From contig SLBA01000133.1 in assembly GCA_007126575.1 (NCBI GenBank), positions 1 through 32,999 on the forward strand: a stretch of 32,999 bases of DNA. Direction: 5' to 3'. Positions 1 to 32,999 of this stretch are shown here, in pieces. The position numbers and the translations under genes are program-made. Source of the stretch: Gemmatimonadota bacterium. Its GTDB lineage: Bacteria > Gemmatimonadota > Gemmatimonadetes > Longimicrobiales > Gaopeijiaceae. Every line of letters starts with the position of its first letter. Position 1 is the stretch's first letter. The notes below the pieces were generated by a model. The model worked only from the letters and a program-made list of their open reading frames with translations. It had not been told where the DNA came from and searched no databases.

Positions 1-465
1 ACCGAGCTGACGTCGAACTCTGCGGGAACCGCAACGGTCACCGCGTATCTGGGAACCGATGCGACGGGCGAGGAGATCGGCAGGGTGGAGGTGATGATCA
101 CCGAGGGACCCAGGGGGACCGGGGATCCCGACGCCGCGGCGTCCACCATCGGAGCGAATCCAACCATACTCGTACTTGCCAATACTTCGGTGATCACGGT
201 TCAACTCCGGAACAGCGACGGCGAGAGACTCGAGCAGGCCGGGCACGTTATCTTCCTCACCGCGTCCGGCGGAGATGTGTCGCCGAATCGAGGTGAGACC
301 GACGAGCGCGGTCAGTTCGTTGCAACGTTCACGGCGGGGTCGATCGGCTCTGCGAGGGTGACCGCATATCTTGGTTCGAATGCGTCGTTCCCTGAGATCG
401 GGACCGTGACGCTCACGGTGATCTCTGCGGACGTCGTGGGCGAAAGCTCACCAGACGGACCTTAA
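1..465 (+). CDS. Ig-like (Big-type) repeat protein, C-terminal fragment
   Basis: The frame is open from base 1, so the gene begins outside the window and only its last 154 codons are seen. The fragment holds the end of one and the whole of a second bacterial Ig-like repeat. Both repeats end with a VTAYLG strand followed by an EIG...V strand, and the complete one has the usual SNGxT/TDERGQFVATFTAG pattern of Big-type domains. Such domains are structural beta-sandwiches in secreted or surface proteins; no catalytic part is visible here. The protein ends shortly after the last domain without a sorting motif. The next gene lies 67 bases downstream on the same strand, and the kinase after it carries the same kind of domain. 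The domain class is fairly sure; the role of the whole protein cannot be told. Confidence 0.75.
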   Translation, partial: TELTSNSAGTATVTAYLGTDATGEEIGRVEVMITEGPRGTGDPDAAASTIGANPTILVLANTSVITVQLRNSDGERLEQAGHVIFLTASGGDVSPNRGETDERGQFVATFTAGSIGSARVTAYLGSNASFPEIGTVTLTVISADVVGESSPDGP

Positions 466-498
466 CCCGGCGATTCGAGGGTAGAGTAAGGAGGTCCG

Positions 499-520
499 TC
501 GGGGGTGATATCCGCCCCGA
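499..520 (+). other. Small hairpin after the Ig-like gene
   Basis: TCGGGG at 499-504 can pair with CCCCGA at 515-520 around a 10-base loop. It lies between the Ig-like gene and the phosphatase gene and just after a strong AAGGAGG sequence at 488-494. There is no T-tract, so it may only be a weak attenuator or a structure in the leader of the next gene. Confidence 0.25.
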
Positions 521-532
521 TCGGAGCCTTGA

Positions 533-2233
533 GTGATGTCCGCATCACATACACGTTCATACGGATACGGCGGGAGGCGGATGGAGAACGGGATGAATAT
601 GGGACTTCTGGGTGGCCTCTGCCCGGCGGATCCATCGGGGATGGTTCAGGGTGCCCTCTGCTTCGTGGCCACGTGGGAGATCCCGATTCTCGTCCTTGTC
701 GCAGCGGCCGTGGGATTCAGCATCTGGCTTCGACGCCGTTCGGATGACCAGAAACGCGCGGAGCCTCCCATGCTGGTGTTTCCCCTTGGACGCTCGGCGG
801 GCGCTGGGCCCTCAGGCTCCGGACGGCAGGGGGTGCCGGAGCGGAGGCCCAGGACCGTTACCTCGGACCCGAGCACCGAACCGGATCCGCCACGCCCGGG
901 GTCGAGTCCGGATCCAACCCCTCGGGCCCCCACCTCCGAGGGTGCCGGTGGTACCTCGCAGCCACCCGATGGGGAGGCGTCCGATCCGTCCCGGCGCACC
1001 ATGCTGAAGGTTCCGCTCGAGGCGGGAGTCGACGCCCCCGGTACTCCCGAAAACCGTACGACCCCCTCCGACGAGATCGTTGAGTACCAGCGTCCCCCTG
1101 ATGGCACCCTCCAACTTCTGCCGGGCCGCCTCGAGGTCGAGCGGGGTCCAGGGGTGGGCCAGGAGATCCGGTTCGTTCGGGTGCCGGGCTCCCCGGCGGA
1201 GGTCACCTTCGGTCGAGCCGAGGGGCCGGAGTTTCGGCATGTACAGCTGCATTCGCCGACGGTGAGTCGCCAGCATGCCCGCCTCCGATTCGATGGCTCG
1301 GGCTGGTCGGTCCGAAACGAGTCGAGCACCAATCCCACCAGCGTGAACGGTCACACCCTGTCGTCGGAGATCGAAGAAGTGCCCCTCGCCGATGGAGACC
1401 GGATCGAGATCGGGGAGATCACCTTCCGGTTCCGGCACGAGGGCTCAACGGACCGCCTCCCCTTCCGGAGTTCATGGCACACGGATCAGGGGCGGCGGCC
1501 GACCAATCAGGACGCGGTCGTGGTCCGGACCCTTCCCGGAGGACGAGAGCTGGCGGCGGTCTGTGACGGCATGGGATCCCATCACGCGGGAGGGGTCGCC
1601 AGCCACCGGGCGCTCGAGGGGCTCGTGAAAGCCCTCTCCGAAGGGATCGAACTCGAGGAGGCCGTCCAGCGTTCGAATGCCTCGGTCCTGGCGGCGGCCG
1701 AAGAGGAGGAGGACCGCGAGGGGATGGGCACCACGCTCGTGGCCCTCCTTCGGGATGGCGATCACTACGATGTCGCGAATGTCGGGGACAGTCGCGCCTA
1801 CCGGATCGGATCCGACGGGATCCAGCAGCTGACCCGCGATCACTCCTTCATGGCCGAGGCAGTGCAGGATGGCCGGATGTCGATGGAGGAGGCGGCGCGC
1901 TCTCCATGGCGGAACGCGGTCACCCGGAACCTGGGTGCGGACCGGGATCTCGACGTGGATCTGTTTCGGGGCTTCGACGCCACGCAGGACCACATCGTCA
2001 TTCTGTGCACCGACGGGGTCCACGGGGTCCTGTCGGAGGATCAGATCGTCGAGGTCTACCGAAACTCCGGCGACATTCGGGACCTGTCTCGCGCCCTCTC
2101 GGAAGAGGCACTCATCAAGGGCGGGGAGGACAACGTGGCCGTGGCCGCGATGGCGTTCGGAGCGGGCTCCGGAGTCCGGTCGGCGCCGAATGATCACTCC
2201 GGTGGTCGCCCTTCCTCGAACCATCGCGGATGA
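533..2233 (+). CDS. Membrane-anchored FHA domain / PP2C-type Ser/Thr phosphatase
   Basis: Predicted to remove phosphate from Ser/Thr of partner proteins. A short N-terminus is followed by one membrane segment (about residues 48-66, then Arg-rich, so the rest should be cytoplasmic), a Pro/Gly-rich linker, an FHA domain (about 196-300, with FGR, SRQHARL and NPTSVNG phosphothreonine-binding elements) and a PP2C domain (about 310-545). The PP2C metal and catalytic motifs are all present: RRPTNQD, CDGMGSHHAGG, GMGTTL, NVGDSRAYRI, TDGVHG and GGEDN. The usual DGMGGH has Ser for the second Gly. The stop overlaps the start of the following Ser/Thr kinase (ATGA), so the two are translationally coupled and probably oppose each other. 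The start is uncertain: GTG 533 or ATG 536 share a GGAG at 523-526, and ATG 581 and 593 are also possible. A PphA/PrpC-like phosphatase is the nearest family. Confidence 0.88.
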   Translation: MMSASHTRSYGYGGRRMENGMNMGLLGGLCPADPSGMVQGALCFVATWEIPILVLVAAAVGFSIWLRRRSDDQKRAEPPMLVFPLGRSAGAGPSGSGRQGVPERRPRTVTSDPSTEPDPPRPGSSPDPTPRAPTSEGAGGTSQPPDGEASDPSRRTMLKVPLEAGVDAPGTPENRTTPSDEIVEYQRPPDGTLQLLPGRLEVERGPGVGQEIRFVRVPGSPAEVTFGRAEGPEFRHVQLHSPTVSRQHARLRFDGSGWSVRNESSTNPTSVNGHTLSSEIEEVPLADGDRIEIGEITFRFRHEGSTDRLPFRSSWHTDQGRRPTNQDAVVVRTLPGGRELAAVCDGMGSHHAGGVASHRALEGLVKALSEGIELEEAVQRSNASVLAAAEEEEDREGMGTTLVALLRDGDHYDVANVGDSRAYRIGSDGIQQLTRDHSFMAEAVQDGRMSMEEAARSPWRNAVTRNLGADRDLDVDLFRGFDATQDHIVILCTDGVHGVLSEDQIVEVYRNSGDIRDLSRALSEEALIKGGEDNVAVAAMAFGAGSGVRSAPNDHSGGRPSSNHRG

Positions 2234-5200
2234 TGTCCGGCGAACAACCGACGGGTCCCCTGCCTCAGATTCCCGAGATCGCGGCAGATTATGAGCTCGT
2301 TCGCGAACTCGGGCGCGGGGGGACCGCGGTCGTCTACCTGGCGCGCGATCGAGACCTGGGGCGTGATGTGGCGATCAAGCTCATCCGTCCAACGTATGTG
2401 AAGGATGAGGATGCGGTCGCCCGCCTGGTTCGCGAGGCCCGGACAGTCGGAAAGCTCCAGCATCCGAACATCGTCATGCTCCTGGGGACCCGGAGGCTGT
2501 CGGACGGGGGGCTCGCGCTGATCCTTCAGTACGTTCCGGGCCGCTCCCTCAAGGACCGGATTCGCGAAGAGGGCCCGCTCCCCTTCGAGGACGCCGAACG
2601 GATCCTCTCCGACCTCGCGAGGGCACTCTCGTACGCCCATCACTCGCGCATCGTGCATCGCGACATCAAGCCCGAAAACGTCTATCTGGACGAGGCGGTG
2701 GGGATGGCCCGCCTCGCCGATTTCGGAATCGCTCGGGCCTGGGACAGCGATTCGGGACTGACCCTGCCGGGCACGGCGATCGGAACCCCGTCCTACATGT
2801 CGCCCGAGCAGGTCGACGGTCGGGATCTCGACGGTCGAAGCGATATCTACAGTCTCGGCCTCCTGGGGTGGGAGATGCTCACCGGATCGCAGCCGTGGGA
2901 GGGCGAGAGCCTCTACTCGGTGATCGCGAAGCAGAAGAACGAGGACCTGCCGTCGGTCAGAGAAATCCGGCCCGGTGTGCCCGATCGGCTGGTTCGCGCG
3001 ATCGAAGGCGCCACCAGGAAGAGCCCCGACGACCGATGGAAGAGCGCCGACGCCTTTCTGGGGGTTCTGGAGAGCGAGCCCGAAGGTGAGTCGGACTCGC
3101 TACCGGTGGGGCGGACGCCGCAGTCCGTTGCGAAACCGATCCCGGCGCCCTGGGTGGAGAGAAACGCACCATCCGCTCCGTTCCGGCAGCCGGCGGGCCC
3201 ACCCGTCGCTGAAGCGCCACCCCCGTGGGAGGCTCAGGTGCCGGATCCGGACCGCGGGGAAGAGGGTGGAGCGCCCACCGCCTGGAAGATCGCAGCGGGG
3301 CTCGTCGGGGTCGTCCTCTTCATGATCCTGGGACTCGCCTTCATGGAGCCCGAAGGTGAGGTCCGGGCGTTCGTCGACGGATTGAATCCTTGGGCCGATC
3401 GCACCACGGCCTTCTTCGACGACAGCGAGTTCATACGCAGGTCCGAGGATGCGCAGTCCCCGTCCGAGGGGGAGCCCCCAGCCGAGCCGATCGGCGAGGA
3501 CACCGACTTTGACGTCGCCGATCTGGACGCGCTGGATCTGGATGCGTTCGACGTGGATGCGGCGGTGGGTGAGGGGCTGGGGCCGTCCGGGGCGCTTTCG
3601 GTCCTGCAGGGAGATGGGCAGACAGGCCCGCCGGGTGCCCCGCTCGGCTCGCCCCTGATCCTCCTGCTCGTGGATGAATCCGGCGCTGGGATTGGCGGAG
3701 CCGAGGTCGAATTCGAGGTCGTCGCCGGAGGGGGATCGATCGATCCGTCGCTCGACGTGACCCGGCCGGATGGGAGCTCCCTGGCGCGGTGGACGCTCGG
3801 TGAATCGGGGGAGCAGCGGGTCGAGGCTCGGGCGGTGGGTGTCGACGGTGTTCAGGCGGTCTTCGAGGCCAGCCTCCGCGACCCCGTCCCCACCGCGCTC
3901 GAGCCGCTCGGCGGGACGTCGGTCGCGGGGCAGCCGGGCCAACCCCTCTCGGATCCGATCGAAGTCCGACTGGTGGACGATCAGGGACGGCCACTGCCCG
4001 GGCAGACCGTGCAGTTCGTGGTCGAGTCGGGAGGAGGGTCGGTGAGCCAGGCTTCGGTCTCCACGGGCCCGGATGGGGTGGCTCGGGCGGAGTGGACCCT
4101 CGGTTCCGATGCGGGGACCCAGGTCCAGGTGCTGCTGACGCGGGTCGAGGACCGGCCCGAGGTAGAGGCTCGGTTCGAGGCCGAGGTCGAGGCGTTCACC
4201 TTGCCCATACGTTCCGGGATCGTGGTCGGTGGCAGTCACAGCTGTGTCCTCGGTGGCGATGGTACCGCCCTCTGCTGGGGGGCGAATGACAGCGGCCAGC
4301 TCGGCGACGGCTCCGGAGCCCGACGCCTGGCGCCCTCGGCACCGGCGCAGGGGGGTCCGTTTGCGGAACTCGCGGCGGGCGTCTCGCACAGTTGCGCACT
4401 CACACGCGAAGGCCAAGCCTACTGCTGGGGCGCGAATGACCAGGGACAGCTGGGGCGCACCGGAGGGGGTTCGACCACCCCGTCTCCGATCTCGGGCGCC
4501 GAGACCTTCACCCGGGTCGCGGCGGGACTCGGCCACAGCTGCGCACTGTCTCGCGAGGGCGCCGTGTACTGCTGGGGGCAGAACGGAAACGGTCAGCTGG
4601 GCGACGGGACCACCACGACGCGCTCCAGCCCGGGACGTGTGGCCGGGGACTTGCGCTTCACGCAGATCACCTCGGGGTGGCGCCACAGCTGCGCGCTCGA
4701 CGGGCAGGGAAATGCCCACTGCTGGGGAGACGGGTCGTCCGGGCAGCTGGGGCATGGGGGCACATCGGGCAGCTCCTCGCCCCGGGCCGTCGGCGGAGGT
4801 CATCGGTTCACCCAGCTCGCCGCGGGAAATGCCCACACCTGCGGGAGAACGCCGAACGGCCGGATCCTCTGCTGGGGATCGAACCAGTTCGGTCAGCTGG
4901 GGACCGAGGATCCGGGAAACACCCCCGTTCCGACTCCGAGCGAGAGCGACGAAACCTTCACGCGGGTGACGGCCGGTGGGGTGCATACCTGCGGGGTCGC
5001 AGAGGGTGGAGCGGCGTTCTGCTGGGGGCGGAATCTCTACGGGCAGATCGGAGACGGGACCACGAACGACCGTGCGCTTCCCACCTCGGTCGCGGGCGGG
5101 ATCCGGTTCGCGGACCTGGCCGCGCTGGGCTCGCACAACTGCGGGCGCACCCCGGGGGGGGAGATCTACTGCTGGGGATACAATGTCGAGGGGCAGCTGG

Positions 5201-5259
5201 GTGACGGGACGCGCCAGAATCGCTCCGAGCCCGTGCCCTCGACGGGCGGAGGCTCCTGA
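2230..5259 (+). CDS. Transmembrane Ser/Thr protein kinase with Ig-like and RCC1 sensor region
   Basis: A Hanks-type kinase joined to a large extracytoplasmic region (1009 aa). The kinase domain (about residues 18-280) has GRGGTAVV, VAIK (K50), HRDIKPEN (D145, N150), DFG (164-166) and GTPSYMSPEQ, so it looks active. A Pro-rich juxtamembrane linker is followed by a single membrane helix (about 351-372), an Asp-rich stretch (424-443), two Ig-like domains (about 455-553 and 557-655, each ending in a WTLG...G motif) and seven RCC1 repeats (about 658-1005). Each RCC1 repeat carries an HxC and a CWG, giving 14 regularly spaced cysteines. PknB-type kinases often have PASTA repeats or beta-propellers as external sensors; an Ig plus Cys-paired RCC1 sensor is unusual. 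The start ATG overlaps the phosphatase stop. The external ligand is unknown. Confidence 0.92.
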   Translation: MMSGEQPTGPLPQIPEIAADYELVRELGRGGTAVVYLARDRDLGRDVAIKLIRPTYVKDEDAVARLVREARTVGKLQHPNIVMLLGTRRLSDGGLALILQYVPGRSLKDRIREEGPLPFEDAERILSDLARALSYAHHSRIVHRDIKPENVYLDEAVGMARLADFGIARAWDSDSGLTLPGTAIGTPSYMSPEQVDGRDLDGRSDIYSLGLLGWEMLTGSQPWEGESLYSVIAKQKNEDLPSVREIRPGVPDRLVRAIEGATRKSPDDRWKSADAFLGVLESEPEGESDSLPVGRTPQSVAKPIPAPWVERNAPSAPFRQPAGPPVAEAPPPWEAQVPDPDRGEEGGAPTAWKIAAGLVGVVLFMILGLAFMEPEGEVRAFVDGLNPWADRTTAFFDDSEFIRRSEDAQSPSEGEPPAEPIGEDTDFDVADLDALDLDAFDVDAAVGEGLGPSGALSVLQGDGQTGPPGAPLGSPLILLLVDESGAGIGGAEVEFEVVAGGGSIDPSLDVTRPDGSSLARWTLGESGEQRVEARAVGVDGVQAVFEASLRDPVPTALEPLGGTSVAGQPGQPLSDPIEVRLVDDQGRPLPGQTVQFVVESGGGSVSQASVSTGPDGVARAEWTLGSDAGTQVQVLLTRVEDRPEVEARFEAEVEAFTLPIRSGIVVGGSHSCVLGGDGTALCWGANDSGQLGDGSGARRLAPSAPAQGGPFAELAAGVSHSCALTREGQAYCWGANDQGQLGRTGGGSTTPSPISGAETFTRVAAGLGHSCALSREGAVYCWGQNGNGQLGDGTTTTRSSPGRVAGDLRFTQITSGWRHSCALDGQGNAHCWGDGSSGQLGHGGTSGSSSPRAVGGGHRFTQLAAGNAHTCGRTPNGRILCWGSNQFGQLGTEDPGNTPVPTPSESDETFTRVTAGGVHTCGVAEGGAAFCWGRNLYGQIGDGTTNDRALPTSVAGGIRFADLAALGSHNCGRTPGGEIYCWGYNVEGQLGDGTRQNRSEPVPSTGGGS
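4213..5250 (+). repeat. Seven RCC1-type repeats encoded in the kinase gene
   Basis: Seven units of about 48-50 codons share the pattern F(T/A)xxxAGxxHxCxxxxxGxxxCWGxNxxGQLGDG. Seven is the number of blades in the eukaryotic RCC1 propeller, so the region can form a closed seven-bladed propeller. The paired Cys in every unit, 10 residues apart, suit disulfides in an oxidising compartment. Confidence 0.88.
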
Positions 5260-5265
5260 CACGAA

Positions 5266-5296
5266 TGGGCCCGAGGGGACTGCCCCCCCGGGCCCA
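5266..5296. terminator. Strong hairpin between convergent genes, likely bidirectional terminator
   Basis: TGGGCCC at 5266-5272 pairs with GGGCCCA at 5290-5296, and inside it GGGG pairs with CCCC around an ACTG loop, with a small internal bulge. It sits between the convergent kinase gene and TonB receptor gene. There is no T-run on either side, so it is not a textbook intrinsic terminator. Confidence 0.5.
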
Positions 5297-5338
5297 CACG
5301 TGCTTCGATCACATCGAGATGCGACCCTCGAGGCAGGC

Positions 5339-8300
5339 TCAGAAGGAGTAGCGCACCCCCAGTTGGATCTGGTAGCGCGAGACCAGGTCCGAGATCTGGT
5401 TGACCGTCTGACGCTGCTGGAACGGCTCCATCAGGACCCGTCCGCCCACCACGTCATCGCCGTCTTCGACCGAAAGCAGGTTGAAGGTCTCGTTGGCGAC
5501 GAACTCCTTTCGACCCCAGTCACTGTTCAGCAGGTTGCCCAGGTTCAGGACGTCGAGGGTCACTTCGGCCCGCTGGGTGCCGAAGGTCTGGAACTGCTGG
5601 CTCACCCGCAGGTCGAACTGGTTGTGCCAGGGCTCGTCGCAGGCGCCCCGCTCGATGATCGTACCGCGGGCCTGGCGCAGGCACTCCGTCTGCTCGATGT
5701 ACGCATTCAGGTTCTGCCATGACTGCGCAGCCGACAGGTCACTCGAAGACGCGAAGCGGATCTCGCTTTCGTTCGCCGGAACCCAGATCAGGTCGTTCGA
5801 CGTCTGCCCGTCGCCATTCACGTCTCCGTCGTACACGTAGCTGTAGCGCTGTCCGCTCTCTCCCACGTAGACGAGCGAGAGAAGGGTCGGCGAGTTCGGG
5901 ATCAGGTCGAGCTCGACGGTCGACGCGGCCAGGATCCGATGCCGGATCAGGAAGTTGGAGCGCGCGGCCGGAAGGTCGTTGGGATCGCCCGCAGTGGGGT
6001 TGAAGCGCCAGTTCGAGATCGCCTGGCTGGAGCCACCCCGGTTGACGTCCCACGCGTCCGAGAAGGTGTACGCGGCATTCAGCCCCCAGCCATCGATGAC
6101 CGGCCGCTGGAGCTGGGCCGTCAGGTTCCAGGCGTGCCCCTCGGAAGTGTTGGTGATGTCGATCACCTCACCCACCGGGATCTCGCCGGCGCCCGCCGTG
6201 ATCCGGTTGACCCGATACTGTTCGCGGCCTTCGCGCTCCGCGGCCGCATCGTCCCGCCCGATCAGGAGGTTCTGGTACTTGATGTCCTGCAGGGTGCTGG
6301 TGTAGAGGCCTTCGATCGTTCCGATCAGACCCGCGTAGCCGAGCTCCCGGTCGACGGCCGCCGACATGCGGAAGACCTGCGGGAACTTGTAGTCGGGATC
6401 GACCGTGTTGATCTCGTTGGGCGCGAACGCCGCGCTGCCACCCGCGCAGGCCGACGGCTGGTTGTTCGGGTCGGCCGTGAAGCTGGGGACCTCGGCTCCC
6501 CGACAGGTGAAGCGCACGTAGTCGGTTCCCGTGTTGCCGTAGGCGTTCGAGATCCAGACGAAGGGCGTCCGTCCCGAGAAAAGCCCGAGTCCACCCCGCA
6601 CCTGCATGCTGCGGTCTCCGTAGACGTCCCAGTTGACTCCCACGCGGGGGTTGAACTGCAGCGCGCTCGAGGGGACCTCGTCGGTGCGCCGGCCGATGTC
6701 CGCCTGCGCGACCAGCTCGTTGGAGCTGGGATCCTGGGGGAGCTGCGTCAGGTCCACGCGGGCTCCGTAGGTCAGGGTCAGCTCGGGAGTGGCCTCCCAG
6801 CGGTCCTGCGCGTAGAGCGACCAGCGGCGGACCGGGAACTCCGCCCGCTCGTCACCGCCCGGCAGCAGGTAGGAGTACTCGTAGGTGTTCGGGGTCTGGT
6901 TCCGGAGGGCCTCCATGGAACCGAAACGCCAGCTTCCGTAGAAGTTGCGGACGAAGAGGTTCGAGAACCGGAAGAACTCGTTCGAGGTTCCGACCGTGAA
7001 GTTGTGGTTGCCCCGGGCGAAGTTCAGGTCGTTCGTGATCTCGATGACGTCCTGGTCCAGCGCGTTCGCTCCCGAGAAGTTGTCGGGGCCGAACTGGGCA
7101 TTGTTGGGGCCCCCCAGGTCCACCCGCATGCGGGGGAAGGGCTGGCCGATGTCCCGGCTGTCGCGAACGAAGGTGAGACCCAGGCGGAATTCGTTGAAGA
7201 GCCCGTCGCCGAAGTTCGAGTTGAGCTGTGCGACTGTCGAGTTGGTCTGCGAGTCGAACCGGTAGCCCGAGTTGGACCAGCCGAAGTTCTGCCCCGCTCC
7301 CCCGAAGGAATTCTCCTGGACCGCGTCCACCCAGTTGTGGCGGAGGGTCAGGCGATGCTCGGGTGTGAGCTGGAAATCCAGACGGGCAAACAGATTGTTC
7401 GAGTCGGTCGCGCGGGGGAACTGACCGGCGGTGCCCACGTCGTAGCCGTATCGTTCCTGGACGATCCCTTCGATCTCCTGGATCTGCTCCGAGGTGATCG
7501 CTCCCGCTGGGTTTCCGGTGTTCTGGCCGACCACGGCGGGGTAGGGGTTCGTGCGTCGGGAGAGTTCACCGGCCACGAAGAAGTGGGCCTGGTCCCGGAT
7601 GATCGGGCCTCCCACCGAGAAGGCCAGATCACTCTGTTCGAATTCTCCGACGGAGCCCGAACGTTCGCCGGCGAAGTCGTTGAAGCGCCCGATGAAGGAG
7701 TCGTTGCGGCCGAAGTAGGCGGCGGTCGCGCGCAGCTCGTTCGTGCCCCCGCGGGTCACGGCGTTGATGTTCGCTCCGGTGAAGCCTCCCTGACGTACGT
7801 CGAAGGGAGCGATGTTGACCTGAAACTCCTGAATCGCCTCGAGGGTGATCGGGCGGGCGTCGGCCTGGCCTCCCGGGGTACCCGATGCGGCGAGTCCGAA
7901 GAGGTCGTTGTTCACGGCCCCGTCGATCTGGATGTTGTTGTAGCGGTTGTTGCGGCCGGCGGCCGAGGTGCCGGGGGTGGAGGCGGAGACCTGCGGGGTG
8001 AGGCGCACGAAGTCGGTGAAGTTTCGCGAGATGGTGGGGGAGTTGGTGACCTCGCGCTCGGTGATGACCGAACCCGTGCCGGTGCGTCCCCGCGAGATGA
8101 CGGCGCCGGCGCGCTCACCCATCACGTCGATGCCTTCGAGCTGGATCGCCTGCTGGGCAAGGACGAAGTCGATGCGCTCGGTCTGCCCCAGCGCCAGGAA
8201 GAGCTGGTCGACCTGCTCGGTGCCGTACCCGAGTCCGCGAGCCTCGATGCGGTAGGGGCCCCCGGGGCGCAGTCCGGGGAAGTTGAAGCGACCGTCCTCG

Positions 8301-8503
8301 CGGGTGAGCGTGGTCTGTTGGGTGCCCGTGTTCAGGCTGATCACGACGATCTGCACACTCTGCAGCGGGTTGCCGGCCGCCGTGGTGACCCGACCGGTGA
8401 TCGCCGAGGTGGTGACCGCCTGGGCGACGAGCGGGCCGGCGGTGACCAGGCTGAGTGCGGCCACCGCCGCCGCTATGCGTATCAAACTGCGAAAGGATTT
8501 CAT
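5339..8503 (-). CDS. TonB-dependent receptor, Oar-like, with carboxypeptidase-regulatory N-domain
   Basis: An outer-membrane receptor of 1054 aa. It starts with a signal peptide (about residues 1-28, ending GPLVAQA), then a carboxypeptidase-regulatory-like beta-sandwich (about 32-110, with AGNPLQSVQIVV and TREDGRFNFPGL), a plug domain (about 130-240) and a long beta-barrel. It ends in QLGVRYSF; the terminal Phe after an alternating pattern is typical of the Bam insertion signal. The domain order resembles the Oar-type receptors of Bacteroidetes, Myxococcus and Gemmatimonadota, which take part in protein or large-substrate transport. No clear SusD-type partner and no TonB/ExbBD genes are nearby, so the substrate cannot be assigned. 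It is transcribed alone, about 170 bases downstream of the phosphoesterase stop. Confidence 0.93.
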   Translation of the reverse strand: MKSFRSLIRIAAAVAALSLVTAGPLVAQAVTTSAITGRVTTAAGNPLQSVQIVVISLNTGTQQTTLTREDGRFNFPGLRPGGPYRIEARGLGYGTEQVDQLFLALGQTERIDFVLAQQAIQLEGIDVMGERAGAVISRGRTGTGSVITEREVTNSPTISRNFTDFVRLTPQVSASTPGTSAAGRNNRYNNIQIDGAVNNDLFGLAASGTPGGQADARPITLEAIQEFQVNIAPFDVRQGGFTGANINAVTRGGTNELRATAAYFGRNDSFIGRFNDFAGERSGSVGEFEQSDLAFSVGGPIIRDQAHFFVAGELSRRTNPYPAVVGQNTGNPAGAITSEQIQEIEGIVQERYGYDVGTAGQFPRATDSNNLFARLDFQLTPEHRLTLRHNWVDAVQENSFGGAGQNFGWSNSGYRFDSQTNSTVAQLNSNFGDGLFNEFRLGLTFVRDSRDIGQPFPRMRVDLGGPNNAQFGPDNFSGANALDQDVIEITNDLNFARGNHNFTVGTSNEFFRFSNLFVRNFYGSWRFGSMEALRNQTPNTYEYSYLLPGGDERAEFPVRRWSLYAQDRWEATPELTLTYGARVDLTQLPQDPSSNELVAQADIGRRTDEVPSSALQFNPRVGVNWDVYGDRSMQVRGGLGLFSGRTPFVWISNAYGNTGTDYVRFTCRGAEVPSFTADPNNQPSACAGGSAAFAPNEINTVDPDYKFPQVFRMSAAVDRELGYAGLIGTIEGLYTSTLQDIKYQNLLIGRDDAAAEREGREQYRVNRITAGAGEIPVGEVIDITNTSEGHAWNLTAQLQRPVIDGWGLNAAYTFSDAWDVNRGGSSQAISNWRFNPTAGDPNDLPAARSNFLIRHRILAASTVELDLIPNSPTLLSLVYVGESGQRYSYVYDGDVNGDGQTSNDLIWVPANESEIRFASSSDLSAAQSWQNLNAYIEQTECLRQARGTIIERGACDEPWHNQFDLRVSQQFQTFGTQRAEVTLDVLNLGNLLNSDWGRKEFVANETFNLLSVEDGDDVVGGRVLMEPFQQRQTVNQISDLVSRYQIQLGVRYSF

Positions 8504-8616
8504 CTAGAGGACTCTCACACGTTGTGGGCGCCGACGTGGGCCCGGACAGGGAAGGGTGGCAACCGGGAGGTGGGGTCGCCGGGGAGAGCATGTCGAAAGA
8601 ATCTTACATAAAGGAA

Positions 8617-8644
8617 GCTATACGAAGGGGAGCGTCCCCACCAA
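8617..8644 (-). promoter_or_regulatory. Candidate sigma70-like promoter for the TonB receptor
   Basis: On the minus strand TTGGTG (8644-8639) and TATAGC (8622-8617) are spaced by 16 bases in the only AT-richer patch of the 170-base gap. It would leave a leader of about 105 bases before the receptor start. The call rests on eye matching only. Confidence 0.4.
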
Positions 8645-8672
8645 GGGGCTGGCGTAACGCGGTCGTAACTGC

Positions 8673-9143
8673 TCAGGACAGGGTCTGAAACGACACGGAA
8701 ATTCCGGAACTTTCGATCTCGACCGTGGCCATGGAGACGGGAAGGTCGAAGCGTCGGGGGCCACAGCTGCCGGGGTTCAGGACCAGCTGTTCCTCGACTC
8801 GATCCTCCTTCGGGCGGTGGGTGTGCCCGTAAACCACCAGGTCGGCCCGGGGAAATCGTTCCGCCAGCCGGACAGGGGTGAGCGATCCCAGGGTGTGCCC
8901 GTGGGTGAGCGCGATCAGGATCCCCCGGAGCTCGAATTCCTCGCTTTCCGCGAGGCGGTGGCGGATCGGAAAGCCGTCGGTGTTGCCCCAGACCGCGGTC
9001 ACCGGTGCCACGGCCTCCAGCGCCACCAGGATCTCGGGGTCTCCCACATCTCCGGCGTGAAGGATGTGCTCCACACCCTCGAGGAGAGGAAAGACTTCGG
9101 GGCGCAGGAGCCCATGGGTGTCCGACAGAACTCCGATCTTCAC
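8673..9143 (-). CDS. YfcE/MJ0936-like metallophosphoesterase
   Basis: A small calcineurin-like phosphoesterase (156 aa). The two-metal motifs are complete: SDTHG near the N-terminus, HAGDVGD, GNTD, THGH and GHTHRP. Family members hydrolyse phosphodiesters such as model substrates or cyclic nucleotides; the true substrate is not predictable. The frame continues far upstream, but the conserved N-terminus (KIGVLSDTHG) fixes the start at GTG 9143, preceded by GAGGCGAG. This GTG overlaps the stop of the glycosyltransferase gene (GTGA), so it is translationally coupled and the last gene of its operon. Confidence 0.9.
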   Translation of the reverse strand: MKIGVLSDTHGLLRPEVFPLLEGVEHILHAGDVGDPEILVALEAVAPVTAVWGNTDGFPIRHRLAESEEFELRGILIALTHGHTLGSLTPVRLAERFPRADLVVYGHTHRPKEDRVEEQLVLNPGSCGPRRFDLPVSMATVEIESSGISVSFQTLS

Positions 9144-10288
9144 AGACTCGCCTCGACAAATCGATCGGCCAGGTGGGACAGCGAAAACGTCCGGACTCTC
9201 CGGTACCCCGCCTCGGTCATCCGTTCCCTCAATTCCGGATTCCGGGCGAGCTCGACCAGGGCGTGTCCGAGCTCCTCGTGGTCTCCGGGCGCGAAGAGGC
9301 GGCCCCCCGCGCCACTTCCCACGACCTCGGGGGTGGCGCCCGCCCGCGCCGCCACGATCGGAAGCCCCGAGGCCATCGCCTCTAGAAATACGAGTCCGAA
9401 TCCTTCCTGGAGGGAAGGGAGACAGAAGAGGTGTGCATCCCGATAGGCGGCCCGTACCCGGGCCGAATCCTCGACCGGACCCAGAAACTGGACGGGCCGA
9501 CTCAGGTCGAGTCCGCGAGCGAGCTTCTCGAGCCGGGCGAGTTCCGGGCCGCCCCCGATCACCCGGAGCCGGGCGGGTACTCCGGCTCGCTCGAGCACCG
9601 GAAGGGCGCGCAGCAGGGTGGCCGTGTCCTTGCGCTGATACTGGCGGGCCACCGAGAGGATCTCGAGGGGAGCCGCGGGGGAGGGAAGCGTCGCGCTGCG
9701 ATCTGCCTTCGAGCCGTTCAGACCCCGGCCGTTGTCTTCCGGAAGGCTCCACTCCTCGAGGTCGATCGCCTCGGGCACCACACGGAGGACGCGCGGGGGG
9801 AGCCCGTAGCTCGACGAGGCGATCCCGGCCGAGTACCGACTGGGCACGAGCACCCGGTCGGCAGCCCGTGCATTCATCGATTCCAGCCGTGCCACGAAGG
9901 AGAGGAGGAGGGAGTCCGGGCCCCGCGCGAAGCGAGCCTCGTCGGCCGCGACTCCCTTGAGCCAGAGCGCAAAGGGAGGGGAGGGGCGTCCATTGTGACC
10001 CGCCCGCTCGCGATCCCGGGTCGCCCACAGGAACCCGTCGAGGTCGAACCCGACCACCAGGTCCAGGGGTCCGGAGTCGTGGATCCGCCGAGCGATCGAG
10101 CGATTGAACCGGAGGCGCTGGACCAGGAGAGGGAGTGGACGGTCCGCGCTTCGCACCCGCTCGGGCGAAAGGAGTACGACCTGGTGCCCCCGAACCGTGA
10201 GCCCCCGGGCGAGGTTGGCGATGCTGACCGCCGTTCCCGATCCCTGATGTCGGGCTTCGGGCCAGGAGTTGAGGAATGCGATGCGCAC
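9140..10288 (-). CDS. Glycosyltransferase family 4 (GT-B) enzyme
   Basis: A cytoplasmic nucleotide-sugar-dependent glycosyltransferase of 382 aa, normal length for GT4. The N-terminal acceptor half starts with MRIAFLNSWP and has a GSGTAVSIANLARGL segment of the type found in GT4 enzymes. The C-terminal donor half has LEILSVARQYQRKD, LRVIGGGPEL and the EX7E motif in EGFGLVFLEAMASGLPIV. The acceptor and the sugar cannot be told; no other surface-polysaccharide gene is in the neighbourhood. It follows the pterin dehydratase gene by 16 bases and overlaps the phosphoesterase gene, so it sits in the middle of a short operon of apparently unrelated functions. Confidence 0.88.
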   Translation of the reverse strand: MRIAFLNSWPEARHQGSGTAVSIANLARGLTVRGHQVVLLSPERVRSADRPLPLLVQRLRFNRSIARRIHDSGPLDLVVGFDLDGFLWATRDRERAGHNGRPSPPFALWLKGVAADEARFARGPDSLLLSFVARLESMNARAADRVLVPSRYSAGIASSSYGLPPRVLRVVPEAIDLEEWSLPEDNGRGLNGSKADRSATLPSPAAPLEILSVARQYQRKDTATLLRALPVLERAGVPARLRVIGGGPELARLEKLARGLDLSRPVQFLGPVEDSARVRAAYRDAHLFCLPSLQEGFGLVFLEAMASGLPIVAARAGATPEVVGSGAGGRLFAPGDHEELGHALVELARNPELRERMTEAGYRRVRTFSLSHLADRFVEASL

Positions 10289-10304
10289 CGGGTGGTCTCC
10301 GCTC

Positions 10305-10640
10305 TCAGCGGGCCTGGGCTTCGATCCGAGCGGCCAGAATGAAGTCGTTCTCGCTCAATCCACCGATGTCATGGGTCCAGATGCGGATCGTGGTCTTTCC
10401 CCAGGTCAGGGTGATCTCGGGGTGGTGCCCCTCCTTTTCGGCGATCACACCGACATCGTTGGTGAACTCGAGGGCCTCGACGAAATTCTCGAACTCGAAG
10501 GTGCCCTCGAGGTGGTGGTCGTCGACCACCGTCCACCGATCGGAAATCGCGTCGCTGTAGTGCTTCAGCGCATCTCCCTTGAGCGGCTGGGCGTCATCAC
10601 CCATGGGCTGGCAGTGTCTGGAGAGCAGGTCCATCGTCAT
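10305..10640 (-). CDS. phhB: 4a-hydroxytetrahydrobiopterin dehydratase (pterin-4a-carbinolamine dehydratase)
   Basis: A protein of 111 aa, normal for this family, which dehydrates 4a-hydroxy-tetrahydrobiopterin during pterin recycling after aromatic amino-acid hydroxylation. The signature region is clear: EKEGHHPEITLTWGK, then IRIWTHDIGGLSENDFILAARI. The frame extends upstream, but ATG 10640 has AGGGAGA just ahead of it and gives the expected length. No phenylalanine hydroxylase gene is in the window. The gene precedes the glycosyltransferase by 16 bases and follows the ImuB tail gene by about 107 bases. Confidence 0.9.
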   Translation of the reverse strand: MTMDLLSRHCQPMGDDAQPLKGDALKHYSDAISDRWTVVDDHHLEGTFEFENFVEALEFTNDVGVIAEKEGHHPEITLTWGKTTIRIWTHDIGGLSENDFILAARIEAQAR

Positions 10641-10747
10641 AGAGGTCTCCCTGGCGGAGGCTCGAAAGGTCGGCGCGTACGACGCCGTGGTGGTGCGGGC
10701 TCGGGGTACCCGGGAGGCCGATTCGGGATCCGGACCGCTCCGTTCCT

Positions 10748-11011
10748 TCACCCCTGCAGGAACCATCGACCCTCGGTCCGGTCCCGATAGAGGACGATCA
10801 TCCGTCCGGATTCGAGCACGACGGCGTAGTAGCTGCGCGAAATGGGGCGCCGCCACCACTCGTCGTCGATCCGCCAGCTCTCTCGAATCCCGGCGATGGC
10901 CACGAATCCCCGCCGGCCCCGTACCGCCACGGGTCGACCCTCGGGGTCGGTCCGCACCTGCAGGGGGCGAAGCCGCTGGACGGGACGAAGGGACGGGCCG
11001 GGGGCTCGCAT
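10748..11011 (-). CDS. ImuB C-terminal tail-like protein (DUF6504-like), separate ORF
   Basis: This 87-residue product matches what normally forms the C-terminal tail of ImuB-type proteins: a LRPVQRLRPL segment, then GRPVAVRGRRGFVAI, SWRIDDEWWRRPISRSYY and a terminal IVLYRDRTEGRWFLQG. The ATG is at 11011, four bases after the ImuB stop and in the +1 frame. GGAGGGTGAGCCCATG places a Shine-Dalgarno sequence across the stop codon, so it can be made by coupled re-initiation. Read as one unit, ImuB plus this piece would be about 520 aa, the usual ImuB length. It is therefore either a natural gene split or a frameshift. The family name is from memory. Confidence 0.72.
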   Translation of the reverse strand: MRAPGPSLRPVQRLRPLQVRTDPEGRPVAVRGRRGFVAIAGIRESWRIDDEWWRRPISRSYYAVVLESGRMIVLYRDRTEGRWFLQG

Positions 11012-11015
11012 GGGC

Positions 11016-12317
11016 TCACCCTCCGTCCAGCGGAAGGAGGGCATGCCTGCGCTCGGGGATCCGTGACCATGGGTCGACCTCGACCACCCGGTACAGCGGG
11101 GCGTCCCCCAACCGGAGGTGCAGCTCACGCACCGCCCTGCGCAGCGCCTCGCCCACCGGGCCCGTGGTGAGAGGATCGTCCTCGGCCGGAGCACGACGCC
11201 CCCCCGCGCCCAGCTCCCGGCGACTGAAGAGCGATGTCTGGGTGGCCGGCGCCCCGAACTCGAAGGCTTCGACGAAGAGGGTCTCGAGTGCGCGGGGTGG
11301 GGGATACAGCTCCATCCGACTCCGGATCGGGAAGGCCAGCGTCTCACGACGGGCGGCGGCCTCGCGCAGGGTGACCTCGATCTGCCAGGATCCGCCCTCC
11401 TCGAGGTGGCCACCGACCCGGAGCCCCTTGAGCGCCCGATCCCGCCGACCCGGATGGGCCAGAAGTCGTGCGAGAACCCGATCCAGCGCCCGATGCAGGG
11501 TGTCTCTGTCTCCGACCGCCGCCGGGAGCTCCAGCGAGACGCGCACGGGGCGGGGGCGGTGCCGCGCCCGCACGGGGTCGATGCGCTCTCCCCGGGCCAG
11601 CGCATGGGCCTCGCGTCCATCCGCCCCGAAGTGACGCAGGAGCGCGGCGACCGGCAGACTCCCCAGTATGCCCAGGGTGTGGATGTCGAGCCGGTGCAGC
11701 CGGGCCACCGCGTCGACCGGAAGGGGCAGGCTCTCGATCGGCTGGTCCGCCAGGAAGGAGGCGAGCCCCGCCTCTCCGACGAGCACGGGTTCCCCGGGGC
11801 GCGCCGCCACCGCCGCCACCCTCGCCGCGAAGGTCCCCGGCGCCCGCCCCGCCCGGACCGCCGCGACCAGAGGGCGGGGAAGCACCCGCAGGAGGGCGTG
11901 GAGCATCCGGTCCACCTGTTCGCGTGGTGAACCGTACAGCCGCTCGAGCCCATCCATTCCCACGAGGATCACGCCCGGCTCCACCGGCTCCAGGATCGGA
12001 CTCATGGCACCGAGACACTCCAGGATCTCTTCGGTCGCCGCCGCGTAGTGCGCCGGATCCGGCTCCAGCAGGGTGAGGGCGGGGCAGAGCGAGACCGCCT
12101 CCGACACCCGCATGCCGGGACGCACTCCGGCCGTTGCGGCCCGCTCCGACACCTGCCAGATCACCTGCTGGGCCGAACTCCCCTCTCCGGGGCGCAGGAG
12201 CGCGGCCGAGGTCGCGTCCAGGCCGGGGGAGCGCACGAGCTCCAGCCGAAGCTCGAAGGTCGGGAGGCGGAGGCAGAGGGCGATGAGCGAGCTTCGGGTA
12301 CCGCGAGAGGAAGTCAT
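11016..12317 (-). CDS. imuB: ImuB-like inactive Y-family DNA polymerase (mutasome subunit)
   Basis: The product (433 aa) has the Y-polymerase plan: palm/finger region (about 1-170), thumb-like helix-hairpin segment (LARLHRLDIHTLGIL) and little finger. The N-terminus (LIALCLRLPTFELRLE) lacks the metal-binding Asp pattern of DinB, and the place of the SxDE motif is taken by ILVGMDGLERLYGS, as in ImuB proteins, which lack catalytic acidic residues and act as a beta-clamp-binding platform with ImuA and DnaE2. The protein ends at PERRHALLPLDGG, short of the usual ImuB tail, which is encoded in the next ORF. No imuA/recA-like gene or dnaE2 is beside it. The upstream region has a promoter-like sequence overlapped by TTCGG repeats, so SOS control is plausible. 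Confidence 0.82.
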   Translation of the reverse strand: MTSSRGTRSSLIALCLRLPTFELRLELVRSPGLDATSAALLRPGEGSSAQQVIWQVSERAATAGVRPGMRVSEAVSLCPALTLLEPDPAHYAAATEEILECLGAMSPILEPVEPGVILVGMDGLERLYGSPREQVDRMLHALLRVLPRPLVAAVRAGRAPGTFAARVAAVAARPGEPVLVGEAGLASFLADQPIESLPLPVDAVARLHRLDIHTLGILGSLPVAALLRHFGADGREAHALARGERIDPVRARHRPRPVRVSLELPAAVGDRDTLHRALDRVLARLLAHPGRRDRALKGLRVGGHLEEGGSWQIEVTLREAAARRETLAFPIRSRMELYPPPRALETLFVEAFEFGAPATQTSLFSRRELGAGGRRAPAEDDPLTTGPVGEALRRAVRELHLRLGDAPLYRVVEVDPWSRIPERRHALLPLDGG

Positions 12318-12335
12318 GGGCAGGCAGAGAGAGAA

Positions 12336-12389
12336 ACCGAATGAAAGCCGAAATCAAAGGGTATACCGAACAAAGACCGAAATCAAGGC
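12336..12389 (-). promoter_or_regulatory. imuB promoter with two TTCGG-N6-TTCGG repeats (candidate SOS operator)
   Basis: On the minus strand four TTCGG half-sites appear as two direct repeats with an 11-base period: 12381-12377 with 12370-12366, and 12352-12348 with 12341-12337. The flanks are also alike, giving two similar units of about 25 bases offset by 29. TTGATT (12386-12381) and TATACC (12365-12360) form a promoter-like pair with a short 15-base spacer. One repeat pair fills the spacer and the other covers the expected start point. An 11-base period also marks the direct-repeat LexA boxes of Alphaproteobacteria; identity with LexA here is inference. Confidence 0.5.
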
Positions 12390-12493
12390 GTTCCCCATGC
12401 GTCTTCCGGTCGTTCACCCTTTCCCCGAAGGTCCCGGAGCGAGACTTTTCAGGGCCAGTGGCCCGATCTCGTATCCTTCCGCCCCGTGCCTCC

Positions 12494-13249
12494 GTGACTC
12501 CCACTCCATCCGATCCGTCCGACGAGAGCACGATCCACCTCACCCGGGCCCGCCTCGACACGCCGCCCGTCGCCCTCGCACGGCTCGAGTCCCTCCTGGC
12601 ACCCGACGAGCTCGCTCGCGCCGATCGCTTCCGCTTCGAACACCTGCGCCGGCGGCACATCGTGAGCTGGGGCCTTCTGCGCCTGATCCTGGCCCGTGTC
12701 ACAGGGATCGCCCCCGAAGCCCTCCGCTTCACCCACAACGAGAAGGGCAAGCCGCGACTGGCCGACCCGGGCCCCAGCTTCAACCTCTCGCACTCCGGTC
12801 CGTACCTGCTGGTCGGGTGGGCCCGCGAGGGCCGGGTGGGTGTGGACCTCGAAGTCGAGCGCGCCCTCTCCGATCTCGAGGCGCTGGCCGAGCGCACCTT
12901 CGCCCCCGAGGAGTCCAGCGCGCTCCTGGCCCTGCCTCCCGAGGAGCGGGTTTCGGCATTCTTCCGCATCTGGACCCGCAAGGAGGCGTTCGTCAAAGCG
13001 GTGGGAGGAGGGCTCACGGTACCCCTCAAGTCCTTCGCCGTCCGACTGACGCCGAAGGAGGGGAATACCCTCATCCGTCTCGACGCGAAGTGGACGCGCC
13101 ACGGCGATCCGGATCGCTCGGGCTGGTGGGTCGCCTCGCCCCCCGATCCCATGGGAGACGAGGAACCCCTCGCCATGGCGGTGGCATGGGATCGAGGGCC
13201 GGCGCGGATTCGCTGGGTCGACTGGGAGGAGGTCAGCCGGTCGTCGTGA
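12494..13249 (+). CDS. 4'-phosphopantetheinyl transferase, Sfp/AcpT type
   Basis: Transfers phosphopantetheine from CoA to a serine of carrier proteins (acyl or peptidyl carrier). Sfp-type motifs are present in order: LRFTHNEKGKPRL, FNLSHSG, GRVGVDLEVER (Mg-binding Asp/Glu) and FFRIWTRKEAFVKAVGGGL. From GTG 12494 the product has 251 aa, normal for the Sfp class. The frame is open further upstream, and GTG 12458, preceded by AGGG, is an alternative. It is divergent from imuB and its end overlaps the end of the convergent marC gene by 17 bases. No polyketide or peptide synthase is in the window, so it may serve fatty-acid synthesis or a distant cluster. Confidence 0.9.
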   Translation: MTPTPSDPSDESTIHLTRARLDTPPVALARLESLLAPDELARADRFRFEHLRRRHIVSWGLLRLILARVTGIAPEALRFTHNEKGKPRLADPGPSFNLSHSGPYLLVGWAREGRVGVDLEVERALSDLEALAERTFAPEESSALLALPPEERVSAFFRIWTRKEAFVKAVGGGLTVPLKSFAVRLTPKEGNTLIRLDAKWTRHGDPDRSGWWVASPPDPMGDEEPLAMAVAWDRGPARIRWVDWEEVSRSS

Positions 13250-13886
13250 GGATGTCGACCGCGATCGCCCGGATGCCGTCGACCATGAACTGCACGGCGA
13301 TCACCGCCAGGAGCAGACCCATGATGCGCGTCAGGACGTTGACGCCGCTCGTCCCCAGGAGCCGGGTCAGGTACGGTGCGGCGCTCAGGACCCCGTATAT
13401 GCTCCCCAGGACCAGGAGGATGGCGAGAAAGAGGACCGCGAAGTAGGCCGGAGTGAGGGCATCGCCGGCCAGCACCATCACCGTGGTGATCGCCCCCGGG
13501 CCCACGATCATCGGAATGCCCAGAGGGGTGATCCCCACCTCCTCCTTGCCCATCCCCTCGTCCTCCTCCTCCTGGGTCGACTTGACCCGGGAGCGCTTCA
13601 CCTGGAGCATGTCCATCGCGATCCCGAAGATGATGACGCCTCCGGCGATCCGGAAAGCGTCGATCGTGATCCCGAACACCTGGAAGATCGCTCCACCCAG
13701 GAGTGTGAAGGTGACGAGGACCACGAGTCCGGTAAGGACCGCGATCCGAAGGGTACGGGCCCGGTTCTTGGGGGCCTGCCCCTCGGTGAGTGCCAGGTAG
13801 ACGGGCGCAGCGGTGAGCGGGTTCGTGATCGCGAGAAGCGAGGTCAGGCTGAGGAGCCCGAAGGTGATGAGACCTTCGGGGATCAT
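13233..13886 (-). CDS. MarC family integral membrane protein
   Basis: A membrane protein of 217 aa with about six hydrophobic helices and the family's characteristic early ITNPLTAAPVYLALT, a mid-protein GIAMDML segment, a charged cytoplasmic loop (KSTQEEEDEGMGKEE) and GITPLGIPMIVGPGAITTVM. The MarC (UPF0056) family has no settled function; early links to multiple antibiotic resistance were not confirmed. The start ATG 13886 follows the nuclease stop by 31 bases, so it is probably the last gene of a TetR-nuclease-MarC transcript. Its 3' end overlaps the convergent phosphopantetheinyl transferase gene. Confidence 0.9.
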   Translation of the reverse strand: MIPEGLITFGLLSLTSLLAITNPLTAAPVYLALTEGQAPKNRARTLRIAVLTGLVVLVTFTLLGGAIFQVFGITIDAFRIAGGVIIFGIAMDMLQVKRSRVKSTQEEEDEGMGKEEVGITPLGIPMIVGPGAITTVMVLAGDALTPAYFAVLFLAILLVLGSIYGVLSAAPYLTRLLGTSGVNVLTRIMGLLLAVIAVQFMVDGIRAIAVDILTTTG

Positions 13887-13917
13887 GAGAGGAGCGGCCG
13901 AAGGGGGACGGGGCCCA

Positions 13918-14910
13918 TCATCGGGCGGCGACCGCTTCGCTCTCGACCCAGGCGCTCCACCACAGGTCCCGCAGCATCACGGCTCCATCGGCGATCCGGT
14001 CGACCGCGAAGGCGAGCGAGACGGAATCGGGATCCCGGTCCGGCGCGAAGCCATGGTCGCGGTCGATTCGGTAGAGTTCCTCGACGTACCCGTTGATCTG
14101 CCGGATGTAGGCGAAGACTGCCGTTCGGGTGTCGGGGCCCGCCATGGTGACCGGACTCTCGGGCTCCACCCTCGGGGTGATATGCTCCTGGGTGACGTGC
14201 GCCCGGACGAACTGCGTTTCGAAGCGGGAATGGAACTGCCGATCGGTGGTGTAGCCCTCGGGGTTCGGGACCTGGGCCTCGTCCCATCCGTTGAAGTGGA
14301 TCGTGGTGTGGTGGGGTTGCGATGCGTCGGTCACGAAGTGCCCGAGGATTCCGGCATCGTTGATGATGCGCGCCTCGAGGTACCGGCGGACGGCCGGGTC
14401 CTCGGCGTTGCGCCAGCGTGCGAAGCCGTTGACCAGGCGCTGCTGCAACTCCAGGATCGCGAAGGGCAGGAAGCCCACGTCGCGCTGCGGGTTCTCGAGC
14501 CCCGCCCGCACGAGCCGCGCGTGGAAGTCCCATCGATCGCGGGACTCCTCGAGGATGTCCCCCGGGATGTTCTCGAGGTCGATGTAGTGGTCGTAGCGGA
14601 AGCCCTGGTCCATTTCGTGGAAATCCCCGTCCCGCCACTGGTCGGGCTCCGGGTTCAGCCAGATCAGCTGATCCTCGGACTCGACGAAGAAGTCGGGGAT
14701 CTCGGCGGGAAGGCTCCGGACCGCGGCGCGAGCGGCCATCCGGTGGCCATCGGCACCCCAGCGGGTGACCGAGTCGTTGTCAGGGGTCGAGGGCGCCGAA
14801 TGCGCGGAGCCGGAACTCAGGGCCAGCGAGACCATGAGGATCGGGATCCCGATGGCATGCAGCGATGGGACGTCCGAGCGGGTGAAGGCCGGAAAATCGA
14901 AGATTCGCAT
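13918..14910 (-). CDS. Secreted S1/P1 nuclease / phospholipase C-superfamily zinc enzyme
   Basis: An exported protein of 330 aa. A long N-terminal stretch (to about residue 40, SGSAHSAP) looks like a signal peptide. W51 and H56 in RWGADGHRMAA correspond to the Trp and His that bind zinc at the mature N-terminus in P1 nuclease. Further ligands are visible in DHYIDL (H108, D111) and GHFVTDASQPHHTT (H191, D195, H200/H201). This is the three-zinc site of S1/P1 nucleases and bacterial phospholipase C, so it should cleave phosphodiesters of single-stranded nucleic acid or lipids. The gene begins 45 bases after the TetR gene and is followed by marC at 31 bases, so TetR control is likely. Nuclease versus lipase cannot be decided by eye. 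Confidence 0.85.
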   Translation of the reverse strand: MRIFDFPAFTRSDVPSLHAIGIPILMVSLALSSGSAHSAPSTPDNDSVTRWGADGHRMAARAAVRSLPAEIPDFFVESEDQLIWLNPEPDQWRDGDFHEMDQGFRYDHYIDLENIPGDILEESRDRWDFHARLVRAGLENPQRDVGFLPFAILELQQRLVNGFARWRNAEDPAVRRYLEARIINDAGILGHFVTDASQPHHTTIHFNGWDEAQVPNPEGYTTDRQFHSRFETQFVRAHVTQEHITPRVEPESPVTMAGPDTRTAVFAYIRQINGYVEELYRIDRDHGFAPDRDPDSVSLAFAVDRIADGAVMLRDLWWSAWVESEAVAAR

Positions 14911-14955
14911 GGATTCAGGTACCGGGAAGAGAAGGGGCGGGGTCCGGGGACCCGG

Positions 14956-15696
14956 TCAGGAGCGGTTCAGGCTCGGGGGATCGGGTGCCACGAATCCCGC
15001 GGAGCGAAGCAGGAAGACGGCCCGTCGCCCGAGGGTCAGGGGCAGGTGCTCGGAGACTCCGGTGCTCTCCTGTGCCGTGGGAGGCGTCGGAGCGGTGCGG
15101 CGGCCCGGTCCGGATGCGCGAAGACTCTCGCCCAGGGCACCGGTGACCAGCGACGCCAGGTCGGCCGCGTCGACCTCCTGCAGGGGGACCGACATCGGAA
15201 GACTCTCGTCGAGGCGGTCCCGGACCCATCGGGCCCATGTGTCGACGAGGGCCGGCCTAGCCGTGGAGTCCCCGGGCGCGGTATCGGCTTCGTCTGCCAT
15301 GCGGTCGGGCAGGGGGAGTGCGGGGAGTCGGGTCGATACGATCTGCGCGATCGAGGGGTTCGCCTCGAGTCGACGGGCTACCCCGTCGAGTACGTGGATG
15401 ATTGCGTCGGTACCCCGGTAGCCCTCGCCGTCGGACTCGACCACCGATTCGGCCCACACCTCGGCCATGAAGTCGGCGAGAATGTGGTCCTTGGTGGGGA
15501 AGTGGTTGAAGAAGGTGCCCTTGGCGACGCCGGTCTCTCGGGTAAGACGAGAGATCGACGTCTCGTCATACCCTTCGCTGTGGAAGAGGGCCAAGGCGCA
15601 ATCGAACAAGCTCTCCCGGATTTCTTCGGGAGACATGCGAGTGCGCCCGGCCCTCTTTTTTCCATGGCGCGTCCGGGGTGGTCGTGTAGAAGTCAT
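14956..15696 (-). CDS. TetR/AcrR family transcriptional regulator
   Basis: The N-terminal region (about residues 22-70) has the TetR helix-turn-helix: ESLFDCALALFHSEGYDETS, then ISRLTRETGVAKGTFFNHFPTKDHILADF, which holds the recognition helix and the conserved GTFFNHFP. The C-terminal part (about 75-246) is a variable ligand or dimer domain. The protein is slightly longer than average because of a basic N-terminal leader of about 20 residues. It heads a minus-strand cluster with the S1/P1 nuclease and MarC genes. A dense set of GGTCA/TGACC elements just upstream of its ATG is a likely binding site. Confidence 0.9.
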   Translation of the reverse strand: MTSTRPPRTRHGKKRAGRTRMSPEEIRESLFDCALALFHSEGYDETSISRLTRETGVAKGTFFNHFPTKDHILADFMAEVWAESVVESDGEGYRGTDAIIHVLDGVARRLEANPSIAQIVSTRLPALPLPDRMADEADTAPGDSTARPALVDTWARWVRDRLDESLPMSVPLQEVDAADLASLVTGALGESLRASGPGRRTAPTPPTAQESTGVSEHLPLTLGRRAVFLLRSAGFVAPDPPSLNRS

Positions 15697-15705
15697 GCCG
15701 AATGA

Positions 15706-15751
15706 TGACCCCGGTCACAGCCGGGGGTCAAGTCGGTCATGACCGCGGTCA
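15706..15751. promoter_or_regulatory. Cluster of GGTCA/TGACC elements upstream of tetR (candidate operator)
   Basis: In 46 bases there are TGACC-CC-GGTCA (15706-15717), GGGTCA (15725-15730), the perfect 12-base palindrome CGGTCATGACCG (15734-15745) and another GGTCA (15747-15751). TGACCCCGG with CCGGGGGTCA (15706-15730) can also form a hairpin, so part of it may terminate the metalloprotease transcript that ends at 15749. The position directly in front of the tetR start suits autoregulation. Confidence 0.5.
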
Positions 15752-18451
15752 GCGCAGGGGCTCCAGTCTGCCTTCCTCGAGCTCGAAGGAACGCAGCCCG
15801 TCCGAGAACTGGAAGCGCACGTTCTGGCCCTCCCAGAGATCGAGGCGGAGCGTGCCACCACGCAGGAGGCCGACCATCTCACCGGTGTCGCGGTCCCAGA
15901 CGGTGACCGTGGGGAAGATCTCGGAATTCCATTCGAGTCGCTCCCCGGGCGCGCCGGCCGCCGCGGTGCGTCGGACCAGCGCCTCCGCGCTCTCCAGCCC
16001 CTCGGGGAGCTCGTCGACGCGGCTGCGCTGCGCCGAGACCGGATCCAGGGGCGCCCCGGTGCGGCGCTGCACATCGCCGCGGAATCCCGCCTCCGGAGCA
16101 CGCACCTCGATCTCGTGCAGTCGCTCGTGATCGATGGTGCTGATCGGCAGCACGTACGCGAAGTGGTGCTCGGTTTCATCGGGAGCATGCGTGACCCTGG
16201 CCGGCGAGAACCCGTAGTTGAAGAGCTCCTGCCCGTCGGCGGTCAGACCGACCAGACGGTAGGGGCCCGAACTCTCGGGCGGGCTTGGGGTGGCGCTCGT
16301 GGAGATCACCGGGTGCAGTTCGGCGCCCGACGAGGAGACCGTCCCGCTCACGAGGATTCGCGAGTCGGCACCGCGGGACATGGTGGCGTAGGAAGCCGGG
16401 TCGAACACCGGCTTCCGGTCCCGCCAGTCGAGAACGATCTCGTAGTTGTAGTCACTGATCCAGCGCGGTCCGCAGTAGCTCATGAGATCTCTCATGGCCA
16501 CCGGAGACTGGATGGGTTGTTCCGCTCCCCGATCGTAGCCGGCATGCCCCAGCTGGGCGTTGGCGTACGGGTAGTTCGTATCCACTCCGGACGGGTTTCC
16601 GCAGGGGGCGTGGGGAAGGCTCAGGTTGTGGCCCAGCTCGTGCGCGACCGTTGCCGAGGCCTGGGGAAGGCGATCATAGGTCATGCCGACCTGGCGAGTG
16701 GTGTTGTTGATGCTGGGAGGCAGGTACGCTACGCCCGCGAAGATCAGGGGGCCATCCCCCGGAAAGATCCCGTGCAGGTAGTGATCACCGATCGAGTCCC
16801 GGGTCGAGATGAAGTGACTCAGCAGGGCGCCGAGTGCGGCTGTGTGAACCTGGCCCTGGTTGTTGTAGAGATTGGTGGTGAAGGTGCCTCCGATGTAGGA
16901 AGAATCCCGGCCCACCGGCATGGCGCGGCGGGTGAAGTCCATGAACTCGTCCAGGTTCTGCTCGGTCAGATCCGCGGTGTTCCCCGTCTCGCCGTCACGC
17001 ATCGCCATGAAGCGGACATGAAGGAGGGGGAGATCGACGAAGTGGTCGAACTCGTAGATCGAGCCATCGGAGGGAAAGGAGCTGAACCGGCGGGTGACCA
17101 CGCCGACGTCCCCATCGGGGTCGATCTCGACCCGGACTCCGATCCCCGGTCGGACGAGGTCTCCGTCGAGCTCCAGGTTCCAGGTCAACGACGAGCCGTC
17201 GGGCGCGAGCGTGGTCGGGACGGAACCGACGGTGGGCTGCACCCGCTCACGGAGGATCTCGACCCCGTTGTCGTACACGATCAGTTCCGCGGGAGGGGGA
17301 GGGGCGTTCGACTCCGTCGCCTCGACGAAGACCCGCAGCAGTCCGGGCCGCCCTTCGATCAGGCGCACTCCTGCGTCCATCCGCTGGGTTGCCTGGTTGA
17401 TGTGCGCCGTGTGCACCGTGAAGTACCGGCCCACCGGTTCCCAGCTCGCATCCATCCCCTCGGCTTCGAGCGAGACCGCGGTGACACCCGAGACGCTGGC
17501 CTCGATCCGATTCACCCCGGGAGTGGCGCCGAGGGTCCACCGTTCGAGCCGGGCGAGTCCGTTCTGATCGCTCACCACCTCGGTCGCCGAGATCGATCCC
17601 TGTCCCTCCACCACCCGAAACTGGACGGTGACACCCTCGAGACCGTTCTCCCATTCGTCCTGAACCCTGACCGTGGGCTCGAGGGGGAGGAGGAGTCCGG
17701 CCTCGGCCTGAATCCCGGGCTCACTCAGCCAGACCGCCTCGTGCAGAGGGCCGGGGCGGGCATCGGCCCGGAGCACGGCCGTCAGCTGGCCGCCCAGCCG
17801 GGCCGTCAGGATCTGGTTGCCCGCTCGGGCCCCGAGCGTCCAGTCGGGAGTCTGCACCTGTCCGGCGCTGTCCGTCGTCGCCTGGTTCTGCGCCGGAGTC
17901 CCACCCTGCGTGGCCGAGAAGTTGATCGTCCGTCCCGGGATCGGGTTCTCGAACTCGTCGGTGAGCTCGATGCGGGGAAGACCGGTCAGCGTCGAGGTCA
18001 CCTGTGCGCCGTCCGGGTCGTCGCCCAGAACCCGCAGCCTCGCCGGAGGCCCGGGTCCCGACGCGACTTCGACCAGAACCGGATCCACGCCCTCGGCCTC
18101 GAAGGAAAGCGCGTTCGCTCCGGGCCTCTGTCCCATCCGCCAGCTGCTCAAGAAGAAGTGGCCGCTGTCATTCGTGGTGTAGGTGGTGCTCTGGATCGAG
18201 CCGCCTCCCCCCGCGACGCTGGCGGTCACCTCGACATTCGGAATCGGGTTGCCGTATTCGTCCTGGACCTCGACCCGGACCGGCGACGGCAGGAGCTGGC
18301 CGGCCTGCCCCTCGGTCGGTCCCTCGGCCATGAGCGTGGCCTCGAGGAGACTCGGGGGGGGGAAGAGGATCGAACTTCCGTCGTCGCAGGAGGTGACGAG
18401 CAGGAGCAGGAGGGGAATCCAGGCGAAACGAAAGCGGTGCGAGCCATTCAT
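15749..18451 (-). CDS. Lipoprotein with Ig-like repeats and metzincin-like zinc metallopeptidase domain
   Basis: A 900-residue lipoprotein: hydrophobic N-terminus then the lipobox LVTSC. Three Ig-like Big-type domains follow (about residues 35-130, 131-230 and 232-330), each ending in a W-x-x-G segment. The peptidase domain holds HELGHNLSLPH (604-614), a metzincin zinc site with Ser where Gly is usual, and a Met-turn-like RDLMSYCGPRW about 65 residues later. The last 200 residues form beta-rich domains without recognisable motifs. It probably acts at the cell surface or periplasm as a protease. The true start is ATG 18451, which overlaps the stop of the preceding outer-membrane-like gene (ATGA); the frame is open farther upstream but without a signal peptide. 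M66/M12-like relationships are possible but not settled. Confidence 0.85.
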   Translation of the reverse strand: MNGSHRFRFAWIPLLLLLVTSCDDGSSILFPPPSLLEATLMAEGPTEGQAGQLLPSPVRVEVQDEYGNPIPNVEVTASVAGGGGSIQSTTYTTNDSGHFFLSSWRMGQRPGANALSFEAEGVDPVLVEVASGPGPPARLRVLGDDPDGAQVTSTLTGLPRIELTDEFENPIPGRTINFSATQGGTPAQNQATTDSAGQVQTPDWTLGARAGNQILTARLGGQLTAVLRADARPGPLHEAVWLSEPGIQAEAGLLLPLEPTVRVQDEWENGLEGVTVQFRVVEGQGSISATEVVSDQNGLARLERWTLGATPGVNRIEASVSGVTAVSLEAEGMDASWEPVGRYFTVHTAHINQATQRMDAGVRLIEGRPGLLRVFVEATESNAPPPPAELIVYDNGVEILRERVQPTVGSVPTTLAPDGSSLTWNLELDGDLVRPGIGVRVEIDPDGDVGVVTRRFSSFPSDGSIYEFDHFVDLPLLHVRFMAMRDGETGNTADLTEQNLDEFMDFTRRAMPVGRDSSYIGGTFTTNLYNNQGQVHTAALGALLSHFISTRDSIGDHYLHGIFPGDGPLIFAGVAYLPPSINNTTRQVGMTYDRLPQASATVAHELGHNLSLPHAPCGNPSGVDTNYPYANAQLGHAGYDRGAEQPIQSPVAMRDLMSYCGPRWISDYNYEIVLDWRDRKPVFDPASYATMSRGADSRILVSGTVSSSGAELHPVISTSATPSPPESSGPYRLVGLTADGQELFNYGFSPARVTHAPDETEHHFAYVLPISTIDHERLHEIEVRAPEAGFRGDVQRRTGAPLDPVSAQRSRVDELPEGLESAEALVRRTAAAGAPGERLEWNSEIFPTVTVWDRDTGEMVGLLRGGTLRLDLWEGQNVRFQFSDGLRSFELEEGRLEPLR

Positions 18452-18999
18452 CGGCCGACTCCCAGCATCAGACGGAGACCTTGCGCGGGCACCGGGTTGA
18501 CCGCGATCTCGTCGGTGTACGAGGCGTACCATCCGGTGAACCCTGCCGCCAGGTGGACCGGACCGACCGGCACCCGGGCGAGCACGGCACCCGAGGGGCC
18601 GAAGACGGATCCGGCGCGCCCCGTGGTATCCAGCGACTCACCGTAATAGGCGGCACCCAGCATCAGCTCCAGCTCCACGCGGGGGTGGAGGGGGAAGCGC
18701 ACCGTCGGACCCGCGCTGACGAGGGTCGACCCGAACCCGTTACCACTCCCCAGCAGTGCGTGAGCCGATCCGCCCCAACGCTCACCGGAGAAGCCGGCGT
18801 GCGCGCCGAAGAATCGATGCGCGCCTCCACTCATTCCCGCCTGACCTCCGACGAGAGCCGCCTGGAAGCCGGGACCCGATCCTGAAGCATCGGGCTGCTG
18901 GGCTGCCAGCGGCGCTGCAGCCAGCGCCACGAGGGCGGGCAGCATCAGGACGACCGAGAGCCGTCGAAGCGAGGCATGAATCTGACTGGGATGGGGCAT
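18448..18999 (-). CDS. Small predicted outer-membrane beta-barrel protein
   Basis: A 183-residue protein with a signal peptide (about residues 1-34, hydrophobic VLMLPALVALAAAPLAAQ) and then Gly/Ala-rich alternating strands such as VSAGPTVRFPLHPRVELELMLGAAYYG and VHLAAGFTGWYASYTDEIAV. This pattern suits an eight-strand-type outer-membrane barrel, but no family is recognised. ATG 18999 is preferred over the GTG two codons earlier; no good Shine-Dalgarno sequence is seen for either. The stop overlaps the start of the metalloprotease lipoprotein, so both are made together and may work together at the outer membrane. Confidence 0.65.
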   Translation of the reverse strand: MPHPSQIHASLRRLSVVLMLPALVALAAAPLAAQQPDASGSGPGFQAALVGGQAGMSGGAHRFFGAHAGFSGERWGGSAHALLGSGNGFGSTLVSAGPTVRFPLHPRVELELMLGAAYYGESLDTTGRAGSVFGPSGAVLARVPVGPVHLAAGFTGWYASYTDEIAVNPVPAQGLRLMLGVGR

Positions 19000-19077
19000 G
19001 AGCACGGGTCCGATCGAAGGTTGGATGGGTGCCGGAGGAGGACGTGAGAGCGGAAGGGCGAGCGAACCGAATGGATT

Positions 19078-19091
19078 CCTTCCCGGGAAGG
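19078..19091. promoter_or_regulatory. 14-base perfect palindrome upstream of the barrel/metalloprotease operon
   Basis: CCTTCCCGGGAAGG is a perfect 14-base palindrome about 80 bases upstream of ATG 18999, in a 245-base gap without genes. It could be a regulator site; no promoter that I trust is visible next to it. Confidence 0.25.
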
Positions 19092-19200
19092 GACCTTCGT
19101 CGACGGCCGAGGCTCTGGCGTCGAGGTAACACCTTCAGTACGTGGGCGCCAGACAGAGGTTCCCCTCTCGGGTGCCGGAGGGCGATGACGGCTCGGCTGA

Positions 19201-19229
19201 CCTCGATCGGGGGCGCCGGCCGGCCGAGG
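19201..19229 (-). terminator. GC-rich hairpin downstream of the 19244 lipoprotein gene
   Basis: CCTCG (19201-19205) and CGG (19208-19210) can pair with CCG (19220-19222) and CGAGG (19225-19229) across a 2x2 internal loop. It begins 15 bases after the stop of the minus-strand lipoprotein gene. There is no T-run, so the terminator role is only suggested. Confidence 0.3.
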
Positions 19230-19243
19230 CGTTGACGAAGGGC

Positions 19244-19969
19244 TCAGCCGCCCGGATCCCCCGCGCCGAAGTCCTGCCGGACGACGGGGAAGTCGAGGGA
19301 CCCGAGGACCACGATGTACGACGAGGTGGCGAGGAACTCCGTTCCGGTGTCGGTGCGCATCGGCCGGTACCCGCGCATGCGAAGCCGCAGACGGGCCTGG
19401 ACCTTTCCCCCGAACCCCCGGCTCAGCGCCGGCTCGATCTCCGGGAGTTCGACCCGGTGAAACTCGATGTACGACCCGTCGGTCGTGAGGTAGACGAGCG
19501 GTGCATCGGGCGCGTGGAAGTTGAATGGAAGGAGGGTGAAGCTGAGCGGGTGTTCGTAGAGGTAGGGGGAGAGTGCGGCGAACACGAACCCTTCGGTGGA
19601 GTTGCCGGGACGAACCGGCTGGATGGTCCGCCGTCCCTCGGGCAGGGGGCCCCAGCCCAGAAGCTGGACCAGGGTGTCGACGGCGACATCCCTGCGGTCC
19701 TCGTTGCTGTAGAACCCACCCCATCGTTCGGCGGCGGGGCCTGACCCGCGTCGCTCGTCGAGGAAGAAGTATCCACTCTGCGAATAATCCCCTTCGGCGT
19801 CCCCACGGATCCTGAGATGGATTTCGCCGGGGACGTAGGCGGGAAACTCGACCGCCGCTTCCTGCAGGTGCTCGTTGCCGGTCGGACTGTGATCGTCTCC
19901 GCACCCGACCATGAGGAGCAGGGCCGAGATCGCCGCGGCTGCGAGAACGGAGGGGTGCGACACGTTCAT
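19244..19969 (-). CDS. Hypothetical lipoprotein
   Basis: A 241-residue lipoprotein: MNVSHPSVLAAAAISALLLM followed by VGC, a clear lipobox. ATG 19969 has AAAGGA five to ten bases ahead. The mature part is rich in beta strands (EIHLRIRG, GYFFLDERR, YIVVLGSLDFPVV) without a family that I recognise. The upstream gene, a matrixin-like lipoprotein, ends 85 bases before it on the same strand, and the two are probably co-transcribed. A secreted structural or binding role is possible, but nothing in the sequence shows it. Confidence 0.7.
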   Translation of the reverse strand: MNVSHPSVLAAAAISALLLMVGCGDDHSPTGNEHLQEAAVEFPAYVPGEIHLRIRGDAEGDYSQSGYFFLDERRGSGPAAERWGGFYSNEDRRDVAVDTLVQLLGWGPLPEGRRTIQPVRPGNSTEGFVFAALSPYLYEHPLSFTLLPFNFHAPDAPLVYLTTDGSYIEFHRVELPEIEPALSRGFGGKVQARLRLRMRGYRPMRTDTGTEFLATSSYIVVLGSLDFPVVRQDFGAGDPGG

Positions 19970-20054
19970 GGTCGGTCCTTTGGCCAGGGAAGGGCAGCTG
20001 CAACCCGTCGACGATCGACGGGTTCCACCTGCTTCGGTCTCGGTAGAGTCCACA

Positions 20055-20780
20055 TCACGGGCTCCATGCCCTGAACGCCTCGCGGATCTCTTCGAGCGTC
20101 ATGCCGGCCCGGACGTCCGGCGAATAGAGAAAGCGAAGGGCGTCCCGCTCGACCGCCGAGAGGGTGGTCGGGATGGGACCCCCCTCCTCGGCGCGCGCCG
20201 CCATCACGTACCGGTCGCCCGGAAAGGCCGGATGTCCCATGATGCCCATGGCGTGTCCCATCGCGTGCAGGGCGGCCCGTTCGAGCACGGGAAGAGAGAG
20301 CCCGAGGGAGACGAGGATCTCGACCTCGGTGATCCCCTCGTCCTCGGCTGCGGTCACGAAGGTGCGGCTGAAGGACCAGGGGCGGGTGGAGTCGCGTTCG
20401 CGATACGCTTCGGGCGGGAGGGCACGGACGATGATCTCTCCCCCGGTCTGGACCGGAAGGAAGGCGGGGACCCCGGTATCCGCCAGCAGCTCGAGGGCCC
20501 GCGTGAAGGCGGCGCGCTCCTGGGCCGGGGTCGAGGGGTCGAACTGGAATCGGATGGGTCCCTCGGCTTCCCAACGGAACCGCAGACGATCGGAGGGGGC
20601 CTGGAGAAGGGTGCCCTCCTCGACGAAACGGAGTACGGGTTCCGCTTCATCTGCGGGAGCCGCGGTGTCCGGGGGGATGACCTCGGAGCCCTCGAACAGG
20701 TTCGATCCCTCGCAACCGACGAGAGCCAGAAGTGCGATGGTGAGAAGACACGCGGGGAGGGTCGGTCGGATCGGTGGCAC
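20055..20780 (-). CDS. Matrixin-like lipoprotein lacking the catalytic glutamate
   Basis: A 241-residue lipoprotein (lipobox LALVGC about 20 residues in). Its C-terminal half follows the M10/matrixin-like plan: RFRWEAEGPIRFQFD near the start, then ALHAMGHAMGIMGHPAFPGD, VMAARAEE in the place of the Met-turn, and the typical end LSAVERDALRFLYSPDVRAG. In matrixin-like proteins the motif reads HELGHALGIxGH; here the three His remain but Glu is Ala, so the general base is missing. The codon is gcg where gag/gaa is expected. GTG 20780 is the preferred start as it gives a compact signal peptide; GTG 20849 is possible. It is divergent from the S10 peptidase gene. It may bind zinc or peptides without cleaving. 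Confidence 0.72.
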   Translation of the reverse strand: MPPIRPTLPACLLTIALLALVGCEGSNLFEGSEVIPPDTAAPADEAEPVLRFVEEGTLLQAPSDRLRFRWEAEGPIRFQFDPSTPAQERAAFTRALELLADTGVPAFLPVQTGGEIIVRALPPEAYRERDSTRPWSFSRTFVTAAEDEGITEVEILVSLGLSLPVLERAALHAMGHAMGIMGHPAFPGDRYVMAARAEEGGPIPTTLSAVERDALRFLYSPDVRAGMTLEEIREAFRAWSP

Positions 20781-20910
20781 GGAGACCGCGGGGTATGGGA
20801 GCGCCGGACGGAACGCTTCGACCGGCTGGGCGAATGGGCGAGTGTCCACAATGCAACGGGAGGGGGCCGTTCGTCCAGTCTTTTTTTCTTCGGTGGGCCA
20901 ACGCCCGGGG

Positions 20911-20939
20911 TTGCTTCGACCCTCTGCGGACGCCATTCT
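20911..20939 (+). promoter_or_regulatory. Candidate promoter for the S10 carboxypeptidase
   Basis: TTGCTT (20911-20916) and CATTCT (20934-20939) are spaced by 17 bases and lie about 50 bases before the start ATG, which has its own strong GAGGAGGT Shine-Dalgarno sequence at 20973-20980. The rest of the 207-base divergent gap holds a T-rich run at 20881-20890 and no gene. Confidence 0.35.
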
Positions 20940-20987
20940 CCTGGCCGAACCATCGTTTTCGGCTCCACACCTGAGGAGGTTTTCCGC

Positions 20988-22517
20988 ATGCCCGCATTCC
21001 GCCCCATGTCCGGTCGGATTCCGCTCGCCCTGTTGTCGAAGGCCGTGGTCACGGCCCTTCTCGTGCTCCCGGTTACGGCCCCGCCGGAGATGGCGGCGCA
21101 GGATGTCGAGATCCCGATCGACACGGCGATCACCACCGAGCATTCGGTGATGATCCAGGGATCGTCGGTGCCCTACACGGCGACCGCGGGGTTCCAGCCG
21201 GTCTGGGACCAGAACGGCGAGGCGATCGCATCGGTGTTCTACACCTACTACGAGAGGAGCGACATCGAGGACCGGAGCCGACGGCCCCTCGTGGTCTCGT
21301 TCAACGGGGGGCCGGGATCGGCGTCGGTCTGGATGCACATCGGGTATACCGGCCCGCGCTTCCTGGCGATCGATGACGAGGGCTTCCCCGTTCAGCCCTA
21401 TGGGTTCAGCGACAATCCCCATTCGATCCTCGACGTGGCCGACATCGTCTACGTGGACCCGGTGAACACGGGGTTCTCCCGACCGCTGCCCGGCGTCGAC
21501 CCCTCGCGGTTCTTCGGTGTCTACGACGACATCAACTACCTCGCCGGCTGGATCGAGACCTTCGTGACTCGTCAGTCGCGGTGGGACAGTCCCAAGTTCC
21601 TGAAGGGCGAGAGCTACGGAACGAATCGAGTGGCCGGACTGGCCGGGCGGCTGCAGGGAAGTCACTGGATGTACCTGAACGGAGTGATCCTCGTGTCGCC
21701 GACCGGGATGGGGGTCAGCGCGGGGGGACCCGTCAGCGCCGGACTCTACCTGCCGCACTACGCGGCGACCGCGTGGTATCATGACGCACTGGAGCCGTCG
21801 CTCCAGAACCGGGACCTGGAAGAATGGCTCGACGAGGTCGAGACCTTCACCATCGACGAGTACATTCCGGCACTGGTCCGAGGCGGATTCCTGCCCGGGG
21901 CCGAGCGACAGCGGATCGCGGAGCAGGTTGCCCGGTACTCGGGCACGAGTGTCGAATTCGTCCTGCAGAACAATCTGGCTCCCGGGGTCGGAGCCTGGCG
22001 AAAGGAGCTGCTGCGCGACCGCGGTCAGACCGTCGGCCGCCTCGACGCGCGCTACAAGGGGATCGACCGTTCCGATGCGGGGACCTCGTACGACTACGAT
22101 CCGGCACTCACTGCCTGGAACCATTCCTTCACCCCCGCGATCAACATGTATCTGCGCGACGAACTCGGGGTGCAGACGGACCTGCGGTACTACATCTTCG
22201 GGCCCACCTCGCCGTGGCCCCGGTCGCCGGACAACACCGGAGAGAACCTCAGGAGCGCCATGGCGCAGAATCCCTTCCTGAACGTGATGATCCAGGCCGG
22301 ATACTACGATGGCGGGACCGACTACTTCTCGGCCAAGTACACCATGTGGAACATGGACCCGTCCGGGCGGCTACAGGATCGATTCCGCTTCGAGACCTAC
22401 CGCAGCGGACACATGATGTATCTGCGGCAGGAGGACCTGGAGAGTTCGAACCAGCACATTCGGGAGTTCATCGAGGCGTCGATTCCGCCCGCGGGTGAGC
22501 CCGCGATCTACCGCTGA
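20988..22517 (+). CDS. Secreted S10 family serine carboxypeptidase
   Basis: A peptidase of 509 aa with a signal peptide (hydrophobic segment at about residues 18-33, ending MAAQD). S10 motifs are complete: oxyanion loop FNGGPGSASVW, catalytic Ser in KGESYGTNR (S209), catalytic Asp in AGYYDGGTDYFS (D441) and catalytic His in YRSGHMMYL (H475). Such enzymes remove C-terminal residues from peptides and, in bacteria, are exported. The frame is open far upstream, but ATG 20988 has GAGGAGGT seven bases ahead and is directly followed by the signal peptide. The mutT gene follows after 23 bases, so both may share a transcript. Divergent lipoprotein genes encode a pseudo-matrixin and an unknown protein. 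Confidence 0.94.
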   Translation: MPAFRPMSGRIPLALLSKAVVTALLVLPVTAPPEMAAQDVEIPIDTAITTEHSVMIQGSSVPYTATAGFQPVWDQNGEAIASVFYTYYERSDIEDRSRRPLVVSFNGGPGSASVWMHIGYTGPRFLAIDDEGFPVQPYGFSDNPHSILDVADIVYVDPVNTGFSRPLPGVDPSRFFGVYDDINYLAGWIETFVTRQSRWDSPKFLKGESYGTNRVAGLAGRLQGSHWMYLNGVILVSPTGMGVSAGGPVSAGLYLPHYAATAWYHDALEPSLQNRDLEEWLDEVETFTIDEYIPALVRGGFLPGAERQRIAEQVARYSGTSVEFVLQNNLAPGVGAWRKELLRDRGQTVGRLDARYKGIDRSDAGTSYDYDPALTAWNHSFTPAINMYLRDELGVQTDLRYYIFGPTSPWPRSPDNTGENLRSAMAQNPFLNVMIQAGYYDGGTDYFSAKYTMWNMDPSGRLQDRFRFETYRSGHMMYLRQEDLESSNQHIREFIEASIPPAGEPAIYR

Positions 22518-22540
22518 GCCGAGATCCTGCGGGGGAGCGT

Positions 22541-22933
22541 GTGGTTCCGGTCGTCGCCGCGGTGGTCCGCAGCGGCGACCGGTTTCTCCTCGCACTGCGC
22601 CCAGAAGCCAAGCGTCACGGGGGACTCTGGGAATTTCCCGGAGGGAAGGTAGGGCCCGGAGAGACCGAACCCGAGGCGCTGGCACGCGAACTGCACGAGG
22701 AACTGGGCGTGTCCGGGATCCGAATGGGACGACATCTGTTTTCGATGCGGGACCCCGGATCCGAGTTCGAGATTCGATTCTGGGAGGTCGAGATCATGGG
22801 GGAGGCGGTGGCGCTCGAGCATGACGCCCTTCGGTTCTGTCGAATCCGTGAGGCGCTCGCGATGCCGCTGGCGCCGGCCGACCGACGCTTCCTCGAGGCA
22901 GCGGCCTCGAACACCCCGGCCGAGGGGTCGTGA
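22541..22933 (+). CDS. mutT: MutT-like Nudix hydrolase (8-oxo-dGTP diphosphatase)
   Basis: A 130-residue Nudix protein, normal for MutT. VPVVAAVVRSGDRFLLALRP leads into GGLWEFPGGKVGPGE and the complete Nudix box (GX5EX7REXXEEXG) ending RELHEELGV. MutT hydrolyses oxidised dGTP so that it is not built into DNA; other Nudix substrates cannot be excluded by sequence alone. The start is GTG 22541 with GGGGGAG just ahead. It lies 23 bases after the S10 peptidase gene on the same strand. Confidence 0.88.
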   Translation: MVPVVAAVVRSGDRFLLALRPEAKRHGGLWEFPGGKVGPGETEPEALARELHEELGVSGIRMGRHLFSMRDPGSEFEIRFWEVEIMGEAVALEHDALRFCRIREALAMPLAPADRRFLEAAASNTPAEGS

Positions 22934-22949
22934 GCGGCCTGAGTGGCCC

Positions 22950-22979
22950 TTGTGAATCGCGTCCTGGACTCCGTATTCT
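22950..22979 (+). promoter_or_regulatory. Candidate promoter for the GAF/kinase/receiver gene
   Basis: TTGTGA (22950-22955) and TATTCT (22974-22979) with an 18-base spacer lie in the 145-base gap after mutT. The leader would be about 90 bases. Eye matching only. Confidence 0.35.
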
Positions 22980-23078
22980 TGTGGGTCCGACGAACCGTGC
23001 CGCACATGACAGCTCTCTCATCTCCGGGATCATGACGCCGAACGCAAGCCCACGCCCAGCCCAGAGGAGCGTCCCGGC

Positions 23079-25049
23079 ATGACTCCCAGCCGATACCGCC
23101 TCGAGGGGAAGGGCCCGTCGTCACCCGTGGTCGTGGAGCGGGCCGGAGGAGGGCTCAGTCGTCCGTCGCCCAATTCGAGCGCCCGTTCCCTGATGCGCCG
23201 GCTCACGCGTGATGCGACCCGGATCCTTCGCTGTGATCGCGCCGGTATCTGGACCTTCGACCCGGACGGGGGCTCTCCCCTCTGCGTCGTCCGGTACCAT
23301 TCCGGTGCGGCCCGGCACGAATCCGGGCTGGAGTATCCGGATGCCATGGGACGGCATACTCTCGAGCTTCTGGAGAGAATCGCCTTCCTCTCGATGGAAG
23401 ACGTCGCGAAGTCCGCGCCGCCCGCGCCCCCCCTTCGCCGGTATCTCGAAGACGAGGGCGTGCGATCGATTCTGGCCGTTCCGATCCGTCGGGAGCGCAG
23501 CGTACGGGGATTCTTCGCTTTCGAGAGCACGACCGACCCCAGGCAGTGGGACCCCGGTGACCGGGATCATGCGGTCTCGTTGGCGCTTCAGGTCGAACAG
23601 CTATGGGCGTCGATGCCGCCCGCCCCTTCCGAGGTGCCGAGTGCCCGGGGAGCGGTCGTCGAACCATCGGCTCCGGGGCGAGCCCGGCGCTCCGGCGAGC
23701 CCGGGGTCCCGACGGACGACGCCGGGTCCCGACCCCCGATCTCCGAGACGCAGGGAGGCTCGACCCTTCGGGCGCTGCCGAACCGGAACCTCGAAGTCCG
23801 GTTGCGTCGGCTCCGGTCGATGGAGGCCGTCGGGATCCTGGGTCTCGATCTCGCGGGGGATCTTCGTCACCTGCTCGAGGTCCAGGATGGCTACCTCTCG
23901 CTCCTCGAGGACCTCCTCCGTGAGTCGGGCGTCGAACCGGGTCTGCTGCGCGACGCCCGGCATGCGAGCCATGGTGCGCGCGAACGCGTCGAGCAGTTCC
24001 TGCGCTGGGGCCATGAAGGCCGCTCGGCCCATCGTGCGCTTGAACTCAACGGCCTGCTCGGCTCACTGGCGGTGCGACTGGGCAAACTGACCGGTGACCG
24101 TGTCCCCCTCCTGATCGGACCGTCTCCCGAGCCTCTCTTGATTCGAGGGCACGAGGTGATGCTCCAGCGAGCGATCGAACAGCTGGTGCGCAACGCCAGA
24201 GAGGCGTCGGCGGAGGGTGATCGAGTTCGCGTGAGGCTGCTTCGCGGGGAGGGGGCTCATCCATCACCGACGGCTCGGATCGTCGTGGAGGACCGGGGGG
24301 AAGGGATCCGGGGAGGGGACCTTCCCTGGATCTTCGAGCCGTGGTTCACCACTCGAAGAGCTGCGGGAGGCGAGGGGCTCGGCCTGCCCCTCGTTCAGGC
24401 GGTGATCGAGGGGCATGGGGGCTGGGTCGACGTGCTCTCGACGCCCGGAGAGGGGACCCGGTTCACGGTCCATATGCCGCTCGCGGAGCCTCTGGATTCG
24501 ATGGAGGAACTGCCGGACCGCCCCGGTCTTCGCCGTGGAGACGAGGAAGGGCGGCCCCGGGCGCTCGTGGTCGAAGACGACCCGTTCCTCGCCCGTCTCC
24601 TCGAACGCGTTCTGGACCGGGGAGGGTTCGATGTGCAGCGTGCCGAGGGGTTCTCGGGCGCGCAGCGCATCCTGCACCGTATGGGCCGGACGCTCTCGCT
24701 GCTGGTGGTCGAGCGTCGACTCCTGGCCGGTGAACGGGGAATGGAGCTGGTCCGCAGGGCGCGGGCGCTGTCTCCAGACCTGCCGGCGGTCGTGGTCGAT
24801 CGACGGTCCCGACCGGGGGCGAGCCACGAGCAGGCCCATGCGGAGATCCGGGTGGACGAGGGGATTCCCGACGATCTTCCCCTCCTGACTCCCCCCTTCG
24901 AGCCCGGGGACCTACTGGCGCTGGCCCGGAGGCTCGCCCGATCCGGCCGACCCGATGCGGGAGACGACGACGGGTCCGCCCCTTCTGCGTCCGGGCTCGA
25001 TACCGATGAGCTCGGAGCGGATGCAGAGGGGGCGGACCCGGTTCACTGA
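23079..25049 (+). CDS. GAF / degenerate histidine kinase / pseudo-receiver hybrid protein
   Basis: A cytoplasmic 656-residue protein. GAF domain (about residues 26-172, ending in the typical ILAVPIRRERSVRGFFAFES), a linker, a two-helix H-box-like segment (about 245-290), HATPase_c (about 355-475) and a receiver (about 490-625). The ATPase N, G1, F and G2 boxes are good: LVRNAREA (N372), VEDRGEGI, IFEPWFTT and GEGLGLPLV. However the H-box reads LDLAGDLRHLLEV where hybrid kinases have GIAHDFNNLLTV, so the phosphoacceptor His is G260. In the receiver EDD (499-501) is kept, but the phosphoacceptor Asp is E545, 44 residues on as in CheY, and the KPF Lys is P605. It is probably not a normal phosphorelay kinase. 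GAGGAG precedes the ATG. It is convergent with the stress protein gene. Confidence 0.87.
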   Translation: MTPSRYRLEGKGPSSPVVVERAGGGLSRPSPNSSARSLMRRLTRDATRILRCDRAGIWTFDPDGGSPLCVVRYHSGAARHESGLEYPDAMGRHTLELLERIAFLSMEDVAKSAPPAPPLRRYLEDEGVRSILAVPIRRERSVRGFFAFESTTDPRQWDPGDRDHAVSLALQVEQLWASMPPAPSEVPSARGAVVEPSAPGRARRSGEPGVPTDDAGSRPPISETQGGSTLRALPNRNLEVRLRRLRSMEAVGILGLDLAGDLRHLLEVQDGYLSLLEDLLRESGVEPGLLRDARHASHGARERVEQFLRWGHEGRSAHRALELNGLLGSLAVRLGKLTGDRVPLLIGPSPEPLLIRGHEVMLQRAIEQLVRNAREASAEGDRVRVRLLRGEGAHPSPTARIVVEDRGEGIRGGDLPWIFEPWFTTRRAAGGEGLGLPLVQAVIEGHGGWVDVLSTPGEGTRFTVHMPLAEPLDSMEELPDRPGLRRGDEEGRPRALVVEDDPFLARLLERVLDRGGFDVQRAEGFSGAQRILHRMGRTLSLLVVERRLLAGERGMELVRRARALSPDLPAVVVDRRSRPGASHEQAHAEIRVDEGIPDDLPLLTPPFEPGDLLALARRLARSGRPDAGDDDGSAPSASGLDTDELGADAEGADPVH

Positions 25050-25074
25050 CGTCGGGTGACGGTCCGCTGAATTC

Positions 25075-25932
25075 TCAGGCGCTCGAACGAGCCGACGGAA
25101 TGAGCAGGACCCGAGCGACGGCGCGGCGCACGACCTGCCGGCTTTCGCTCCCCAGGACGATCTCGGGGAGGAATCCCCGGCCGTGGGTTCCCATGATGAC
25201 GATGTAGTCCGGGTTGGTCGCGCCGGAAAGCAGGATCTCTTCGGCGGGGTCGCCCCCCCGGATCTTCACTTCCACCTCGGTCGCTCCCTTGCGCTTGAGC
25301 CGCTCGGCCCGGGCTTCGAGGAGGACTCTCGCCTCGCTGCGGGCCACGTCGTCGCCCACGGGGTGCACGTGGAGGAGGGTCACCTCCTTGACGCCTGCGT
25401 CGACCATCCCCTCGACCCAGTGAAAGGCCCGCTCGGCCAGGTCCGAGAAGTCGGTCGGGTGGAGGATGCGGTTCGGCAGCCCGGAGCCGCGCACCTCGAG
25501 GGCCGATTCCGGATCGGGGCGGGAGGGCTCGATTCGCTGCAGGAGGACCGGGGTCTGGGTGCGACGGACGATCTCCCAGGCCACGCTGCCGACGAAGGCT
25601 TCCTGGACCCGGTTGCGGCTCCGGGAACCGACCAGGATCGCGTCGACCCCCCGCTCCTCGGCGAGCTCGCACAGCTTCACGGCCGGGGCTCCCGTCGTGA
25701 CGGTGACCTGTACGTCGAACCCCTTGCCCTCGAGGGTCCGTTGGAGGTTGCCGAGACGTTCGCGGATGCCGTCGAGTGCGGAGATCGACGCCGAGACCGG
25801 GTAGGCCACGGGTCGGGCGACATGGACGAGGTGAAGCTCCCCCGTCCCGAAGTCCTTCAACTCGGGAAGAATCGAAACCAGTGCTTCACTGGCCGGGGTC
25901 AGGTCCATTGCCACGAGTACTCGATCGAACAT
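25075..25932 (-). CDS. Tandem universal stress protein (UspA-type)
   Basis: A 285-residue protein of two Usp domains (about residues 1-140 and 155-285). The second has the ATP-binding GxHGRGx9GS pattern in GTHGRGFLPEIVLGSESRQVVRRA. The first has GSRSRNRVQEAFVGSVAWEIV, with the glycines partly lost, so it may bind nucleotide poorly. Tandem Usps act as nucleotide-binding regulators of stress and growth arrest; a precise role is not visible. ATG 25932 follows a GGAGGAG by four bases; a TTG lies just before it. The upstream 237-base gap holds a promoter region (with CGGTATC repeated at 25963 and 25979) and a terminator-like hairpin for the permease gene. Confidence 0.9.
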   Translation of the reverse strand: MFDRVLVAMDLTPASEALVSILPELKDFGTGELHLVHVARPVAYPVSASISALDGIRERLGNLQRTLEGKGFDVQVTVTTGAPAVKLCELAEERGVDAILVGSRSRNRVQEAFVGSVAWEIVRRTQTPVLLQRIEPSRPDPESALEVRGSGLPNRILHPTDFSDLAERAFHWVEGMVDAGVKEVTLLHVHPVGDDVARSEARVLLEARAERLKRKGATEVEVKIRGGDPAEEILLSGATNPDYIVIMGTHGRGFLPEIVLGSESRQVVRRAVARVLLIPSARSSA

Positions 25933-26042
25933 CAAACTCCTCCTGATGCGGTGATGGGGTGCCGGTATCTGGCATGTACGGTATCAGGGAAGGAAGGAGT
26001 GTGCCAGAAGGGACGAGGGTGACCCACGACACGGTGACCCGG

Positions 26043-26073
26043 AAAAAGCGGATGGAGCCGGCGTTTCCACCGG
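26043..26073 (-). terminator. GNRA-loop hairpin and T-run after the iron permease gene
   Basis: On the minus strand CCGGTG-GAAA-CGCCGG (26073-26058) makes a six-pair stem (one G-T pair) with a GAAA tetraloop, followed after 10 bases by TTTTT (26047-26043). It lies about 100 bases downstream of the permease stop. The T-run is farther from the stem than in a typical intrinsic terminator. Confidence 0.4.
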
Positions 26074-26169
26074 GCTTGCGAGCGGGGGACGGACCGGACA
26101 CGGTGGGAGCGGTCTTCTCAGGATTGGGATGAAATGACCGGATATGGGACGCAGTCTCTCGCCCGGTCC

Positions 26170-27867
26170 TCAGACGCGCTGGCGGGCGATGATGCGGCTC
26201 AGGAGAATGACCGGGATCACCCCGACCGCAACGATCAGGAGCGCAGGGAGGGCGGAGCGGGCGACCTGTTCGTCGGAGGCGAGCTGGAAGGCCCGGGTCG
26301 CGAGGGTGTCGAAGTCGAAGGGCCGCAGGATGAGGGTCAGGGGCAGCTCCTTGAGGACGTCGACGAAGACGAGGAGACCGGCCGAGACCAGCGTCCCCTT
26401 CAGGAGCGGAAGATCCACGCGAAAGAGGGTTTTCATCGGCGGTGCGCCGAGCGAGCGGGAGGTTTCGTCGAGGTTGCCGCAGACCCGGGTGAAGCCCGAG
26501 TCGACCGGATTGAGGGCGACGGCCAGGAAGCGCACCACGTACGCGAAGACCAGGGCGGCCACGGTACCCGTCAGGAGGAGCCCGACCGGAGAGCCGGTCA
26601 GCCCGGAAAGGAGGGGCGCGAGCCGTCGATCGACCCAGAGGAAGGGCACCATGACGCCGACCGCGATGACCGCTCCCGGGATGCTGTAGCCGAGCGAGGA
26701 GGCCCGCGAGGCCAGGGAGAGCAGGGGGGTCGGCGTCAGTCGAACCGAGTACGCGATCAGGACGGCCACGACCACCGCCAGGAGGGCGGCGCCGCTGGCG
26801 AGACCGAAGGAGTTGAGGGCGAGGGTCAGGAAGCGGCGGTCGAGCGCCTCGGGCGCGACCTGCCAGGCCCAGGCCAGGAGCTGCAGAATCGGAAGGATGA
26901 AGCCGAGGGTGACCGGGACCAGGCAGACGCCGAACGCGCCGGCGGCCTTCCACCCCGAAAGCTCGTAGGGTACCACCGGCCGAAAGGTCCGGGAGCCCCC
27001 ATCGAACCGTGCTCGCCCCCGCTGTGCCCGCTCCGCAAGGATCAGCATGAAGACGAGAACGAGCAGGCAGGCGGACAGGCGAATCGCGGCCGGCCCGTCA
27101 CCGAGCGAGAACCAGGCGCGGAAGATTCCGGTCGTGAAGGTCGACACCCCGAAGTACTTGACCGCCCCGTACTCGTTGAGCACCTCCATCAGGACGAGGG
27201 TCACCCCGGCGACCACCGCTGGCCGTGCCATGGGAAGGGCGACCTGCAGGAAGGTCTGCCAGGGGGACTTTCCCAGGATCCTCGAGCTCTCGAGGATCCC
27301 CCCGGACTGCTTGTGGAAGGAGGTCCGGGTGATCAGGTAGACGTACGGGTATAGCACGAGCGCCATCATGACGCCGGCGCCGCCGACCGACATGAGGCCG
27401 GTCCGGAGTCGGACCGTCTGCTCCTGTGCGAACACGAGCTGGAGGAGCTGCTGGACCGGCCCCGTGTGCGAGAGGATCTCGGCGTAGGTGAAGGCGATGA
27501 TGTAGGTGGGGATCGCCAGGGGGAGGATCAGCGCCCACGCGAAGATCCGCTGGCCCGGAAACCGGCAGGTGGTGACGAGCCAGGCGGTCGAAATCCCCAG
27601 CAGCAGGGTCAGGCCCCCCACCCAGAAGACGAGGATCACCGAGTTCCGGATGTACAGCCCGAGGACGTTCGAAGCCAGGTGGTCCCAGGTCTCGCTTCCC
27701 CCCTGCAGGACCCCGATCAGGATCGAGGCCAGAGGGAGGAGGACGAGCGCCACGACCACCAGCGTCGCGACGGTCCACGGGGTCAGCGTGACGCGGAAGC
27801 GGGGCCGAAGCTGCTCCCGCGCCCGGTGGGCGAAACTGCGAAGTCGGCCGAGGAGAGTCAGCGCCAT
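26170..27867 (-). CDS. Iron(III)-type ABC transporter permease, fused two-domain FbpB type
   Basis: An inner-membrane protein of 565 aa with about 12 hydrophobic helices in two homologous halves, each carrying an EAA-type cytoplasmic loop that binds the ATPase: ESSRILGKSPWQTFLQVALP in the first half and ETSRSLGAPPMKTLFRVDLP in the second. This fused layout is that of FbpB/SfuB-type ferric permeases; thiamine or phosphonate permeases are less likely given the partner gene. Its start overlaps the end of the binding-protein gene by 10 bases. No ATPase gene (fbpC) is within the window, which is unusual for this type of operon; the ATPase may be encoded elsewhere or shared. Confidence 0.9.
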   Translation of the reverse strand: MALTLLGRLRSFAHRAREQLRPRFRVTLTPWTVATLVVVALVLLPLASILIGVLQGGSETWDHLASNVLGLYIRNSVILVFWVGGLTLLLGISTAWLVTTCRFPGQRIFAWALILPLAIPTYIIAFTYAEILSHTGPVQQLLQLVFAQEQTVRLRTGLMSVGGAGVMMALVLYPYVYLITRTSFHKQSGGILESSRILGKSPWQTFLQVALPMARPAVVAGVTLVLMEVLNEYGAVKYFGVSTFTTGIFRAWFSLGDGPAAIRLSACLLVLVFMLILAERAQRGRARFDGGSRTFRPVVPYELSGWKAAGAFGVCLVPVTLGFILPILQLLAWAWQVAPEALDRRFLTLALNSFGLASGAALLAVVVAVLIAYSVRLTPTPLLSLASRASSLGYSIPGAVIAVGVMVPFLWVDRRLAPLLSGLTGSPVGLLLTGTVAALVFAYVVRFLAVALNPVDSGFTRVCGNLDETSRSLGAPPMKTLFRVDLPLLKGTLVSAGLLVFVDVLKELPLTLILRPFDFDTLATRAFQLASDEQVARSALPALLIVAVGVIPVILLSRIIARQRV

Positions 27868-28943
27868 CCGGCCCGGTCGAAGATCTGCACCGCTTCGTTG
27901 TTCAACTCACCCAGCCGCGAGAGGGGAAGCGGGTCGGGCCGGTACTCACCCCATTCGAGGAGGGTGGAGGCCCATTCGACCCCTTCACGGACGGGGTACT
28001 CGAAGTTGGCCTCGGCGAAGGCGGTCTGGGCCTCGACTCCGACCAGGAACTCCAGAAGACGGACCGCGTGGTCGACGTTGGGGGCGTGGGCCGTCACCCC
28101 GGCTCCGCTCACGTTCACGTGGGTGCCGCGATCGTCCTGATTCGGGAAGAAGAGTCCGACGGCCCGTCCGAGTTCGCGGGACTCCGCGTCCTCGTGGTTC
28201 AGGAGGCGACCCACGTAATACGTGTTCACGATCGCCACGTCCCCGACTCCCGCAGCCACGTCGCGAATCTGGTCGGTGTCGTTGCCCTGCGGAGGGCGGG
28301 CGAAGTTTGCCACCATCCCACGGGCCCACTCCTCGGACGCCTCGGTACCGTGCGCCGCCACGATCGAGGCCATCATCGAGATGTTGTAGATGTTCTCGGA
28401 GCTGCGCACGAGGATCCGACCCTCCCAGGTGGGGTCGGTCAGAGCCTCGTATGTCGAGAGCTCCGCGGGATCCACCCGGTCGCGGGCATACGCGAGGATC
28501 CGGGCTCGGGTGGTGAGACCGAACCAATGGTTGTCGGGGTCGCGAAGGTGTGCCGGCACGGCCTCCTCCAGCGTCTCCGACCGGATCGGCTGGAGCAGCC
28601 CTCGCTCCTTGGCCCGGTGCAGGCGGCCGGCATCGACGGTGATCAGCAGGTCGGCCGGCGAGGCCTCGCCCTCCCGTTCGAGGCGGGCGATGAGTTCGTC
28701 GGCCGACGCACTCACGACGCGCACCGCGATCCCGGTCTCGGCGGTGAACTGCTGGAAGAGCGCCTCGTCGGTGTCGTAGTGCCGGTGGCTGTAGACGTTG
28801 ACGACCTCGGCATCGGCGTCTCCGCACCCTGCCAGGATCGGCAGAAGGGCGAGGCAGAAAAGGAGGCCGGCGATCGTGTGCAGGGGCGTCCGGCCGCGGT
28901 GGGAGAGAGCCGGGCAGACAGGAAGCGAAGAGGTGACAGGCAT
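27858..28943 (-). CDS. Iron(III)-binding lipoprotein of ABC transporter, FbpA-like
   Basis: A 361-residue substrate-binding protein. The N-terminus ends in the lipobox ILAGC (C40). The mature part begins EVVNVYSHRHYDTDEALFQQF, the classic FbpA/SfuA start, and has a tandem tyrosine in VNTYYVGRL (Y242-Y243) typical of ferric-iron ligands. ATG 28943 is the start; it gives a rather long n-region but no better start exists. It is followed by the permease gene with a 10-base overlap. A Fur-box-like palindrome lies 31 bases upstream of the ATG, so iron repression is likely. The substrate could be another metal or a small anion, but the family and the operator favour ferric iron. Confidence 0.9.
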   Translation of the reverse strand: MPVTSSLPVCPALSHRGRTPLHTIAGLLFCLALLPILAGCGDADAEVVNVYSHRHYDTDEALFQQFTAETGIAVRVVSASADELIARLEREGEASPADLLITVDAGRLHRAKERGLLQPIRSETLEEAVPAHLRDPDNHWFGLTTRARILAYARDRVDPAELSTYEALTDPTWEGRILVRSSENIYNISMMASIVAAHGTEASEEWARGMVANFARPPQGNDTDQIRDVAAGVGDVAIVNTYYVGRLLNHEDAESRELGRAVGLFFPNQDDRGTHVNVSGAGVTAHAPNVDHAVRLLEFLVGVEAQTAFAEANFEYPVREGVEWASTLLEWGEYRPDPLPLSRLGELNNEAVQIFDRAGWR

Positions 28944-28973
28944 GAGCGGGCTGGGGCTGGGCGACGAATTCGG

Positions 28974-28990
28974 TTGAGAACGATTCTCAA
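28974..28990. promoter_or_regulatory. Fur-box-like palindrome upstream of the iron transporter
   Basis: TTGAGAA-CGA-TTCTCAA is an inverted repeat with seven-base arms, matching the 7-1-7 type Fur site seen in many Proteobacteria (TGAGAATNATTCTCA). It sits 31-47 bases before the start of the binding-protein gene. A GAGAAT inside it could serve as a -10, with TTTAGC 18 bases upstream, so a bound repressor would block the promoter. Confidence 0.72.
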
Positions 28991-29062
28991 CTCGACCGGC
29001 CCCCAAGCTAAAGGGTGGGATCTCGAACGGAAAGGGCAGGCGGGGGAATTCGGCTGGGAAGC

Positions 29063-29815
29063 TCAGCTCGGCCCGAGCGTCAGCGGGATCGCAGCCCCGT
29101 TCACGATCTGCGCTTCATCGGAGAGGAGGCTACGGATCACCCGACCGATCTCGACCGGGTCGAGCCAGCCCGCCCGGTCCGCGTCGGGCATCGCCTTGCG
29201 GTTGCCCGGGGTGTCGATGATCGAGGGGAGCACTGCGTTGACCGTGATCCCGTGCTCGACCCCCTCCAGCGAGAGGGTGTGGGTGAGGTTCAGGACGGCG
29301 GCCTTGGCCGCTCCGTAGGCGCTGAGTCCCGACTGCCCGCGATTCAGGGCGGGTAGGGCGGAGACGTTCACGATCCGTCCACGACCCCGCGCCTTCATCC
29401 CGGGGAAGGCGGCCCGGGACACCAGGAAGGCCGTGGTCGCATTCATCCGCCACATCCGCTCCCATGCCCCGGGGTCGGTCTCGTCGACGGGGCTCATCAC
29501 GAAGCCCCCCGCGAGGTTGACGACCGCCTCGGGGCCGTCCCCCTCGGCCTCGCGAATCGCATCGAAAAGGGCGGTGACGTCGGCCTCGTCGGTCAGGTCG
29601 ATGTCGGAGTGGAGGTGCAGCGCCGAGAACCCGTCGCCCAGAAAGGCTTCGAGGGCGGGGATCTCGTCGTCGGAGTAGATCGGGACGTGCAGGCGGGCCC
29701 CCGCCTCGAGGAGGACCTTCACCACCCCCCGGCCAAGGCCCCCGGAGCCTCCGGTCACCAGCGTCACCCGTCCCGTCAGAGCACCGGTCCAGTCCGCCAT
29801 CGCGCGTTCACTCAC
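29063..29815 (-). CDS. Short-chain dehydrogenase/reductase (SDR)
   Basis: A 250-residue classical SDR with a Rossmann nucleotide-binding start ([15 protein letters not shown]), NLAGG, a catalytic Ser in NVSALPA and YGAAKAAV with the Tyr and Lys. The C-terminus ([12 protein letters not shown]) is typical too. Substrate and cofactor are not predictable. GTG 29815 is preferred because GGGGAGGGT lies seven to ten bases ahead; ATG 29800 has no Shine-Dalgarno sequence. The gene is divergent from icd and ends 119 bases before the iron-transporter start. Confidence 0.88.
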
Positions 29816-30162
29816 CTGTCCACCCTCCCCGGTTGTGTCCAGCATCGATTGTGAGCGGGCCGCCCCGCGGGCAGCGAGCCTGCACGGCCTCGCTCTCCGA
29901 CAGGCGCCTACCCGAACCGGGGGCTGGTGTGCCGCGCCCGGATGCGGGTGACATCGGCAGCCGCAGTCGGGGGGGCGGACTCGCGGGAGAGGGCGGAACA
30001 CCTTGCCCACCGCCCATGATCGCCCCTAACTTCGGAGGCTTTGACCGCGCAGCGTGTCCATCGATGAGCAGCGGGCGTCGAGGGTTCACGGGGGAGGCTC
30101 CCCCGGGATCGTGCGGCGCCCGGTTTGCCATCCCCCAACACATCCCCAGGAGGCCCCGACCC
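29816..30162. other. 347-base gene-free region between SDR and icd
   Basis: No ORF with a plausible product is found here. It should hold the divergent promoters of the SDR and icd genes. For icd, TTGCCC (30003-30008) and TAACTT (30027-30032), spaced by 18 bases, are the best promoter-like pair, but the match is modest. Confidence 0.45.
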
Positions 30163-31413
30163 ATGACCTCGTATCGTCACGCCGTCATTCCGGAGACCGG
30201 AGATCCCATCACCGTCGAGGCCGGAACGCTCCGGGTGCCCGATCGACCGATCGTGCCCTTCATCGAGGGCGACGGGATCGGGCCCGACATCTGGAAGGCC
30301 ACCCGGGCCGTGGTCGACGCCGCGGTCGAGGAGGCCTTCGGCGGGGATCGCGAGATCTCGTGGATGGAGATCTACGCGGGCGAGAAGGCGCACGAGAAGA
30401 GCGGAGAGTGGCTTCCGGAAGAGACCTTCGAGGCGCTCCGCGAGTTCAAGGTCGGGATCAAGGGGCCGCTGACGACGCCCGTCGGGGGCGGGATCCGCTC
30501 GCTGAACGTGACTCTGAGGCAGGTGCTCGACCTGTATTCGTGCGTGCGCCCGGTCCGCTGGATCAAGGGGGTGCCCTCGCCGATGAAGGAGCCGGAGCGG
30601 CTCGACGTGGTGATCTACCGTGAGAACACCGAGGACGTGTACGCCGGGATCGAGTGGGCCTCCGGCACGCCCGAGGCCGAGAAGGTGCGGCGCTTCCTGG
30701 TCGACGAGATGGGGGCTTCGATCCGCGAGGAGAGCGGGATCGGGATCAAGCCGATCAGCCCCTTCGGCACGAAGCGCCATGTGGCGGCCGCGATCGAGTA
30801 CGCTCTGGAGAGGGATCGGCGCATGGTCACGCTGGTCCACAAGGGGAACATCATGAAGTTCACCGAGGGGGCCTTCTCGGACTGGGGGTACGAGGTGGCG
30901 AAGGAGCGCTTCCCCGAGCGGACCCTCCCGGAGTCGGCGGTGTGGGAGGGAGAGGACCCGGCCGGCCGGATCGTGATCGGGGACCGGATCGCCGACGCGA
31001 TGTTCCAGCAGGTGCTCCTGCGGCCCGACGAGTACGATATCCTGGCGACGCCGAATCTGAACGGGGACTACCTGTCGGATGCCTGCGCCGCGCAGGTCGG
31101 AGGGCTGGGGATGGCGCCCGGGGCGAACATCGGCGACGAGGTCGCGCTCTTCGAGGCGACGCACGGGACCGCCCCCAAGTACACGGGGCTCGACAAAGTG
31201 AACCCCGGCTCGCTGATCCTCTCGGCCGTCATGATGCTCGAGCACATGGGGTGGAACGAGGCGGCGCGGCTGATCGACCGGGGGATGGAGGCCGCCATCG
31301 GGGCCGGTACCGTCACCTACGATCTGGAGCGGCAGATGGAAGGGGCGACCAAGGTCGCGACGTCGGAGTTCGGGGCGCAGATCATTCGTCACATGAGGGG
31401 AACCGCTGCATGA
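30163..31413 (+). CDS. icd: NADP-dependent isocitrate dehydrogenase
   Basis: Converts isocitrate to 2-oxoglutarate in the TCA cycle with NADP. The product has 416 aa, the same as the E. coli enzyme. [13 protein letters not shown] begins the core, and [13 protein letters not shown] holds S113, the residue phosphorylated by AceK in E. coli. [28 protein letters not shown] and [15 protein letters not shown] follow; Lys339-Tyr340 correspond to Lys344-Tyr345, which select NADP. ATG 30163 has CAGGAGG nine bases ahead; the frame is open further upstream but without homology. The stop overlaps the start of pepA (ATGA), so the two are coupled, an unusual pair. Confidence 0.96.
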
Positions 31414-32951
31414 GCTACGTCCGTACCGAGGATCTCGTCGAAATCACTCCGGCCTCCGCGGGAGCGTCCGAGGAACCCGTCGCACTGGTGGCGATCGGTG
31501 TCTTCCAGGATACCGAGACGCTCACGGCTTCGCAGGAGGCGCTCGACGAACTCGTCGGTGGGGGGCTGACGCGGGCACGCGACCGTGGCGACTTCAGGGG
31601 GCGGGACAGCGACGACGATTTCGCGCTCTTCCATCGGGACGGGGATGGGCCGCAGCGGGTGCTCTTCGTCGGGATGGGGAAGGTGGAGAAGGCCGATCGC
31701 GAGACCGTGCGGAAGCTGGCCGGCCGGGCGGTGCGACGGGCCGAGGCACTTTCGGTCACCGAACTCCACCTGGTGGTGCCGGCGCTGGTCGGCGAAGAGG
31801 ATGGGGCCTTCGAGGCCGTGCGGGCGGGGGCCGAGGGGATTCACCTGGCCGCCTTCGACTTCCGCGAGCTCAAGACACCCGGGGAGGGCGATGACGCGCC
31901 GAAACCCCTGGTGGACCGGGCCCTCCTCTCGGTGGACGGGGATGCCGGTTCGGGGCTCGACGAGGCGATCCGGGTGGGGTCGGCCTTCGGGGCCGGAGAG
32001 AACCTGGCGCGGGTGCTGCAGTTTCGCCCCGGCAACGTGGCCACCCCCTCGCACCTGGCCGAGGTCGCCGAGGCGATGGCGGCCGATCTCGGCCTCGAGA
32101 TCACGGTGCTCGGCCCCGACGAGATGGAGGCCGAGGGGATGGGAGCGCTGCTCAGCGTCGCCGCCGGCTCCGACGAGGAGCCCAGGATGATCGTGCTCGA
32201 GCATCGGGGCGGCGACGAGGGTGAGGCGCCGCTGGCGCTGGTGGGCAAGGGGCTCACCTTCGACACCGGCGGGATCTCGCTCAAGCCGCCGAAGGGGATG
32301 GAGGACATGAAGTTCGACATGTCCGGGGGGGCCGCAGTGCTCGGGGCGATGAAGGCGATCGGGATGCTCCGGCCGGGGGTGAACGTGGTGGGTGTGGTGC
32401 CCTCGTCCGAGAACATGGTGAACGGGAAGGCCACGAAGCCGGGAGACGTGATCCGGACACGCCAGGGCAAGACCGTGGAGGTCATCAACACGGACGCCGA
32501 GGGGCGTCTGATCCTGGCCGACGCGCTCTCGTACACCGCCGACCACTTCAAGCCCGCCGCCATGGTGGACTGCGCGACGCTGACCGGGGCGTGCGTGATC
32601 GCCCTCGGGCATCAGGCGGCGGCGCTGCTGGGCAGCGACGACGACCTGGTCGAGGAGCTGCGCGGGGCAGGAGACCGCTCCGGAGAACGGTGCTGGCCCC
32701 TGCCGCTGTGGGACGCCTACCGATCCCAGCTCGAGAGCCCGGTGGCCGACCTGAAGAATGTGGGGGGGCGTCCGGCGGGATCGATCACCGCCGCACTCTT
32801 CCTGTCGGAGTTCAAGGGCGACGTGCCCTGGGCTCACCTCGACATCGCGGGCACCGCCTACGGCGAGCCGCGGGCACCCTACCAGCGGAAGGGGGGCTTC
32901 GGCTTCCCGACCCGGCTGCTCCTGGAGTGGGTCCGCACCCGGAGTGGGTGA
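31410..32951 (+). CDS. pepA: Leucyl aminopeptidase (M17, PepA family)
   Basis: A cytosolic aminopeptidase of 513 aa. The metal and active-site residues match the E. coli PepA set with an offset of ten: K280 and D285 in [12 protein letters not shown]292 in SLKP, D303 in MKFDMSGG, and D362, E364 and R366 in the family signature [12 protein letters not shown] less conserved N-terminal domain (about 1-180) precedes the catalytic domain. It removes N-terminal residues from peptides; some members also bind DNA. The start overlaps the icd stop (ATGA) with GAGGGGAACC ahead. It ends 48 bases before the window end. Confidence 0.95.
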
Positions 32952-32963
32952 GGACACCGAACG

Positions 32964-32999
32964 ATGATCGGAACCGCGATGATTGAGTCGGGGGGGCGC
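32964..32999 (+). CDS. Possible start of next gene (only 12 codons)
   Basis: An ATG at 32964, 12 bases after the pepA stop, opens a frame to the window end (MIGTAMIESGGR). There is no convincing Shine-Dalgarno sequence. Too little is present to identify a product; it may be no gene at all. Confidence 0.2.
   Translation, partial: MIGTAMIESGGR

Follow-up and report, generated by a model that had tools for sequence, protein, structure and literature searches.

A conserved family of predicted receptor kinases with an RCC1 propeller ectodomain, encoded beside an FHA partner in Gemmatimonadota

What might a bacterium do with a membrane kinase that ends in an RCC1 propeller and whose gene overlaps that of an FHA-carrying phosphatase? 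The question arises from two genes in the window, as we call the whole stretch of DNA analysed (32,999 nucleotides), in which a first-pass annotation had recognized a membrane-anchored FHA/PP2C phosphatase and a membrane kinase bearing two Ig-like domains and seven Cys-paired RCC1 repeats. An open-frame check returned the same coordinates as that annotation—frames 533–2233 and 2230–5259, overlapping in an ATGA at 2230–2233—and the composition proposed for both proteins was likewise borne out by Pfam, by structure prediction and by the exact cysteine pairs. The features, in window coordinates, are the following:

1..465, + strand: 3' portion of a gene for an Ig-repeat (Big_1/Invasin_D3) protein, truncated at the start of the contig and possibly belonging to the same operon (Pfam Invasin_D3 4e-9, Big_1 1.1e-7)
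581..2233, + strand: TM-FHA-PP2C membrane phosphatase gene, the frame being open from 533
656..712, + strand: phosphatase transmembrane (TM) segment, residues 42–60 (hydropathy; Arg-rich stretch after)
1202..1414, + strand: FHA domain, residues 224–294 (Pfam E 2.7e-16)
1502..2083, + strand: PP2C domain (PP2C_2), residues 324–517 (Pfam E 4.3e-15; DGMG, GDSR and TDG motifs)
2230..2233, no strand given: ATGA stop/start overlap of the phosphatase and kinase genes (sequence)
2230..5259, + strand: kinase-TM-Ig-Ig-RCC1 receptor kinase gene, 1009 aa (open frame, Pfam)
2290..3036, + strand: Hanks-type Ser/Thr kinase domain (Pkinase), residues 21–269 (Pfam E 2.1e-48)
3037..3288, + strand: juxtamembrane linker of the kinase; the Thr motif conserved in sister clades is absent here
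3289..3345, + strand: kinase transmembrane segment, residues 354–372 (hydropathy)
3592..4194, + strand: two Ig-like (Big_1-type) domains, a lineage-specific stalk (Pfam, model)
4219..5238, + strand: seven-bladed RCC1 propeller with seven C-x9-CWG Cys pairs (Pfam, cysteine pattern, model, Foldseek)

For the phosphatase gene, ATG 581 is a likelier start than GTG 533, because the orthologues begin at the equivalent of its MENG and a GGAGG-like site is present. The protein has a single strongly hydrophobic segment, at residues 42–60, and its FHA domain carries the GR, S-x-x-H and N-G residues of a phospho-Thr reader: R228, S245, R246, N267, N272 and G273 are invariant across the fused FHA-PP2C proteins, and H248 is present in the window protein and substituted in some relatives. 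The PP2C domain, which resembles the bacterial PP2Cs PstP and tPphA, combines its Pfam match with the conserved D345, D494 and D533 of the PPM phosphatases, an EDN motif lying at 532–534, just past the end of that match. The predicted model of the FHA-PP2C part is moderate only (pLDDT 72). Two cysteines, Cys 30 in the short N-terminal tail before the membrane segment (window 581–660) and Cys 43 at the segment's edge, are retained in several orthologues (GLCP...C.VA.WE).

The kinase, for its part, retains intact VAIK, HRDIKPEN, DFG and SPEQ motifs, and the solved kinases nearest to its catalytic domain are PknB and StkP. One strongly hydrophobic segment separates the kinase domain from the ectodomain, giving the predicted kinase-TM-extracytoplasmic order of the bacterial Hanks-type (PknB-like) membrane receptor kinases. 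Pfam detected no PASTA repeats, such as would place the protein among the PASTA kinases PknB, StkP and PrkC, and instead scored one of the two Ig-like domains (Big_1, residues 577–634, E 4.8e-11) and seven stretches of RCC1 (E 3.6e-59); in the predicted model two Ig-sized beta-strand stretches stand ahead of the propeller. This is the only RCC1 protein of the window genome, which encodes about 11 other kinases.

The first-pass annotation had placed the RCC1 propeller outside the cell as the sensor, so that its fold and location are decisive. An AlphaFold2 run on residues 451–1009, using 23 sequences, modelled Ig-sized beta-strand domains followed by the propeller at a pLDDT of 94.7; in this model the RCC1 ectodomain is folded. 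In Foldseek searches the model matched UVR8 best (TM-score 0.85–0.90, target-normalised), followed by HERC2, RCC1 and the ectodomain of the CRINKLY4 receptor (ACR4; 7a0j, 0.77–0.78, target-normalised), and sequence-profile searches also reached 7a0j (E 4e-20) and 7a0k (E 3e-15). Pfam, model and Foldseek thus agree on seven repeats closing into a propeller of the RCC1/BLIP-II family. All 14 cysteines of the kinase protein lie within that propeller (C672/682, 722/732, 771/781, 821/831, 871/881, 921/931 and 971/981) and none in the cytoplasmic part; of the 51 fusion frames scored, among them a few near-duplicates, every one has exactly 14 cysteines in its RCC1 part and nearly every one has a TM candidate between kinase and propeller, a weak one mainly in L073. 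Because the cysteines sit there as seven C-x9-CWG pairs, the propeller, lying beyond the TM segment, is most likely extracytoplasmic. Cultured members of the phylum Gemmatimonadota have a cell with two membranes; in such a cell the propeller would face the periplasm, and the annotated external position is to be amended in that sense, the surface-ligand sensing suggested along with it being a conjecture.

Three other readings of the propeller bear on the same data. A cytoplasmic autoinhibitory RCC1 domain, as in NEK9, would explain why the order kinase-then-RCC1 is that of NEK8 and NEK9 (PMC12564199). These, however, are soluble eukaryotic NIMA-type kinases with no TM segment, whose RCC1 acts in the cytoplasm, whereas the fusions have the TM candidates just described and hardly any cysteine outside RCC1, where all 14 are invariant; with the kinase nearest to PknB and no NEK among the solved kinases at E ≤ 1e-40, we regard such a role as extremely improbable. 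That UVR8 is the top structural match, and that blade 4 of the window propeller carries a GWRHS motif at 816–820, might suggest a light sensor. UVR8 sensing requires several interface tryptophans, however, and the multiple GWRHT repeats of UVR8 have no counterpart here: the Trp at that position occurs in blade 4 only and is not specific to the fusions, so that the chance of a light sensor is practically negligible. The 14 invariant ectodomain cysteines could, thirdly, themselves be a redox switch; but the same pairs, except that of blade 1, are near-invariant in sampled unfused RCC1 proteins too—a sample drawn with CWG patterns and therefore biased—and so look structural, which renders a redox switch very improbable. 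A search for surface residues specific to the fusions, as compared with unfused RCC1 proteins, gave almost none beyond repeat residues of blade 1, so no binding face could be named.

How far does this architecture extend? We tabulated 55 distinct kinase-RCC1 fusions within the window's class, and of 101 genomes sampled from the window's phylum, 13 had a frame containing both domains (E ≤ 1e-115, a strict threshold, with at most 10 candidates scored per genome), so that the family is widespread but patchy in the phylum. Under the same settings, 0 of 78 genomes sampled from the phylum to which G407, a record with a Myxococcales name, belongs had the fusion in one frame, and in 17 genomes outside the phylum that are rich in both families none of the matches listed spanned both domains; the absence outside the phylum is weak on account of that threshold and that number of candidates. 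A few records touch on this distribution: L087, titled Candidatus Kuenenia, has a locus clearly of the Gemmatimonadota type, with its kinase among the f5 rows, and is likely misbinned; and in L118:81-5874, L139:5245-10296 and L158:5987-11079 (under the names Caldilineaceae, Rhodanobacteraceae and Deltaproteobacteria) the gene directly after a kinase gene encodes a separate RCC1 protein, possibly as a two-gene version of the fusion.

A quick tree grouped the kinase domains of the fusions in a single clade (SH-aLRT 99), set apart from the remaining kinases of the window genome; besides fusions, this clade contains just L058 and one long-branch paralogue. In L058:2060-5114 the kinase and RCC1 occupy two overlapping frames, by a frameshift or an assembly error in an otherwise normal fusion, and a fused FHA-PP2C gene precedes this locus as well. 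In the RCC1-domain tree fusions and unfused RCC1 proteins are not cleanly divided (7 changes), so that propeller exchange between fused and unfused proteins is possible. Two fusion genes per genome occur in L206 (G195) and in L197/L207 (G128).

The supposition that kinase and FHA-phosphatase form a coupled pair fits this distribution well, since the partners are conserved together in dozens of genomes and not by chance. As judged from gene order, the FHA + kinase-RCC1 pair is conserved across the class: an FHA gene lies directly upstream of 48 of the 55 fusions (47 by script, plus L057), three fusions have no adjacent FHA gene (L068, L197 and the second copy in L206), and four loci are cut by a contig end. 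The upstream gene is a fused FHA-PP2C in six instances (five by script, plus L057), six others have the order FHA, PP2C, kinase, and 36 the order FHA, kinase. Relatives of the same family and order have the fusion adjoining FHA and PP2C; the class-wide set adds fusions with shorter spacers and a membrane-anchored FHA-only protein upstream, with no adjacent PP2C. The FHA on the phosphatase, which the first-pass annotation had called unusual, is thus a real fusion, but that of one clade: in most relatives FHA is a protein of its own, as a rule anchored in the membrane, and a PP2C gene may or may not adjoin. This distribution is most simply read as one clade's fusion derived from a presumably older FHA + kinase pair. 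Two FHA genes stand in tandem upstream of the kinase in L092–L095, L099, L203, L204 and L217.

A candidate contact between the partners lies in the low-complexity, poorly alignable linker between kinase domain and membrane. Leaving aside the window's fused-type clade and its nearest relatives, T-[VMIL]-x-[FYLIM] occurs in 34 of the 35 unique linkers, whereas 2000 rounds of shuffling the linkers yielded 2.9 on average and at most 10, and a stricter form of the motif occurs in 30, as against a mean of 0.9 and a maximum of 5; the patterns were written after viewing the linkers, which belong to related and not independent proteins, so that these figures describe conservation and constitute no formal test. 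Examples are DATVRFARP (L202), STVQFRRG (L095), DSPTIRYQRD (L067) and HAPTVRIPAE (L066). The sole linker without the motif, that of L197, also has no FHA gene; L068 has the motif and no adjacent FHA gene. In a comparison group of nine—the fused-type clade together with loci of that clade that are incomplete, plus L070, where the FHA protein lacks a TM segment—the loose motif appears once and the strict form not at all; the linker of L073 could not be delimited, and this locus was excluded from the counts. The window kinase itself belongs to those without the motif.

Two analogies lead us to consider this juxtamembrane motif a candidate site of autophosphorylation and FHA docking: one FHA protein binds a kinase encoded close by once that kinase is phosphorylated (PMC4238996), and GarA/OdhI use their own FHA to bind their N-terminal part in its phosphorylated state (PMC2784874). 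Many FHA partners (e.g. L192, L198, L200) have a look-alike of the motif just before the FHA domain, such as SETVRFVRP, often with the Thr replaced, which might be a self-docking or mimic site; the corresponding stretch is disordered in the window model.

The loss of the motif in the window's clade, which yet keeps FHA and PP2C, lends weight to a different arrangement, in which the propeller still senses but FHA reads substrates or other phosphoproteins and PP2C acts broadly as PstP does, with no feedback loop docked on the receptor. The likeness of the PP2C to PstP and tPphA, and the other kinases of the genome as possible clients, point the same way. Nevertheless, in nearly all genomes, including those with no PP2C, the gene immediately before the RCC1 kinase is the FHA gene, which argues for a kinase-specific partner, and we judge a general signalling pair unlikely, albeit one to be taken seriously.

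The neighbouring genes bear on the role of the ectodomain. Directly upstream of the pair, a gene of the Big_1/Invasin_D3 Ig-repeat family is found in L054, L055, L056 and L061 as well as in the window; within the window's clade it precedes the phosphatase (window 1-465, L054:1-1431, L056:10887-13001), and elsewhere, in several lineages, the genes after the kinase encode a secreted Ig-repeat protein (Big_2/Big_1) and an exported TPR-membrane protein (e.g. L188, L192, L067). These Ig-repeat and TPR proteins are candidates for ligand, output or scaffold. Further along the window, at 15749-18532 on the − strand, a gene encodes a protein predicted to be secreted, which has Big_1 Ig domains together with a weak match to the metallopeptidase family Reprolysin_3. 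Ig-repeat genes adjoin in several lineages, and laminin binding has been reported for PknD, a propeller kinase of M. tuberculosis (PMC3322341). Both would suit a propeller and Ig stalk that act in the periplasm by adhesion or as a scaffold and hold the kinase in position, for instance with the co-encoded Ig-repeat proteins, instead of sensing a ligand. Against this stand the kinase-TM-ectodomain layout, which is that of bacterial receptor kinases, and the constancy of the propeller, which is always kept in the fusions while spacer length and Ig content vary; we consider adhesion or scaffolding rather improbable. The one f5 relative scanned with Pfam has no Ig domains, and the f5 spacers are shorter, so by domain content the Ig domains are an optional, lineage-specific spacer.

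Among known systems, the plant receptor CRINKLY4/ACR4 likewise joins a membrane Ser/Thr kinase to a seven-bladed RCC1-like ectodomain, its "crinkly" repeats having C(X10)CWG motifs (PMC4617170) where the window kinase has C-x9-CWG. It differs in its N-terminal propeller, TNFR domain and C-terminal plant RLK-type kinase, whereas the window protein has the kinase N-terminal and the propeller C-terminal, hence the opposite membrane orientation, together with an Ig stalk, a kinase closest to PknB/StkP and no TNFR-like domain by Pfam. The plant phosphatase KAPP, composed of an N-terminal membrane anchor, a KI/FHA phospho-binding domain and a PP2C, binds receptor kinases in a phosphorylation-dependent manner (PMC4783359); the window phosphatase has the same anchor-FHA-PP2C order, but it is bacterial, overlaps the gene of its presumed kinase, resembles bacterial PP2Cs, and its kinase binding is putative. 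With PknB/PstP and other bacterial kinase-PP2C pairs the locus shares a PknB-like kinase and a PstP-like PP2C, and in a corynebacterial cluster FHA genes lie near kinase and phosphatase genes (PMC2784874); here, by contrast, PASTA gives way to an RCC1 propeller ectodomain and FHA is fused to a membrane-anchored phosphatase. PknD is a kinase-TM-beta-propeller sensor (PMC3322341, PMC1262709). Its order is that of the window kinase, but its propeller is six-bladed and NHL-type. We know of no FHA-PP2C partner gene for PknD. In its working the module would by these analogies come closest to bacterial receptor kinases of the PknB type paired with a PstP-like phosphatase, to which an FHA is joined as in KAPP and a CRINKLY4-like ectodomain is added, the likeness to the plant layout being an apparent convergence.

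Taken by sequence and predicted structure, the locus encodes a membrane kinase carrying a Cys-paired RCC1 propeller on an Ig stalk across the membrane, with a partner TM-FHA-PP2C protein encoded in overlap. We propose that the propeller would bind a periplasmic protein and so alter the association of kinase monomers, that the kinase would autophosphorylate, and that the membrane FHA protein would dock on a phospho-threonine of the kinase, in the sister clades probably that of the juxtamembrane T-[VMIL]-x-[FYL]; because this site is lost in the window's clade, FHA there would have to read another one, in the activation loop or a substrate. Docking might reset the signal in those cases where the FHA has a PP2C joined to it or encoded next to it, by carrying the phosphatase to the kinase or to the kinase's substrates; this step is not universal, since most f5 relatives have no adjacent PP2C. 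The conservation of the catalytic residues of kinase and PP2C, and of the phospho-binding residues of FHA, supports reading the locus as a transmembrane receptor-kinase module, yet the whole chain from ligand to reset we hold to be evenly balanced, mainly because docking and ligand rest on inference and the window kinase has no motif. A bolder formulation—a self-contained cassette whose periplasmic propeller controls the kinase, whose anchored FHA docks on the juxtamembrane phospho-Thr and was later fused to PP2C as a KAPP-like feedback phosphatase, convergent with the CRINKLY4/KAPP layout and with Ig-repeat surface proteins as possible ligand or output—we offer tentatively, thinking it somewhat more apt to fail than to hold.

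As to novelty, FHA is listed among the partner domains in a survey of PP2Cs (PMC12088040), so FHA-PP2C proteins as such were already known. Kinase-RCC1 fusions turn out to be common in the class, but we found no published description or characterisation of a bacterial one in the open-access literature; the receptor family is real and conserved, and apparently undescribed. To our knowledge, few bacterial receptor kinases have well-understood sensors other than PASTA. To these the family adds a conserved RCC1-propeller ectodomain, together with the FHA reader and phosphatase linked to it. Its proposed wiring, from juxtamembrane Thr through FHA to PP2C, is explicit enough to be tested, and for it the natural variants, with FHA separate or fused, PP2C present or absent, and the motif present or lost, would serve as controls.
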